Assembly (NCBI RefSeq): GCF_010730355.1
Contig: NZ_AP022576.1
Coordinates: 992,001 to 1,056,000, forward strand
From: Mycobacterium florentinum
Lineage (GTDB): Bacteria > Actinomycetota > Actinomycetes > Mycobacteriales > Mycobacteriaceae
Direction: 5' to 3'
Length of the DNA stretch: 64,000 nucleotides
Of this stretch, positions 1-64,000 are shown one piece after another. The position numbers and the translations under genes are program-made. The notes beneath the pieces were generated by a model that saw only the letters and a program-made list of their open reading frames with translations, was not told where the DNA came from and did no database searches. Numbering within the stretch: the stretch's first letter is position 1; each line of letters opens with the position of its first letter.

Positions 1-1252
1 GGGTGGCGGACAGGTAGACGGTCTGACCGATCCGGTCGGCGAACTCCTCCCAGGTCAGCGGACGGTTGTCGCAGGCCGACGGCAGCCGGAATCCGTAGTC
101 GACCAAGTTGCGTTTGCGGGACATGTCGCCCTCGTACATGCCGCCGATCTGCGGCACGGTCACGTGCGACTCGTCGATGACCAGCAGAAAGTCTTCGGGG
201 AAGTAGTCCAGCAGCGTCGCCGGGGGGGTACCCGCGCCGCGGCCGTCGATATGGCGCGAGTAGTTCTCGATGCCCGAGCAGAAGCCGACCTGCCGCATCA
301 TCTCGATGTCGTAGTTGGTGCGCATCCGCAGCCGCTGGGCCTCCAGCAGCTTGCCCTGACCCTCGAATTCGGCGAGCCGCTCGGCAAGCTCCTCTTCGAT
401 GGTCGAGATCGCCTGCGCCATCCGCTCCGGGCCGGCCACATAGTGGGTGGCCGGAAAGATCCGCAGCGAGTCGACCTGACGGACCACGTCGCCGGTCAAC
501 GGGTGCAGGTAATAGAGCGCCTCGATCTCGTCGCCGAAGAACTCGATACGCACCGCGAGCTCCTCATACGACGGAATGATCTCCACGGTGTCGCCGCGCA
601 CCCGGAACGAGCCGCGGGTGAACGACAGGTCGTTGCGGGTGTACTGCACGTCGACCAGCAACCGCAGCAACCCGTCGCGTGGCACCTCGGTGCCGACCCG
701 CAGCTCGACCGAACGGTCTAGGTAGGACTGCGGCGTGCCCAGGCCGTAGATGCACGACACCGAGGCGACCACCACCACATCGCGGCGGGACAGCAGCGAC
801 GACGTCGCGGAGTGCCGCAGCCGCTCCACGTCGTCGTTGATCGAGCTGTCCTTTTCGATGTAGGTGTCGGTCTGCGCGATGTAAGCCTCCGGCTGGTAGT
901 AATCGTAGTACGACACGAAGTACTCGACCGCGTTGTGCGGCAACATCTCTCGCAGCTCGTTGGCGAGCTGGGCGGCCAGCGTCTTGTTCGGGGCCATGAC
1001 CAGGGTGGGCCGCTGCAGCCGCTCGATCAGCCAGGCCGTAGTGGCCGACTTTCCGGTGCCGGTGGCGCCGAGCAGCACGACGTCGCGCTCCCCCGCCCGG
1101 ATGCGGCGTTCCAGCTCGTCGATCGCGCCCGGCTGGTCACCGGCGGGATCGTGCGGGCTGACCACCTCGAACCGGCCGCCGGCGCGCACGACCTGATCGA
1201 CCGCGCGGTACTCCGAATGCGCGACGACAGGGTGCTCGGTGGCGAAAGCCAT
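1..1252 (-). CDS. uvrB: Excinuclease ABC subunit B (3' end cut by window edge)
   Basis: UvrB is the damage-verifying helicase-like subunit of UvrABC nucleotide excision repair in the cytoplasm. About 417 N-terminal codons are visible, reading [20 protein letters not shown] from the ATG at 1252. The Walker A segment [14 protein letters not shown], the [14 protein letters not shown] block, the beta-hairpin region around [15 protein letters not shown] and the [17 protein letters not shown] motif are all present, ending in VYLSATP at the edge. The family is about 700 residues long, so the helicase C-terminal half and UvrC-binding motif lie outside the window. A kinase gene lies 90 bp upstream on the same strand. 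The identification is very secure; the start could be slightly further downstream. Confidence 0.96.
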
Positions 1253-1342
1253 GTCCCCAGGGTAGAGGCGCGCACCGACAAGTGTGGCAACGCCGGCGGC
1301 CCCCACCACATCTGCCACAGGAGTACCGCGCGGGCACCAGCC

Positions 1343-3391
1343 TCAGTGCCGGGTCCACATCCGGGTGACCGGATCGCATTGCAGCAGATAGCCGTCGTTC
1401 GAGGTGGACATCGCGAACACCGGGACGTCGGGCAGGTCGCACGAGCTGCCCGCGGCGTGCACCCCCGTCGCAATCGGCGCCTTGTCCCAGGTGTTGCCCT
1501 CGCACACCACCTGCTGATTGCTGGTCGGGTCGTAGGCGAGCTTGTCGACGTCGGTGCACAACCCGCCGAGGACGGCCGGCGCCGGGTGCGCCGGTGTGGT
1601 CGAGGTGCTGATCACCTGGTTGGGATCGGCCAACGCCACCCCGGCCGGTGCGTCACCGACCCGGGTGGCCACGACGGGAACCCGCACCACGGCCCCCTGC
1701 GCGCCGCACTCGTTGCTCAGCACGGTCTCGGTTTCGGTGCCGCGCAGGGTGCCGTCCGGTTGCGGAGCCAACGACCAGGCGACCGTCTCCTGCTGGGTCG
1801 CAAGGACTTGCCCGTTCGGCTGGTGGCAGCCGACCCGCTCCTGCTGCGGTGCCCCCTGCCAATATCCGCCGACGTAACGCAACGTGTCGGTCTCGCCGCC
1901 GTCGGCGGTGCTGGCCACTTGGTGGTTGGTGTCATCCAGCTTGGTACCGCTGGCCGCGCATCCGTTCGTGGTGCACGCGGAGCGGAACGCCCACCAGTTC
2001 GTATCGGAGCCGTCGTGGCGGATCGCAATGCCATTGGTGGTCCGCTTGGTCCGGTCATAGGTCAATTGGTAGGTGCCACCCAGGACCGGTCCCCCGGGCC
2101 GCGGTGCGACGCCGGCCGCGGGCGCCGACGGTCGCGACGCCAGCGCGGGGTTGGGTTGCGTACTTTCCGGCTGGAAGGAGTACAGCGTCGACCACGTCGC
2201 CGCCACGGCGACCAGCACCGCGCACACCAGCGCGGCCGACCACCGGGTCCTCGACGAAAACCTGTGGTAGGCCGAGGAAATCAGCCCGCCGGCCCCGCGG
2301 CGCCGGTGCGGCAAAACGGCTGCATCACCGGCCTCCTCGACGGCGTCGACCTGCTCGCCGACGGCGGCGGCGGCGGCGAATGCACGACACCGCTCGAAGC
2401 GCTCCGCCGGTTGCTTGCCAAGGGCTTTGAAGAACACGTCGTCCAGGTAGGCCAGCTCCGGCCGGTAATCGCTGAGCCGCGGCGGATCCTCGTGCAGATG
2501 CTGGCTGATCACCGCGATCGGATTGGAATGCTGAAACGGCGGAGCACCGGTGAGCAGATGAAATGCCGTGGCGGCCAACGCATATTGGTCCGCCCTGCCG
2601 TCGATGTTGGATCCGGTCAACTGTTCGGGCGCCGCGTACGCGACCGTTCCGACCGCGACATTGGTCTCGGTGATCCCGCTGATGTTGCCCAGGTGTCGCG
2701 CTACCCCGAAGTCCGCCAACAGGATTCGCTGATCATCGTCGCCGGGGTGGGTGAGCAGGATGTTGGCGGGTTTGACGTCGCGGTGCAGCAGGCCGCGGTC
2801 GTGCGCGTAATCGAGGGCGGCCGCAACGGCGTGCAGAATCGCACACACCTCGCCGATCGGCATCCCCTCCTGGTAGCGCTCCTTCACCAGCCGCGACGCA
2901 TCGGTGCCCTCGACGTAGTCCATCGAGATCCACAGCCGGCCGTCGAATTCACCGCGATCGTGCACGCCGACGATGTGTGGGTGCCACAGCGTAGCGGCGA
3001 GATCGGCTTCGCGGTTGAACCTTTCGCGGAACTCGCTGTCCGCCGTGACGGCCTCGGCGAGGACTTTGATCACGTCGCGACGCGGCAGCCGCGGATGCAG
3101 GGCCAGATAGACCTCGGCCATCCCGCCGGCGCCCAGCGGTCGCAGGATGGTGTAGCCCGCGAAGGAGGCACCGTTGGCCATCGCCGGGCGCGATCCGCTG
3201 ACCTGTTCGTCGGCCGGGGCGGGTGCGAGTTCCGCATGGGGAGTCGGGTTGGCCGGGGGGACGCGGCGAAACAGGTGTGCGACGGTCGCCGAATGTAACC
3301 CGGCGCGCAGCGCCTCACCGGCCAGGCGCGGGTTGGTCAGCAGCCGCCGGCCGCTGCCGAGGCGCCGGGTCGGGCGCTTCAGCTCGTCCAT
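1343..3391 (-). CDS. Membrane Ser/Thr protein kinase, PknF/PknJ type with extracellular sensor domain
   Basis: A Hanks-type kinase of 682 residues from the ATG at 3391, chosen because GAGGGGG lies 8 nt upstream; an upstream start at 3430 lacks this. The order is: an N-terminal leader of about 75 residues, the kinase domain (glycine loop [33 protein letters not shown]), one membrane segment around [17 protein letters not shown], then a Cys-containing extracellular domain of about 280 residues. That domain ([34 protein letters not shown]) resembles the sensor region of mycobacterial PknF as I recall it. PknF in M. tuberculosis sits beside the FHA-ABC exporter Rv1747 and phosphorylates it. Here the exporter gene is divergent across a 231-bp gap, so the same pairing is inferred. 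Confidence 0.88.
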
Positions 3392-3622
3392 GTGTGATTG
3401 CCCCCTCGTGGTTTCGGCATTCCTGCGCACGCCAAAACCACACCGTTTCGGCAGTACGGAAAGGTCCCCCCGTGACTCCTCCGGTTCGAATCATGCCGGA
3501 CGCGGATTGGCGAAAGGCTGCTGGACGCTATGAGCCAGCTATGAAGCGGCCGAACGGAAACAAAGCCAAGTCACAGGCGAGTCCAATGGGGGGCACTGAC
3601 TCGGCGCACCGATACTTGAGTA

Positions 3623-6298
3623 GTGAGTCGACCCGCCCCTCCTGTCCTGACAATTCGGCACGACGGGTCTCAACGAACCTTTGCCGCAGGTCACGAGGCG
3701 ATCGTCGGCCGTGACCAGCAGGCGGACCTGCGCATCGCCGACCCCCGGATATCCCGTGCGCACCTGATCGTGCGCTTCGATCAAGGACGTTGGCTGGCCA
3801 TCGACAACGGCTCGCTGAACGGCACCTACGTCAACGGCTACCGGATGCCGGTCATCGACATCCATGACGGCCAGAGCATCAATATCGGAAATCCTCAGGG
3901 GCCGCGGCTAACCTTCGCCATCGGACCGCAGCAGGGTCAGATCAGCGGACCGCCCCCGATCAGGCCGACACCCGATTCGGGACCACCCACCGTCGCCTGG
4001 TCCGCGATGCCGGACCTACCGACCACCATCTCGCAGCCGCTCCCACCGCCGCCGCGGCAAGGCGCAAACCCACCACCCCGCACGCGACCCAGGCGGCAGC
4101 AACCCCAAATGCCCGGCCCACCAAGGTATCCCGGTACGCGGCCGCGTAAGGCGCCGCCTCGGATGCCACTGCCGCCGCCCGCCGTACCGCCCGACGAACT
4201 GACCGTCGTCCATGCCGGGTCGCTGGCCATGCCGTCGGCTCAGCCGGACGAGACCCCACCCGCCGAGTCCACCGTGATCGACGCCAAGACCGCCGACGTG
4301 TCGAGCCTCGCGACGCGTTTTGTGAAGCTGCTCTCACCACGGTCGTCGTCGGCCGCGGGCACCGCCGGCGCTAAGACGATCGGGCGCGCCCCCGAGAACG
4401 ACATCGTCGTCTCCGACGTGCTGGCCTCGCGTCAGCACGCGACGTTGATCCCCACGCCGCTGGGCCTCGAGATCCGGGACAACAGCATCAACGGGACGTT
4501 CGTCAACGGCACCCGGGTCGGGTCGGCGATTTTGAGCGACGACGACGTGGTCACCATCGGCAACGTCGACCTGGTCGTTCGTGACGGCACCCTGGTCAAA
4601 CTCACCGAGGCCGCCACCCGCGCCGGCGGCCTGGAGGTGCGTGACGTCAAGTACGTCGTCGACAACGGCAAGCAGCTGCTGGACAACATCTCGTTGACGG
4701 CGCGCCCCGGGACGCTGACCGCCGTCATCGGCGGATCCGGCGCCGGAAAGAGCACCCTGGCCCGATTGATCGCCGGCTACACCACTCCCAGCTCCGGCTC
4801 AGTCACGTTCGAGGGCCACAACATTCACGCCGAGTACGCGTCGTTGCGCAGCCGGATCGGCATGGTCCCGCAGGACGACGTCGTGCACCGCCAGCTGACC
4901 GTCAACCAGGCGCTGGGCTATGCCGCCGAACTGCGGCTGCCGCCCGACACCAGCAAGGCCGACCGCAACCAGGTCGTCACGCAAGTGCTCGAGGAACTCG
5001 ACCTGACCAAGCACGCCGACACCCGCGTCGACAAGCTCTCCGGCGGCCAGCGCAAACGCGCCTCGGTGGCCCTCGAACTGCTCACCGGGCCGTCGCTGCT
5101 GATCCTCGACGAACCGACCTCGGGCCTGGATCCGGCGCTGGACCTGCAGGTCATGACGATGCTGCGCCAGCTCGCCGACGCCGGGCGCGTCGTGCTCGTC
5201 GTCACGCACTCGCTGTCGTACCTCGAACTGTGCGACCAGGTGCTGTTGATGGCGCCGGGCGGAAAAACCGCGTACTGCGGCCGGCCGGACCAGATCGGTA
5301 CGGCGATGGGCACCAGTAATTGGGCCAAGATCTTCGCCAAGGTGGGCGCCGACCCCGAGGAAGCCAACCGGCGCTTCCTGGAACGGAAAGAGGCCGAGCG
5401 GCGGCCGCAGAAACCGTTGGCGGCCAAGGACGATGAGCCGGGCGAGCTGGGTGAACCGGTCCACACCAGCGTGCGGCGCCAGATCTCGACGATCGCCCGC
5501 CGGCAGATCCGGCTGGTGGTCGCCGACCGCGCCTATTTCATCTTCCTGGCGGTGTTGCCGTTCATTCTGGGGTCGCTGTCGCTGACGGTTCCGGGCTCGA
5601 ACGGGTTCCATCTGCCCGGCCAAAACGCCGGCACACCAGACGAATCCGCCCAGATACTGGCCCTGTTGATGCCCGCCGCGGCGTTCATGGGCACCGCGCT
5701 GACGATCCGCGACCTGGTCGGCGAACGCGCCATTTTCCAGCGCGAGCAAGCGGTTGGGCTGTCGACGACCGCCTACCTGCTGGCCAAGACCGGTGTCTTT
5801 TGCGGGTTCGCGATCGTGCAGTCGGCGATCATTACCGCGATCGTGGTGATCGGCAAGAGCGCACCGACGCGGGGCGGCCTGCTGCTGGGCCATGGCACGC
5901 CCGCGGCCACCGTCGAGCTGTTTGCGACCGTCGCCGCGACGTGTGTCGCGTCGGCCATTCTCGGCCTGGCCATTTCGTCGCTGGTCCGCTCCAGCGAGCA
6001 GATCATGCCGCTGTTCGTGGTGACGGTGATGGCGCAGCTGGTGCTGTGCGGCGGGATGGTCCCGGTGACGGGCCGGCTCGGGCTCGATCAGCTGTCGTTC
6101 CTGATGCCGGCGCGCTGGGGTTACGCCGCGGCGGCCGCGACCGTCGACCTGCGGCATCTGGTGCCGGATTCGCTGCTCTCCCAGGACAAGTTCTGGCAGC
6201 ACACGCTGAAGACCTGGCTGTTCGACCTGGGCATGCTGGGCGGCCTGTCCCTGTTCTATCTCGGATTCGTGCGATGGAGGATCCGGCTGCGCCGCTGA
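3623..6298 (+). CDS. FHA-FHA-ABC transporter, Rv1747-like
   Basis: An 891-residue single-chain half-exporter. Two phosphothreonine-binding FHA domains lie at about residues 10-95 (ISRAHL, NGTYVNG) and 250-325 (ASRQHAT, NGTFVNG), separated by a Pro-rich linker. The linker holds candidate acceptor threonines T123 (PPTVAWS) and T217 (ESTVID), similar to the two Rv1747 threonines known to be phosphorylated by PknF. The ATPase follows, with Walker A GGSGAGKST, signature LSGGQRKRAS and Walker B LLILDEPTSGLD, then an ABC-2 membrane domain from about residue 630 to the end. Rv1747 is linked to cell-envelope glycan or lipid export; the substrate here is unknown. The GTG at 3623 is 7 nt after a GATACT -10-like hexamer, suggesting a leaderless message. 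Confidence 0.93.
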   Translation: MSRPAPPVLTIRHDGSQRTFAAGHEAIVGRDQQADLRIADPRISRAHLIVRFDQGRWLAIDNGSLNGTYVNGYRMPVIDIHDGQSINIGNPQGPRLTFAIGPQQGQISGPPPIRPTPDSGPPTVAWSAMPDLPTTISQPLPPPPRQGANPPPRTRPRRQQPQMPGPPRYPGTRPRKAPPRMPLPPPAVPPDELTVVHAGSLAMPSAQPDETPPAESTVIDAKTADVSSLATRFVKLLSPRSSSAAGTAGAKTIGRAPENDIVVSDVLASRQHATLIPTPLGLEIRDNSINGTFVNGTRVGSAILSDDDVVTIGNVDLVVRDGTLVKLTEAATRAGGLEVRDVKYVVDNGKQLLDNISLTARPGTLTAVIGGSGAGKSTLARLIAGYTTPSSGSVTFEGHNIHAEYASLRSRIGMVPQDDVVHRQLTVNQALGYAAELRLPPDTSKADRNQVVTQVLEELDLTKHADTRVDKLSGGQRKRASVALELLTGPSLLILDEPTSGLDPALDLQVMTMLRQLADAGRVVLVVTHSLSYLELCDQVLLMAPGGKTAYCGRPDQIGTAMGTSNWAKIFAKVGADPEEANRRFLERKEAERRPQKPLAAKDDEPGELGEPVHTSVRRQISTIARRQIRLVVADRAYFIFLAVLPFILGSLSLTVPGSNGFHLPGQNAGTPDESAQILALLMPAAAFMGTALTIRDLVGERAIFQREQAVGLSTTAYLLAKTGVFCGFAIVQSAIITAIVVIGKSAPTRGGLLLGHGTPAATVELFATVAATCVASAILGLAISSLVRSSEQIMPLFVVTVMAQLVLCGGMVPVTGRLGLDQLSFLMPARWGYAAAAATVDLRHLVPDSLLSQDKFWQHTLKTWLFDLGMLGGLSLFYLGFVRWRIRLRR

Positions 6299-6391
6299 CC
6301 GTCGCGATCCCGGTAAGGTGACGCCATCCATCCACCGAAGCACGAGACATTCGACCTGCTCGCCCGCACCAACACCGATCCCAAGGGCATT

Positions 6392-6832
6392 GTGCGGGCG
6401 GTCGATGAGTACGCGCTGCACCCGTGGGGGCTCTACGTCGCCCGGCCGACGCCGGGCCGAGCTCAATTCCACTACCTGGAATCATGGCTGCTGCCCTCGC
6501 TGGGACTGCGCGCCACGGTATTCCACTACAACCCGGGCCACGAGCGCGACCACGACTACTACCTCGATGTCGGCGAATATGTGCCCGGCCCGAAGGTGTG
6601 GACCTCCGAGGACCACTACCTCGATATCGAGGTGCGCACCGGATCCGCCGCGGGGCTGGCCGACGTCGACGAGCTGCTGGATGCGGTGCATCAGGGTCTG
6701 CTGACAACCGAAGTTGCTGAGCAGGCGCTCTATCGTGCCGTACACGCCATCGAAGGGCTGGCTCGAAACGGCTACGACCTGCACCGCTGGCTGGCCGGCA
6801 CCGGCATCGAAGTCACCTGGCGCCAGCGGTAG
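6392..6832 (+). CDS. DUF402 family protein (Rv1632c-like), start disturbed
   Basis: The frame encodes 146 residues from the first legal start (GTG 6392). The pattern NPGHERDHDYYLDVGEYVP followed by DHYLDIEV is the DUF402 beta-barrel signature; some DUF402 proteins are nucleoside di/triphosphatases, but the role here is unknown. Coding-like sequence continues upstream without a start codon, as AIHPPKHETFDLLARTNTDP, back to about 6323, where it meets an in-frame TAA at 6314. A GTG at 6318 is one base out of frame with this extension. A single-base loss between 6318 and 6326, or an atypical start, would explain this. Gene identity is good; the start is uncertain. Confidence 0.78.
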   Translation: MRAVDEYALHPWGLYVARPTPGRAQFHYLESWLLPSLGLRATVFHYNPGHERDHDYYLDVGEYVPGPKVWTSEDHYLDIEVRTGSAAGLADVDELLDAVHQGLLTTEVAEQALYRAVHAIEGLARNGYDLHRWLAGTGIEVTWRQR

Positions 6833-6875
6833 CCCGGTTCAGTTTCCGCGGCCTGCGCGGGGGTAACTCTGCGGT

Positions 6876-7415
6876 ATGCCTTTGAGTGAATACCGGCGCA
6901 AACGTCGAGCCGAGAGCCTCAAACCGCGCCGGCGGCTGCGACGTCGGCGCCGTGCCGGCCGGCGCGCGCCGTCCTTCGTGATCCAGCACCACGAGGCCCA
7001 CTACGACTTGCGCCTGGAGATCCGGGGCGTGCTCGTGTCGTGGGCGATAGCCAACGGGCCGTCGGCGAACCCGAGGGACAGGCGGATGGCGCGCCGCACC
7101 GAGGACCACCCACTGTTTCCCGAGGACGAGCGTGGCGCCGGTCCGGCGATCGTCTGGGACCGCGGCAGCTACGCCAACGCGACCGAGCGCGCGATGGCAG
7201 AGTGCCTGGACCGCGGTCACCTGTCGTTCCGTCTCGAGGGCGAGAAGCTGTGCGGCGGCTTTACCCTCACCAGAATCCGTGCGGGCCGCGACGAGACCTG
7301 GCTGATGATCAGACGCCAAGACGAAGGCGCCGCCGCTGGGCGCAAACCCGTTACGAGCCAACCCGAGTCGGCACCGCCCGACCGCGAGCCGGACGATCTG
7401 GCCGAATCGTCCTAA
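6876..7415 (+). CDS. Short LigD 3'-phosphoesterase-like protein
   Basis: A stand-alone protein of 179 residues resembling the N-terminal phosphoesterase domain of DNA ligase D, which trims 3'-phosphate or ribonucleotide ends in NHEJ. Visible are an SEYRRKR start, a very basic stretch ([14 protein letters not shown]), the core FVIQHHEAHYDLRLEIRGVL, SWAIANGPS, EDHPLF and IVWDRGSYAN. In canonical domains the two histidines of the HxAxxLHYDLR core are six residues apart; here they are three apart. The FEGxIPxGxYG loop after EDHP is also shortened. Catalysis may therefore be weakened or lost. The C-terminal 35 residues are low-complexity. It lies between the DUF402 gene and a secreted-protein gene on the same strand. 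Confidence 0.72.
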   Translation: MPLSEYRRKRRAESLKPRRRLRRRRRAGRRAPSFVIQHHEAHYDLRLEIRGVLVSWAIANGPSANPRDRRMARRTEDHPLFPEDERGAGPAIVWDRGSYANATERAMAECLDRGHLSFRLEGEKLCGGFTLTRIRAGRDETWLMIRRQDEGAAAGRKPVTSQPESAPPDREPDDLAESS

Positions 7416-7465
7416 CCGGGAACTCGTGTGGTTCGCGAAGTCCGCTGGGCGTAATCTCTGCTGCT

Positions 7466-7876
7466 ATGACCCCTCCTACGTGCAGGTGGATGCCGGTGGT
7501 CGCGGTGACCGTGATCGGCTCACAGCTGGTTCCCGCGACGGCGCATGCGGAGCTGCACAACATCACCTACCGGGCCAGGATCGACGCCCTCACGACCGGC
7601 AGTCAGGCGACCTTCGTCACCAACGGTGGCCAGACGAACACCACCAACCTTCCGTCGATGCCGGGCAACGCATTCGAGGCCAACACCGTGTTGCCCGATC
7701 CGGCGCAAGCCGGCCTGCGGATCGTGCTGCATTTCCCGTACGCGGCGAACGTGCACTGCGAGATCGACGTCGACGACGACGTTTTCGCCCAGGCCGATCA
7801 GATGGTGCGGCCGGTGGCCGGCAATTCGGATCCCAATAACGGTGCGCTGCAATGCGGAGCGCCACTGCCCACCTAA
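7466..7876 (+). CDS. Small secreted protein of unknown function
   Basis: A 136-residue protein from the ATG at 7466, chosen because it opens a clear Sec signal peptide: a short polar start, hydrophobic PVVAVTVIGSQLV and a cleavage-type ATAHA followed by ELHNITYRARID. The mature part of about 108 residues is rich in beta-type and polar residues, has two cysteines (VHCEID, LQCGAP) and an acidic DVDDDVF stretch, and ends PLPT. No enzyme motif is visible. It resembles small exported mycobacterial proteins that begin their mature region with a HNxTY sequence, but I cannot name the family. It converges on coaE, with only 4 bp between the two stop codons. Confidence 0.75.
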   Translation: MTPPTCRWMPVVAVTVIGSQLVPATAHAELHNITYRARIDALTTGSQATFVTNGGQTNTTNLPSMPGNAFEANTVLPDPAQAGLRIVLHFPYAANVHCEIDVDDDVFAQADQMVRPVAGNSDPNNGALQCGAPLPT

Positions 7877-7880
7877 GGAA

Positions 7881-9095
7881 CTAAGGCTTCCAGCCGGTGA
7901 AATCCGCCCACTCCCAGGCCCGGCGGTAGGCGTCGGCGAACCACGGCTCCTTGGCCTCGACGTAGATGTTCATGTCGCCGTCCGCGGGCTTTTCGGCCTC
8001 GTGCTTGACGGCCAGGTAATTCACCCGCTCCCCCGGGTTGGCGGCCAGCCAGTCGACGAACAGCAGGGCGAACTGCTGGTTCGGCCAGCCCGCGACCCTG
8101 ATGTGCACGTTGGTGGGACGCCCGGGATCGGCCGAGGCATGAATTCGCTTCTGCCACAATGCCGGATCGTCTTTGTGGTCGTAGTCGGCGACCGTGCTGC
8201 GCGCATCGGTCTTGGCATCGTCGCGCTCGATGTGGTCGATGCGCGGGTAGCCGGCCGCCAGCAACGCCTCGCCGAGTTCATCGGCCACCGCCAGTGATTC
8301 GACGGTGATCTGGATGTCGATGACGTCCTTGGCGTCGAATTCCGGCACCGCGGTCGATCCAATGTGGTCGACGCGCAACGCCTTATGGCCGCACGACGTC
8401 ACCAGCCGGTTGACGATGCGCCGCGCCTGATCCGGCCAGGTCGGGTCGGCCGGCACCACTCGCGCCGGTGCGCGCACGAACCGGCGCTCGGCCAGGTTGG
8501 CCGCGAACGGCACGATCCGGTCGTTCCACACCTCGCGGGCGCGTTTGACCAAATCCTCTTGGCTGCCCGAGTTATCCAGCCAGATGTCGGCGACGGCACG
8601 ACGCTGCTCGTCGTTGGCCTGCAGCGCGATCCTGGCGCGGGCGTCGTTCTCGGGCATGCCGCGCAGCTCGATCAGCCGCCGCACCCGCAGTTCCACATCG
8701 GCGTACACGATGATCACCAACGGGAACAACGGCGCCATACCCGATTCCACCAGTAGCGGAATGTCTTCGACCACAACCGAATCGGCAGGTACCGACGCGA
8801 TGATCTCCGAACGCCGCTGCGCCACCAGTGGGTGCACGATCGAGTTCAGCTTCTGGCGCGCCTCGTCGTCGACAAAAGCCTTGGCCGCCAAGGCCGGACG
8901 GTCCAGTGAACCGTCCGGCTGCAGGATGTCCGCACCGAACGCCTCGACGAGCGACGCCAGCCCTTCGGTGCCCGGCTGGACGACCTCGCGGGCGATGACG
9001 TCGCCGTCGACGATGACACCACCGCATTCCGCGAAAGTGGCGGACAGCGCCGATTTCCCGGCGCCAATGCCACCGGTCAACCCGATGCGCAGCAT
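7881..9095 (-). CDS. coaE: Dephospho-CoA kinase fused to GrpB/UPF0157 domain
   Basis: CoaE phosphorylates the ribose 3'-OH of dephospho-CoA, the last step of coenzyme A synthesis. The N-terminal ~200 residues hold the P-loop GLTGGIGAGKS, the DGDVIAREVVQPG core and a lid region with VEDIPLLVESG. From about residue 205 a nucleotidyltransferase-fold GrpB/UPF0157 domain follows (RVDHIGSTAVP, DVIDIQITV, HIRVAGWPNQQFALLF). This fusion is the normal mycobacterial form (Rv1631, about 407 residues); the C-terminal domain is thought to aid folding. The gene is 12 bp downstream of rpsA on the same strand and probably co-transcribed with it. Confidence 0.96.
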   Translation of the reverse strand: MLRIGLTGGIGAGKSALSATFAECGGVIVDGDVIAREVVQPGTEGLASLVEAFGADILQPDGSLDRPALAAKAFVDDEARQKLNSIVHPLVAQRRSEIIASVPADSVVVEDIPLLVESGMAPLFPLVIIVYADVELRVRRLIELRGMPENDARARIALQANDEQRRAVADIWLDNSGSQEDLVKRAREVWNDRIVPFAANLAERRFVRAPARVVPADPTWPDQARRIVNRLVTSCGHKALRVDHIGSTAVPEFDAKDVIDIQITVESLAVADELGEALLAAGYPRIDHIERDDAKTDARSTVADYDHKDDPALWQKRIHASADPGRPTNVHIRVAGWPNQQFALLFVDWLAANPGERVNYLAVKHEAEKPADGDMNIYVEAKEPWFADAYRRAWEWADFTGWKP

Positions 9096-9107
9096 CCGTG
9101 GCGAAGG

Positions 9108-10553
9108 TTAGGCGTTGCCGGCGAGCTTTTCACGCAGCGCGGCGAGTTGCGCATCGCTGGCCAGCGAGCCGCCCGCCTCCTTCGGCGAGGCCGCACCGTT
9201 GCCCGGCGCGTGGTCGCCACTGGTGTGAGCCTCGGCCTCGGCAGCGGCGAACTTCTCCATCTGCGCGGTGTGCATCTTGTGCCGGCGCTCGGCCTCGGCG
9301 TAGCGGGCCTCCCACTCGTTGCGCTGAGTGTCGAAGCCGTCCATCCACTCGTTGGTTTCGGCGTCGAAGCCCTCGGGGAAGATGTAGTTGCCCTGCTCGT
9401 CGTAGCTGTCGGCCATGCCGTACTTCGCGGGGTCGAACTCGTCGGTGTAGTCCTCGTTGGCCTGCTTGAGCGACAACGAGATTCGGCGACGCTCCAGGTC
9501 GATGTCGATGACCTTGACCATCGCGTCGTCGCTGACGGCAACCACCTGGTCGGGCACCTCGACGTGGCGCTCGGCCAGCTCCGAGATGTGCACCAGACCT
9601 TCGATGCCCTCCTCGACACGCACGAACGCGCCGAACGGCACCAGCTTGGTGACCTTGCCGGGAACGATCTGGCCGATCGCGTGGGTGCGGGCAAAGTGGC
9701 GCCACGGGTCTTCCTGGGTCGCCTTGAGCGACAACGAAACCCGCTCGCGGTCCATGTCGACGTCGAGCACCTCGACGGTGACCTCGTCGCCCACCTGGAC
9801 GACCTCGGACGGGTGATCGATGTGCTTCCACGACAACTCGGAAACGTGCACCAGACCGTCGACACCGCCGAGATCGACGAACGCGCCGAAGTTGACGATC
9901 GACGAGACCACACCCTTGCGGATGGTGCCCTTCTGCAGCTGGTTGAGGAACTCGCTGCGCACCTCGGACTGGGTCTGCTCCAGCCAGGCGCGGCGGCTCA
10001 GCACCACGTTGTTGCGGTTCTTGTCCAGCTCGATGATCTTGGCTTCGATCTCCTTGCCGATGTACGGCTGCAGATCGCGGACCCGGCGCATCTCGACCAG
10101 CGATGCGGGCAGGAAGCCACGCAACCCGATGTCGAGGATCAGGCCGCCCTTGACGACCTCGATGACGGTGCCCTTGACGGCCTCGTCCTTCTCCTTGAGC
10201 GCCTCGATGGTGCCCCAGGCGCGCTCGTACTGTGCGCGCTTCTTGGACAGGATCAGACGGCCTTCTTTGTCCTCCTTGGTGAGAACAAGGGCCTCGACCT
10301 CATCACCGACGGTAACGACCTCGTTGGGGTCGACATCGTGCTTGATGGAGAGTTCGCGGGCGGGGATGACCCCTTCGGTCTTGTAGCCGATATCGAGGAG
10401 CACCTCGTCCCGGTCCACTTTGACGATCGTGCCTTCGACGATGTCGCCATCGTTGAAGTACTTGATCGTTTTATCTATTGCGGCGAGAAAATCCTCGCTC
10501 GAGCCAATGTCGTTGACGGCTACTTGCGGCGAGGTGACGGCGGGACTCGGCAT
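9108..10553 (-). CDS. rpsA: 30S ribosomal protein S1
   Basis: S1 binds mRNA on the 30S subunit and helps initiation; in mycobacteria it has also been linked to trans-translation and to pyrazinoic acid binding. The 481 residues contain four S1 repeats starting near residues 37, 125, 210 and 295; the last two are the best conserved (VSSIVNFGAFVDLGGVDGLV, VTKLVPFGAFVRVEEGIEGL). An actinobacterial C-terminal tail of about 110 residues follows. Four rather than six S1 repeats is usual for this phylum. The 162-bp gap to polA upstream is long enough for its own promoter, expected for a highly expressed ribosomal gene. Confidence 0.98.
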   Translation of the reverse strand: MPSPAVTSPQVAVNDIGSSEDFLAAIDKTIKYFNDGDIVEGTIVKVDRDEVLLDIGYKTEGVIPARELSIKHDVDPNEVVTVGDEVEALVLTKEDKEGRLILSKKRAQYERAWGTIEALKEKDEAVKGTVIEVVKGGLILDIGLRGFLPASLVEMRRVRDLQPYIGKEIEAKIIELDKNRNNVVLSRRAWLEQTQSEVRSEFLNQLQKGTIRKGVVSSIVNFGAFVDLGGVDGLVHVSELSWKHIDHPSEVVQVGDEVTVEVLDVDMDRERVSLSLKATQEDPWRHFARTHAIGQIVPGKVTKLVPFGAFVRVEEGIEGLVHISELAERHVEVPDQVVAVSDDAMVKVIDIDLERRRISLSLKQANEDYTDEFDPAKYGMADSYDEQGNYIFPEGFDAETNEWMDGFDTQRNEWEARYAEAERRHKMHTAQMEKFAAAEAEAHTSGDHAPGNGAASPKEAGGSLASDAQLAALREKLAGNA

Positions 10554-10715
10554 ATTGTTGGGGTGCTCCGGACAGGTTGGGTCGTAGGGATAAAACAGGG
10601 ATTTACCTGATTAGGCTACTCGACTAGGCCTACGCTGGCCAAACTCGGCCTCCGCAGACCGTTGCATATCTGGCGCGGAAGTTACGGCTCGGCAAATTCC
10701 GAGTCGGATTCGGCG

Positions 10716-13433
10716 CTAATGGGCCGCGTTGTCCCAGCTGCGGCCGTAGCCGACGGAAACCTCGAGCGGAACGTCCAGCGGATAGGCGGCGCCCATCTTG
10801 TCGCGGGCCAGCTCTTCGACCTGTTCACGCTCGCCGGGGGCGATTTCGAACAGCAATTCGTCGTGGACCTGCAACAACATGCGTGACTTGAGCCCGGCTT
10901 CCTTGATGGCCTTGTCGACCTCGATCATCGCCACCTTGATGATGTCGGCCGCGCTGCCCTGGATGGGTGCGTTGAGCGCCGCCCGCTCGGCGGCCTCGCG
11001 GACCTGGCGATTGCTGCTGTCCAGCTCGGGCAGATAACGCCGGCGGCCGAACACGGTGGAGGTGTAGCCGTCCTTGCGGGCCTGCTCGACGACGTTCATC
11101 AGGTAGTCGCGGACTCCGCCGAACCGGGCGAAGTATTGGTCCATCTGATCTTTGGCCTCTTCGGTGGAGATCTTGAGCTGGGCGGACAACCCGTAGGCGC
11201 TCAACCCGTAGGCCAGGCCGTACGACATCGCCTTGACCCGGCGGCGCAGCTCGGGCGTGACCTCCTCGATCGGCACGCCGAATGCCCGGGACGCGACGAA
11301 CGAGTGCAGGTCTTCGCCGGTGTTGAACGCCTCGATCAGTCCCTCGTCGCCGGACAAGTGCGCCATGATCCGCATCTCGATCTGGCTGTAGTCGGCGGTC
11401 ATCAGCTCGGCATAGCCGTCGCCGACCACGAACGCGTCGCGGATGCGCCGGCCGGCCTCGGTGCGGATCGGAATGTTCTGCAGATTCGGCTCGGTCGACG
11501 ACAACCGGCCGGTCGCGGCGATGGTCTGGTTGAACGTGGTGTGGATACGCCCGTCCGAGGCGACCGCATTGAGCAGCCCGTCGACGGTGACCTTGAGCCG
11601 GGTGGCATCGCGATGGGCGAGCAGATGCTGCAGGAACGGATGGCCGGTCTTGTCGAACAGCGACTGCAGGGCGTCCGCGTCGGTGGTGTAGCCGGTCTTG
11701 GTGCGCTTGGTCTTCGGCATGCCCAGCTCGTCGAAAAGCACCGTCTGCAACTGCTTTGGCGAGCCCAGGTTGATCTGCTTGCCGATCACCTCGTAGGCCG
11801 CCTCGGCCGCGTCGCGGATCTGGGCCGCGAAATCGCTTTGCAGCTCGGACAGTCGCGGCAGATCCACCGCGATGCCGACGTGCTCCATCCCCGCCAGCAC
11901 CCGTTGCACCGGCAGCTCCATGCCCTCCAACAGCGACGTGGAGTTGATCCGGGCCAGCTCCTCGTCCAGCGCATCGGCCAGGTCCAGCACCGCAACGGCG
12001 CGCAGGATCAGCGTCTGCACCGCCTGGTCGTCGACCCCCTCGGAGTCGTCGAGAAGCGAAAGTTGTTGCTGCTCAGCCGTTTCGGCGCGCAGCTCACGGC
12101 GCAGGTAGCGCAGCGACAGGTCGTCGAGGGAGAAGCTGCGCTGCCCGGGCCGCACCAGGTAGGCCGCCAGCGCGGTATCCGAGGTGACGCCGGCCAGCGT
12201 CCAGCCCCGCCCGGCGAGGTCGTGCATCGCGAGCTTGGCTTCGTGCAGCGCCTTGGGCGGGCCGGGGTCGGCCAGCCAGGACGCCAGCGCCGCCTCATCG
12301 TCGGGATCCAGCGTCGAGGTGTCGATGTAGCGGCCCTCGCCGTCGGAGGACACGATGGCCAGCGCGGTGGCGTCGGCGTCGTACGCCAGGTGGGTGCCGA
12401 CGACGGCCAGGCCGAACCGCTTGCCTGAGCTGTGTTCGGCCAGCCACACGGCCAGCTGACCGGCCTCCAGCGCGCCGCCGCGCACGTCGAATCCCTCGTC
12501 CACTTCGGGCTCGACGGCGGCCAGCGTGTCGAACAACCGGTCGCGCAGGACCCGGAACTCGAGATCGTCGAACAGCCGGTGGATGTGGTCGCGATCCCAC
12601 GGCAGCAGCCGCAGCGTGTCCGGGGTTTGCGCCAGCGGCACGTCTTTGACGAGATCGGTGAGCTCGCGGTTGCGGATGACATTGGCCAGATGGGCCCGCA
12701 GCGCGTCGCCCACCTTGCCGCGCACCGAGTCGACGTTGTCGACCAGGCCCTGCAGCGACCCGTACTCGACGATCCACTTGGATGCGGTCTTCTCTCCCAC
12801 GCCGGGAATGCCGGGCAGGTTGTCGCTGGGATCGCCACGCAGCGCGGCGAAGTCGGGGTATTGGGTGGGCGTCAGCCCGTACTTCTCGACGACGGCGTCC
12901 GGGGTGAAGCGGGTGAGTTCGCTGACGCCCTTGCGCGGATACAGCACCGTCACGTCGTCGCTGACCAATTGCAGGGCGTCGCGGTCGCCGGTGACCACCA
13001 GCACGCGGTAGCCCTCGTTCTCGGCCTGGGTGGCCAGCGTCGCGATCAGGTCGTCGGCTTCGAATCCGGGCTCGGCGAGCACGGTGATGCCCAGCGCGTT
13101 CAGCACTTCCTTGGTGATGTCGATCTGCCCGCGAAACTCGTCGGGGGTCTCCGATCGGCCGGCCTTGTACTCCGGGTAGCGCTCCAGCCGGAACGTCTGC
13201 CGGGACACGTCGAACGCCGCGGCGACGTGCGTCGGGGCCTCGTCGCGCAACAGGTTGATCAGCATGGCGGTGAAGCCGTAGACCGCGTTGGTGGTCAGGC
13301 CGCCGCGGGTCTTGAAGTTCTCCGCGGGCAGCGCGTAGAACGCCCGAAAGGCCAGCGAATTGCCGTCCAGCAACATCAGCGTCGGTTTGGTCTGTTCCTT
13401 TGTGGCGGCAGGCACGGGTCTCACTCTAGGCAC
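10716..13433 (-). CDS. polA: DNA polymerase I
   Basis: Repair and Okazaki-fragment polymerase of 905 residues, close to the mycobacterial norm. The N-terminal 5'-3' exonuclease/FEN domain spans about residues 15-310 (LMLLDGNSLAFRAFYALP, VVTGDRDALQL, GDPSDNLPGIPGVGEKTA). A degenerate 3'-5' exonuclease-like domain follows (about 330-520) without the usual proofreading acidic set, as in other mycobacterial PolA. The polymerase domain ends the protein: motif A MTADYSQIEMRIMAHLSGD, motif B RRRVKAMSYGLAYGLSAYGL and motif C LLQVHDELLFE. The GTG at 13433 opens the reading; a GTG three codons later is equally plausible. It is divergent from the DUF35 gene. Confidence 0.97.
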   Translation of the reverse strand: MPRVRPVPAATKEQTKPTLMLLDGNSLAFRAFYALPAENFKTRGGLTTNAVYGFTAMLINLLRDEAPTHVAAAFDVSRQTFRLERYPEYKAGRSETPDEFRGQIDITKEVLNALGITVLAEPGFEADDLIATLATQAENEGYRVLVVTGDRDALQLVSDDVTVLYPRKGVSELTRFTPDAVVEKYGLTPTQYPDFAALRGDPSDNLPGIPGVGEKTASKWIVEYGSLQGLVDNVDSVRGKVGDALRAHLANVIRNRELTDLVKDVPLAQTPDTLRLLPWDRDHIHRLFDDLEFRVLRDRLFDTLAAVEPEVDEGFDVRGGALEAGQLAVWLAEHSSGKRFGLAVVGTHLAYDADATALAIVSSDGEGRYIDTSTLDPDDEAALASWLADPGPPKALHEAKLAMHDLAGRGWTLAGVTSDTALAAYLVRPGQRSFSLDDLSLRYLRRELRAETAEQQQLSLLDDSEGVDDQAVQTLILRAVAVLDLADALDEELARINSTSLLEGMELPVQRVLAGMEHVGIAVDLPRLSELQSDFAAQIRDAAEAAYEVIGKQINLGSPKQLQTVLFDELGMPKTKRTKTGYTTDADALQSLFDKTGHPFLQHLLAHRDATRLKVTVDGLLNAVASDGRIHTTFNQTIAATGRLSSTEPNLQNIPIRTEAGRRIRDAFVVGDGYAELMTADYSQIEMRIMAHLSGDEGLIEAFNTGEDLHSFVASRAFGVPIEEVTPELRRRVKAMSYGLAYGLSAYGLSAQLKISTEEAKDQMDQYFARFGGVRDYLMNVVEQARKDGYTSTVFGRRRYLPELDSSNRQVREAAERAALNAPIQGSAADIIKVAMIEVDKAIKEAGLKSRMLLQVHDELLFEIAPGEREQVEELARDKMGAAYPLDVPLEVSVGYGRSWDNAAH

Positions 13434-13465
13434 CGGGTGTGACGGCGCTGCGGCCCCGGCAGAAC

Positions 13466-13479
13466 TGCAACACGTTTCA
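13466..13479. promoter_or_regulatory. KstR-type operator
   Basis: TGCAACACGTTTCA fits the 14-nt consensus TnnAACnnGTTnnA of the TetR-type cholesterol-catabolism repressor KstR exactly. It lies 31 bp upstream of the DUF35/thiolase pair. The M. tuberculosis counterparts Rv1628c-Rv1627c are, as I recall, in the KstR regulon. Confidence 0.7.
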
Positions 13480-13498
13480 GTTTTGTGTTTGAGCTGGG

Positions 13499-13504
13499 TA
13501 GTCT
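13499..13504 (+). promoter_or_regulatory. -10 hexamer for a leaderless transcript
   Basis: TAGTCT ends 6 nt before the GTG at 13511, so the transcription start is predicted at or next to the start codon. No Shine-Dalgarno sequence is visible before that GTG, which fits a leaderless mRNA. Confidence 0.55.
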
Positions 13505-13510
13505 GGCCGA

Positions 13511-13954
13511 GTGCCAGAGGTCACCAGTAAACAAGCCGCGATCGACGGGTGGTTCGCCACCGACGACGCCGGAAATCCCCATCTGATCGGCAGCAAGTGC
13601 CCCGAGTGCGGAACGTATGTTTTCCCGCCGCGGGAGAACAACTGCCCGAACCCGGCCTGCGCCAGCGACCGCCTGGAGTCCGTCGCACTGTCGACGCGGG
13701 GAATGCTGTGGAGCTACACCGAAAACCGGTACCCCCCGCCCGCGCCCTACCCCGCGGCCGACCCGTTCGAGCCGTTCGCCATCGCCGCAGTGGAGCTGGC
13801 CGACGAGGGAATCATCGTGCTGGGCAAGGTGGTCGAGGGCACGCTGGCCGCCGACCTGAAGGTCGGCATGGAGATGCAACTGGCCACGATGACCCTGTTC
13901 ACCGACGACGACGGCGTCGAGCGCATCGTGCACGCCTGGAGGATCGCATCATGA
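13511..13954 (+). CDS. DUF35 OB-fold zinc-ribbon protein (Rv1628c-like)
   Basis: A 147-residue partner protein of thiolase-like enzymes. The rubredoxin-like zinc ribbon is seen as CPECGTYVFPPRENNCPNPAC near residues 33-53, followed by an OB-fold (GMLWSYTENRYPPP, GIIVLGKVVEG, GMEMQLATM). In steroid and acyl-CoA degradation such DUF35 proteins bind the acyl-CoA and form complexes with SCP2-type thiolases or aldolases. Its stop overlaps the next gene's ATG (ATGA), so the two are translationally coupled. With the KstR-like operator upstream, a role in sterol or lipid catabolism is likely; the substrate is not known. Confidence 0.88.
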   Translation: MPEVTSKQAAIDGWFATDDAGNPHLIGSKCPECGTYVFPPRENNCPNPACASDRLESVALSTRGMLWSYTENRYPPPAPYPAADPFEPFAIAAVELADEGIIVLGKVVEGTLAADLKVGMEMQLATMTLFTDDDGVERIVHAWRIAS

Positions 13955-15153
13955 GCACACCCGAACCGCTGTACATCCTCGGCGCCGGGATGCACCCCTG
14001 GGGGAAGTGGGGCCGCGACTTCACCGAATACGGCGTCGTCGCCGCGCGCGCCGCGCTGGCCGAGGCCGGGCTGGACTGGCAGCAGATCCAACTGGTCGCC
14101 GGCGCCGACACCATCCGCAACGGCTACCCGGGCTTCATCGCCGGGTCGACGTTCGCGCAGAAGCTCGGCTGGAACGGCGTGCCGGTCAGCTCGAGCTACG
14201 CCGCCTGCGCCAGCGGTTCGCAGGCGCTGCAAAGCGCGCGTGCACACATTCTGGCCGGGTTCTGCGACGTCGCGCTGGTGATCGGCGCCGACACCACGCC
14301 GAAGGGGGCGTTCGCCCCGGTGGGTGGGGAACGCAAGAACGACCCCGACTGGCAGCGGTTCCACCTGATCGGCGCGATGAACCCGGTGTACTTCGCGCTG
14401 CTCGCGCGCCGGCGGATGGACCTCTACGGCGCGACGTCGGAGGACTTCGCCCAGGTGAAGGTCAAGAACTCCCAGCACGGCCTGCAGAACCCGAATGCCC
14501 GCTACCGCAAGGAATCCTCGGTCGAGGACGTGCTGGCCAGCCCGGTGGTCTCCGACCCGCTGCGGCAACTCGACATCTGCGCCACCTCCGACGGCGCCGC
14601 GGCGCTGATCGTGGCCAGCGCCGAGTTCGCCCGCAAGCACCTCGGCTCGCTCGACGGCGTGCCCTCGGTGCGTGCGGTCAGCACAGTGACGCCGCAGTAT
14701 CCCCAGCATCTGCCCGAATTGCCGGACATCGCAACGGATTCCACCGCGGTGGTGCCCGGGCCGGAGCGGGTGTTCAAGGATCAGATCCTCGACGCGGCCT
14801 ACGCCGAAGCCGGTATCGGCCCCGAGGACGTGAGCCTGGCCGAGGTCTACGACCTGTCCACCGCGCTGGAGCTCGACTGGTACGAGCACCTGGGGCTGTG
14901 CCCCAAGGGCGAGGCCGAGCAGTTGCTGCGCAGTGGCGCGACGGCCATTGGCGGCAAGGTGCCGGTGAATCCCTCCGGCGGGCTGGCGTGTTTCGGCGAG
15001 GCCATCCCGGCCCAGGCGATCGCTCAGGTCTGCGAGCTGACCTGGCAGCTGCGTGGCCAGGCCACCGGCCGGCAGGTGGAGAACGCCAAGGTCGGCGTCA
15101 CGGCGAATCAGGGCCTCTTTGGCCACGGTTCGTCGGTCATCGTCGCCCGCTAG
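13951..15153 (+). CDS. SCP2-type thiolase / lipid-transfer protein (Rv1627c-like)
   Basis: A thiolase-superfamily protein of 400 residues from the ATG at 13951. Recognisable are the nucleophile region SSYAACASGSQALQSARAHI, the VNPSGGLACFGEAIPAQAIAQ segment with its CFG cysteine and preceding glycines, and the C-terminal NQGLFGHGSSVIV. This is the pattern of non-specific lipid-transfer (SCP2) thiolases, which usually act with a DUF35 partner in beta-oxidation or retro-aldol cleavage. It overlaps the DUF35 gene by 4 bp and converges on pdtaR across a repeat-bearing gap. The exact reaction cannot be told from sequence. Confidence 0.9.
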   Translation: MSTPEPLYILGAGMHPWGKWGRDFTEYGVVAARAALAEAGLDWQQIQLVAGADTIRNGYPGFIAGSTFAQKLGWNGVPVSSSYAACASGSQALQSARAHILAGFCDVALVIGADTTPKGAFAPVGGERKNDPDWQRFHLIGAMNPVYFALLARRRMDLYGATSEDFAQVKVKNSQHGLQNPNARYRKESSVEDVLASPVVSDPLRQLDICATSDGAAALIVASAEFARKHLGSLDGVPSVRAVSTVTPQYPQHLPELPDIATDSTAVVPGPERVFKDQILDAAYAEAGIGPEDVSLAEVYDLSTALELDWYEHLGLCPKGEAEQLLRSGATAIGGKVPVNPSGGLACFGEAIPAQAIAQVCELTWQLRGQATGRQVENAKVGVTANQGLFGHGSSVIVAR

Positions 15154-15167
15154 GGGCTTGGGCCTCG

Positions 15168-15266
15168 TTGCGTGTGCGTTCACGGCTTTCGGTGTGCGCT
15201 CACGGATTGGTGCCACGGCGTGTCGCCAGCCTGACCGCACACTCCAGGCCGTCACCGCACACTCAA
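15168..15266. repeat. Dispersed intergenic repeat, copy A
   Basis: A 99-bp unit filling the gap between convergent thiolase and pdtaR genes. The ends are TTGCGTGTGC (15168-15177) and GCACACTCAA (15257-15266), a 9/10 inverted repeat. Inside are ACGGCTTTCGGTGTGCGC and CGGCGTGTCGC, both found again in copy B at 47225-47343. No coding potential is apparent. Confidence 0.75.
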
Positions 15267-15289
15267 TGCGGCGGGCGGGGCGCGGCGAG

Positions 15290-15916
15290 CTAGCCGGACT
15301 CCCCGTCGGACTCGCCGCCGAGCGTTTCCAGCACGACTTCGGCCACCCGCTTCATCGTCGTCCGGCGATCCATGGCGGCCCGCTGAATCCACTTGAACGC
15401 CTCGGGCTCCGTCATGCCCTGCTTGGACTGCAGCAGGCCCTTGGCGCGTTCGATGACCTTGCGGGTCTCCAGGCGGTCGGACAGCGTCGCGACTTCGTGT
15501 TCCAGCGCGGTGATCTCACCGAATCGGCTGACGGCCAATTCAATGGCCGGAATCAGGTCGCTGATAGTGAACGGCTTCACCAGGTAAGCCATCGCCCCGG
15601 CATCGCGCGCCCGCTCGACGAGGTCGCGCTGGCTAAACGCGGTCAGCACGACGATCGGCGCGATGCGTTTGCTGGCTATCTCCGACGCCGCGTCGATGCC
15701 GTCACGGCGCGGCATCTTCACATCCATGATCACGAGGTCGGGCTTATGGCGCTCGGCCAGCTCGACGGCTTCCTGGCCGTCCCCCGCCTCGCCGACGATG
15801 TCATACCCCTCCTCTCGGAGCATCTCGGCCAAGTCCATACGGATCAGCGCTTCGTCTTCCGCGATCAGGACCCGGCGCGGCACAGCGGCGTCGGTGTCGG
15901 TCGTGGGGCCTGTCAT
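15290..15916 (-). CDS. pdtaR: ANTAR-type response regulator PdtaR
   Basis: A 208-residue response regulator acting with histidine kinase PdtaS. The receiver domain is clear (RRVLIAEDEALIRMDLAEML, phosphorylatable Asp in DLVIMDVKMPRRDGID, VVLTAFSQ, AYLVKPF). A C-terminal ANTAR RNA-binding domain follows (ETRKVIERAKGLLQSKQGMT, EPEAFKWIQRAAMDRRTTMK). ANTAR proteins bind two-hexaloop RNA hairpins and prevent termination. I chose the start at MTGPTTDTDAAVP because it matches the Rv1626 N-terminus; an in-frame ATG lies 13 codons upstream. It faces the tRNA-Leu gene. Confidence 0.95.
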   Translation of the reverse strand: MTGPTTDTDAAVPRRVLIAEDEALIRMDLAEMLREEGYDIVGEAGDGQEAVELAERHKPDLVIMDVKMPRRDGIDAASEIASKRIAPIVVLTAFSQRDLVERARDAGAMAYLVKPFTISDLIPAIELAVSRFGEITALEHEVATLSDRLETRKVIERAKGLLQSKQGMTEPEAFKWIQRAAMDRRTTMKRVAEVVLETLGGESDGESG

Positions 15917-16028
15917 GACGGACATTCTCTCGTGGATCACGTCGACCAGCGACATCGGGGGCGGCGAGAGCAGATGACCGCGGCGATCCTCTATGGTGGG
16001 AGGCCGCTTAAGTTAATAGGCCGGACAC

Positions 16029-16105
16029 GCCCTCGTATCCCAACTGGCAGAGGAAACGGATTCAAAACCCGTCCAGTGTGAGTTCGAATCTCACCGAGGG
16101 CACCA
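16029..16105 (+). tRNA. tRNA-Leu (CAA)
   Basis: A cloverleaf can be drawn by hand. The acceptor stem is GCCCTCG/CGAGGGC, and the 3' end is A followed by encoded CCA. The D arm has a 3-bp stem (TCC/GGA), and the anticodon loop TTCAAAA gives CAA. The T arm is GTGAG-TTCGAAT-CTCAC. The anticodon stem ACGGA/CCCGT has one A.C mismatch next to the loop. The variable region is only about 5 nt, whereas bacterial tRNA-Leu normally carries a long arm. The A discriminator and 3-bp D stem do suit leucine. Length is 77 nt including CCA. Confidence 0.85.
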
Positions 16106-16268
16106 CGCCCGACCCGGCGGAAACCGGGTCCAGGATCGCGTTTCGGCAACGCCTCAATAACGCCGCAATCCCGAATGCAGCACGGTTGGTTCTCGGCACC
16201 TTTTCGGCTTGTTCAACAGACGTACAGTAAGCACGCTTTACCCCCGTTCACCCAGAATGGAGTTCGTC

Positions 16269-16379
16269 GTGTCGCGTTTTAGCAAACTGTTCATTGCCAT
16301 CGTTATTGTGCTGACCCCGCTCACCACTTCGGGATGCGGAAGCTTCTGCCTTCCCGGCGGGTCCTGCGTCACTATCTAA
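16269..16379 (+). CDS. 36-residue lipopeptide-like small protein
   Basis: GTG 16269 is preceded by GGAG with a 6-nt spacer; an in-frame ATG lies at 16257 without such a site. The peptide has a basic start (SRFSK), a hydrophobic core (LFIAIVIVLTPL), a lipobox-like TTSGC and a short tail with three further pattern residues, CGSFCLPGGSC, ending VTI. If processed as a lipoprotein the mature part would be about 15 residues with three cysteines. A perfect hairpin 12 bp downstream of the stop suggests a monocistronic transcript. I do not recognise the family. Confidence 0.6.
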   Translation: MSRFSKLFIAIVIVLTPLTTSGCGSFCLPGGSCVTI

Positions 16380-16390
16380 GTGGCTCAGTG

Positions 16391-16420
16391 CTATCCACCC
16401 CTCCACGGAGGGGTGGATAG
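16391..16420 (+). terminator. Strong hairpin after the small lipopeptide gene
   Basis: CTATCCACCCCTCC and its exact reverse complement are separated by 2 nt, giving a 12-14 bp GC-rich stem. There is no clear T-run afterwards (TTAGCTT), which is common for mycobacterial terminators. Because the stem is symmetric it could act in both directions. Confidence 0.65.
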
Positions 16421-16559
16421 TTAGCTTCACCCGGTGGTTGATCACTGGGATCGCCTATACACCAATGTATTCGGTGAATACCGCAGATGCGCACACCGAC
16501 CTCAGTAGTATTCGGGGATGCCGTGAGAAACGGCACCTTCTCGTGCGGGAGGTGGTGGC

Positions 16560-17243
16560 GTGAACCTGCGACGCGATCGACGGGAACCGTTGGCGGACAT
16601 CGTCATTGAACTCGACGACCCCGCCGATCTGTTCGCCGTCGACGAGCGGGCCGTGTTATCCGGCGCCCGCCGAATCGACAGCGGCATCGACGAACTCGTC
16701 GAATTGTTGTTGGCCCAGAAACGACATTCCAGCGTTCAGCGAATCGTTTTGGATATCGCCGGCGAAGGCTCCGAGGAACTGGCAGCGAACTTGGAGGCGT
16801 CGGTCCGCCGCTACTGCGCGATGGCCGTGCGCCGCGCAGACCGGCAGCATGACCTGATTTGGCGCCAGGGCATGCGGTCGCTGATCAGCGGCTCGCTGCT
16901 GTTCGTTTCCGGCATTGGGCTGTCGTACCTGTTCACTCGCCCGTGGGTGGGTGAGCTCCCGGGTGAATTGCTCGGCAATGGCGTGTTCCTCGTGGTGGCG
17001 TGGGTCGGCCTTTGGTACCCGCTGGATGTGCTGTTCATCGCCAGAGAGCAGGCAAAGCGCGAGTCGCGGGTGTTCGCCATGATGCTGGCCATGCCGGTCG
17101 TGGTCCGGACCCATGCCGGCGCGGTGACCATCGAGCACCGGCCCGGGTTCACCCCATCCGGCGGACGGCGCAGCACTCGCTTGCGTGATACGCACATCCG
17201 TTTGCGCGGTGCGCCGCCGACCGGGAGTCCCGGCCCGAGTTAG
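16560..17243 (+). CDS. Two-TM membrane protein of unknown function
   Basis: A 227-residue protein from the GTG at 16560. The N-terminal half is soluble and acidic/mixed (ADIVIELDDPADLFAVDERA, IDELVELLLAQKRHSSVQRI). Two hydrophobic helices lie near residues 105-125 (SLISGSLLFVSGIGLSYLF) and 137-160 (GNGVFLVVAWVGLWYPLDVL), and the C-terminus is basic and disordered. No domain is recognised. It stands just upstream (48 bp) of the adenylate cyclase gene on the same strand and may be co-transcribed with it. Confidence 0.72.
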   Translation: MNLRRDRREPLADIVIELDDPADLFAVDERAVLSGARRIDSGIDELVELLLAQKRHSSVQRIVLDIAGEGSEELAANLEASVRRYCAMAVRRADRQHDLIWRQGMRSLISGSLLFVSGIGLSYLFTRPWVGELPGELLGNGVFLVVAWVGLWYPLDVLFIAREQAKRESRVFAMMLAMPVVVRTHAGAVTIEHRPGFTPSGGRRSTRLRDTHIRLRGAPPTGSPGPS

Positions 17244-17291
17244 CCAACCGCAACGCTGGGGAATCGTCTGGCAAGCGGTTACGCTTCTAAC

Positions 17292-18632
17292 GTGGTGGCT
17301 AGGAAATGCGGTGCCCCACCAAGTGAGCCGGATGGCTCGACACGCCCGGACTGTAAAGCGGCGGTGCGGGCCAAGAATCGCGCCCGCAACGATCACTACG
17401 CCGATAGCCACGACCGCCGTGTCCGGGTGCTCAATATCAACGCCATGATGGCGGTGGTCATCAGCCTGCTCTTCGGGATCCTGGGCATCTGGGCCGGAAC
17501 GTTCGCCCAGCGAACCCAGGTGATCACCCTCATCGCCGCGATGATCTTCCTCACGGTCCCGTGGCTGCACCGCTTCGGGGAATTGGTTGCGCCGCTTACC
17601 TACATCGTCTCGGCGTATCTCGTCATCTTCTTCATCTGCTGGGAGGTCGGCACCGGCTCCGGCGTCCAGTACTACTACGTCGCGAACGCGAGCCTGGTGG
17701 TGTTGCAGCTCGGCATCGAGCGCGTCGGCCTGGCCGCTCTGCTGGCAGCCGTCGGCGCCGGACTGGTGATCACCCTGCAGTTCCTGGTCCCCCGCTCGAC
17801 CGGGCTCGAGCAGCCCTGGGCCGAGCGGACGAGCTTCATCATCACGACCATCTCGGCCTGCACGATGGCGGTGGTCACGGTGTGGTTCGCGCTGCGGGAC
17901 ACCAAGCGCGCCGAGGCCGTCATGGAGTCCGAGTACGAGCGCTCGGAAGCCCTGTTGGCCAACATGTTGCCGGCCAGCGTCGCCGACCGCCTCAAAGAAC
18001 CCGAGCGCGACGTCATCGCCGACCGCTACGAGGAAGCCTCGGTGTTGTTCGCCGACATGGTCGGCTTCACCGAGCGCGCCAGCTCCACCGCACCGTGCGA
18101 CCTCGTCAAGTTCCTCGACCGCCTCTACAGCGCGTTCGACGAACTGGTGGACAAGCACGGACTGGAGAAGATCAAAGTCAGCGGGGACTCCTACATGGTC
18201 GTCAGCGGCGTCCCGCGACCCCGGCCCGACCACGTGCAAGCACTGGCCGACTTTGCCCTCGACATGGTCGCTACCGCCACGAAAATCCAAGACGCACAAG
18301 GCGACCCGGTGCCGATCCGAGTCGGCTTCGCAATGGGCACCGTGGTCGCCGGCGTCGTGGGGTCGCGGCGTTTCTTCTACGACGTGTGGGGTGACGCGGT
18401 CAACGTCGCGGCCCGGATGGAATCGACCGACTCCGTGGGCCAGATTCAAGTGCCCGAGGACGTTTACCAGCGCCTGAAGGACGAGTTCGTGCTGCGGGAG
18501 CGTGGCCGGATCGAGGTCAAAGGCAAAGGCGTCATGCACACCTGGTACCTGATCGGTCGCAAGCCGGGAGCGGCCGAAGCCGATGATATGACCGCCGACG
18601 CACCCCAAACATCCCACGGCGCCACGGTCTAA
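17292..18632 (+). CDS. cya: Membrane class III adenylate cyclase (Rv1625c-like)
   Basis: A 446-residue protein with six membrane segments (about residues 50-200) followed by a single class III cyclase domain; it works as a homodimer resembling half of a mammalian enzyme. Metal-binding D255 (FADMVGF) and D299 (SGDSY), adenine-specifying K295 and D364 (KIKVSG, YDVWGD) and the transition-state pair N371/R375 (NVAARM) are all present, each one residue off the M. tuberculosis numbering. Full activity is therefore expected, making cAMP from ATP. A helical linker (ERSEALLANMLPASVADRL) joins the parts. GTG 17292 gives a length close to the 443 of Rv1625c. Confidence 0.95.
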   Translation: MVARKCGAPPSEPDGSTRPDCKAAVRAKNRARNDHYADSHDRRVRVLNINAMMAVVISLLFGILGIWAGTFAQRTQVITLIAAMIFLTVPWLHRFGELVAPLTYIVSAYLVIFFICWEVGTGSGVQYYYVANASLVVLQLGIERVGLAALLAAVGAGLVITLQFLVPRSTGLEQPWAERTSFIITTISACTMAVVTVWFALRDTKRAEAVMESEYERSEALLANMLPASVADRLKEPERDVIADRYEEASVLFADMVGFTERASSTAPCDLVKFLDRLYSAFDELVDKHGLEKIKVSGDSYMVVSGVPRPRPDHVQALADFALDMVATATKIQDAQGDPVPIRVGFAMGTVVAGVVGSRRFFYDVWGDAVNVAARMESTDSVGQIQVPEDVYQRLKDEFVLRERGRIEVKGKGVMHTWYLIGRKPGAAEADDMTADAPQTSHGATV

Positions 18633-18673
18633 AGCCCCTATTCTCGGCTGCGCGGTTGTGCCACAGTGAGGCT

Positions 18674-19249
18674 ATGCAGCCAAGCGAAGTTCCAAGTATG
18701 TTGCCGCATTTGTGGAAATCCACGCTGGCATCGGGAGTCCTGACGTTGATCGTCGGTGTCCTGGTGCTGGCGTGGCCGGGAATATCCGTCCTGGCCGCCT
18801 CGATCGCCTTCGGCGTCTATCTGCTGATCACGGGTGTCGCGCAGGCTGTATTCGCCTTCAGCCTGCATGTTTCGGCGGGCAGCCGCATCCTGCTGTTCAT
18901 CAGCGGCGCCGCGTCATTGATCCTGGCCGTACTGGCATTTCGCCATTTCGGCCAGGGGTACGCGGTGCTGTTGCTGGCCATCTGGATCGGCATCGGATTC
19001 ATCTTTCGTGGTGTGGCCACAACGGTTTCCGCGATCAGCGATCCCACCCTGCCGGGGCGCGGCTGGTCGATTTTCCTCGGCGCGATCACGCTGATCGCCG
19101 GCATCGTCGTGCTGGCGTCGCCGCTCGCATCGATCATCACCCTGGCGATCGTCGTCGGCATCTGGCTGGCCGTCATCGGCGTCTTCGAGGTGATCGCGTC
19201 ATTCGGGATCCGCAAGGCCTCGAAGGAACTTGGCGCCGAGACCGCCTAA
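18674..19249 (+). CDS. HdeD/DUF308 family membrane protein
   Basis: A 191-residue integral membrane protein with six hydrophobic helices in two repeats of three, typical of HdeD proteins (GVLTLIVGVLVLAWPGISVL, then GAITLIAGIVVLASPLASII). HdeD in E. coli is tied to acid resistance; the mycobacterial role is unknown. ATG 18674 was preferred over a start six codons upstream because it matches the Rv1624c-type N-terminus MQPSE. It is 46 bp upstream of cydA on the same strand, but a separate promoter for cydA is apparent. Confidence 0.85.
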   Translation: MQPSEVPSMLPHLWKSTLASGVLTLIVGVLVLAWPGISVLAASIAFGVYLLITGVAQAVFAFSLHVSAGSRILLFISGAASLILAVLAFRHFGQGYAVLLLAIWIGIGFIFRGVATTVSAISDPTLPGRGWSIFLGAITLIAGIVVLASPLASIITLAIVVGIWLAVIGVFEVIASFGIRKASKELGAETA

Positions 19250-19253
19250 CTAC

Positions 19254-19272
19254 TACACTGTGTCGTAGACAC
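19254..19272 (+). promoter_or_regulatory. cydA promoter with adjoining dyad
   Basis: A -10-like TACACT (19254-19259) is directly followed by the perfect dyad GTGTC-GTA-GACAC (19260-19272), placed about where transcription would start. A GGGAG ribosome site (19284-19288) precedes the cydA ATG. The dyad could be an operator or a 5' hairpin; which regulator binds is unknown. Confidence 0.4.
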
Positions 19273-19295
19273 GCTGCAGTCACGGGAGATGACAG

Positions 19296-20750
19296 ATGAA
19301 TGTCGTCGACATTTCGCGGTGGCAGTTCGGTATCACCACCGTCTACCACTTCATCTTTGTGCCGCTCACGATCGGCCTGGCCCCGTTGATCGCGGTCATG
19401 CAGACCGTCTGGGTGGCCACCGGCAATACCGCGTGGTATCGCCTGACCAAGTTCTTCGGCAAGCTGTTCCTGATCAACTTCGCGATCGGGGTGGCCACCG
19501 GGATCGTGCAGGAATTCCAGTTCGGCATGAACTGGAGCGAGTACTCGCGGTTCGTCGGCGACATCTTCGGTGCCCCACTCGCGATGGAAGGCCTGGCCGC
19601 CTTCTTCTTCGAATCCACCTTCCTCGGGTTGTGGATCTTCGGCTGGAGCCGACTGCCGAAGTTGGTGCACCTGGCCTGCATTTGGATCGTTGCCATCTCG
19701 GTCAACGTGTCCGCGTTCTTCATCATCTCGGCGAATTCGTTCATGCAGCATCCGGTCGGCGCGCATTACAACCCCGCGACGCGGCGCGCCGAACTGGACA
19801 GCATCGGGGCACTACTCGGCAATAACACTGCGCGAGCGGCATTTTCGCATGCGGTCAACGGTTCACTGCTGACCGCGGCCACCTTCGTTGCCGCCGTGAG
19901 CGCCTGGTGGCTGATTCGCGCGAAGAAGACCGCCGACCTAGACCTCGGTGCGGTGTTTCGCCCGGCGGCGATCCTGGGTTGCTGGGTGGCGCTGTTCGCC
20001 ACCGTCGGGCTGTTCTTCACCGGCGACCTACAGGGCAAGCTGATGTTCCAGCAGCAGCCGATGAAAATGGCGTCGGCCGAATCCTTGTGCGACACCCAGA
20101 CCGATCCGGACTTCTCCATCCTGACACTCGGTAGGCACAACAACTGCGACAGCATCACCCGCGTGATCGAGGTGCCCTACGTCTTGCCGTTCCTCGCCGA
20201 AAGCAAGTTCACCGGGGTGACATTGCAGGGCGTGCGCGACATCCAAAAAGCCTCCGAGCACAAGTTCGGGCCGAATGACTACCGGCCCAACCTGTTCGTT
20301 ACCTATTGGTCGTTCCGCATGATGATTGGTCTGATGGCGATCCCGGTGCTGTTCGCGCTCACCACCTTGTGGCTCACGCGTGGCGGCCGTAACCCCACCC
20401 AATCGTGGTTCTCCTGGTTCGCACTGCTGACCATCCCCACCCCGTTCCTGGCCAACAGCGCCGGATGGGTATTCACCGAAATGGGCCGCCAGCCTTGGCT
20501 TGTGGTGCCGAACCCGACCGGCGACCAGCAGGTGCGGTTGACGGTCAGCCAGGGCGTGTCGGATCACGCGTCGGGCATGGTCGTCACCTCACTGGTGACG
20601 TTCACTCTGGTCTACGCGGTGCTCGCGGTCATCTGGTTCTGGCTGTTGAAGCGCTACATCGTCGAGGGACCGCTGGAACACGACGCGGAGCCCGCACCGC
20701 CGAAAGGCCCCGGCGATGACGAAGTCGCCCCGTTGTCGTTTGCCTACTGA
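19296..20750 (+). CDS. cydA: Cytochrome bd ubiquinol/menaquinol oxidase subunit I
   Basis: CydA carries the three hemes of the bd-type oxidase, which reduces oxygen to water with electrons from menaquinol and helps mycobacteria respire at low oxygen or when the bcc-aa3 branch is blocked. The 484 residues start MNVVDISRWQFGITTVYHFI, with H18 the usual heme ligand, and contain the GRQPW motif. About nine membrane helices are seen. The quinone-binding Q-loop is of the short type. It heads cydA-cydB-cydD-cydC, with gaps of 19 and 23 bp and then an overlap. Confidence 0.97.
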   Translation: MNVVDISRWQFGITTVYHFIFVPLTIGLAPLIAVMQTVWVATGNTAWYRLTKFFGKLFLINFAIGVATGIVQEFQFGMNWSEYSRFVGDIFGAPLAMEGLAAFFFESTFLGLWIFGWSRLPKLVHLACIWIVAISVNVSAFFIISANSFMQHPVGAHYNPATRRAELDSIGALLGNNTARAAFSHAVNGSLLTAATFVAAVSAWWLIRAKKTADLDLGAVFRPAAILGCWVALFATVGLFFTGDLQGKLMFQQQPMKMASAESLCDTQTDPDFSILTLGRHNNCDSITRVIEVPYVLPFLAESKFTGVTLQGVRDIQKASEHKFGPNDYRPNLFVTYWSFRMMIGLMAIPVLFALTTLWLTRGGRNPTQSWFSWFALLTIPTPFLANSAGWVFTEMGRQPWLVVPNPTGDQQVRLTVSQGVSDHASGMVVTSLVTFTLVYAVLAVIWFWLLKRYIVEGPLEHDAEPAPPKGPGDDEVAPLSFAY

Positions 20751-20769
20751 CCCGGGAAGGAGATAACCA

Positions 20770-21810
20770 ATGGCGTTGCAAGAGTTGTGGTTCGGCATCA
20801 TCGCCGTGCTGTTCCTGGGCTTCTTCATCCTGGAGGGCTTCGACTTCGGGGTGGGCATGCTGATGGAGCCGTTCGGCCGGGTCGGCAACGGCGATCCAGA
20901 AAACCACCGGCGCGCCGCGCTGAACACCATTGGCCCGGTGTGGGACGGCAACGAGGTCTGGTTGATCACCGCCGGCGCCGGGATGTTCGCCGCGTTTCCC
21001 GGCTGGTATGCGTCGGTGTTCTCGACGCTGTACCTGCCGCTGCTCGCGATCCTGTTCGGCATGATCGTGCGCGTCGTGGCCATCGAATGGCGCGGCAAGG
21101 TCGACGACCCAAAGTGGCGTGCCGTGGCCGATTTCGCGATCGCGGCCGGATCGTGGCTGCCCGCGGTGCTGTGGGGGGTGGCGTTCGCCATCCTGGTACG
21201 CGGCCTGCCGGTGGACGCCAATGGTCACATTCATCTCTCCATTGGCGACGTGCTCAACGCCTACACGCTGCTGGGCGGCCTGGCCACGGCCGGGCTGTTC
21301 TTGTTCTACGGCGCGGTCTTCGTCGCGCTCAAGACGTCGGGCGGGATCCGCGACGATGCGCAGCGGTTCGCCAAGCAGTTGTCGCTGCCCGTCACGGGAC
21401 TGGTTGGCGTCTTTGGGCTTTGGACGCAGCTCGCGCATGGCAAGACCTGGACCTGGCTGGTGCTGGCGGTGGCGGTCGTCGCGCTGCTTGCCGCGGTCGC
21501 ATTGGTGTGGCGCCGCGCCGCCGACGGCTGGGCATTCGCGAGCACGGCGCTGGTGGTCGCCGCGGTGGTGATTCTGTTGTTCGGTGTGCTGTATCCGGAT
21601 TTGGTGCCCTCGACGCTGAACAAGCAGTGGAGCCTGACGATTTACAACGCGTCGTCGACTCCCTACACGCTGAAGATCATGACGTGGGTCACCGGCTTCT
21701 TCGCGCCGCTGACGGTCGTGTACCAGGCGTGGACGTATTGGGTGTTCCGGCAACGGATCTCCGCTGACCGGATACCGCCGTCGATCGGGCTGGCAAGGCG
21801 TCCGTCCTGA
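20770..21810 (+). CDS. cydB: Cytochrome bd oxidase subunit II
   Basis: A 346-residue heme-free structural partner of CydA with eight to nine membrane helices. The family opening is visible as ELWFGIIAVLFLGFFILEGF, followed by FDFGVGML and GPVWDGNEVWLI. A good ribosome site (GGGAAGGAG) sits just ahead of the ATG at 20770. Length is normal. Confidence 0.97.
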   Translation: MALQELWFGIIAVLFLGFFILEGFDFGVGMLMEPFGRVGNGDPENHRRAALNTIGPVWDGNEVWLITAGAGMFAAFPGWYASVFSTLYLPLLAILFGMIVRVVAIEWRGKVDDPKWRAVADFAIAAGSWLPAVLWGVAFAILVRGLPVDANGHIHLSIGDVLNAYTLLGGLATAGLFLFYGAVFVALKTSGGIRDDAQRFAKQLSLPVTGLVGVFGLWTQLAHGKTWTWLVLAVAVVALLAAVALVWRRAADGWAFASTALVVAAVVILLFGVLYPDLVPSTLNKQWSLTIYNASSTPYTLKIMTWVTGFFAPLTVVYQAWTYWVFRQRISADRIPPSIGLARRPS

Positions 21811-21833
21811 GCACGCGCAACTCCCGGGCGCCC

Positions 21834-23480
21834 GTGGACCCGCGCCTGTGGCGGGCATCGGCCGCGTTGCGTCGCTACCTCGCCGCCACGGTGAGCTGTG
21901 GGGTGGTGATCTCCGCGTGCGCGATCGGCTCGGCCATCGTGCTGGCAGGCATCGTCGCGCGGATCATCACCGATCCGTCAGCCCGCAGTCTGCGGAGCTG
22001 GCTGGGACCGCTGTCAATCCTGTTGGCGCTGTGGGCCGTTCGCACGATGGCGCACTGGCTGCAGGCGCGCCTGGGCCAGCGCGGCGCCAGCGCGGTGATC
22101 GCCGACCTCAACGGCCAGGTACTGGCGGCGGTGACCGCCCGGCAACCCAACGAGCTTGCCGCGCAGCGGGATGCGGCCACGATCGTGGTGACCCGCGGTC
22201 TTGACGGTCTACGTCCCTATTTCACCGGCTATGTGCCGACCCTGTTGCTGGCCGCGATCCTGACTCCGGCGACCGTGGCCGTGATCGCGCTCTATGACTT
22301 GAAATCGACGGTGATCGTGGTGATCACGCTGCCGCTGATCCCGATCTTCATGGTCCTGATCGGGCTCGCGACGGCCGAGCGGTCGGCGGCCGCGCTGGCG
22401 GCCATGACGACGCTGCAAGGCCGGCTGCTGGACCTGATCGCCGGTATCCCCACGCTGCGGGCTCTGGGCCGTGCCTCAGGCCCCGAACATCGCATCGCCG
22501 AACTCGCTGCCGCCCATCGGCGTTCGGCGATGGCGACGCTGCGTATCGCATTCCTGTCGGCGCTGGTGCTCGAACTGCTGGCCACCTTGGGTGTCGCACT
22601 GATCGCGGTCGGAATCGGTCTGCGCCTGGTGTTCGGTGAGTTGAGCCTGGCCACCGGATTGACGGTGCTACTGCTGGCACCCGACGTCTACTGGCCGCTG
22701 CGCCGTATCGGCGTGGAATTCCATGCCGCTCAGGACGGTCGAGCCGCGGCCGACGAGGCATTCGCCCTCATCGGCGCGCCGACGATCGCGCCCGAGCCCA
22801 ACCGCACGGTCGACGCGCGCGGAGCGGAAATCCGCCTGGAGAACCTCAGCGTGGCCGGGCGAGACGGCAATTCGCCGTGCGAGCTGACCGCGGCGATTCC
22901 GCCGGGCCTGGTAACGGTGCTGACCGGCCGCAACGGCGCCGGCAAGAGCACCACCCTGCAGGCCATCGCCGGACTCGCGGTGCCGTCATCGGGCCGGGTC
23001 CTCGTCGACGGGGTCGATATCACCGAGCTGGAGCAGGCCGCGTGGTGGCGACAATTGTTCTGGCTGCCACAACGCCCAGTGCTCGTCCCCGGCACGGTCC
23101 GGGACAACCTGGCCCTGCTGGGCGACTTGGACGACGTGGAACGCGCTTGTGCCGCAGCGGTATTCGATGCGGTGCTGGTCGAGCTGCCCGACGGGCTTGA
23201 CACCACACTGGGGCGCGACGGCGCCGGGCTGTCACTGGGACAGCGGCAGCGGCTGGGCCTGGCCCGAGCATTCGGGTCGCCGGCACCGGTGCTGCTGCTC
23301 GATGAACCCACCGCACACCTGGACGCCGACACCGAACAGCACGTGCTGCGGGCCATCGCCGAGCGGGCGCGGGCGGGGGCGAGCGTGGTGATCGTCGGCC
23401 ACCGGCAGCCGGTCCTGGCAATCGCGGATCAGGTCGTCGAGGTGGTATCGGACCGCGAGGTGCAGTGTGCGCGCGTCTGA
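21834..23480 (+). CDS. cydD: ABC transporter CydD (cytochrome bd assembly)
   Basis: A 548-residue half-transporter: an N-terminal six-helix domain (about 15-300) and an ATPase with Walker A GRNGAGKST, signature LSLGQRQRLGLAR and Walker B VLLLDEPTAHLD. In E. coli, CydDC moves thiols or heme and is needed for bd oxidase assembly. GTG 21834 is the first legal start. The frame runs back through CTGAGCACG at the cydB stop, so relatives with GTG there may start nine codons earlier. Its end overlaps cydC by 14 bp. Confidence 0.93.
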   Translation: MDPRLWRASAALRRYLAATVSCGVVISACAIGSAIVLAGIVARIITDPSARSLRSWLGPLSILLALWAVRTMAHWLQARLGQRGASAVIADLNGQVLAAVTARQPNELAAQRDAATIVVTRGLDGLRPYFTGYVPTLLLAAILTPATVAVIALYDLKSTVIVVITLPLIPIFMVLIGLATAERSAAALAAMTTLQGRLLDLIAGIPTLRALGRASGPEHRIAELAAAHRRSAMATLRIAFLSALVLELLATLGVALIAVGIGLRLVFGELSLATGLTVLLLAPDVYWPLRRIGVEFHAAQDGRAAADEAFALIGAPTIAPEPNRTVDARGAEIRLENLSVAGRDGNSPCELTAAIPPGLVTVLTGRNGAGKSTTLQAIAGLAVPSSGRVLVDGVDITELEQAAWWRQLFWLPQRPVLVPGTVRDNLALLGDLDDVERACAAAVFDAVLVELPDGLDTTLGRDGAGLSLGQRQRLGLARAFGSPAPVLLLDEPTAHLDADTEQHVLRAIAERARAGASVVIVGHRQPVLAIADQVVEVVSDREVQCARV

Positions 23481-25104
23481 TCCGCTGCTGGCCGCGTCGA
23501 GTCTGTTGCGCCCACGGCTGCCCCGCATCCTAGCGGCCATCGCGCTGGGGGTGCTGTCGCTGGGCAGCGCACTGGCCCTGGCCGGAGTGTCGGCGTGGCT
23601 GATCACGCGGGCCTGGCAGATGCCACCCGTCCTCGACCTGTCCGTCGCGGTCGTCGCGGTGCGCCTGTTCGCGATCGCGCGAGGCCTGCTGCATTACTGC
23701 GAGCGACTCGCTACCCACAACACCGCGCTGCGCGCGGCCGGCGTTGCGCGCGCGCAGATCTATCGACGGCTGGCCGACGGGCCGGCCGCGGTGGCCGTCC
23801 GGTTGCACAGCGGCGAGCTGGTGGCGCGCGTCGGCGCAGACGTCGACGAACTGGCAGACGTGTTGGTGCGCGCCCTGATCCCGATCGGTGTCGCGGCGGT
23901 GTTGGCGGTGGCGGCAACCGTCGCGGTCGCGGTCATTTCTCCGGCGGCCGGCACGGTGCTGGCGATCTGCCTGCTCATCACGGGCGTGGTGGCTCCCCTG
24001 ATTGCCGGCAGAGCCGCGGCCACTCAGGAAAAGGTTGCCCGCCAACATCATTCCGAGCGCGACACGTCGGCGATGATCGCGCTCGAACACGCGCCCGAAC
24101 TCCGGGTCGCGGGTGCTCTTCCCGAGGTGATCGCCGAATCGCACCGCCGTCAACTCCATTGGAGCGATGCGTTGGATGCGGCAGCCAGACCGGCCGCCCT
24201 GGCCGAGGCGATGCCCACCGCCGCGATCGGCGCCAGTGTGCTCGGCGCGGTCGTGGCGGGGATCGGCCTGGCGCCCGCGGTCGCCCCCACCACCCTGGCG
24301 GTGTTGATGTTGTTGCCACTGTCCGCCTTCGAGGCGATGACTCCACTGCCGGCGGCCGCCATTCAATTGACCCGCTCGCGCATCGCCGCACGTCGCCTGC
24401 TCGATCTGGCTCCGCCAGTACACCCAACCGAATCCCCTACGCCGACACCACTACCGAACGGCACCGCCCGGTTATCGGCCGACGTGCGCTCCGGCCACAC
24501 ACAGGCGTCCTCACTCCAGGTGAGCGTCGACCTCGAGCCGGGCGCGCGGCTGGCCGTCACCGGCGCCAGCGGCTCCGGTAAGACGACACTGCTGATGACC
24601 CTCGCCGGCCTGGTGCCGCCGCTGCGTGGCCACGCGACGCTGAACGGGAACGACCTGAGCCGGTTCGATGAGCATGAATTGCATCGCGCAGTCAGCTTTT
24701 TCGCCGAAGATGCACACATATTCGCCACCACGGTCCGAGACAATCTCCTGGTCGCCCGCGGCGACTGCGCGGACGACGAATTGGCGGCAGCGCTGGACGC
24801 TGTCGGGCTCGGCGCATGGCTCGCCAGCCTGCCCGACGGCCTCTCGACGGTGTTGACCGGCGGCGTGCACGCCGTCTCGGCGGGTCAGCGCAGGCGTCTG
24901 CTGTTGGCCCGGGCAATGCTCTCGCCGGCCCGCATCGTGCTGCTCGACGAGCCCACCGAGCACCTCGACGCGGTTGACGCCGAACGGATCCTGGCGGATC
25001 TGCTGACCCCGGCGTCCGGGCTGATGAACGCCGAGCGCACCGTTGTGGTGGCCACTCACCACATGCCCACCGCCGTTGGCTGTCCCGAACTGCACATCGG
25101 CTAA
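23467..25104 (+). CDS. cydC: ABC transporter CydC (cytochrome bd assembly)
   Basis: The second half of the CydDC heterodimer, 545 residues. The membrane domain includes ALALAGVSAWLITRAWQMPP, which is typical of CydC. The ATPase has Walker A GASGSGKTT, signature VSAGQRRRLLLAR and Walker B IVLLDEPTEHLD. GTG 23467 lies inside the cydD 3' end, so translation is coupled. It converges with the DUF2156 gene only 9 bp away, leaving no room for a separate terminator. Confidence 0.93.
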   Translation: MRASDPLLAASSLLRPRLPRILAAIALGVLSLGSALALAGVSAWLITRAWQMPPVLDLSVAVVAVRLFAIARGLLHYCERLATHNTALRAAGVARAQIYRRLADGPAAVAVRLHSGELVARVGADVDELADVLVRALIPIGVAAVLAVAATVAVAVISPAAGTVLAICLLITGVVAPLIAGRAAATQEKVARQHHSERDTSAMIALEHAPELRVAGALPEVIAESHRRQLHWSDALDAAARPAALAEAMPTAAIGASVLGAVVAGIGLAPAVAPTTLAVLMLLPLSAFEAMTPLPAAAIQLTRSRIAARRLLDLAPPVHPTESPTPTPLPNGTARLSADVRSGHTQASSLQVSVDLEPGARLAVTGASGSGKTTLLMTLAGLVPPLRGHATLNGNDLSRFDEHELHRAVSFFAEDAHIFATTVRDNLLVARGDCADDELAAALDAVGLGAWLASLPDGLSTVLTGGVHAVSAGQRRRLLLARAMLSPARIVLLDEPTEHLDAVDAERILADLLTPASGLMNAERTVVVATHHMPTAVGCPELHIG

Positions 25105-25113
25105 CCGCGCGAC

Positions 25114-26511
25114 TCAGAGGTGGCGTCGGCGCGGCATGAATTCCAGTGTCAGCAAAACGAATGCCAGCGGCACCAGCTGTGTCAGCGAAATCAGCGCGTA
25201 CCGGCGGGCGTCCAGCGCGTGAAATTTGCGCACGTACCGGTACAGCGACTCGAGAGCGATCAACGGGTCGAGCAGATGGATCAACCGGTAGCACACTCTC
25301 TCCAGCAGGCCGGGATTCTTGTCGTCGAAGATCTCCGGGAACGCCGCAAATGCGAGCGAAACGCGTTGTGCACCGTCAGCCTTACCGGCCATGATCATGT
25401 CGACACTGAGCCGTTCGTCGATTCCGTTGGGTGCGCCGCGGCGACGCCACGGCACATCGAGGCTGATATCGCTGCCACCCCCGGCAGTCGCGTATCGATG
25501 GAAGCCCTGGGCCCGCCCGTCGGCATCCCTGGCGATAATCAGCCGTACGCCCGGGAATCGGCCCTCCAGCACGCCATCGAGGTTCATGTAGAAGCCGCGA
25601 TCGGTGTGAGCTCCGCTGGGCGATGCGTGCACCACATCCGCCAGCTCGGCCACCAACGTATCGTCGAGTTCTTGCTCGGTAACGATTTCCGTGGTGATGC
25701 CCGCGTTGTGGGTGCGCTGTACCGCCTGCCGCAAATTGCGAAACTTGCGGCCCACCATGTCGAAACCGGCCACGTCGACGACGACGTCGCGCCCGATCGG
25801 CACGGCCCGCAGCGACTGCCTGATCACGGCTCGGTCGCTCCAGAGCGCGAGCCGGCGCTCGCTGCACCCCACTACCGCGATACGCCAGCCGTGGGCATGA
25901 CACATCGCGGCGAAATCGGCGACCAATTGCGGGAATTGGGCCTCGTCACCGATCGGGTCCCCGCCGACGACCGCGAACCCCATCCGAGTCCGATAGGCCA
26001 GCGCCGCCGTGCCCCCGGCGCTGAAGTGGTAGGTCTTACCCGTTTGCATCGCGAATGGCGCCAGCGGATCATTGGTGGTGGCGTTGATCAAAGCCCATGC
26101 CCGGGGCAGATTTTCGGGTTGCGGATGCGACGAGGTCGGCCACATCAACACCAATCCCGATCCAGCGATCAGCAAGTCGCCAAACAGGTCGAACCCCAAC
26201 ACATGCGAGCCCAGCCCCGCCAACACACAAAGCGCGGCCAGTCCAGCGTGCAGGGTGATCACCGGACGCCCCAGGAAAATGCCGCGGGCGATCAACGCCA
26301 CCGCGGCCAGCACCACCAGGGACCAGCCGAGCCGATCGGCGTAGTGCCATTGGGGCGCAGAGCGGTGATGGGCGAGGATCGCGACCAGCCAGCATGCGGC
26401 GCACAATAGCGCCACGGCGCCGACGCAACGCGCTGCGAGCGAATCGACGTGAACCACAACGCGTTCGCGCGCGCGCAGTTTGGGGAGGAGGTCTGGTGAC
26501 GGGCTTTTCAT
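25114..26511 (-). CDS. DUF2156 membrane protein (Rv1619-like)
   Basis: A 465-residue protein. The N-terminal part carries about four hydrophobic helices between residues 28 and 130 (AVALLCAACWLVAILA, GWSLVVLAAVALIARGIFLG). The cytoplasmic C-terminal half is of the MprF/LysX-type DUF2156 fold with two GNAT-like lobes (GKTYHFSAGGTAALAYRTRM, FAVVGGDPIGD, GRKFRNLRQAVQRT, FAAFPEIFDDKNPG), and a final helix lies near the C-terminus. Such domains transfer aminoacyl groups to lipids in MprF, but the substrate of this branch is unknown. It is the last gene of the long trp-lgt-pykA minus-strand run. Confidence 0.85.
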   Translation of the reverse strand: MKSPSPDLLPKLRARERVVVHVDSLAARCVGAVALLCAACWLVAILAHHRSAPQWHYADRLGWSLVVLAAVALIARGIFLGRPVITLHAGLAALCVLAGLGSHVLGFDLFGDLLIAGSGLVLMWPTSSHPQPENLPRAWALINATTNDPLAPFAMQTGKTYHFSAGGTAALAYRTRMGFAVVGGDPIGDEAQFPQLVADFAAMCHAHGWRIAVVGCSERRLALWSDRAVIRQSLRAVPIGRDVVVDVAGFDMVGRKFRNLRQAVQRTHNAGITTEIVTEQELDDTLVAELADVVHASPSGAHTDRGFYMNLDGVLEGRFPGVRLIIARDADGRAQGFHRYATAGGGSDISLDVPWRRRGAPNGIDERLSVDMIMAGKADGAQRVSLAFAAFPEIFDDKNPGLLERVCYRLIHLLDPLIALESLYRYVRKFHALDARRYALISLTQLVPLAFVLLTLEFMPRRRHL

Positions 26512-26632
26512 ACTTCACCTCCCGATGGGGTGGCGCTGGTCCCATCGAATACCCGGCACACTCGAAGTTACGCTCAATTGCGGCCCCGCAGAACCGAAAT
26601 CGGACCGATGTCCGGTAACTATTCGATAACCG

Positions 26633-27544
26633 TTAGCGGCCCGAGGGCGGAAAGTATTTCAGCACGCCTTCTTGGGTCACGGTGGCGACGATTTGACCGG
26701 CGCCGTCGAAGAAGTGGCCGGTGCCGAGCCCGCGGGAGTCCGCGGCCACCGGCGACGAGGTCGAATACAACACCCAGTCGTTGAAGTCGACCTGCCGGTG
26801 AAACCACACCGAATGATTGGTCGACGCGGCAAAAATGCGGTCGAAGCCCCACGACAGCCCGTGGGTGGTGATCACCGAATCCAGCACCGTGGTGTCCGAG
26901 GAGTACACCATCATCGCGGTGTGCAGCACCGGGTCGTCGGGCACTTTGCCCAGCGCCTTGAGCCACACCCGGTTGTGCGGCAGCCGCTCCCCCTTGTCCC
27001 GCATCACCCACGCCGGGTCGTTGGTGTAGCGCCATTCGATCGGCTGCAGGGCGTTGACGAAGTGCGGGACCGTCTCCTCGTAGCCGCGCAACAAATCGCC
27101 AAGCGGCGGCTGGGCGTGGGCCTCGCCCACCTGGGGCGGCTCGACGGAGTGCTCCAGGCCGCGTCCGCCGGACATGTAGGCGACCATCGCCGAGGACAAC
27201 AGTGTGCCGTCCTGCACGGCGTCGACGCGCCGGTTGGCGAAGCGCCGCTCGTCCCGCAACCGGGAGACGTGGAATTCGATGTCCTTGCTCGTGTCACCGC
27301 CGTTGATGAAATGCACCGAGAGCGCGCTGGGCGGCAGATCGTCGCGGATCAGGCTGCGGCTGCTTGCGACGAACGATTGCGCCATGAGCTGCCCACCGAA
27401 AGTCCGCATCGGGTTCTTGCTGGGATGGGACCCGAGGAACAGGTCGTCGCCCACGCGATTGAGGTCTAGGACCGCCAGCAGCTCTTCAAAATCAGGCGAG
27501 CAGTCGGTGTTCGGCTCTCCGTCAGACTCGAAGCCGGCCGGCAC
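26633..27544 (-). CDS. tesB: Acyl-CoA thioesterase II
   Basis: A 303-residue double-hotdog thioesterase hydrolysing acyl-CoA to free acid and CoA. The family pattern is seen in FLGSHPSKNPMRTFGGQLMAQ, ALSVHFINGGDTSKDIEFHV, FANRRVDAVQDGTLLSSAMV, VLDSVITTHGLSWGFDRIFA (catalytic Asp region) and SLDHSVWFHR-like TNHSVWFHRQVDFNDWVLY. It corresponds to Rv1618 (tesB1, 300 residues). It follows pykA by 16 bp on the same strand. Confidence 0.94.
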   Translation of the reverse strand: MPAGFESDGEPNTDCSPDFEELLAVLDLNRVGDDLFLGSHPSKNPMRTFGGQLMAQSFVASSRSLIRDDLPPSALSVHFINGGDTSKDIEFHVSRLRDERRFANRRVDAVQDGTLLSSAMVAYMSGGRGLEHSVEPPQVGEAHAQPPLGDLLRGYEETVPHFVNALQPIEWRYTNDPAWVMRDKGERLPHNRVWLKALGKVPDDPVLHTAMMVYSSDTTVLDSVITTHGLSWGFDRIFAASTNHSVWFHRQVDFNDWVLYSTSSPVAADSRGLGTGHFFDGAGQIVATVTQEGVLKYFPPSGR

Positions 27545-27560
27545 GGGCTCTCCTTACGCG

Positions 27561-28979
27561 TTAGAGGTCGTCCTCCCCGATCCGGTGGACGTGGATCAGG
27601 TTGGTTGACCCTACTGTGCCAGGTGGAGCGCCGGCGACGATCACCACCAGGTCGCCCCGCTTGTATCGGCCCAGCTCGAGCAGCGATTTGTCGGCCTGAC
27701 GGATCATCTCGTCGGTGGAATCCATGATGGGGACGATGAACGTCTCGGTGCCCCACGTCATGGCCAGCTGGCTGCGCACCTCGGGCCAGGCCGTGAAGGC
27801 CAGCAGCGGCAACGGGGTGTGCAGGCGCGCGAGCCGCTTCACGGTGTCGCCGGACTGCGTGAAGGCGACCAACGCCTTGGCGTCGAGCCGTTCGCCGATG
27901 TCGCGGGCGGCGTAGGAGATCACTCCTCGTTTGGTGCGCGGCACATGGGTCAACGGCGGGGCGGCCGTGGAGTTGTCCTCGACCGCGGTCACGATGCGGG
28001 CCATGGTGCGGACGGCGGCCAGCGGGTACTTCCCGACGGAGGTCTCCCCGGACAACATCACCGCATCGGCGCCGTCGAGCACCGCGTTCGCGACGTCGGA
28101 GGCCTCGGCCCGGGTGGGCCGCGAGCTTTCGATCATCGACTCGAGCATCTGCGTGGCGACGATGACGGGCTTGGCGTTCTCGCGGGCCATCTGAATCGCC
28201 CGCTTCTGCACCAGCGGAACCTCTTCGAGTGGCAGCTCGACGCCGAGGTCGCCGCGCGCCACCATGATGGCGTCGAAGGCCAGCACGATCGCCTCGAGAT
28301 TGTCGATCGCTTCCGGCTTTTCCAGTTTGGCGATCACCGGCACCCGGCGCCCGACCCGATCCATCACCTCGTGGACCAGCTCGACATCCGATGGCGAACG
28401 CACGAAAGACAGCGCTACAAGGTCGACGCCCAGATCCAGAGCAAAGATCAGATCGTCGATGTCCTTCTCCGACAAGGCCGGCGCGGACACGTTCATTCCG
28501 GGCAACGACATGCCCTTGTTATTGCTGACCGGGCCGCCCTCGGTGACGGTGCAGATGACGTCGTCGCCCTCGATACCCGCAACGACCAGCCCGACCTTGC
28601 CGTCGTCGACCAGAACCCGGTCACCGACCACCGCGTCCTTGGACAACGTCTTGTAGGTGGTCGAAACCCGGTCATGGGTTCCTTCGCAGTCTTCGACGGT
28701 GATCCGGATCGTTTCCCCGTCGGCCCAGTAGGTAGACCCGGTAGCGAAGCGCCCGAGCCGGATCTTCGGGCCTTGCAGGTCGGCGAGCACCCCGACGGCG
28801 CGCCCGGTGGCGTCCGAGGCGGCACGCACCCGCTCGTAGGCGGCCTTGTGATCCGCATAGTCGCCGTGGCTGAAGTTCATTCGGGCGACGTCCATTCCGG
28901 CCTCGACCAGTGCCAAAATCAGTTCGTCCGTTTGGGTTGCAGGGCCAAGGGTGCAGACGATCTTTCCGCGTCTACTCAC
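27561..28979 (-). CDS. pykA: Pyruvate kinase
   Basis: Converts phosphoenolpyruvate and ADP to pyruvate and ATP in glycolysis. GTG 28979 gives VSRRGKIVCTLGPATQ and exactly 472 residues, the mycobacterial length. Motifs are MDVARMNFSHGDY, LADLQGPKIRLG, VPVIAKLEKPEAIDNLEAIV (active-site Lys), MVARGDLGVELP and QMLESMIESSRPTRAEASDV (the metal and PEP site), SGETSVGKYP, and the C-terminal allosteric domain. The open frame continues 19 codons upstream but that stretch has no similarity to the family. Confidence 0.96.
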   Translation of the reverse strand: MSRRGKIVCTLGPATQTDELILALVEAGMDVARMNFSHGDYADHKAAYERVRAASDATGRAVGVLADLQGPKIRLGRFATGSTYWADGETIRITVEDCEGTHDRVSTTYKTLSKDAVVGDRVLVDDGKVGLVVAGIEGDDVICTVTEGGPVSNNKGMSLPGMNVSAPALSEKDIDDLIFALDLGVDLVALSFVRSPSDVELVHEVMDRVGRRVPVIAKLEKPEAIDNLEAIVLAFDAIMVARGDLGVELPLEEVPLVQKRAIQMARENAKPVIVATQMLESMIESSRPTRAEASDVANAVLDGADAVMLSGETSVGKYPLAAVRTMARIVTAVEDNSTAAPPLTHVPRTKRGVISYAARDIGERLDAKALVAFTQSGDTVKRLARLHTPLPLLAFTAWPEVRSQLAMTWGTETFIVPIMDSTDEMIRQADKSLLELGRYKRGDLVVIVAGAPPGTVGSTNLIHVHRIGEDDL

Positions 28980-29087
28980 GCCGAACAGCTTAGTCGTGCC
29001 ATCGGTTGTGGGGGTGACTCCCAGGTGGACGCGCATTGAGCCATCGGGAAATCACGACGATGGGCGGCGAGGCGATTTCGTGGCCGG

Positions 29088-29516
29088 CTATCCACTGAGC
29101 ATCGTCGGCACCAGCGGAAACCCGGGCATGTTGCGCAGCACCGTCCACGCGATCGTCATGACAGTGATGGTGATCACCGCCGCTATTGGTAGCGCGCGTC
29201 GGCCCTGCCGCCAGCGCACCAGCAGCAGCCCGGCCAAGGCCGGCAAACCGACCAGCAGGAAGACGTTGTCGTAGATGCTGGCCACCAGGTGGCCGTGCAG
29301 CAGGTCATGTGTCATCCGAAGCCCGCCGCAGAAGGGGCAGTTCCAGCCGGTGAGCCATTTGAACGGACAGAGCGGGTAGGTCGAATTCGCGTTGTGCGGG
29401 TCGACGGATCCGACGTAGCCGAGTGCTCCGGCCAGCAGCACGCCGGTACCGGCGGCGATGTAGCGACCGTGACGGGGACGCTGGGCTCCCGTGCGGGAGG
29501 CCGAGTCAGGTTCCAT
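29088..29516 (-). CDS. DUF2752 membrane protein (Rv1616-like)
   Basis: A 142-residue protein with three hydrophobic helices. The central signature CPFKWLTGWNCPFCGGLRMT followed by HDLLHG, with its Cys and His residues, marks DUF2752. The function of the family is unknown. The start lies inside the 3' end of the TM2 gene (11-bp overlap), so the two are translationally coupled. pykA follows 108 bp downstream. Confidence 0.86.
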   Translation of the reverse strand: MEPDSASRTGAQRPRHGRYIAAGTGVLLAGALGYVGSVDPHNANSTYPLCPFKWLTGWNCPFCGGLRMTHDLLHGHLVASIYDNVFLLVGLPALAGLLLVRWRQGRRALPIAAVITITVMTIAWTVLRNMPGFPLVPTMLSG

Positions 29517-29892
29517 CGCGCAGCGGGCGACCCTGCGGGTCGTTGACCTTGTCGGTCAGGATCAGCACGGCGTCGATGATGCTCCAGATCAAACCGACTC
29601 CGCAGGTGAGCAGGCCGACGAGCAGTTGCGCGACGCCCAGTCCGACGTCGCCGATGTAGAAGCGGCCGACCCCGCCGATGCCGACCAGGCTGAGTAGCTG
29701 CAGCAGACCGGCGATGGTCTTCGACTTGTCCGAGTACGGCAGACCCGTCACCGGGTGACGGCCATAGGGGGCCGCCGGATCGTACCCGGGGCCCGGGTAC
29801 GGCTGGTATTGCGGGTACGGCGGTGGATATCCCGACGGCTGCGGTGGTGGTGCGCCTGGGTTTGGGGCATCGCTCCACGACGGTTCGCTCAC
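29506..29892 (-). CDS. TM2-domain membrane protein (Rv1615-like)
   Basis: A 128-residue protein from the GTG at 29892 (VSEPSWSDAPNPG). About 55 residues rich in Pro, Tyr and Gly (PPPYPQYQPYPGPGYDPAAP) precede a TM2 domain: two helices linked by a tight turn (LLQLLSLVGIGGVGRFYIGD, GVAQLLVGLLTCGVGLIWSI), with the family FYIGD and IWSIIDAVLIL signatures. Many actinobacterial TM2 proteins have such Pro-rich cytoplasmic tails; their role is unknown. It is 53 bp downstream of lgt. Confidence 0.86.
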   Translation of the reverse strand: MSEPSWSDAPNPGAPPPQPSGYPPPYPQYQPYPGPGYDPAAPYGRHPVTGLPYSDKSKTIAGLLQLLSLVGIGGVGRFYIGDVGLGVAQLLVGLLTCGVGLIWSIIDAVLILTDKVNDPQGRPLRDGT

Positions 29893-29945
29893 GGATTCAG
29901 CATGCCAGATGAACTGGGCGTACCCCAGCCTCAACGAGTCGTTTG

Positions 29946-31592
29946 CTAGCGGCCCGAACGCCGGCTCCGTAGCCGAGACAACGGCCCGCGGCGCCGCGTG
30001 CCCTTGTCGTCCCCGCTGGTTGGGGTCTCGACTTCGTCGGCTGCGGGTTCTTCGGATGCCGAGTCGACGACCGGGGCAGGCTCCGGCTCGCCCTCCGCGG
30101 CTTCTTCGACAGTTTCTTCCGGTTCGCTGACCTCGGCCTCGGCCGCGGGCTCTTCAGCGTCCGACTCGGGCTCGGCATCAGCCTCGGGCTCGGCAGCCTC
30201 GGGCTCGGCTTCCGGTTCTTTCGCTTCGGAGTCTTCGACTTTCGGCTCCTCGGCCTCAGGTTCCTCAGGGTCCTCGGCCTCAGGCTCCTCAGCCTCGACG
30301 GCCTGTGTCTCTTCAGCTTCGGGCTCCCCGGCTACCGCCTCTTCGGCTTCCGGTTCCTCAGCTTCGGACTCCTCCGCGTCTGCCTCGGCCTCTGGCTCTT
30401 CAGCCTCTTCAGCTTCGGGCTCCTCCGCCTCAACCTCTTCAGCTTCGGCTTCCTCAGCTTCGGCGTCAGGCTCCTCGACTGCGGCCTCTCCAGGCTCCTC
30501 GACTGCGTGCTCCTCGGCCTCGGGCTCCTCGACCGTCGCCGTTTCGAGCGGCTCGGCTGCGTGCTCCTCGACCGTCGCCGTTTCGAGCGGCTCGGGTGAA
30601 TCCGCCGAACCACCGTCATCGTCGGCAGCGGCGCCCGTCGCGGCCGTCGTCGCGGAAGCCGCAGCGACACTGGCGAGTTCCTCAGTCGGCTCGACTTCGG
30701 GCTCAGATTCCGCTTCGGCCTCGGCGCTCTTGCCGCGCAAGCTCTCGGGATCCTCGCGTCCCTTCGGCGCCAAAACGATGTAGACGACGGCGCCGATGAA
30801 TACGAAAGTCGATGTAAACGAGTTGATCCGGATACCGGCGATGTGGGTGGCGGTGTCGTCACGCATCAGCTCAACCCAGAAGCGCCCGACGCAGTAGAGC
30901 GCGACATACGTCGCAAAGAGCCGCCCATGACCGATTGCGTACCGCCGATCGATGTAAATCAGTACCGCGAAAACCAGGATGTTCCATAGCAATTCATACA
31001 GAAACGTCGGTTGCACGACGACCGCGAGTTGCCCGGTCGACACACCGTCGAGCGAATGCGGGTCGATGTATCCCGACGGATCGCGGCGATAGAAGATTTC
31101 CAGGCCCCACGGCAGCGTGGTCTCGCGGCCGTAGAGTTCCTGGTTGAAGTAGTTCCCGAGCCGACCGATGGCCTGCGCCAAGATGATTCCCGGGGCAACT
31201 GCGTCGAGGAAGCCCGGCAACGGGATTCCGCGCCGGCGGCAACCGATCCAGCCGCCGAGCACGCCGAAGGCCACCGCGCCCCAAATGCCCAACCCGCCGT
31301 CCCAGATTCGGAACGCCGCGGCGAAGCCGGCTCCACCCGGGCCCCAATACGTCCGCCAATCGGTGGCCAGGTGGTAGAGCCTGCCGCCGACCAAACCGAA
31401 CGGCACCACCCACAACGCGATGTCGTAAATCACCCCGCGCTCCCCGCCGCGGGCCGCCCATCGCCGATCGCCAATCATCAGCGCGACCACGATTCCGGTG
31501 ATGATGAACAGCGCGTACGCGCGAATCGGCAACGGCCCAAGGTGCCAGACACCTTGCGGTGGGCTGGGGAAATAAGTGGGCAACATCGTCAT
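29946..31592 (-). CDS. lgt: Prolipoprotein diacylglyceryl transferase with long acidic tail
   Basis: Lgt attaches diacylglycerol to the lipobox cysteine of prolipoproteins, the first step of lipoprotein maturation. The catalytic membrane part (about residues 1-275) has GGRLYHLATDW, the HGGLGIWG-type segment WDGGLGIWGAV, the signature AQAIGRLGNYFNQELYGRET and a terminal helix. The remaining ~270 residues are low-complexity Glu/Ala/Pro/Val sequence with internal repeats, ending in a basic RRRGPLSRLRSRRSGR. Mycobacterial Lgt is known to carry such an extension (Rv1614, 468 residues); this one is longer. Its start overlaps the 3' end of trpA by 4 bp. Confidence 0.93.
   Translation of the reverse strand: MTMLPTYFPSPPQGVWHLGPLPIRAYALFIITGIVVALMIGDRRWAARGGERGVIYDIALWVVPFGLVGGRLYHLATDWRTYWGPGGAGFAAAFRIWDGGLGIWGAVAFGVLGGWIGCRRRGIPLPGFLDAVAPGIILAQAIGRLGNYFNQELYGRETTLPWGLEIFYRRDPSGYIDPHSLDGVSTGQLAVVVQPTFLYELLWNILVFAVLIYIDRRYAIGHGRLFATYVALYCVGRFWVELMRDDTATHIAGIRINSFTSTFVFIGAVVYIVLAPKGREDPESLRGKSAEAEAESEPEVEPTEELASVAAASATTAATGAAADDDGGSADSPEPLETATVEEHAAEPLETATVEEPEAEEHAVEEPGEAAVEEPDAEAEEAEAEEVEAEEPEAEEAEEPEAEADAEESEAEEPEAEEAVAGEPEAEETQAVEAEEPEAEDPEEPEAEEPKVEDSEAKEPEAEPEAAEPEADAEPESDAEEPAAEAEVSEPEETVEEAAEGEPEPAPVVDSASEEPAADEVETPTSGDDKGTRRRGPLSRLRSRRSGR
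30524..30595. repeat. 39-bp tandem repeat inside the lgt tail
   Basis: A 33-bp block at 30524-30556 recurs exactly at 30563-30595 (period 39 bp, 13 codons), giving the protein repeat EPLETATVEE twice. It lies in the acidic C-terminal extension of Lgt and is a likely place for length variation between strains. Confidence 0.8.
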
Positions 31593-32389
31593 GATGTCGA
31601 CACTCGCACACCTTCGGCCAATTCCTGGGTCAAGGCACGCAAGCTCGGCAGACCGTCGGCGAGCGCCGAAACCAGGGCCGAACCGACAATCACGCCGTCG
31701 GCGTAGGCGCCGATCTGGGCGGCCTGCTCACGCGATCGCACGCCGAGGCCCACGCCAACAGGGATGTCGGACACCGCTTTGACCCGGCTGACCAGTTCGG
31801 ATGCGGCGTTCGACACCGCGTCGCGCGCCCCGGTCACGCCCATCGTCGAGGCCGCATAGACGAACCCGCGCGACGCCTCAATCGTGGTCACCAGACGCTG
31901 CGGCGTCGACGAGGGCGCCACCAGAAAGATGCGATCCAACCGATGCTCGTCGGAGGCGGCCATCCACTCTTCGGCCTCGTCGGGAATCAGATCCGGGGTG
32001 ATGAGCCCGTGTCCGCCCGCCGAGGCCAGGTCGCGCGCGAACGCGTCAACCCCGTAGCGCAGCACCGGGTTCCAGTACGTCATCACCACCGCACGACCGC
32101 CGGCCGAGCTGATCGCTTCGACGGCGGCCAGCGTGTCGCGAACGCGCACTCCCTCACGCAAAGCGGCCTCGGTGGCGCGCGCGATCGTCGGGCCGTCCAT
32201 GCCCGGATCGGAATACGGCACACCGACTTCGATGAGGTCACAACCCGATTCGACGAGAGCGGTCATCGCGTCCATCGAGGTCCGCACGTCGGGATAGCCG
32301 GTGGGCAGATATCCGATCAGCGCTGCGCGGTTTTCGGCACGGCACGCATCGAAAAGCGGTGCCAGGCTGCTGGCGTGCTCCACCGTCAT
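31589..32389 (-). CDS. trpA: Tryptophan synthase alpha subunit
   Basis: Cleaves indole-3-glycerol phosphate to indole and glyceraldehyde 3-phosphate and channels indole to TrpB. ATG 32389 overlaps the trpB stop as ATGA, giving 266 residues. The TIM-barrel signatures are [32 protein letters not shown] (the catalytic Glu region), [12 protein letters not shown] (second acid), [14 protein letters not shown] and [13 protein letters not shown]. Longer starts upstream would run into trpB. Confidence 0.97.
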
Positions 32390-33651
32390 CGCTTGTCCTG
32401 CTCGTCCATCAGGCCGAACCATTTCGCGGCCGTTTCGACATCCTTGTCGCCGCGGCCCGACAGGTTCACCACAATGACTGCGCCGCTGCCCAATTCGTTA
32501 CCGAGTTTCAGGGCACCGGCCACGGCGTGCGCGGATTCGATGGCCGGGATGATGCCCTCGGTGCGGCACAGCAGGCCAAACGCTTCCATCGCCTCGGCAT
32601 CGGTGATCGGCCGGTATTCGGCGCGCCCGGTCTCCCGCAGCCACGCGTGCTCCGGGCCCACCCCGGGGTAGTCCAAACCCGCTGAGATCGAATGGGATTC
32701 GATTGTCTGACCGTCTTCGTCCTGCAGCAGATACGAGAACGACCCCTGAAACGCCCCGGGTGACCCGCCGGTGAAGGTCGCCGCGTGCCGGCCGGTCTCG
32801 ACGCCGTCGCCCGCCGCCTCGTACCCCACCAGCCGCACACCGGGGTCGTCGATGAAGGCGTGGAAGATTCCGATGGCGTTGGAACCGCCGCCGACGCACG
32901 CCGTGACAGCGTCGGGCAGCCGGCCGGCCTGCGTCTGAATCTGCGCGCGCGCCTCGAGCCCGATGATGCGCTGGAAATCGCGGACCATCGTCGGGAAGGG
33001 GTGCGGTCCTGCCGCGGTACCGAAGCAGTAGTACGTGTTGTCGGCGTTGGTGACCCAGTCGCGGAACGCCTCGTTGATGGCGTCTTTCAGCGTTTGCGAA
33101 CCGGTGTCGACCGAGACCACCTCGGCGCCCAACAGCCGCATCCGCGCCACGTTGAGCGCTTGGCGCGCCGTGTCGACCGCGCCCATGTAGATCACGCACT
33201 CCAGGCCGAGCAACGCGCAGGCGGTGGCCGTGGCCACACCGTGCTGCCCGGCGCCCGTCTCCGCGATCACCCGGGTCTTGCCCATCCTGCTGGCGAGCAG
33301 CGCCTGACCGAGCACGTTGTTGATCTTGTGAGAACCGGTGTGGTTCAGGTCTTCTCGCTTGAGGAAAAGGCGTGCCGAGCCGGCGTGTTCGCTCAGCCGG
33401 GTGGCCTCATACAGCGGCGACGGCCGGCCCGCGTAGTTGGCCTGCAGGTCGTCCAGCAGATTCAGGAACTCCGGATTGACGCGTTCCTTCTCGTAGGCCG
33501 CGGTGACTTCTTCGATCACCGCCATCAACGCCTCGGCGACGTAGCGACCGCCGTACACACCGAAATGCCCGCCCGAGTCGGGGTCGTGTCGGGTGGGTTC
33601 GGAGACGGCCGCGCTCGAAAGCGGAAGGGCGGGGCGAGTTAAATCCACCAT
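32386..33651 (-). CDS. trpB: Tryptophan synthase beta subunit
   Basis: The PLP enzyme that joins indole and serine. Of 421 residues, the key segments are [20 protein letters not shown] (Schiff-base Lys), [20 protein letters not shown], the phosphate-binding [10 protein letters not shown] and the GRGDKD C-terminus. Three possible starts stand together (TTG 33657, GTG 33654, ATG 33651); ATG 33651 is given. The N-terminal segment is of the type with [15 protein letters not shown]. Confidence 0.97.
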
Positions 33652-33689
33652 CACCAATGCTCAACGCGGGGATGGTTCATCAGGTTCAA

Positions 33690-34508
33690 CTAGCGAGACG
33701 GCTTCGGACAGGACGGGTGGGTGCCCGCGGTCACCAGATCGGCGACCGCGGCCCGCGGGTCGCCACTTTTGACCAGGCCCTCACCGACGAGGACGGCGTC
33801 AGCGCCGGCGCCGGCATAGGCCAACAGGTCCGCGGTTCCCCGCACCCCGGATTCGGCGATCCTGATGACGTTGCTGGGCAGTCCGGGCGCGATCCGCGAG
33901 AAGCTATCGCGGTCCACATGCAGCGTCTTGAGATCGCGGGCATTGACCCCGATCACGTTGGCCCCGGCCTTCAGCGCCCGGTCGGCCTCTTCTTCGGTGT
34001 GGACCTCGACAAGCGCGGTCATACCAAGCGATTCGGTGCGGTCGAGCATGGCCGCCAGCGCCGACTGCTCCAGGGCGGCGACGATCAGCAGCAGCATGTC
34101 GGCGCCGTGCGCACGCGCCTCGTGAATCTGATAGGGCTGCACCACAAAGTCTTTGCGCAAGACCGGAATCGACACGGCGGCCCGCACCGCATCCAGGTCG
34201 TCGAGCGAGCCGTTGAAGCGCCGCTCCTCGGTCAACACGCTGATGATCCGGGCCCCGCCGTCCTCGTAGGCCTGAGCCAACTTGGCCGGATCGGCAATGG
34301 GCGCTAACGAACCCGCCGACGGACTGGCGCGCTTGACCTCGGCGATGACGCCGATCCCGGGCTCGCGCAGGGCGGCCATCACATCGAGAGGGGGCGGCGC
34401 CGCGGCGGCGGCCGCTTTGATCTCGGGAAGCGAGATACGGGCTTCGCGCGCGGCAACATCGGCCCGGACTCCCTCGAGGATGGAGTCAAGGACAGTCGCC
34501 GGACTCAT
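33690..34508 (-). CDS. trpC: Indole-3-glycerol phosphate synthase
   Basis: Closes the indole ring from CdRP. ATG 34508 ([20 protein letters not shown]) gives 272 residues, the same as Rv1611; the frame runs 7 codons further up. The barrel signatures are [12 protein letters not shown] (catalytic Lys and Ser), [26 protein letters not shown] [34 protein letters not shown] and [11 protein letters not shown]. It is monofunctional, without a fused TrpF. Confidence 0.97.
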
Positions 34509-34611
34509 ACCTGTCGTTTCCCTTCGCAAATGTCACTCACGGTCACCTAACCGGTTTCGAGCCGATTTCGACGACGTCAATGAAGGGTAGCGACCGTCGG
34601 CTCGCGACCCT

Positions 34612-35280
34612 TCACCGACCCTCGGTGTCAGACTCGCTGGGCCGATCCGTCGGGTCGTGCCCCTCATCGAGTGCGTCCCAGATCATCCGCTCCGACATCT
34701 CTGGGGCCCCCGGCTCCTCCAGCATCGCCCCATCGGCGCCTTCGCGTCGCGCAATTGAGCGGCGGGTCGCCGGCGCGGCGTATTTTTTTGCCCCGGCGCG
34801 TGCCAGCATCGCCGACCGCATCAACAGCACCGCGGCGATCAACGTGCACACCGCGGCGGCCACCGCGAACCCCGCTCCCCAGTACCGCCGCTCGCTGCCC
34901 ACCAGCGTCACCAGCGAAATATGGGCAAGTTCGGTTCCCCGCACCGCCACGTCCGGCAACACCCACAGGCTGACACCCAGATAGCCGATCGCCAGGCTGA
35001 TCACGGCCAGCAGCCCCGCCACCGCCCGCAGCACCCAGCCCCGCACCGCGAGCGCCGCGACGGCGGTGGCCAGCATCAGCAGCGCCAACGGCAGCAGCAC
35101 CGTCGACCACGACGCGCCGGCCAGGATCACTTCCTTGGGCGGTCCCAGCCCGTCGAACGACCGAATGACGACCCACGGCAATCGCGAGGCCGTCCACAGC
35201 AGGCCCGCGGCGATCACCAGCAGGAGCTGGGCGATGCCGATCGTCAGCCGGGCCCGCCGGTCCGGCCGGGCATCAGCCAT
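34612..35280 (-). CDS. trp-region conserved membrane protein
   Basis: A 222-residue protein with four hydrophobic helices ([80 protein letters not shown]) and a charged C-terminus. This is the actinobacterial family TIGR02234, found inside trp operons between trpE and trpC; its function is unknown. Its ATG overlaps the trpE 3' end by 8 bp. Confidence 0.87.
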
Positions 35281-36811
35281 TGCGGGTTGCGTCCGGGGCG
35301 CCGAGCGTCTGTGCGGCGGCGATAGCGTTCAGCACCGCGCGCGCCTTGTTGCTCGCCTCGGTGTACTCGTAAGGACCGTTGGAATCGGCGACCACCCCGC
35401 CGCCGGCCTGGACATACGCGGTGCCGTTGCGCATCAGCGCGGTGCGGATGGCGATCGCGAAGTCGGCGTTGCCGGCGAAATCGAGGTAGCCGAGCACGCC
35501 GCCGTAGACACCGCGGCGCGTCTTCTCCACCTCTTCGATCAGCTCCATGGCCCGCACCTTGGGCGCGCCGGACAGCGTGCCGGCCGGGAAACACGCCGTG
35601 ACGGCGTCCAACGCGGTGCGGCCCGCGCCGAGCATGCCGGTCACCGTGGAGACCAGGTGCATCACGTGGCTATAGCGCTCGATGTGGCTGTAGTCCTCGA
35701 CGCGTACGGTGCCTGGTGTGCAGACCCGGCCGAGGTCGTTGCGGCCGAGGTCGACCAGCATCAGATGCTCGGCGCGTTCCTTGTCGTCGGACAGCAGCTC
35801 CTTTTCCAGCAGCTGATCTTCTTCCTCGTTCTGCCCCCGCCACCGGGTACCGGCGATCGGATGCGTGGTGGCGCGGCCGTCGACGACGGTGACGAGTGCC
35901 TCCGGGCTGGATCCGACGATCGAAAAGTCGGTCACACCAGCACTATTCGGCACATGCAGCAGATACATGTAGGGGCTCGGATTGGTCACCCGCAGAATCC
36001 GGTAGACGTCGATCGGGTCGACGTCGGTGTCCATCTCGAAGCGCTGCGAGGGCACCACCTGGAAGGCTTCGCCCGCCGCGATCTGCTCGACGAGGTAGTC
36101 GACGATCTTCCCGTATTCCTCGACCGTGCGTTGCGCCCGATACTGCGGCTCGGGCCTGCTGAAGGTGGCCACAGTCGACGGCAGCGGCTGGCCCAGCGCC
36201 TCGGTCATCACATCCAGGCGCGCGACGGCGTCGTCGTAGGCCTCGTCGACCCGTTCGTCGGTCCCGTTCCAGTTCACCGCGTTGGCGATCAGCGTGATGG
36301 TGCCCTCGTGGTGGTCGACCGCCGCCACATCGGTGGCCAGCAGCATCAGCATGTCCGGCAGCCCAAGGTCGTCGACGGCCATTTCCGGCAGACGTTCCAG
36401 GCGCCGCACCATGTCGTAGGCGAAGAACCCCACCAGTCCGCCCGACAGCGGCGGGAGCCCCGGCACCGCGGCCGTTGCCAGCAGCTCAAGAGTCGCCTGC
36501 AGCGCCTCCAGCGGGTCGCCGACGGTGGGCGCATCCTGCGGCACCGCACCCAGCCACACCGCTTGGCCGTCGCGCACGGTCAATGCCGACGGCGACCCCG
36601 CCCCGATGAACGACCATCGTGACCACGACCGGCCGTTCTCAGCGGACTCCAGCAGGAAAGTGCCGGGTCGATTGTCGGCCAGCTTGCGGTATGCCGACAG
36701 CGGCGTCTCGCTGTCGGCCAAGACCTTCCGGGTCACCGGAACAAAGCGGTGCCCGGCCGCGAGCAGGCGAAATTCCTCTCGTGAGGTCGTGTCGGCGAGG
36801 TGAGGATGCAC
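35273..36811 (-). CDS. trpE: Anthranilate synthase component I
   Basis: Makes anthranilate from chorismate, with ammonia from a TrpG-type glutaminase encoded elsewhere. GTG 36811 has GAGGA 7 nt upstream and begins [18 protein letters not shown], giving 512 residues. The catalytic part is typical: [72 protein letters not shown] and [14 protein letters not shown]. The frame is open another ~170 codons upstream, but that stretch is antisense to bcpB and is not coding. The promoter gap is shared with bcpB. Confidence 0.96.
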
Positions 36812-36916
36812 CAAACCATCCTCGCAGATCCGTTTGCCCGGATCGGGTCCGCCCGACGACCAGCCGGCCGCGCAGCGGGGTGCGTGGAGTCGGGCAATCG
36901 GCGTAGCGTGACGGCC

Positions 36917-37381
36917 ATGAAAACTGGTGACACAGTGGCCGACTTCGAACTTCCCGATCAGACCGGAACGCCGCGCAAGCTCAGCGCCCTGCTCGCCGAC
37001 GGCCCGGTGGTGCTGTTCTTCTACCCCGCGGCAATGACTCCCGGGTGCACCAAGGAAGCCTGCCATTTCCGCGACCTGGCATCCGAATTCGCGGCGGTCG
37101 GCGCCAACCGCGTCGGCATCAGCACCGACGCCGTGCAAAAGCAGGCCAAGTTCGCGGACAAGGAGAGCTTCGACTACCCGCTGCTGTCGGACAGCGACGG
37201 CAGCGTCGCCACCCAGTTCGGCGTCAAACGCGGCCTGCTCGGCAAGCTGATGCCGGTCAAGCGCACGACGTTCGTGATCGACACCGATCGCAAGGTGCTC
37301 AACGTGATCGCCAGCGAGTTCAGCATGGACGCGCACGCCGACCAGGCGCTGCAGACACTACGGGCCCGTTCGTCGGCGTAA
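36917..37381 (+). CDS. bcpB: Peroxiredoxin, BCP/Q type
   Basis: A 154-residue thiol peroxidase reducing hydroperoxides. The peroxidatic Cys is in [20 protein letters not shown], with the second Cys five residues on as in many BCP proteins. ATG 36917 ([17 protein letters not shown]) matches the Rv1608c N-terminus; a GTG three codons earlier is possible. A TAGCGT hexamer ends 7 nt before the ATG, suggesting a nearly leaderless message. It is divergent from trpE. Confidence 0.94.
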
Positions 37382-37400
37382 TCGGCTGTGCGGCTTGGTG

Positions 37401-38118
37401 TTACGGAATGATCGCCAAGAACACGAACGCGGCCAGCAGCACCAGGTGCAGTCCCAGGCTGCGCAGCGCCCTGGCGTTGCTCGGCGGCTCGGCATGGCTT
37501 TCCTCGTCGAAGATGCTCTGCTGACCTTTCTGCGCGACGGGCAGGAAGAAGTCGCGATGTCGCCACCGTCTGAGTGAAAACGAACAGCAGGTAGAGCAGC
37601 AGCGCGGCGACGGCGGCGAATACGAGCTGCCCCGGCGAGACTTCCTGACCACCACGGGTGGTGGTGAAGGTCGGCAGCACCAGGCTCAGCGTCGCCAGCG
37701 TGGTGAGCGTGGCCAGCGCCGCACCGCTGCCGTGCGGGTTGAACAACGTCACGCCGTAGCGGTGCGAACCCAGCAGCGGTGACAACCCGGCAATGCCGTT
37801 CGTGGTGATCATCAGCGCCGCGAACGCGGTGTCTCGGGCCAGCGTCGCCGCCTCGTTGCCGCCCGAGGCCATCAGCTCGACGATCAGCGCCAGTTCGATG
37901 ACCGTGACCGCCGTGGCGAGCAGCAGCGAACCGAACGGCTCCCCGACTCGGTGCGCGACCACCTCGGCGTGGTGCACCGCGGCCAACACGGCACCGATGA
38001 GAAGGATCGCCTCGATCGCCGAAAGTATCGGCCCGGGGTGGCCGCCGCCCCGGGTCAGTGCCAGCGTGACAAGGGCGATCAGCGGCACCGCGACGTTCCA
38101 GGAGATCCGTTCGCGCAT
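37401..38118 (-). pseudogene. chaA: chaA pseudogene (cation/proton exchanger, CaCA family)
   Basis: ChaA exports Na+ or Ca2+ in exchange for H+ and is normally about 360 residues with two repeats of five helices. Here the first ~185 codons read well (LATAVTVIELALIVELMA, GLSPLLGSHRYGVTLFNPHG). At about 37555-37563 one extra G after FTQTV shifts the frame; removing it gives RHRDFFLPVAQKGQQSIFDE. The restored frame then goes from EPPSNARALRSLGL straight to the family's last residues HLVLLAAFVFLAIIP and TAA at 37401. Roughly 120 residues, the second exchanger repeat, are missing. Two independent lesions make this a dead gene. Confidence 0.85.
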
Positions 38119-38204
38119 CGCCGCCCATTGTCACCGAAATCCTCGGTCTGTGCCGAGTCTCGATTAGCCGGCCGCCGCCATCACCGCCTCAGTAGCATGC
38201 TCAC

Positions 38205-39698
38205 ATGCTGCAAAGCGATGGCCTACCCGAAGGCGCCGTGTTCGCTGGATACACGATCGTTCGGCGGCTGGGGGCCGGGGGGATGGGCGAGGTATACCTG
38301 GCGCAGCACCCGCGGCTGCCCCGTCGCGACGCCCTGAAGATCTTGCCCGGTGAGCTCACCGAGAACCTCGAGTTTCGGCAACGCTTCAACCGGGAGGCCG
38401 ACCTCGCCGCGAGCCTGTACAACGGGCACATCGTCGGCATCCACGACCGCGGCGAATACGAAGGGCAACTGTGGATTTCGATGGATTACGTCGAGGGCAC
38501 CGACGCCGCGCAGCTGCTGCGCCAGTATCCGTCGGGAATGCCGAAGGTCGATGTCGTCGAGATCATCACGGCCATGGCCGACGCGCTGGACTACGCGCAT
38601 TCGCGCGGCCTGCTGCACCGCGACGTCAAGCCCGCCAACATCCTGCTCACCGAGGCGACGCCCCGGCGGCGAATCCTGCTGGCCGATTTCGGCATTGCCC
38701 GCGAGCTAGGCGAAATCAGCGGTCTCACAGCGACAAACATGATGATGGGCACCACCGCCTATTGTGCGCCCGAGCAGTTGCAGGGTTTGAATCTCGACGG
38801 ACGCGCCGACCAATACGCGCTGGGCTGCACCGCGTTCAACCTGTTGACCGGGTCCGCCCCCTTTCACGGCTCCAATCCGGCGGTGGTCATCACGCAGCAT
38901 TTGTCCGCGCCGCCGCCGCCGGTCAGTGAGCGCCGGCCCGAGTTGGCCGACCTCGACGGCGCGCTCGCCAAAGCGCTCGCCAAGGACCCGGCCGACCGTT
39001 ATGCGACGTGTGCGGATTTCGCGGCCGCGCTTTCAAGCCGGCTCGGCGCCGCGGCGGCCGAGGCCGTAGCTCCGACCCAGGCGGCCGCGATTGCGACGGA
39101 GGTGATCGCCACGCCGCAAACCGCCTCGGCCACAACGCCTCCCGTGCGCAGCAACCGGCGCACGGCGGTGGCGGTCGCGGCGATCGTCGGGGTCGCGCTG
39201 GTCGGCCTCGCGGTGCTCGTCGGTGTCCGCCTGCTCGGCGGGTCGAACCAATCCGGCAACAGCGGAGCCGCCTCGCCGTCGGTGGCGCGGCCCAGCAGCC
39301 AACCGCCGGCCAAACCGGCGCTCAAGCTGTCCGGCCAAATCACCGACAACGCGAATGCGCTCGGCCCGCTTGAGTACGACGCGGTGAACCGGGCGATCAG
39401 GAAGCTCTACGACACGCGCGGCACCCGGCTGTGGGTGGTGTACGTCAGGAACTTCGACGGCCTCAAGCCGCTGCGCTGGGCCGAGGACATCATGCGCGCA
39501 AACAACTTCACCGATAACGACGCGATCCTGGCCGTGGCCACCGAGGAGCCGGCCTACTCGTTCCGGGTGCCGAACGCGGTGATCAACGGGAGGGCGATCG
39601 ATCTCGAAGTCATTCGGCGCGACCGCATTTCACCGGCGGTGTTCCGGCACGAGTGGCCTCGCGCGGCGATCGCCGCGGCCAACGGTTTGGACGCGTAG
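38205..39698 (+). CDS. Ser/Thr protein kinase with extracytoplasmic TPM domain
   Basis: A 497-residue protein. The kinase domain spans about residues 15-280 with [28 protein letters not shown] and APEQL, all complete. After an Ala-rich linker, one membrane helix ([20 protein letters not shown]) leads to a Ser/Pro stretch. A domain of about 130 residues then resembles the TPM/DUF477 fold ([60 protein letters not shown]). TPM domains are usually found in LemA-associated membrane proteins, so here it would act as the sensor of a receptor kinase. It is divergent from the chaA pseudogene and 158 bp upstream of a small helical-protein gene. Confidence 0.85.
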
Positions 39699-39844
39699 GT
39701 CCGGGCAAATTCTCGGGTGTTGATCGAGGACCTCAATCGACAGGTTCGGTAGCTGAGTCGGTAGTTTTGCGGATGTCATGTTCGCGTGGAGTTGGCATAG
39801 TCCGTAGCGGTCTTGTGGTGGGAGACGTTTCTGCTCGCCGACCC

Positions 39845-39850
39845 AGGAGG
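39845..39850 (+). promoter_or_regulatory. Ribosome-binding site that sets a TTG start
   Basis: A perfect AGGAGG stands 6 nt before TTG 39857. The open frame extends 68 codons further up but has no ribosome site and no family-like sequence there. Confidence 0.75.
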
Positions 39851-39856
39851 AATCCG

Positions 39857-40330
39857 TTGACAGTGCCACCGCCGTCCCTGGTGCACGTTCTCGACCGCTA
39901 CCGCTCCATCGAAGGTTGGAACGCTGAGTACCTCGCCCGTTGGATCGACGTCACTTCAGATCCGGGCCTGCGCGGTGGGCTGAGGACGATTCTGCGCCGC
40001 GAGCAGGCCCACGCCGCAGAACTCGAAAGCCGGCTCAGCGAACTGGGTGGCGCCCAAGACGCCAAGATCTCCGATGGGCAACGAGAGCAGTCTTTCGAAT
40101 TCTACGGTTCACCCGACGTGCGTGACCTCGATAAGCTGGCTTCGTTGGTCAACATCTTCCGCGAACCGGAGAAACTGCTCGGCTTCGTCCACGGTGCAGT
40201 AGCTGGCGATCACGACGACGAGCAGACGCGTGAGCTCCTTCGTACGATCATCGACGACGAGATGGCGACGATCAAGTGGGTGCGGACTGCCTACGAGCAA
40301 CGGGCGGACGGCCAGGCCAACGACGGCTAA
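39857..40330 (+). CDS. Small helical protein, possibly ferritin-like
   Basis: A 157-residue, all-helical, highly charged protein starting at TTG 39857 (TTG ACA GTG CCA). Four amphipathic helices can be drawn. One carries [13 protein letters not shown], an ExxH pattern, and the last carries [36 protein letters not shown] segment lies between. This recalls ferritin-like or rubrerythrin folds, but the second ExxH histidine is missing, so metal binding is only a guess. Its stop overlaps the 3' end of hisI on the other strand. I do not recognise a named family. Confidence 0.65.
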
Positions 40331-40674
40331 TTCTCGGGCGCCAGCAGCTCGTCGGCATCGAAGCAGCTGTGGTCTCCGGTGTGGCAGGCGCCGCCGACCT
40401 GATCGACGGTCAACAGCACGGTGTCGCCGTCGCAGTCCAGCCGTACCGACTGCACCCGCTGGGTGTGGCCCGACGTCGCGCCCTTGATCCACTGCTCGCC
40501 GCGGGATCGTGAAAAGTAGGTCGCCTCACGGGTTTCCAGAGTGCGGGCCAACGCCGCGTCGTCCATCCAGGCGACCATCAGCACGTCGCCGCTGCCCCGC
40601 TCCTGCACGACGGCGGTGAACAGTCCGTCGGCATTGCGCTTGAGGCGCGCGGCGATGTTCGGGTCCAGCGTCAT
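40327..40674 (-). CDS. hisI: Phosphoribosyl-AMP cyclohydrolase
   Basis: The third step of histidine synthesis, opening the adenine ring of PR-AMP. 115 residues, the same as Rv1606, with the metal and catalytic residues in [34 protein letters not shown] and CHTGDHSCF. It is not fused to HisE, which lies elsewhere in mycobacteria. Its start overlaps the hisF stop by 4 bp; it is the last gene of the his run. Confidence 0.96.
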
Positions 40675-41456
40675 CGCACCGTAATCCCTTCCGCGGCCAT
40701 CGCGGCCTTCACCTGCCGGATCGTCAGCTCACGGAAGTGAAAGACGCTGGCCGCCAACACCGCATCGGCACCGGCATCAACCGCCGGCGCGAAATGCTCC
40801 ACCGCACCGGCGCCGCCGCTGGCGATCACCGGAACCGTGACCGCGGCGCGCACCGCGCGTAGCATCGCCAGATCGAAACCGGCCTTGGTGCCGTCGGCGT
40901 CCATCGAGTTGAGCAGAATCTCCCCCACGCCGAGGTCGGCACCGCGGGCAGCCCACTCGACGGCGTCGATGCCGGTGCCACGGCGGCCGCCGTGCGTGGT
41001 GACCTCCCAGCCAGACGGCGTCGGCGCCGAACCGGGCGGCACCGTGCGGGCGTCGACGGACAGCACGATGCATTGCGAGCCGAATTGCCTTGACATCTCG
41101 GCCAATAGCTCGGGGCGGGCGATCGCGGCGGTATTCACCGAAACCTTGTCCGCCCCGGCCCGCAGCAACACATCGACGTCCGCCACGGCACGCACGCCGC
41201 CGCCGACGGTCAGCGGGATGAACACCTGCTCGGCGGTATGGCGCACCACGTCGAGCATCGTCGCGCGGCCCGACGAGGACGCGGTCACGTCGAGGAACGT
41301 CAGCTCGTCGGCACCTTCGGCGTCATAGGCCGCGGCGAGTTCGACGGGATCACCCGCGTCGCGCAGGTTCTCGAAATTGACCCCCTTGACGACGCGACCG
41401 TCGTCGACGTCCAGGCACGGAATCACCCGCACGGCAAGATCGGTTCCCGACTGCAT
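40671..41456 (-). CDS. hisF: Imidazole glycerol phosphate synthase cyclase subunit
   Basis: HisF pairs with HisH to make imidazole glycerol phosphate and AICAR. The 261 residues begin [20 protein letters not shown], with the first catalytic Asp. The barrel shows [57 protein letters not shown] (second Asp) and [18 protein letters not shown] 41456 lies one base after the impA stop (TGAGATG); the open frame upstream belongs to no family. Confidence 0.96.
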
Positions 41457-41457
41457 C

Positions 41458-42258
41458 TCAGTAGTCCTCCGGTCGGCCGGCGCTGCGCACGATCTCGAGC
41501 AGCTGCCCGTAGGCGCCGGGGGCCGCGGCCAGCACCGACCGCGACTCGGGTGTCCAGGGTTGGCCGGCGAGGTCGGTGACGGTGCCCCCCGCCGCGCGTA
41601 CCAGCGCGACTCCCGCTGCGTGATCCCACACGTGGCCACCGAAATGTACTGCGCCGGCTAATATCCCGTCGGCTACATAGGCGAGGTCGATGCCGGTAGA
41701 CCCATGCATGCGCAGTCGTGAGCACACCGAGCTGAGTCTCTCCAGCACCGCGATCCGATAACGGCCCGGGAACCGGCCCCGGGACTCGGCATCAAACGTG
41801 CCGACCCCCATCAGGCAGTCGGCCGGCGCGGTGTCGGCCAACGGCGGCTGCGCGACACCGTCTTTCACGAACGGTCCGTCGGCGATCGCCGTGTAGCGAG
41901 TGTCGGTGAACGGTATCCACGTCAGCCCGGCCACCGGCTCGCCGTCGTGCAACAGGCCGAGCAGGATCGCCGCCATCGGCGATCCGGCGGCGTAGTTGAG
42001 GGTGCCGTCGATGGGGTCCAGCACCCATACCCACGGCGAATCGACCGGTGTGCCACCGAATTCCTCGCCGTGAACGCCGATTCCGGTCGCCGCTTCCAGC
42101 GCGGCGACGACCTGCCGTTCGATCGCGAGGTCTACCTGAGTGGCGAAGTCGTTGCCCTTCTTGCGAACCGCCGAGTCCGCGCGATGGCCGGCCACGAATG
42201 GCTCCACCGCCGCGTCGAGGATTGTCGACGCCTCGGCCAGCAGCGCGTTCAGATCCAT
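41458..42258 (-). CDS. impA: Inositol monophosphatase family protein (ImpA/HisN type)
   Basis: A 266-residue Mg2+- and Li+-sensitive phosphatase fold. Metal ligands are in [26 protein letters not shown] and [16 protein letters not shown]. Because it sits inside the his cluster between hisA and hisF, it may serve as the missing histidinol-phosphate phosphatase; inositol phosphate or other sugar phosphates are alternatives. M. tuberculosis has the same arrangement (Rv1604). A 4-bp gap separates it from hisA. Confidence 0.92.
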
Positions 42259-42262
42259 CGGT

Positions 42263-42997
42263 CTACTGCCGTACCGCGTCCAGTGCCTGCGGCAGGGTGA
42301 ACCGCCCGGCGTAGAGCGCCTTGCCCACGATGGCGCCCTCGACGCCGCGGTCGGTGAGAGTCGCGATGGCGCGCAGGTCGTCCAGGCTCGACACGCCGCC
42401 CGAGGCGATCACCGGGGCGTCGGTGCGTTCGGCGACGCGGGCCAGCAGGTCGAGATTGGGACCGCCCAGCGTGCCGTCCTTGGTGACATCAGTGACGACG
42501 AACCGCGAACACCCTTCGCCGTCAAGGCGTTCCAGCACATCCCACAGGTCGCCACCATCGGTTTCCCAGCCGCGCCCCCGCAGTCGGTGCTCGCCGTCGA
42601 CGATCTGCACGTCCAGGCCGACGGCGACCTTGTCGCCGTGCTCGGCGATCGCCCGCGCGCACCACTGCGGATTCTCCAGCGCCGCGGTGCCCAGGTTGAC
42701 CCGGGCGCAGCCGGTGGCCAGCGCGGCGGCCAGCGAATCGTCGTCGCGGATCCCGCCGGAGAGCTCGACGTTCACGTCGAGCTTGCCCACCACCTCGGCG
42801 AGCAGCTCGCGGTTGGAGCCGCGGCCGAACGCGGCGTCCAGGTCCACCAGATGGATCCAGTCGGCCCCGTCGCGTTGCCAGTTCAGCGCGGCGTCCAGCG
42901 CCGAGCCGTACTCGGTTTCGCTGCCGGCCTTGCCCTGCACCAAACGCACGGCACGACCCTCGACGACGTCGACGGCGGGTAACAAAATCAGTGGCAT
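42263..42997 (-). CDS. hisA: Bifunctional ProFAR/PRA isomerase PriA
   Basis: In actinobacteria this barrel enzyme isomerises both ProFAR (HisA step) and phosphoribosyl anthranilate (TrpF step). The 244 residues contain [20 protein letters not shown] (first catalytic Asp), [55 protein letters not shown] (second Asp) and [13 protein letters not shown]. No trpF is visible in the trp cluster, which agrees with dual function. Its ATG directly abuts the hisH stop. Confidence 0.95.
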
Positions 42998-43614
42998 CTA
43001 CAGTCCCTCAACCCAGTTGCTCAACACGGCCGCACCGGCGTCCCCACTCTTCTCCGGGTGGAATTGAGTGGCGGCCAGCGGCCCGTCCTCGACCGCCGCC
43101 AAAAACGGCACCTGATGGGTGGCCCACGTCAGCACGGCCTCCGGCGACCCCTCCCACCGCTGCGCGGCGTAAGAATGCACGAAGTAAAACCGGGCAGCCG
43201 CATCCAGCCCCTTGAAAAGTCCACTGCCCGAACCGGATTGGACGATATTCCAGCCCATGTGCGGGATCACCGGCGCGTCCAGCCGGGTCACGGCTCCGGG
43301 CCACTGCCCGCAGCCCACGGTCTCGACCCCGAATTCCACGCCGCGTGCGAACAGGATCTGCATGCCGACGCAGACCCCCAGCACCGGGCGCCCGGCGGCG
43401 ACCCGCTCGGCGATGATCCGCTCCCCCGCGATCTTGCGCAGGCCGGTCATGCACGCCTCGAAAGCGCCGACACCGGGGACCACCAGCCCGTCGGCCGCTG
43501 CCGCCGCACGCGCGTCGGCGGTGACTTCCACCGTCGCGCCGACCCGCTGCAGCGCACGCTGAGCAGACCGTAGATTGCCTGAGCCGTAGTCCAGCACCAC
43601 GACCGATCGTGTTG

Positions 43615-43618
<4 letters not shown>
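42998..43618 (-). CDS. hisH: Imidazole glycerol phosphate synthase glutaminase subunit
   Basis: Class I glutamine amidotransferase of 206 residues giving ammonia to HisF. The nucleophile lies in [16 protein letters not shown] and the His/Glu pair in [13 protein letters not shown]; the N-terminal [20 protein letters not shown] is typical. Its start overlaps the hisB 3' end by 4 bp. Confidence 0.96.
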
Positions 43619-46739
<3,121 letters not shown>

Positions 46740-46801
46740 TCAATATCCGACCGGTACAGTGCGCGTAATCAGGCAACAGACGTTCCGCAAAGGGAGCCGG
46801 C

Positions 46802-47212
46802 ATGTCCACAAAGGATCACCCGAACAACGCCCCGGGCATCCCGATGGTGTATCCGACGTGGTTCGAGAACTTCCAGGTCAAATACCTCAACCGGGCGCTG
46901 AAGCCGGTCGCGCGGTTCCTGCCCGGAACCGGCACTATCGAGCACCGCGGCCGCACGTCGGGTAAGCCGTACAAAACCATCGTGACCGCCTACCGCAACG
47001 GCAACGTGCTGGCGATCGCGCTGGGCCACGGCAAGACCGACTGGGTGAAGAACGTGCTGGCCGCTGGGCAGGCTGACCTGCACTTTGCGCGCAAGGTCGT
47101 GCACATCACCAACCCCCGGATTCTGCCCGCCGGGTCCGACGGCACCGGCCTGCCCGCTCTGGTCCGCCTGCAGTTGCGCCGCATGGCGGTGTTGGTCAGC
47201 GATATCGCCTGA
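46802..47212 (+). CDS. Rv1598c-like protein, F420-dependent nitroreductase (DDN) family
   Basis: A 136-residue split-barrel protein of the actinobacterial DDN/DUF385 family, members of which bind F420 and reduce quinones or nitroimidazoles. Seen are FLPGTGTIEHRGRTSGKPYK, AIALGHGKTDWVKNVLAAGQ and a short C-terminus. The length equals that of Rv1598c. Whether this member binds F420 is not certain. A GGGAG sits just before the ATG. It is divergent from hisD and convergent with the alcohol dehydrogenase gene, with repeat copy B between them. Confidence 0.87.
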   Translation: MSTKDHPNNAPGIPMVYPTWFENFQVKYLNRALKPVARFLPGTGTIEHRGRTSGKPYKTIVTAYRNGNVLAIALGHGKTDWVKNVLAAGQADLHFARKVVHITNPRILPAGSDGTGLPALVRLQLRRMAVLVSDIA

Positions 47213-47224
47213 CGCCCTGCCGCG

Positions 47225-47343
47225 TTGAGTGTGCACTCAGGGCGGTGAGTGCGCGCTGACGGCTTTCGGTGTGCGCCAGCGGCGGGATGCCCCGGCGTGT
47301 CGCGCCCCTGGACGCGCACTCAAAGTCCAACACGCACACTCAA
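47225..47343. repeat. Dispersed intergenic repeat, copy B
   Basis: A 119-bp unit bounded by perfect 10-bp inverted repeats TTGAGTGTGC (47225-47234) and GCACACTCAA (47334-47343). It shares ACGGCTTTCGGTGTGCGC and CGGCGTGTCGC with copy A (15168-15266). Further GTGTGC/GCGCAC words inside could form extra stems. It lies between convergent genes and shows no open frame. A short degenerate GAAGACGCGAA repeat follows at 47345-47375. Confidence 0.78.
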
Positions 47344-47378
47344 GAGCGAAGACGCGAAGACGAAGACGCGAATCCGGG

Positions 47379-48407
47379 CTAGGCCCTGGTGAAAACCGTC
47401 TTGCCGGTCATCGTCGGCCACACCGACGGCGCTTCCGACCAGGGCACCACCCGGTCGACGGCCGGTGACAGGTCGCATCCGCCGGCCAGCAGTTCGAGCA
47501 CCGCAGGGATGGCCGACCGGGCGTTGACCCGGCCGGTGACAAACCTCACCCCCCGGGTGTACATCGGCAGCAGCGGCATCTCGACGATCGGCTGGTAGTA
47601 GATCCCGGTGTCGGTGCACACCCCGTCCGGCCAGGTCGCCCGCAGCGTGGCGGCCAGCAGCGACGGGTCGGCGGAGGTGTGCACGGTGACCGGATACGGC
47701 TCCCAGGACTTATCCGGCTTGACCCGATCGTGCACCACCGCGCCGAGCTTTTCGGCGGCCGCCAGCCGGCGCACGTCGTGGTCGACGTAGTCGACGCGAG
47801 CTCCCAGCGCGGCCGCGAAGGCCGCGGCATACAGCCCGATCGACAGCTTGCCGATCACCAGCACGCGGCGGTCGGCCGGATCGAGCGCGGCCAGCTCGGA
47901 CGCATACGGCCCGACCGCCCGCCAGCCGTCGGGAATGTTGTCCGACAGCGAGGCAATGGCATTGGGCTGCACGCCATCCGGGACGGGGACCAGCATCGCG
48001 TCGGCGTAGGGCACCAACACCTCGTCGGACATGAATCCCCCGCCGTTCAGACCGGCGAGCGGGCCCAGACCGTACATCGCCATCAACGGCACCGAGCCGC
48101 ACGAGCCGGTCACGCCGCGACGGCAGTGCGAGCAGTTACCGCAGCTGATCTGGAACGGCACCACCACCCAGTCGCCCGGCCGGACGCCGACGACGGCGTC
48201 GCCGACGGCCACGACCTCGGCCAGCCCCTCATGCCCGACGGCGTATCCGGGCGGCAGCGGGGCCTGACCCGCCGCGACCGCGATGTCGAGATCGCAGCAG
48301 GCCACCACCAGGGGCCTGACCACCGCTTGTTCCGGTGCGGTGATTTCCGGCTCGGGCACGTCACGCCACCCGTACCGCCCGGCTTCCTCGAAGGTCAGCT
48401 GCCGCAT
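47379..48407 (-). CDS. Zinc-dependent alcohol dehydrogenase family protein
   Basis: A 342-residue MDR protein. The catalytic-zinc region is VACCDLDIAVAAG and GHEGLAEVVAVGDAVVGVRP; the structural zinc motif is CGNCSHCRRGVTGSC. The nucleotide-binding turn, usually GxGxxG, reads VLVIGKLSIGLYAAAF, so the last glycines are altered and cofactor choice is unclear. It starts 11 bp after nadC and is probably co-transcribed with the nad genes. M. tuberculosis has an unrelated protein (Rv1597) at this place. The substrate is unknown. Confidence 0.85.
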   Translation of the reverse strand: MRQLTFEEAGRYGWRDVPEPEITAPEQAVVRPLVVACCDLDIAVAAGQAPLPPGYAVGHEGLAEVVAVGDAVVGVRPGDWVVVPFQISCGNCSHCRRGVTGSCGSVPLMAMYGLGPLAGLNGGGFMSDEVLVPYADAMLVPVPDGVQPNAIASLSDNIPDGWRAVGPYASELAALDPADRRVLVIGKLSIGLYAAAFAAALGARVDYVDHDVRRLAAAEKLGAVVHDRVKPDKSWEPYPVTVHTSADPSLLAATLRATWPDGVCTDTGIYYQPIVEMPLLPMYTRGVRFVTGRVNARSAIPAVLELLAGGCDLSPAVDRVVPWSEAPSVWPTMTGKTVFTRA

Positions 48408-48418
48408 CTGGGCCGGAC

Positions 48419-49273
48419 CTACATGTCCAGGCCGATATCGAGTACGCGCACCGAGTGGGTCAGCGCGCCGACGGCCAGGTAGTCCACGCCGGTACCGGCA
48501 TATTCCGCCGCGGTCTGAAGGCTGAGCCCGCCCGACGACTCCAGCAGCACGGCCGGTGCCCGGGAGTCACGACGCTGCACGGCGATCTGCGTCTGCCACA
48601 CCGGGAAATTGTCCAACAGGATCAGCTCCGGCTTCTCCGGCAGTACCTCGTCGAGTTGCTCGAGCGAGTCGACTTCGACCTCGCACGGCAGATCGGGTGC
48701 GGCCTCTCGCACCGCCCGTAGCGCTTCGACGACCGATCCCGCGGCCGCGACATGGTTGTCCTTGATCAAAGCGGCGTCGCCCAGGCCGAGGCGGTGGTTG
48801 ACGCCGCCGCCGATCCGCACCGCATACTTCTGCAGGGCCCGCAGCCCGGGCAGCGTCTTGCGGGTGTCGCGGACCTGGGCCTTGGTGCCGCTCACCGCGT
48901 CCACCCAGGCCGCCGTCGCGGTGGCGATCCCCGACAGATGGCAGATCAGGTTCAGCATCGTCCGCTCGGCGGTCAACAGCCCGCGGTTCTCCGCGCGCAC
49001 CGTCAGGACCGGCTGGCCGGGCTCCACGCGGGCACCATCCTCGACGCGGTCGAGCACCTGATAACCATCGGCACCGAGCACCTCGTCGAGCACCAGCAGC
49101 CCGACGTCCAATCCGGCGATCACGCCCGCCTCCCGGGGCACCATCGCGGCCGTCGCCTCGCCGGCGGGCACCGTCGCGAGCGTGGTGATGTCGGGCCCGT
49201 AGCGCAGGTCCTCGTCCAGACCACGGCGAACGATGTCTTGGGCGGCGGCGAGTTCGGCGTCGGACAACGTCAT
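48419..49273 (-). CDS. nadC: Quinolinate phosphoribosyltransferase
   Basis: Makes nicotinate mononucleotide from quinolinate and PRPP. The 284 residues from ATG 49273 show RTMLNLICHLSGIATATAAW, VRDTRKTLPGLRALQKYAVR, GGVNHRLGLGDAALIKDNHV and VEVDSLEQLDEVL. The start overlaps the nadB stop (TGATG). The open frame continues antisense-like upstream within nadB and is not coding. Confidence 0.97.
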   Translation of the reverse strand: MTLSDAELAAAQDIVRRGLDEDLRYGPDITTLATVPAGEATAAMVPREAGVIAGLDVGLLVLDEVLGADGYQVLDRVEDGARVEPGQPVLTVRAENRGLLTAERTMLNLICHLSGIATATAAWVDAVSGTKAQVRDTRKTLPGLRALQKYAVRIGGGVNHRLGLGDAALIKDNHVAAAGSVVEALRAVREAAPDLPCEVEVDSLEQLDEVLPEKPELILLDNFPVWQTQIAVQRRDSRAPAVLLESSGGLSLQTAAEYAGTGVDYLAVGALTHSVRVLDIGLDM

Positions 49274-50841
49274 CAGGACACCGCCGCCAAGTCTTCGGCG
49301 TACACCGTGTCGGCGGACCGGACCATGATGCTGCGCGCCTTCTCCGGTGCGGCTGCCGGGTAATCCGCCCGGTGGTGACAGCCGCGGCTTTCGTCGCGGG
49401 CCAACGCCGCGGCGGCCACCGCGCGGGCGGTCAGTGTCAACGCGACGTCCTCGAAATCGCGACGCCCCTCGACGGTGCGAATCCGCGCCCGCGACAGCGT
49501 CTCGGCGAGACGCTGCAGCCCCGCGGCATCGCGTACCACCGACGCGTCGCGGGTCATCGCGGTCTGCAGTTCGCGGCGCTTCGACGCGGTGTGGGCGATC
49601 GGCTCGGGCGTGGTCGCGAGCACCCTGCCCACCGCCAGCGCATGCGTCGCCGCGGCCTTGCCGGCGCGGCCACCCACCACCAGGCCTTCCAGCAAGCTGT
49701 TGGACGCCAAGCGATTCGCGCCGTGCATCCCGGTGCGGGCCACCTCGCCCGCGGCGAACAGCCCGGGCAGCTCGGTCTGACCGTGCACGTCGGTCACCAC
49801 GCCGCCGCAGCTGTAGTGCGCGCCCGGAACAACCGGAATGGGTTGCCGCACCGGGTCGACGCCGGCGGCCCGGCATGAGGCGGTGACGTTGGGGAAGCGG
49901 GCCTCGAAGCCCTCGATGCCGCGCGCGTCCAGGAAGACGCATTCGTCACCGGTAGCCCTCAGCCGCGCGTCGATGGCTCCCGCCACGACATCGCGGGGCG
50001 CCAGGTCGCCCATCGGGTGAACGCCCGCGGTGACCGAATTGCCTTGCCGGTCAATCAATACCGCGCCCTCGCCACGGATGGCCTCGGTGATCAGCGGCCG
50101 CCGGCCGCCGGCTTGGCCGCCGAACAGCATGGTGGGGTGGAACTGGATGAACTCGAGATCGCTGACCGGGACACCGGCCCACAGCGCCAAAGCGATTCCG
50201 TCGCCGGTGGATCCGTCCGGGTTGGTGGTCGCGCTGTAGAGATGTCCGACGCCGCCGGAGGCCAGGATCACCGAAGGCGCACTGACGATGCCGACGCCGT
50301 CGGGATTGCCCACGGCCACCCCGGTCACCGCCGCACCGTCGTGCAGCACGCGCAGCGCCACGTGGCTGCTGCGAATGTCCAGCGTCCGGGCGGCGTGGTC
50401 GAGCGCGCGCTGCACCTCGGCACCGGTGGCGTCACCGCCGGCGTGCACGATGCGCCGCCGCGAATGCCCGCCCTCGCGGGTCAACGCCCACTCGCCCGGC
50501 ACCGATTCGTCGAATCGCGCGCCGTCGGAAACTAATTCGCTGACCGCGCGATAGCCGTCGGCGACGATCGAGTACACCGCACCGGGGTCGCACATGCCGG
50601 CGCCCGCGGCCAGGGTGTCGTTGACGTGAGCCTCGACGGAGTCGTCGTTGTCCGGCAGCACCACCGCGATTCCGCCCTGCGCATAGTGCGTTGCGGTGAC
50701 CGCGTGGGTTTCCTCGGCCTTGCTCAGCACGACGACGTTGCGTCCGGCACGATGGGCCGCCAGCGCGGCGGCCAATCCCCCGACGCCCGTGCCGATAACG
50801 ACGACGTCGGCGCTATCGGTCCAAGCGGGACGGGTCATCAT
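49273..50841 (-). CDS. nadB: L-aspartate oxidase
   Basis: An FAD enzyme oxidising aspartate to iminoaspartate. 522 residues from ATG 50841; the next codon is also ATG, and the pair overlaps the nadA stop. Seen are the dinucleotide fold [100 protein letters not shown] and [20 protein letters not shown]. Confidence 0.97.
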
Positions 50842-51887
50842 TCGCCGCCGCCCGGCTGGCCGATCTCGATCATGCGTTGCACGCTGCGCCGGCCTGCCGC
50901 CGCGACTTCCGGATCGACGTGAACCTCGTCCGCGCCCTCCACCACGCAGCGCAGCAGCGCCGCGGGGGTGATCATCTTCATGTATTTGCAGGACGCGCGG
51001 TCGTTCACCGCTTGGAAGTCGACTTCCGGTGCGGCCCTGCGCAATTGGTGCAGCATGCCGACCTCGGTGGCGACCAGGACCTTGCGTGCGCGCGTCTCGT
51101 GTGCCGCGTCGAGCATGCCGCCGGTGGAAAGGATCTTCACCCGCTCGGCCGGGAAGGCCCCCTCGCCGGCGAGATACAACGCCGAAGTGGCGCAACCGCA
51201 TTCGGGATGCACATACAGCTCGGCATCGGGATTGGCGCGGGCCTGCTCGGTGAGCTCGTCGCCGTTGATCCCGGCGTGCACGTGGCATTCACCGGCCCAC
51301 ACGTGGATGTTTTTGCGGCCCGTCACCCGGCGGACGTGGGCGCCGAGGAATTGGTCCGGGCAGAACAGCACCTCGCGGTCGGGGTCGATCGACTCGACCA
51401 CGTCGACCGCATTGGACGAGGTGCAGCAGATGTCGGTGAGCGCCTTCACGGCGGCCGTGGTGTTGACGTAGGAGACGACGACGGCGCCGGGGTGCTCGTC
51501 CTTCCAGGCGCGCAGCTCGTCGGGAGTGATCGAATCGGCCAGCGAGCAACCGGCCCGCTGATCCGGGATCAGCACGGTCTTCTCGGGGCTCAGAATCTTG
51601 GCGGTCTCGGCCATGAAGTGCACGCCGCAGAACACGATGGTGTCCTCCGGCGCCTCGGCGGCGATCCGCGACAGCGCCAGCGAGTCTCCGACGTGGTCGG
51701 CGACGTCCTGGATGGCGGGCAGCTGGTAGTTGTGTGCGAGCACAGTGGCGCCGCGCAACTTCGCCAGACGGCGAATCTCGTTGGCCCACTGCTCATCACC
51801 GTCGACGCCGCCGTAACCGGTCGGGGAATTGGTGATGCTGGCGATCATGTCTTCGGCGAGCGTGTCCGTGCGATTCATGACCGTCAC
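50838..51887 (-). CDS. nadA: Quinolinate synthase
   Basis: A [4Fe-4S] enzyme condensing iminoaspartate and DHAP to quinolinate. GTG 51887, with GAAAGGAG ahead of it, gives exactly 349 residues as in Rv1594. Cluster cysteines are in [30 protein letters not shown] and [40 protein letters not shown] is the N-terminal signature. It heads nadA-nadB-nadC and faces the Nudix regulator across a 46-bp gap holding the operator. Confidence 0.97.
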
Positions 51888-51910
51888 GGCGTCTCCTTTC
51901 GACTTAGGAG

Positions 51911-51933
51911 GTTTTCGACTTATAATCGAAAAC
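51911..51933. promoter_or_regulatory. Palindromic operator in the nadA-nrtR gap, with overlapping -10
   Basis: GTTTTCGA (51911-51918) and TCGAAAAC (51926-51933) form a perfect 8-bp inverted repeat with a 7-nt centre. A consensus TATAAT (51921-51926) sits inside on the + strand, 7 nt before the regulator's ATG, so the regulator mRNA is predicted to be leaderless and self-controlled. A half copy, TTTCGACTTA, recurs at 51897-51906 and 51913-51922. The same site would block nadA on the other strand. Confidence 0.72.
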
Positions 51934-52656
51934 ATGCCCAATGGTAGCACCGCCCACGAAGTGCTTGCGGTCGTGTTCCAGGTTCGGCAGGACACCGAGC
52001 AGGTTAAGGGAGCTGCCCGAAAGGGAAAACCACAGCTTAACGTGCTGTTATGGGAGCGTGCGCGCGATCCGCAACGCGGCTCGTGGTCACTGCCGGGCGG
52101 TCGGCTGCGCAACGACGAGGACATGACCACGTCCGTGCGTCGCCAGCTGGCCGAGAAGGTGGATTTGCAGGAGCTGGCCCACCTCGAGCAGCTCGCCGTG
52201 TTCTCCGATCCGGGCCGGGTTCCGGGCGCGCGGGTGATCGCGTCGACCTTCCTGGGTCTGGTGCCCTCCCCCGCTACCCCGGAGCTGCCGCCGGACACCC
52301 GGTGGCACCCGGTCAGCGATCTGCCGCCGATGGCGTTCGACCACGGCCCGATGGTCACGCACGCGCACACCCGGCTGATCGCCAAGATGTCCTATACCAA
52401 TATCGGATTTGCCTTGGCACCAAGGGAATTCGCACTTTCCATGCTGCGCGACATCTATAGCGCGACGCTGGGCCATCCAGTGGACGCGACAAATCTGCAA
52501 CGGGTGCTGGCCCGGCGCGGCGTGATCACGCAGACCGGCACCATCGCGCAGTCGGGTCGCAGCGGCGGGCGACCGGCCGCGTTGTACCACTTCACCGACG
52601 CCGCGCTGCGGGTCACCGACGAGTTCGCCGCGCTTCGGCCGCCCGGCCAGCCTTGA
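51934..52656 (+). CDS. nrtR: Nudix-type NAD-biosynthesis repressor (NrtR family)
   Basis: A 240-residue protein with an N-terminal Nudix-like domain and a C-terminal winged helix, the NrtR architecture. The Nudix part is visible ([20 protein letters not shown] followed by [20 protein letters not shown]), with the catalytic REUxEE box replaced, so it probably senses ADP-ribose-type ligands rather than hydrolysing them. The DNA-binding part includes [20 protein letters not shown] and GRPAALYHF. NrtR is known to repress nadABC in mycobacteria. ATG 51934 follows the -10 hexamer at once; upstream frame is nadA promoter sequence. Confidence 0.88.
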
Positions 52657-52739
52657 TCTGTGTCACTACCCGCAGGTGAGCGAGAAATAGCTCACAGCCT
52701 GGCCATTACATTTTGGTTACCGGTTGTTCATGCGCGAAA

Positions 52740-54110
52740 ATGCCCGATGGCCCAGAAGGGATTGGCGAATTGGTTGAACTCGGCAATTTGGCAGGCACCG
52801 ACGGTGCGGAATGGATCGGTCGACCGCTACACGAGGAATTGCGGCCCAAGACGCGGCCGCTACTGCCCTCGGACGACCCGTTCTACCAGCCGCCTTCCGG
52901 CTTCCAACACGCCGAGCCCGGCACGGTGTTGCGCTCCCGCGACGTCGAACTGGCGTTCCTCGGGCTGATTCCGCAATCGGTTTCGGCCATCCAGCTGCTC
53001 TACCGGACGACGGACATGAACGGCGCCCCGGAGGCGTGCGTCACCACGGTGCTCGTCCCCGGCGAACGTGTCGTCGGGCAGAACTGCCCGCTGCTGTCGT
53101 ACCAATGCGCGATCGACGCCATGTCATCGCGCTGCTTTCCGTCGTACGCGCTGCGCAGAAGGGCCAAGGCACTCGGCTCGATAGCCCAGTTGGAGCTCTT
53201 CATGGTCGCCGCCGCCCTCGCCGAGGGGTGGGCGGTCTCGGTGCCCGATCACGAAGGCCTGCAAGGTATCTGGGGCGCGCCCTACGAACCCGGTTATCGC
53301 GTCCTGGACGGCATCCGGGCCGCCCTGAACTCGGACCGGGTCGCGCTGTCGCCGACGGCACCGATCGGGCTGTGGGGTTATTCCGGCGGTGGGCTGGCCA
53401 GCGCGTGGGCCGCCGAAATGTGTGCCGACTACGCGCCCGAGCTCAACATCGTGGGCGCGGTGCTGGGATCACCCGTCGGCGACCTGGGCCACACCTTCCG
53501 CCGCCTCAACGGCGGTTTCTTCGCGGGCCTGCCCGCGCTGGTGGTGGCCGCGCTCGCGCACATCTACCCCGACCTGGACCGGGTGATCAAGGAGCACACC
53601 AACCCCGAGGGCCGCGCCCTGCTGGGCCGGCTGGAAAGCATGACCACGGTCGGCGCGATCCTGCGGATGGCGGGCAAGAACATGGGCACCTACCTCGACG
53701 AGCCGCTCGAGGACATCCTGTCGTCGCCCGAGGTGTCGTATGTCTTCGACAGCATCAAGCTGGGCGTCGCGACGCCGGCACCGCCGGTCTTGATCGTGCA
53801 GGCCGTGTACGACTACCTGATCGACGTCCACGACATCGACGCGCTGGCGGACGCCTATTCGGCCGGTGGCGCCGACGTCAGCTACCACCGCGACGCGTTC
53901 AACGAGCACGCGCTGCTGCACCCGTTGTCCGCGCCGATGACACTGCGCTGGCTCACCGACCGCTTCGCCGGCCGGCCGTTGAAGGACCACCTGATCAGGA
54001 CCACCTGGCCGACGGCCTTCAACCCGATCACCTACACGGGCATGCTTCGACTCGGCCTGATCGCGGCCAAGGTCATCACCGGACGAAAGATTCGCCGCCG
54101 TCCGCTATGA
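52740..54110 (+). CDS. Secretory-lipase family esterase (Rv1592c-like)
   Basis: A 456-residue alpha/beta-hydrolase of the LIP family. The nucleophile elbow is [19 protein letters not shown], the Asp region [20 protein letters not shown] and the His region [37 protein letters not shown] is also well conserved with Rv1592c as I recall it. ATG 52740 was chosen; an in-frame GTG lies nine codons upstream. There is no clear signal peptide, so export is doubtful. Lipid or ester substrates are likely. Its stop overlaps the end of the DUF2567 gene by 6 bp. Confidence 0.88.
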
Positions 54111-54770
54111 GACGGAGGCCTCCGGCTCCATCGGCAGCGCGTGCGAAGCCTGATCGGTGGGCCCCGAGCTGCCCAGGTCGTCGTGGGCGCTTCCGGCCGC
54201 CAGCAGGGCATAGACCAGCGCGGCGATCGCGGCGGGCCACAACAGCGTGATGGCGATCTGCAGCGGCCCGGGACCGAAGAACACCGGCGGCGCCTGCACG
54301 ACGTAGGACACCGCGGGGCTGCCCAGCACCGGCACCTTGTCGACGTCCAGCGCGCCATAGCGCAGCAGAGCCAGCACCGCGCCCACCGCCGAGGCCACCC
54401 CGGCGGCGCCCACCATGCCGATCGTCAGCCCGATGACCATGCCCGGGCCGCGCAGCCGGCGCCACTGCCACACGAGCACCGGCGCGACGACCGCCAGCAC
54501 GGTCAACAGACCCAGCATCAGGGACGGCACGTCGAAGAAGTGCTGGGACTCGGTACCCAGGTATTCGTGCACCCGCTCGCCGGAGCGCGTCATCGCCACC
54601 ACCAGATGAATCGGCGGGGCCATCCACGCCCATAGGCCGCCGACCAACACTCCGGTCGCCGAAAGCCCAAGTGCGGCAAGGCCAATCGCACGCATCCGCG
54701 ATGGGGTGGCGCGACCGGCGGGCTCAGGCGCCGCGGGCTGGGGAGCCGCCGGCATCCAGGGTTCGGTCAC
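54105..54770 (-). CDS. DUF2567 membrane protein (Rv1591-like)
   Basis: A 221-residue protein with four hydrophobic helices ([80 protein letters not shown]) and a Pro-rich N-terminus. A conserved-looking external loop is [20 protein letters not shown]. The function is unknown. Its start overlaps the bsaP stop as ATGA, placing it last in bioB-bsaP-DUF2567. Confidence 0.85.
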
Positions 54771-55012
54771 CGCTGAGTCTCCAGATCCGCCGAGTCAACC
54801 TCGCCGTGCCGCGAGCAGCGCGCCCGCCAGCCGTCGGGGCGGACCTGGACGATCATCCGGCGCCCGCATTCGGCGCAAAAGCGCGGCGGTTCAAGACCGA
54901 GCTGGGCCGCGGTGGGCACTGTCGTACCCCCCAATTCCCCGGTGTAGACGTTGTAGATGCCGGCGCTGACCGGAGCACCCAGATCTCCAACCACAGATTC
55001 CAACCTAGCCAC
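54767..55012 (-). CDS. bsaP: Biotin synthase auxiliary protein
   Basis: An 81-residue protein matching Rv1590 in place and form. The N-terminal part has [18 protein letters not shown], and a C-terminal small zinc-ribbon-like region has CAECGRRM and CSRHGEV. Recent work, as I recall it, showed that mycobacterial BioB needs this protein (BsaP) to turn dethiobiotin into biotin, probably by supporting the iron-sulfur cluster. GTG 55012 shares its first base with the bioB stop (TAGTG), so production is tightly coupled. Confidence 0.85.
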
Positions 55013-56049
55013 TACAAGGTGGCATTGAGCGCCTTGATCGGCATCTGCAGGTCCTCGAGCAGTTCCAGATCGGATTCGGCGGGACGGCCGAGCGTGGTCA
55101 GGTAGTTCCCGACGATCACGGCGTTGATGCCGCCCAGGATGCCCTGCTTGGCGCCGAGGTCGCCCAGGGTGATCTCCCGCCCACCGGCGAAGCGCAGCAT
55201 CGTGCGCGGCAACGCCAGCCGGAACGCGGCCACCGACTTCAGCGCCTCGCTGACCGGCATCACCTCGAGGTCGCCGAACGGAGTACCGGGCCGCGGGTTG
55301 AGGAAGTTCAGCGGCACCTCATCGGGGTTGAGCTCGGCGAGGTCGGCGGCGAATTCCGCACGCTGCTCCAGCGTCTCTCCCATGCCGAGGATACCGCCGC
55401 AGCACACCTCCATGCCCGCGTCGCGCACCATCGTCAGCGTCTGCCAGCGCTCCTCCCAGGTGTGCGTGGTGACGACGTTGGTGAAAAACGAGCGGGCGGT
55501 CTCCAGGTTGTGGTTGTAGCGGTGCACGCCCATCGCGGCGAGCTCGTCGACCTGCTCGGCGCTCAGCATGCCCAGCGAGCAGGCGACGTTGATCTCGACC
55601 TCGTTGCGGATCGCCTCGATACCGGCCGCGACCTGGGACATCAGCCGCTTGTCCGGACCACGGACCGCGGCCACGATGCAGAACTCGGTGGCACCGGACT
55701 TCGCGGTTTGCTTGGCGGCCTCGACAAGGCTCGGAATGTCGAGCCAGGCGCTGCGCACCGGCGAGGCGAACAGCCCGGACTGGGAACAGAAGTGGCAGTC
55801 CTCGGGGCAGCCGCCGGTCTTGAGGCTGATGATGCCCTCGACCTCGACCTCGGGGCCACACCAGCGCATCCGCACCTCGTGGGCCAGCGCCAGCAGCTCC
55901 TCGAGCCGCTCGTCGGGGAGCTGCAGCACCGAAAGGACCTGGTCCCGGCTCAATCCCTCGCCGCCCTCGAGCACCTGCTCGCGGGCGATCGCCAGGATGT
56001 CTGCGTCATCGCCGGCTTGGGTCGTGGGTCGAGTTGCCGCTTGAGTCAC
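55012..56049 (-). CDS. bioB: Biotin synthase
   Basis: A radical-SAM enzyme inserting sulfur into dethiobiotin. The 345 residues from GTG 56049 (VTQAATRPT) include the SAM-cluster motif [80 protein letters not shown] and [20 protein letters not shown]. The open frame runs 29 codons further, but those codons lie in the promoter region. Confidence 0.97.
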
Positions 56050-56122
56050 CAAGTACTCCCCTGCATCTTTATCGCGTCCGCGTCTGCGGTCACATCCGCC
56101 ACAACCTCGTGGCAGCCTGAAC

Positions 56123-56135
56123 GAAACGGTGTTCA
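56123..56135 (-). promoter_or_regulatory. Candidate BioQ operator upstream of bioB
   Basis: On the minus strand TGAACACCGTTTC matches, except for one base, the 13-bp TGAAC-N3-GTTAC motif I recall for the actinobacterial biotin repressor BioQ. A -10-like TACCCT lies just upstream of it on the minus strand. No bioQ gene is in the window. Confidence 0.45.
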
Positions 56136-56186
56136 AAGTAGGGTAACGGCCCTAGTACACCGAAACCGCCGGGGTATACGACCACC

Positions 56187-56366
56187 ATGACGACCGTGCA
56201 TGTCGAGTACGTGGCACACCACTGGATTGTGCTGGCGGTACCGGCGTTCCTACCGGCCGTGATCGTCGTCGCCGTGATCCTCTACGTCGCGCTGCGCGAC
56301 CGGCGCGCCGGCCGGACCGATGATGCCCAGCAGCAAAGCGACACAACGGATAAATCACATGATTGA
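56187..56366 (+). CDS. 59-residue single-TM protein
   Basis: A small gene opening the 56.2-60.0 kb operon. MTTVHVEYVAHHWIVLAVPA leads into one strong membrane helix (VPAFLPAVIVVAVILYVAL), then a basic stop (RDRRAGR) and a polar acidic tail ending in KSHD. His residues 5, 11 and 12 precede the helix. A TATACG hexamer ends 6 nt before the ATG, so a leaderless message is likely. It is 96 bp upstream of the large membrane protein on the same strand. No family is recognised. Confidence 0.6.
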   Translation: MTTVHVEYVAHHWIVLAVPAFLPAVIVVAVILYVALRDRRAGRTDDAQQQSDTTDKSHD

Positions 56367-56468
56367 CAGCCCCACAATCCGGGCATTACACCTTGGATCG
56401 CGTGAACTTACCTGCCAGTAGGAAATGATCTCCCGGGACGTCCCGGCGCTTGTAGGGAGGACATGACA

Positions 56469-58301
56469 ATGGTGTCAACGGAGCTACCGCTGCTCGCCGA
56501 ACCGTCGGCCCGCGGTGCCGGACTCAACCAGGTGATCGGGCTCTCGGTCGCCGCGATGGTCATCACGCTGGTCATGTTGGGGGTGGGCTACGCGCACCGC
56601 ACTCATCGCATCACGTGGTTGACCCGGCTCGCCGACAAACTCGGCGAGAAATTCCATCGCCCCAACTGGGTGGCGCTGCCGATCCTGGTCTTCACGACGT
56701 CGATCATCTGCGCCCTGTTCGGCTTCATCTGGGACGTCAGCTGGCATATCGGCAACGGCCGCGATCCCGGGCCGTTGGCCAACCCGGCGCACTACTTCAT
56801 CATCATCGGCCTGTTCGGGGTGTTCCTGGCCGGAATGACCGCGATCGTCATCCCGCACGAGAAGCCCGGGCCGGCGGCGGTGCGCATCACCCGCAGCTGG
56901 TACGCGCCGGTCGGCGGCGTGCTGATGGCCGGCTGCGGGCTGTACGCGATGATCGGCTTCCCACTCGACGACATCTGGCACCGAATCTTCGGGCAAGACG
57001 TCACGCTTTGGGGCCCAACACATTTGATGATGATCGGCGGTGCCTGCTTTTCGCTGTTCGCGGTGCTGATGCTGGAGCGCGAAGGCGAGGCCCAGCAGGC
57101 GGCCGAGGCCGCGCACGGCGCGTTCATCACCTTCCTGCGCTACCTGTCCTTCGGCGGAATGTTCATCGGCCTGTCGGTCTATCAGATCGAATACGACTTC
57201 GGCGTCGAACAATTCCGCCTGGTGTTGCAGCCGATGATGATCGCCTTCGCCTCCGCACTGGCGGCCGTCGCCGCCCGCGTCACGATGGGCCGCGGCGCGG
57301 CGATCATCGCATCGTTGTTCGCGATCTTGCTGCGCGGTGGCGTCGCGGTGCTGGTGGGTCCCATCCTGGGCGCGCCGATCAACTGGTTCCCGCTGTACCT
57401 GGGCCCCGCCCTGGTGGTCGAACTGATTGCGCTGACTCCATTGTTCAAGCGCCCCATCGCTTTTGGCGCGGTCTCCGGCCTGGGCGTCGCGACGGTCGGG
57501 CTGTGGCTGGAGTCGCTGTGGATCGGGACGGTCTACCACTACCCCTGGCCGGTCAGCATGTGGGGCGAGGCCCTGGCCATGGCGGTACCGGTCGGGGTGC
57601 TCGCCGGAATGTGCGGGGCATTGTTCGGCATGGTGCTGACCGGGCAGCGGTTGCCGCACCGCAGGATCGGCATCTCGGTGGTCGTGGCGACCGTCGTGGT
57701 GATCGGCGGCGCGGTGGCCAACGGCCTGCACATCGTGGTGCCGCAACAAGGCAAGGCCGCGATCACGCTGACCGAGCTGCCCAGCGCACCCGGCCAGCGC
57801 ATGGTGTCCGCCGATGTGCAGCTGACACCCGCCGATGCGGTTGGCGCGCAGCCGGATTGGCTGACGATTCTGTCCTGGCAGGGCCGGATGGAAAACCACC
57901 GCGGCCTGGTGATCGACCGTCTGGACAAGGTTGGCCCCGGCCACTACCGGTCCACCCAGCCGGTCCCGGTCTGGGGATCGTGGAAGACGCTGCTGCGGAT
58001 TCAGGACGGCTACACGATGACCGGCGTGCCGATCTACGAACCGGCCGACGACGCCATTCCCGCGGCCGAGGTGCCCGCCCTGTCCCCGATGGACCGGCCG
58101 TTCGTGCACGAGATCACCATCCTGCAGCGCGAACGTGACCAGAACGCTCCCGGCTGGCTCTACAACGCCGGTTCGCTCGTCGTGCTGATCCTGACGCTGA
58201 TGGTCATCGCCGGCCTGGCGTGGGGCGCGGGCCGCATCAACAATGCGCTGTCCGAGCCCGAGCCGGTTACCGAAAAACAACCACTGCCGCGGGCAGCGTG
58301 A
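56469..58301 (+). CDS. Large polytopic membrane protein with C-terminal FixH/YtkA-like domain
   Basis: About 610 residues; ATG 56469 is preferred because GGAGG stands 8 nt before it, while ATG 56463 is only 2 nt from it. Some eleven or twelve membrane helices fill residues 20-425. His residues cluster around them: WDVSWH, PAHYF, VIPHE, DDIWHRIF and GPTHLMM. An extracytoplasmic beta-type domain (about 428-565) contains VGPGHYRSTQPVPVWGSWKT, reminiscent of FixH/YtkA/CopC-like folds, and one last helix follows. The pattern suggests a heme- or copper-handling membrane protein, by inference only. The family is not one I can name. A cupredoxin-like lipoprotein gene follows 4 bp downstream. Confidence 0.72.
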   Translation: MVSTELPLLAEPSARGAGLNQVIGLSVAAMVITLVMLGVGYAHRTHRITWLTRLADKLGEKFHRPNWVALPILVFTTSIICALFGFIWDVSWHIGNGRDPGPLANPAHYFIIIGLFGVFLAGMTAIVIPHEKPGPAAVRITRSWYAPVGGVLMAGCGLYAMIGFPLDDIWHRIFGQDVTLWGPTHLMMIGGACFSLFAVLMLEREGEAQQAAEAAHGAFITFLRYLSFGGMFIGLSVYQIEYDFGVEQFRLVLQPMMIAFASALAAVAARVTMGRGAAIIASLFAILLRGGVAVLVGPILGAPINWFPLYLGPALVVELIALTPLFKRPIAFGAVSGLGVATVGLWLESLWIGTVYHYPWPVSMWGEALAMAVPVGVLAGMCGALFGMVLTGQRLPHRRIGISVVVATVVVIGGAVANGLHIVVPQQGKAAITLTELPSAPGQRMVSADVQLTPADAVGAQPDWLTILSWQGRMENHRGLVIDRLDKVGPGHYRSTQPVPVWGSWKTLLRIQDGYTMTGVPIYEPADDAIPAAEVPALSPMDRPFVHEITILQRERDQNAPGWLYNAGSLVVLILTLMVIAGLAWGAGRINNALSEPEPVTEKQPLPRAA

Positions 58302-58305
58302 GGGG

Positions 58306-58668
58306 ATGACGTTACGCGGCACGCTTATCGCGGCGTGGGTGACGGTGCTGACGTGCGGCTTGATCGGCTGCGCGGGTTCGCCGCACCAGGCTCCCCCGGA
58401 GCCGCTCAACATCGAGGTCACCATCGCCCACGGTCGCGTCACCCCGACGAACGCGATGCTGCAGGCGAAGGTCAAGCAGCAGATCGTCCTGCATGTCACC
58501 AGCGATGCGACCGATGAGCTGCATGTGCACTCGGTGCCCGATCACAAGTTCGAGGTCAAGGCCGGACCCAACCAGATCTTTCAGTTCAGCGTCGAGGTGC
58601 CCGGCAACGTCGACGTGGAGCTCCACCATCTGGACCGCACGATAGCCACCATCTCCGTCGTGCCGTGA
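58306..58668 (+). CDS. Cupredoxin-like lipoprotein
   Basis: A 120-residue protein with a lipoprotein signal (MTLRGTLIAAWVTVLTCGLI, then GCAGSP). The mature domain of about 95 residues has the beta pattern of cupredoxin_1 proteins: VKQQIVLHVTSDATDELHVH, SVPDHKFEVKAGPNQIFQFS and NVDVELHHLDRTIATISVV. Histidines occur as HVH and HH, but the canonical Cys and Met copper ligands are missing. It could be a copper chaperone or only a structural subunit. Its stop overlaps the next gene's GTG (GTGA). Confidence 0.72.
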   Translation: MTLRGTLIAAWVTVLTCGLIGCAGSPHQAPPEPLNIEVTIAHGRVTPTNAMLQAKVKQQIVLHVTSDATDELHVHSVPDHKFEVKAGPNQIFQFSVEVPGNVDVELHHLDRTIATISVVP

Positions 58669-60011
58669 CGGCGCTGCTGGCGCACGGCCTGGGCGGGTCG
58701 AGCGATCTTCCGGTGCCCTACGCGTTTGCGATGGTCGGTGCCGCGTGGGCATTGACGTTCACATTCGCGTTGGTCGCCTTCGCCTGGCGCAGACCGCGAT
58801 TCGATCCGGATGCGCCCGGCCACCCGCTGCCGGAGTGGGTGACGACGCTGGTCGACGCCCGCGCCACGCGCTGGACGGCCGCCGGGGCGGCCCTGGCATT
58901 GGCGACGTGGGCGGTGCTGGCCGGGCTCTTCGGTCCGCAGACGCAAGCCAACGGCCTGCTCGGGGCGTTCTACGTGCTGCTGTGGGTCGGGCTGGTCGCG
59001 GTGTCGCTGGCGTTTGGGCCGGTGTGGCGGGTGATCTCGCCGATGCGCACGGTGTACCTGCTGTCGCGGCGCGCGCTGCCGCTGAGCGGGCCGCGGCTGC
59101 GCTACCCGGAAAGCTGGGGCTACCGCCCGGCCGCGGTGGGACTGTTCGCGTTCGTGTGGCTGGAGCTGGCCAGCCCGAACTCGGCATCGCTGCCCTGGGT
59201 GCGAGGCTGGCTGCTGGCCTACGCGGCGGTGTTGCTGGCCGGGGCGTGGCTGTGCGGGCAGCGCTGGCTGGCCAGGGCGGACCCGTTCGGCGTGTACAGC
59301 ATGGCGGTGTCGCGGCTGTCCCCGTTTTGGCGCTCGACGGCGACCGGGCGGATCGTGATCGGCAACCCGTTCGACCATCTGCCGTCGCTGCCGGTGCGGC
59401 CCGGGGTGGTCGCGATGCTGGCGGTGTTGCTCGGGTCGACGGCGTTCGACAGCTACTCGTCGTCGCCGACCTGGCGCGATTTCGCCGACCGGCTGTCCCG
59501 CCTGGGGCAGGATGTGCCGCCGACGGTGATGTCGTCGGTGCTGCGAACCGTCGGGCTGCTGGTCTTCATTTCGGTTGTCGCACTGACCTTTTCGATCGGC
59601 GCCCGGGCGACCGGCGGGGTGGACCGCGAGCAGCGGCGCGCCCTGCCCGGTCAACTGGCGCACTCGCTGATCCCGATCGTGGTGGGCTACATCTTCGCGC
59701 ACTACCTCTCCTACCTGGTGGAGCGCGGACAGCAGGCCGTGATCGCCCTCGCCGATCCGCTCGGCCGGGGCTGGAATCCGTTGGGGCCGGCGCACTTACA
59801 CGTGGACTACGTGTTGTCCCAGCATCCGCCGGTGTTGGCCGGAATCAAGGTGGCCTGCGTGGTCACCGGGCACATCGTCGCGGTGATCGCGGCGCACGAC
59901 CGCGCGCTGCGGCTGTTGCCGGCCGGCCATCAGCTCACCGGGCAGCTCACCATGATGCTGGTGATGGTCGGCTACACGTTCACCGGCTTGTACCTGCTCT
60001 TCGGCGGCTAG
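58665..60011 (+). CDS. Polytopic membrane protein, last gene of the cupredoxin operon
   Basis: A 448-residue protein with about ten to eleven helices. It begins MTALLAHGLGGSSDLPVPYA; I recall actinobacterial proteins with this HGxGxxxDLP opening being labelled fenitrothion hydrolase (FedB-like) in databases, a label of uncertain meaning. Other notable parts are GNPFDHLPSLPVRPGVVAML, SIGARATGGVDREQRRALPG and GPAHLHVDYVLSQHPPVLAG, plus a late GYIFAHYLSYLVERG. Histidines near membrane edges recall metal-linked proteins. It overlaps the lipoprotein gene by 4 bp and ends over the stop of the convergent 2H gene. Confidence 0.72.
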   Translation: MTALLAHGLGGSSDLPVPYAFAMVGAAWALTFTFALVAFAWRRPRFDPDAPGHPLPEWVTTLVDARATRWTAAGAALALATWAVLAGLFGPQTQANGLLGAFYVLLWVGLVAVSLAFGPVWRVISPMRTVYLLSRRALPLSGPRLRYPESWGYRPAAVGLFAFVWLELASPNSASLPWVRGWLLAYAAVLLAGAWLCGQRWLARADPFGVYSMAVSRLSPFWRSTATGRIVIGNPFDHLPSLPVRPGVVAMLAVLLGSTAFDSYSSSPTWRDFADRLSRLGQDVPPTVMSSVLRTVGLLVFISVVALTFSIGARATGGVDREQRRALPGQLAHSLIPIVVGYIFAHYLSYLVERGQQAVIALADPLGRGWNPLGPAHLHVDYVLSQHPPVLAGIKVACVVTGHIVAVIAAHDRALRLLPAGHQLTGQLTMMLVMVGYTFTGLYLLFGG

Positions 60012-60514
60012 AGCAGGTGCTCGACCCGCTTGTTGCCGTCCCAGCGGCGCAGGCCCGCGAAGCCGCCCTCGATCTGCGCCGGCCGGCCCGCGATGCGCAG
60101 CGCCCGGCCCAGCTGCGCACCACCGACCCGGCGCGCCAGCGTGACGTGTGCGGTCCACTGCCCGGGCAGGCTGTTGGGCATCGGCGCGGGTGCCAGATGG
60201 GGACCGCACACCCGGTGCACCTCGGCGTGCAGGTCCAGCAGCTCGATGCTGGGCACCAACAGCCGGGCGAACACGGCGCTGGTACGGCCGAACAGCACGG
60301 GCGCGCCGATCAGGGCACTGCGCGGAAGCCGCGCGCTCACCGGCCGCAGCAGGTCGTCGACGTCGGCCGAAATACTTTCCGCGACAGCCAATGTGACGTG
60401 CGGGCGGCTGGCCGGGGCCTGGCTGGGTATCCCGGCGCCGGCCAGCTCTTCCCAGATCCGCCGGACCGTGGCCTCGGTGTCGCGGTCGAAGACCAGCTCG
60501 ATCGAATGCACCAT
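60008..60514 (-). CDS. 2H phosphoesterase / 2'-5' RNA ligase family protein (Rv1571-like)
   Basis: A 168-residue two-lobed protein with the two HxT motifs of the family: SRPHVTLAVAESI near residue 38 and QWTAHVTLARRVGG near residue 122. 2H proteins open cyclic 2',3'-phosphates or act on RNA ends; the substrate here is unknown. ATG 60514 overlaps the bioD stop (TGATG), so it is the last gene of the bioA-F-D run, as in M. tuberculosis. A link to biotin is not evident. Confidence 0.88.
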   Translation of the reverse strand: MVHSIELVFDRDTEATVRRIWEELAGAGIPSQAPASRPHVTLAVAESISADVDDLLRPVSARLPRSALIGAPVLFGRTSAVFARLLVPSIELLDLHAEVHRVCGPHLAPAPMPNSLPGQWTAHVTLARRVGGAQLGRALRIAGRPAQIEGGFAGLRRWDGNKRVEHLL

Positions 60515-61194
60515 CAGCGCACCAGTGCGCTCACCCAGTCACGGTCGAACGCCGCGGCGCTCATCGTCGCGAAGTCGCCGACGGTCAGCGCGCCGGCCCC
60601 GGCGGGCAGCGCGGCCCGCACCGGCGCCAGCCGGTCCAGGGCCGACCGGTTCGAGGTCTGCGCCGGTGCGGGCTGCGCCGGCCAGCTGCCGATCACCAGG
60701 CCGGAGCACGAAAGCCCTTGTCCAGCAAGTGATTCCAGGGTAAGTGCGGTGTGGTTGAGCGTACCCAGTTCGGCGGTGACGGTGACCAGGACCGCCGCAC
60801 CCAGATCGACGGCGAGGTCACGCAGGGTGACGCCGCCGACGGCCAGTTCGACCAGCAGCCCGCCGGCGCCCTCGACCAGGGTGAGCCGATCCGGCCGGTC
60901 CAGGTCGCGGATGAGCTGCAGCATCTGCTCGCGGGTGGGCAGCGGCATCCCGGCCTGCTCGGCCGCCGCGACGGGCGCCAATGGCTGCGAATAGCGCGCC
61001 AGCCCGGCGGTCTCGGTCACCCCGGACAACCGGGTGACCTCGGCGAGGTCGTCGTCGCCGGAGTCGGTACCGGTTTGCGCGGGCTTGCACACCGCGACAT
61101 CGATCCCGGCCTGCCGGGCGTGACAGGCCAGCGCCGCGACGGCGACCGTCTTACCAACCCCCGTGCCGGTACCCGTAACGGCCACGACGGTCAA
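60514..61194 (-). CDS. bioD: Dethiobiotin synthetase
   Basis: Forms the ureido ring of dethiobiotin from DAPA, CO2 and ATP. TTG 61194, overlapping the bioF stop, gives 226 residues, the same as Rv1570. The P-loop is [39 protein letters not shown] and [20 protein letters not shown] follow. The open frame extends further up inside bioF but is not coding. Confidence 0.95.
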
Positions 61195-62339
61195 TGGCGC
61201 GCCACCGCAAGAACATCGGTGAGCACCCGGCGCGCGACCTCCAGCTCGGCGGCATCCAGCGACGCGCGTGCGGTCAACCGCAGTCGCGACGTCCCGGCGG
61301 GCACGGTCGGCGGGCGGAAGCACCCCACCCGCACTCCGGCGTCCAGGCAGGCGGTCGCGGCGGCCACCGCCGCCTCCGGGTCGCCCAGGATCACCGACAC
61401 GACCGCCGACTGCGGCTCTTCGGGCACGCCGCAGATGTCGGCCAGTTCACGGGCGTGCCGCAGCACCGCCTCGGGCCGCCAGGCCTCGGTGCGCAGGACC
61501 TGCAGTGCGGCCAGCGCGGCACCGACGGCGGCCGGAGCCAGGCCGGTGTCGAAGATGAACGGCCGGGCCGCGTCGATCAGGTGGGCACGCACCTCGGGGG
61601 GCCCCAGCACCATGCCGCCCTGGCTGCCGAGCGCCTTGGACAGCGTGGTGGTCATCACGACGTCGGGTGCACCGGCGAGGCCGAGCTCGTGCAGCAGTCC
61701 GCGCCCGCTACCGCGCACCCCCAGCCCGTGGGCCTCGTCGACGATCAGCAGCGCCCGGTGGCGGCGGCAGACCTCGTGCAGCTCGCGCAGTGGGGACAGC
61801 ACGCCGTCGGCGCTGAAGACCGATTCGGTGATGACGACGGCCCGCTCCTCGTCGCGGGCGCTCAGGGCGGCGTCGACCGCATCGACGTCCAGGTGCGGCG
61901 TCACCACCACCCGCGCGCGCGACAGCCGGCACGCGTCCACCAGCGACGCGTGCGAACGGGCCTCCGAAACCAGCAGCGAACCCGGGCCGGACAGTCCGAC
62001 CACGGCTCCGAGGTTGGCGGTGTATCCCGAGGAGAACAGCAACCCGGTGGCGGCGCCGACGTAGTCGGCGAGCTCGGTCTCGAACTGTTCGTGCAGTTCG
62101 GTGTTGCCGGTGACCAGGCGCGAACCGGTGGCACCCGCACCCCAGACCCGCAGCGCCGCGACGCCGCCTTCGATCACGTCGGGATGCTGCGACAGACCGA
62201 GGTAGTCGTTGGACGCCAGGTCCAGCTCGGTGGCCACGGCCGGGCGCGGCCGCAGCGAGCGACGCAGCCCGGCCGCGCGGCGCTGCTGTTCGACCGCCTC
62301 CAGCCAGGCCAGTGGGGAAACCTCGATCGGTGCCTTCAT
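61191..62339 (-). CDS. bioF: 8-amino-7-oxononanoate synthase
   Basis: A PLP enzyme joining pimeloyl thioester and alanine. The 382 residues include [59 protein letters not shown] and the Schiff-base Lys in [22 protein letters not shown] 62339 begins [20 protein letters not shown]. Directly upstream lies a fragment copied from the bioA 3' end. Confidence 0.96.
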
Positions 62340-62340
62340 C

Positions 62341-62423
62341 GGCGTTCAGCCTACGAGCCTTGCCACCTCGACCATCGCCGAGGTGATCTGCGCGATCTCG
62401 TCGGGCCCGCAGTTCGGGCGGTC
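62341..62423 (-). pseudogene. Duplicated 3' end of bioA
   Basis: Bases 62341-62412 match 62881-62952 (the end of bioA with its stop codon) at 69 of 72 positions; the match fades after 62412, though a GGGCGG stays in common. It encodes the last ~24 residues of BioA ([16 protein letters not shown] against [16 protein letters not shown]). It sits 1 bp from the bioF ATG, where the true bioA end would lie in M. tuberculosis. Confidence 0.85.
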
Positions 62424-62449
62424 AAAACGGCTTTACCAGCCAACAGCCG
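62424..62449 (-). terminator. Possible terminator after the secreted Cys-rich gene
   Basis: On the minus strand CGGCT and AGCCG pair across a 12-nt loop, followed by TTTT at 62427-62424. The stem is short, so strength is uncertain. Confidence 0.4.
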
Positions 62450-62459
62450 GTTCTCGTCG

Positions 62460-62765
62460 TTAACCCTTGCACTGGGGCAAGAAGCCGGGGCCATAACCGC
62501 AGTCCATCGGTCCCTGTTCCACCTGGCCGTGTGGTGCCTGCGGGTTGTCATGCCAGGAGTAGTGCCAGTCGTGGCAGGCGTTCATGTCCCAATCTCCTGC
62601 TACCTGACCGGGCAGCGGTTGGCCCGGGCACCAACACGCATAGCTCGTGCAACCAGGAGGGAAGGCGTGGGCGATACCTACGCCCGACGCGATTCCGGCC
62701 ACCGCGCCGATGCCCGACACGGCCGCCGCGGCGATGGTCCGCATCAGGAGGTAATGCGTGCTCAC
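62460..62765 (-). CDS. Small secreted Cys-rich protein inserted between bioA and bioF
   Basis: A 101-residue protein. GTG 62765 has AGAGGA 7 nt upstream. A signal peptide (MRTIAAAAVSGIGAVAGIAS GVGIAHA, split here for length) starts at the internal Met 8. The mature part of about 68 residues is rich in Cys, Trp, His and Pro: FPPGCTSYACWCPGQPLPG, DWDMNACHDWHYSWHDNPQA, MDCGYGPGFLPQCKG, with six cysteines. Similar small secreted proteins occur in several copies in mycobacteria, of unknown role. Nothing links it to biotin; it appears to be an insertion. Confidence 0.75.
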   Translation of the reverse strand: MSTHYLLMRTIAAAAVSGIGAVAGIASGVGIAHAFPPGCTSYACWCPGQPLPGQVAGDWDMNACHDWHYSWHDNPQAPHGQVEQGPMDCGYGPGFLPQCKG

Positions 62766-62885
62766 CGGAGTTCCTCTCGATCGTCAATTCCAGATGGAGG
62801 AACGCGCCGTTAGTGTGACGCGGACCACATTGAGAATTCTTGCGGTGACCGCGACGCCGCACAACTCGCCATTGTGAACCGGCGT

Positions 62886-64000
62886 TCAGCCCACGAGGCT
62901 TGCCACCTCGACCATCGCCGAGGTGATCCGCGCGATCTCGTCGGGCCCGCAGATGTAGGGCGGCATCGCGTAGACGAGGTTGCGGAACGGGCGTAGCCAG
63001 ATGCCATGGTCCAGCGCCGCCGGGGTGGCCACGGCCAGGTCGACCGGCCCGGCGCATTCGATCACGCCGATGCCGCCGCACACCCGGACGTCGGCCACGC
63101 CGGGCAGGGCCCGGGCGGGCTCGAGTCCCGCCGCCAGCCCGGCCGCGATCTCGGCGATTCGCGACCGCCAATCCTGGCCCAGCAGCACCTCGACGCTGGC
63201 CACCGATACCGCACAGGCCAGCGGGTTGGCCATGAACGTGGGGCCGTGCATCAGCGCGCCGGCCTCGCCGGAGCTGATGGTGTGCGCGATGTCGGTGGTG
63301 CACAAGGTCGCGGCCAGGCTGAGGTATCCGCCGGTCAGCGCCTTGCCGACGCACATGATGTCCGGGCTCACGCCGGCGTGGTCGGCGGCGAACAACTCGC
63401 CGGTGCGACCGAACCCGGTGGCGATCTCGTCGAAGATCAGCAGCACGTCGTGGCGGCGGCAGATGTCACGAAGATCGCGCAGGTACGCGGGGTCGTGGAA
63501 GCGCATGCCGCCGGCGCCCTGGACGACGGGTTCGACGACGACGGCCGCCAGCTCGCCGGCGTGCTGTGCGAGTTGCTCCTCGAACGCGGCGCTGTAGGCG
63601 GCGTGGTAGTCGCGGGGCACCTGCGGGGCGAATACCTGACGGACCAGGATGTCGGTCCACAGCGAATGCATGCCGCCGTCGGGATCGCAGACGCTCATCG
63701 GCGTGAAGGTGTCGCCGTGATAGCCGCCGCGCCACGTCATCAGCCGGTGCTTGGCGGGGCGGCCGCGGCTGCGCCAATATTGCAGCGCCATCTTGACCGC
63801 GACCTCGACCGATACCGACCCGGAATCGCTGAAGAACACCGTTTCCAGGCCGGCCGGGGTGATCTCCACCAGCAGCTGGGCCAGCCGGGCCGCCGGCTCG
63901 TGGGTCAGTCCGCCGAACATCACATGGTTCATCGAGCTGAGCTGGGCTGCCAGGGCCTCGTCCAGCACCGGGTGGCCGTGACCGTGGATCGCGGTCCACC
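62886..64000 (-). CDS. bioA: DAPA aminotransferase (5' end cut by window edge)
   Basis: BioA makes 7,8-diaminopelargonate using S-adenosylmethionine as amino donor and PLP. About 371 C-terminal codons are visible. Seen are [80 protein letters not shown] and the Schiff-base Lys in [20 protein letters not shown]. The first in-frame ATG at 63968 is internal; the true start is beyond 64000. The C-terminal ~24 codons have been copied next to bioF. Confidence 0.97.

Follow-up and report, generated by a model that had tools for sequence, protein, structure and literature searches.

A remote AmoC/PmoC relative, found by profile comparison, in a four-gene locus of mycobacteria

Copper membrane monooxygenases (CuMMO) have been described in only a restricted group of organisms, the oxidisers of methane, ammonia and short alkanes, and which of their coppers is the active one was long disputed (PMC11194816, PMC12576850). 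The CuC site of PmoC has Asp156, His160 and His173 as ligands, with Arg165 close by (PMC12576850), and the CuD site, which is now regarded as the active site, has Asn227, His231 and His245 (PMC11194816). In the 260-residue AmoC/PmoC numbering these residues are D127, H131, H144 and R136 for CuC, and N198, H202 and H216 for CuD. The genes pmoD, copC and copD belong to extended pmo operons (PMC6189053), so that there is a precedent for copper-handling genes next to one of oxygenase type.

Gene set, distribution and genomic place

We analyzed a stretch of 64,000 nucleotides of the Mycobacterium florentinum genome, here called the window. A first-pass annotation had described in it a same-strand operon of four genes and had considered it not studied. 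The four genes (59, 612, 120 and 448 amino acids), the spacings of 96 bp and 4 bp and the final 4-bp overlap were all found again in the window sequence, and a search of open-licence PMC papers gave no published account of the big612 family. The features are the following (window positions).

56171..56179, + strand: GGGGTATAC, -10-like element directly 5' of the first start codon
56187..56366, + strand: small59, 59 amino acids, one predicted transmembrane segment
56463..58301, + strand: big612, 612-residue polytopic protein, first part a putative remote AmoC/PmoC homologue
56733..56792, + strand: motif 1 of big612 (residues 91-110; D91-x3-H95, R100, H110), candidate CuC counterpart
56967..57023, + strand: motif 2 of big612 (residues 169-187; D169-x3-H173-x13-H187), candidate CuD counterpart with Asp for Asn
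57117..57644, + strand: A-like part of big612 (residues 219-394), whose helices superpose on AmoA (9cl6_B)
57732..58130, + strand: beta domain of big612 (residues 424-556), predicted extracytoplasmic, followed by the last helix (564-596)
58306..58668, + strand: lipoprotein, 120 amino acids, cupredoxin-like, lipobox Cys22
58665..60011, + strand: mem448, 448-residue polytopic protein

The element GGGGTATAC is visible by eye in most of the 66 upstream sequences compared, and it is possibly the -10-like element of a leaderless transcript. An upstream inverted repeat, TAGGG-N6-CCCTA, was dropped since it was present in only two of these 66 sequences, apparently the window itself both times. No Pfam or NCBIfam family matched small59 above its cut-off, and no model of either collection describes the window big612 or its aligned members; a TRAP transporter assignment was rejected, as the DctQ match (E 1.6e-4) was below the cut-off and was obtained for only one of 37 members.

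The M. florentinum genome (6,219,859 bases) contains a single copy of big612, and the nearest named relatives are those of M. ahvazicum, M. genavense, M. montefiorense and M. simiae (89-93% identity). Within the genus big612 was detected in 177 of 248 genomes (172 of the 233 near-complete ones), and in a sample of the phylum in 45 of 396 genomes. In this latter sample mem448 is the commoner of the two (77 genomes); 54 genomes have mem448 without big612, 22 have big612 without mem448, and 23 have both where 8.75 are expected (Fisher p 3e-7, a value that ignores kinship). Genes in the compared loci were found by open reading frames and codon-position scoring, so that neighbor lists are approximate. 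Among 150 big612 loci, which are not independent of each other, the gene order of the window is present in 66, small59 lies 3' of big612 instead in 27 (other lineages), a small59 match is absent in five, the order is different in two, and big612 stands on its own in 50. Conversely, none of 20 loci that were picked away from big612 contained this gene, and in 12 of them a lipoprotein match lies immediately 5' of mem448. The unit is modular, because both big612 and the lipoprotein-mem448 pair occur without the other. The first-pass annotation would have taken homologues that occur singly and without synteny as evidence against its proposal, and the data go partly in this direction. In 10 of 36 wide loci an opposite-strand gene of one cluster is located upstream of or near big612, and the member of this cluster that was tested is a MerR regulator.

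In the window the unit is located between bioB and bioD. Of 21 other loci of the same genus containing the operon or big612, seven are next to bioB and 14 have no bio gene in the examined stretch. A link with biotin synthesis was rejected for this reason, and the flanking bioB and bioD say nothing about function; a location between a ligase gene and bioB is peculiar to certain mycobacteria. In all of 13 genomes lacking big612, the ligase gene lies next to bioB, at a distance of about 3 kb in two, 189 bp in one and about 0.5-0.75 kb in nine, and in one such genome the 2.7 kb between the two genes still carry what is left of mem448 (about 104 residues). Loss of the operon has therefore happened in some mycobacteria.

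Two invariant motifs and their kinship with AmoC

An alignment was constructed of the window big612 and 36 relatives from 40 wide loci, leaving out L142 (no match), L146, L148 and L149. Residues D91, H95, G99, R100, H110, G116, D169, W172, H173, G177, D179, V180, W183, P185 and H187, among others, are identical in all 37 sequences. In the structural model the invariant motif residues are found where helices 68-98, 108-129, 150-176 and 185-211 begin or end. When helix 52-64 is taken as non-crossing, the loops up to helix 11 contain 15 Lys and Arg residues after odd helices and three after even ones, a distribution which indicates that both motif loops, as well as the beta domain behind helix 12, probably face outwards.

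The CuC set, D-x3-H with the second-sphere Arg and the second His, is present in all 37 family sequences. As in AmoC, motif 1 has Arg at +5 and Asp or Glu at +6 and ends in P-x-H; its last spacing is x12 in deep members and in the 485-residue short form, as in AmoC, and x14 in the window protein. For CuD, the two His residues are correctly spaced in all 37 members, but the Asn that is found in 12 of 12 AmoC is replaced by Asp in every one of them. The distance between CuC and CuD is 71 residues in PmoC, 72 in L145 and 71 in the short-paralogue family.

A motif 1 profile, for which L146 and L148 were added to the relatives, was aligned with the 12 AmoC sequences; an AmoC from a viral contig (L189) was excluded because it contains a stop. 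With three different master sequences the profile landed on CuC (E 1.3e-4, 3.2e-5 and 4.1e-5), and for each of them none of 150 column shuffles matched the score. Likewise, among 1284 ungapped placements motif 1 scored best on CuC (z 6.7, runner-up 3.7). Of all AmoC placements of motif 2, the one on CuD scored highest; it came second overall behind a mem448 placement.

Reciprocal searches were done on 8302 sequences consisting of locus ORFs, reversed ORFs, 23 AMO proteins and family members. After the family itself, an HMM of the two-motif domain retrieved four actinobacterial AmoC/HmoC (E 2.8e-4, 1.4e-3, 1.4e-3 and 2.5e-3), followed by L139_12038, which is itself a relative's fragment. In the opposite direction, the first five matches of an AmoC HMM were family members (E 0.0021 to 3.2). 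Some entries labeled as decoys are in fact family members, namely L149_5974 and L139_12038 in this search and L146_5294 in later ones, including those with the short paralogues. When L148, a short paralogue from Mycolicibacterium rhodesiae (P0241), was used as query in a protein search, 432 relatives were obtained, and the top 120 belong to mycobacteria, Nocardia, Nonomuraea, Actinomadura and other taxa. An HMM of these relatives had nine AmoC as its leading matches (E 1.7e-5 to 0.015). In hhalign, the L148-relative family aligned with AmoC across both sites over 90 columns (E 1.2e-5, probability 81). When the L148 relatives were added, the AmoC HMM ranked 109 family entries (three members, L143, L144 and L145, counted twice) before any other sequence, with a best E of 9.9e-6. 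The window big612 itself was outside these sets and is tied to the searched relatives by E values of 1.9e-5 (L148), 7.7e-18 (L144) and 6.2e-14 (L145) and by the shared motifs.

Part of the data would fit with convergence, in which case a helix hairpin with D-x3-H and a His further on would be just a common type of metal site, unrelated to AmoC by descent. The direct similarity of the window protein to AmoC is weak and limited to about 40 residues, and an ungapped scan centered on it gave nothing over controls. An AmoC profile had no match at E 10 in 22 whole genomes, PF04896 was over its cut-off in none of 296 genomes and likewise in none of 14 controls, and neither the window protein nor the 37 members matched the Pfam models AmoC, AMO or Monooxygenase_B over cut-off; the comparison of the full family with AmoC reached only E 0.021 (probability 2.3). 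Nevertheless, two sites, their 71-residue spacing, the Arg, and the W, D/E and P that lie between ligands all agree together, and the 109 family entries precede every other sequence in the AmoC search. We consider convergence therefore very improbable. Together, the reciprocal profile matches, which extend over both sites and rank above decoys, argue for homology with AmoC at superfamily level: as judged by these profiles, the first part of big612 is a remote AmoC/PmoC homologue in which both intramembrane copper-site motifs are kept.

Lipoprotein, mem448, beta domain and proposed function

Residues Cys22, H73, H75, P78, E105 and H107 of the lipoprotein are kept in 99 of 99 sequences. The cupredoxin-like nature given to it by the first-pass annotation is plausible and the lipobox is kept, but the match to Cupredoxin_1 (PF13473) is 19.3 bits, below the cut-off of 27. 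In 19 aligned mem448 sequences H7, D14, H346, H387, H403 and H411-D412 are invariant. No Pfam family, CopD included, matched mem448 at E 1 or better, no NCBIfam family describes it, and a relationship with big612 was rejected (hhalign E 0.21). The name "Fenitrothion hydrolase", which some databases give to mem448 relatives, was set aside, since no paper bearing on it was found among open-licence PMC papers. Some neighbors of lipoprotein-mem448 pairs, named by eye, resemble CopC, CtaG, SCO and oxidase subunits.

PmoD/AmoD, CopC and CopD, as described in PMC6189053, likewise place a small cupredoxin-like protein of the outer side, together with a polytopic membrane protein, next to an oxygenase-like gene. 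Where PmoD has two invariant Cys, the lipoprotein carries HxH and ExH, with the lipobox Cys as its sole invariant Cys. The lipoprotein and mem448 probably handle copper.

We infer copper as the metal of big612, and the function that we propose, at evenly balanced confidence, is that of a single-chain copper membrane oxygenase, a remote relative of pMMO/AMO with its own copper supply. At the outward-facing edge of the membrane, big612 would bind one copper or two, in a CuC-type site formed by D91, H95 and H110 together with R100, and in a CuD-type site formed by D169, H173 and H187. With this copper, O2 and electrons supplied by quinols it would oxidize a small or lipophilic substrate, while the HxH/ExH lipoprotein would deliver the copper and mem448 would handle it, comparable to PmoD, CopC and CopD beside pmoCAB. 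The first-pass annotation had suggested a membrane complex that serves copper or some other redox metal, or else an uptake or oxidase-like device. This had the right direction, and the homology with AmoC/PmoC and its two motifs now gives it a far more specific form.

A different, less likely explanation is a non-catalytic complex for the uptake or transfer of copper, in which the sites of big612 would serve transport or hand-over, the lipoprotein would feed them and mem448 would be a copper permease or an oxidase-assembly partner. The pairs without a nearby big612, their CopC-, CtaG-, SCO- and oxidase-like neighbors and the phylum genomes having mem448 alone fit with this explanation, as do the ligands of both sites, which are all Asp or His, the Asn of the active CuD site being replaced. 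Against it, the kin of big612 is an oxygenase subunit, and both sites and the second-sphere Arg have been kept; moreover, the solitary big612 loci and the genomes having big612 without mem448 would be odd for a subunit of one complex.

The same oxidase-like neighbors, and a FixH-like beta domain, would also be compatible with a role in assisting or assembling a terminal oxidase. The FixH/YtkA-like character noted in the first-pass annotation is a plausible weak match that stays below the family cut-off: three of 37 members match FixH (PF05751), with a best E of 0.099, and L148 reaches 16.8 against a cut-off of 23 bits. The beta domain matches many unrelated sandwiches equally well, twelve helices with two AmoC-type sites would be left unexplained, and the operon of the window has no oxidase gene; we regard this explanation as improbable.

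Comparison with the CuMMO subunits and FixH

The single-chain oxygenase reading is best viewed against the known proteins. The two metal-site hairpins of the big612 family agree in order and spacing with those of AmoC/PmoC/HmoC (PF04896). The family differs from these proteins in remaining below every Pfam cut-off, in the Asp of CuD, in the two additional residues of motif 1 in the window protein, and in the fusion to further helices and a beta domain. No significant sequence similarity to AmoA/PmoA (PF02461) was found; the middle of big612, with its superposed helices, is a probable AmoA counterpart. Both big612 and AmoB/PmoB (PF04744) have a membrane-anchored outer beta domain after the A-like part; the similarity is not significant (hhalign E 0.04-0.14), and the long form lacks the conserved His that AmoB has for its CuB site at the start of this domain. 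The beta domain sits in place of an AmoB-like part, and may be akin to AmoB. Its matches to FixH/CcoH are weak and under the curated cut-offs.

CuMMO are encoded by three genes, xmoC, xmoA and xmoB, whereas big612 is one chain of 612 residues; with C-, A- and B-like parts in sequence, its domain order would repeat the gene order xmoC-A-B. We do not class big612 as a member of the CuMMO enzyme family, because it departs from four defining features: the Pfam cut-off, the Asn of CuD, the three genes and the N-terminal His of AmoB. It is conceivable, and we suspect with somewhat less than even confidence, that many mycobacteria and some other Actinomycetota hold a second branch of the CuMMO superfamily, having C-, A- and B-like parts in a single polypeptide, Asp-His-His at both sites, a lipoprotein and a membrane protein dedicated to copper, and a substrate of its own. 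Mycobacteria with the operon may then carry an unrecognized copper oxygenase, and, given the frequency of big612 in the genus, a redox function dependent on copper that nobody had suspected there. Such a remote branch, in which a single chain contains both sites of the C subunit, would offer a simpler protein in which to probe CuC, CuD and the role of the CuD Asn. The short paralogues, finally, begin their beta domain with A-x-A-H-D where AmoB has A-x-A-H-G, and these A-x-A-H forms could, if the proposal is true, reveal how the three CuMMO subunits relate to each other.

Surroundings of bioB in the window

The gene adjoining bioB encodes a biotin synthase auxiliary protein (NCBIfam NF052237, E 3.1e-24) and is followed by a DUF2567 gene. 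Upstream of bioB lies a palindrome, TGAAC-N8-GTTCA, which we take to resemble the operator of the biotin regulator BioQ. Only one tRNA gene was found within the 64,000-nt window.
16029-16105: tRNA-Leu (caa)
54767-55012: BsaP
56118-56135: palindrome

Remnant and relatives of mem448

In another genome (locus L268) the interval between the ligase gene and bioB, positions 10206-12934, retains a mem448 remnant of about 104 residues with 89% identity; this is a decayed operon. Among the mem448 relatives of loci L245-L264, a signal-peptide-like stretch, judged by eye, precedes the invariant HG, and the mature proteins might therefore start with His.

Divergent and short relatives of big612

The following relatives of big612, and one gene near such a relative, were found at other loci.
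L139:12038-12801: fragment at a contig edge, carrying D-x3-H and S-P-T-H
L146:5294-6412: big612 relative split across two reading frames
L122:2411-3181: gene for PpoB2, a 'copper chaperone' (E 2.4e-63 to PF09948), near a big612 relative
L148:5767-7224: short paralogue of about 485 aa

The L139 fragment seems to represent a third kind of relative. Because its sequence spans two reading frames, the L146 relative is probably broken or misassembled. At L144, a multicopper oxidase fragment lies near the big612 relative.

L148 and P0241-P0360, the best 120 of 432 relatives in a protein search with the L148 sequence, form a short paralogous subfamily. Its members match the copper-site spacing of AmoC exactly, and their beta domain opens with A-x-A-H-D. 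Were the chain cut at this point, His would become the N-terminal residue, as it is in AmoB.
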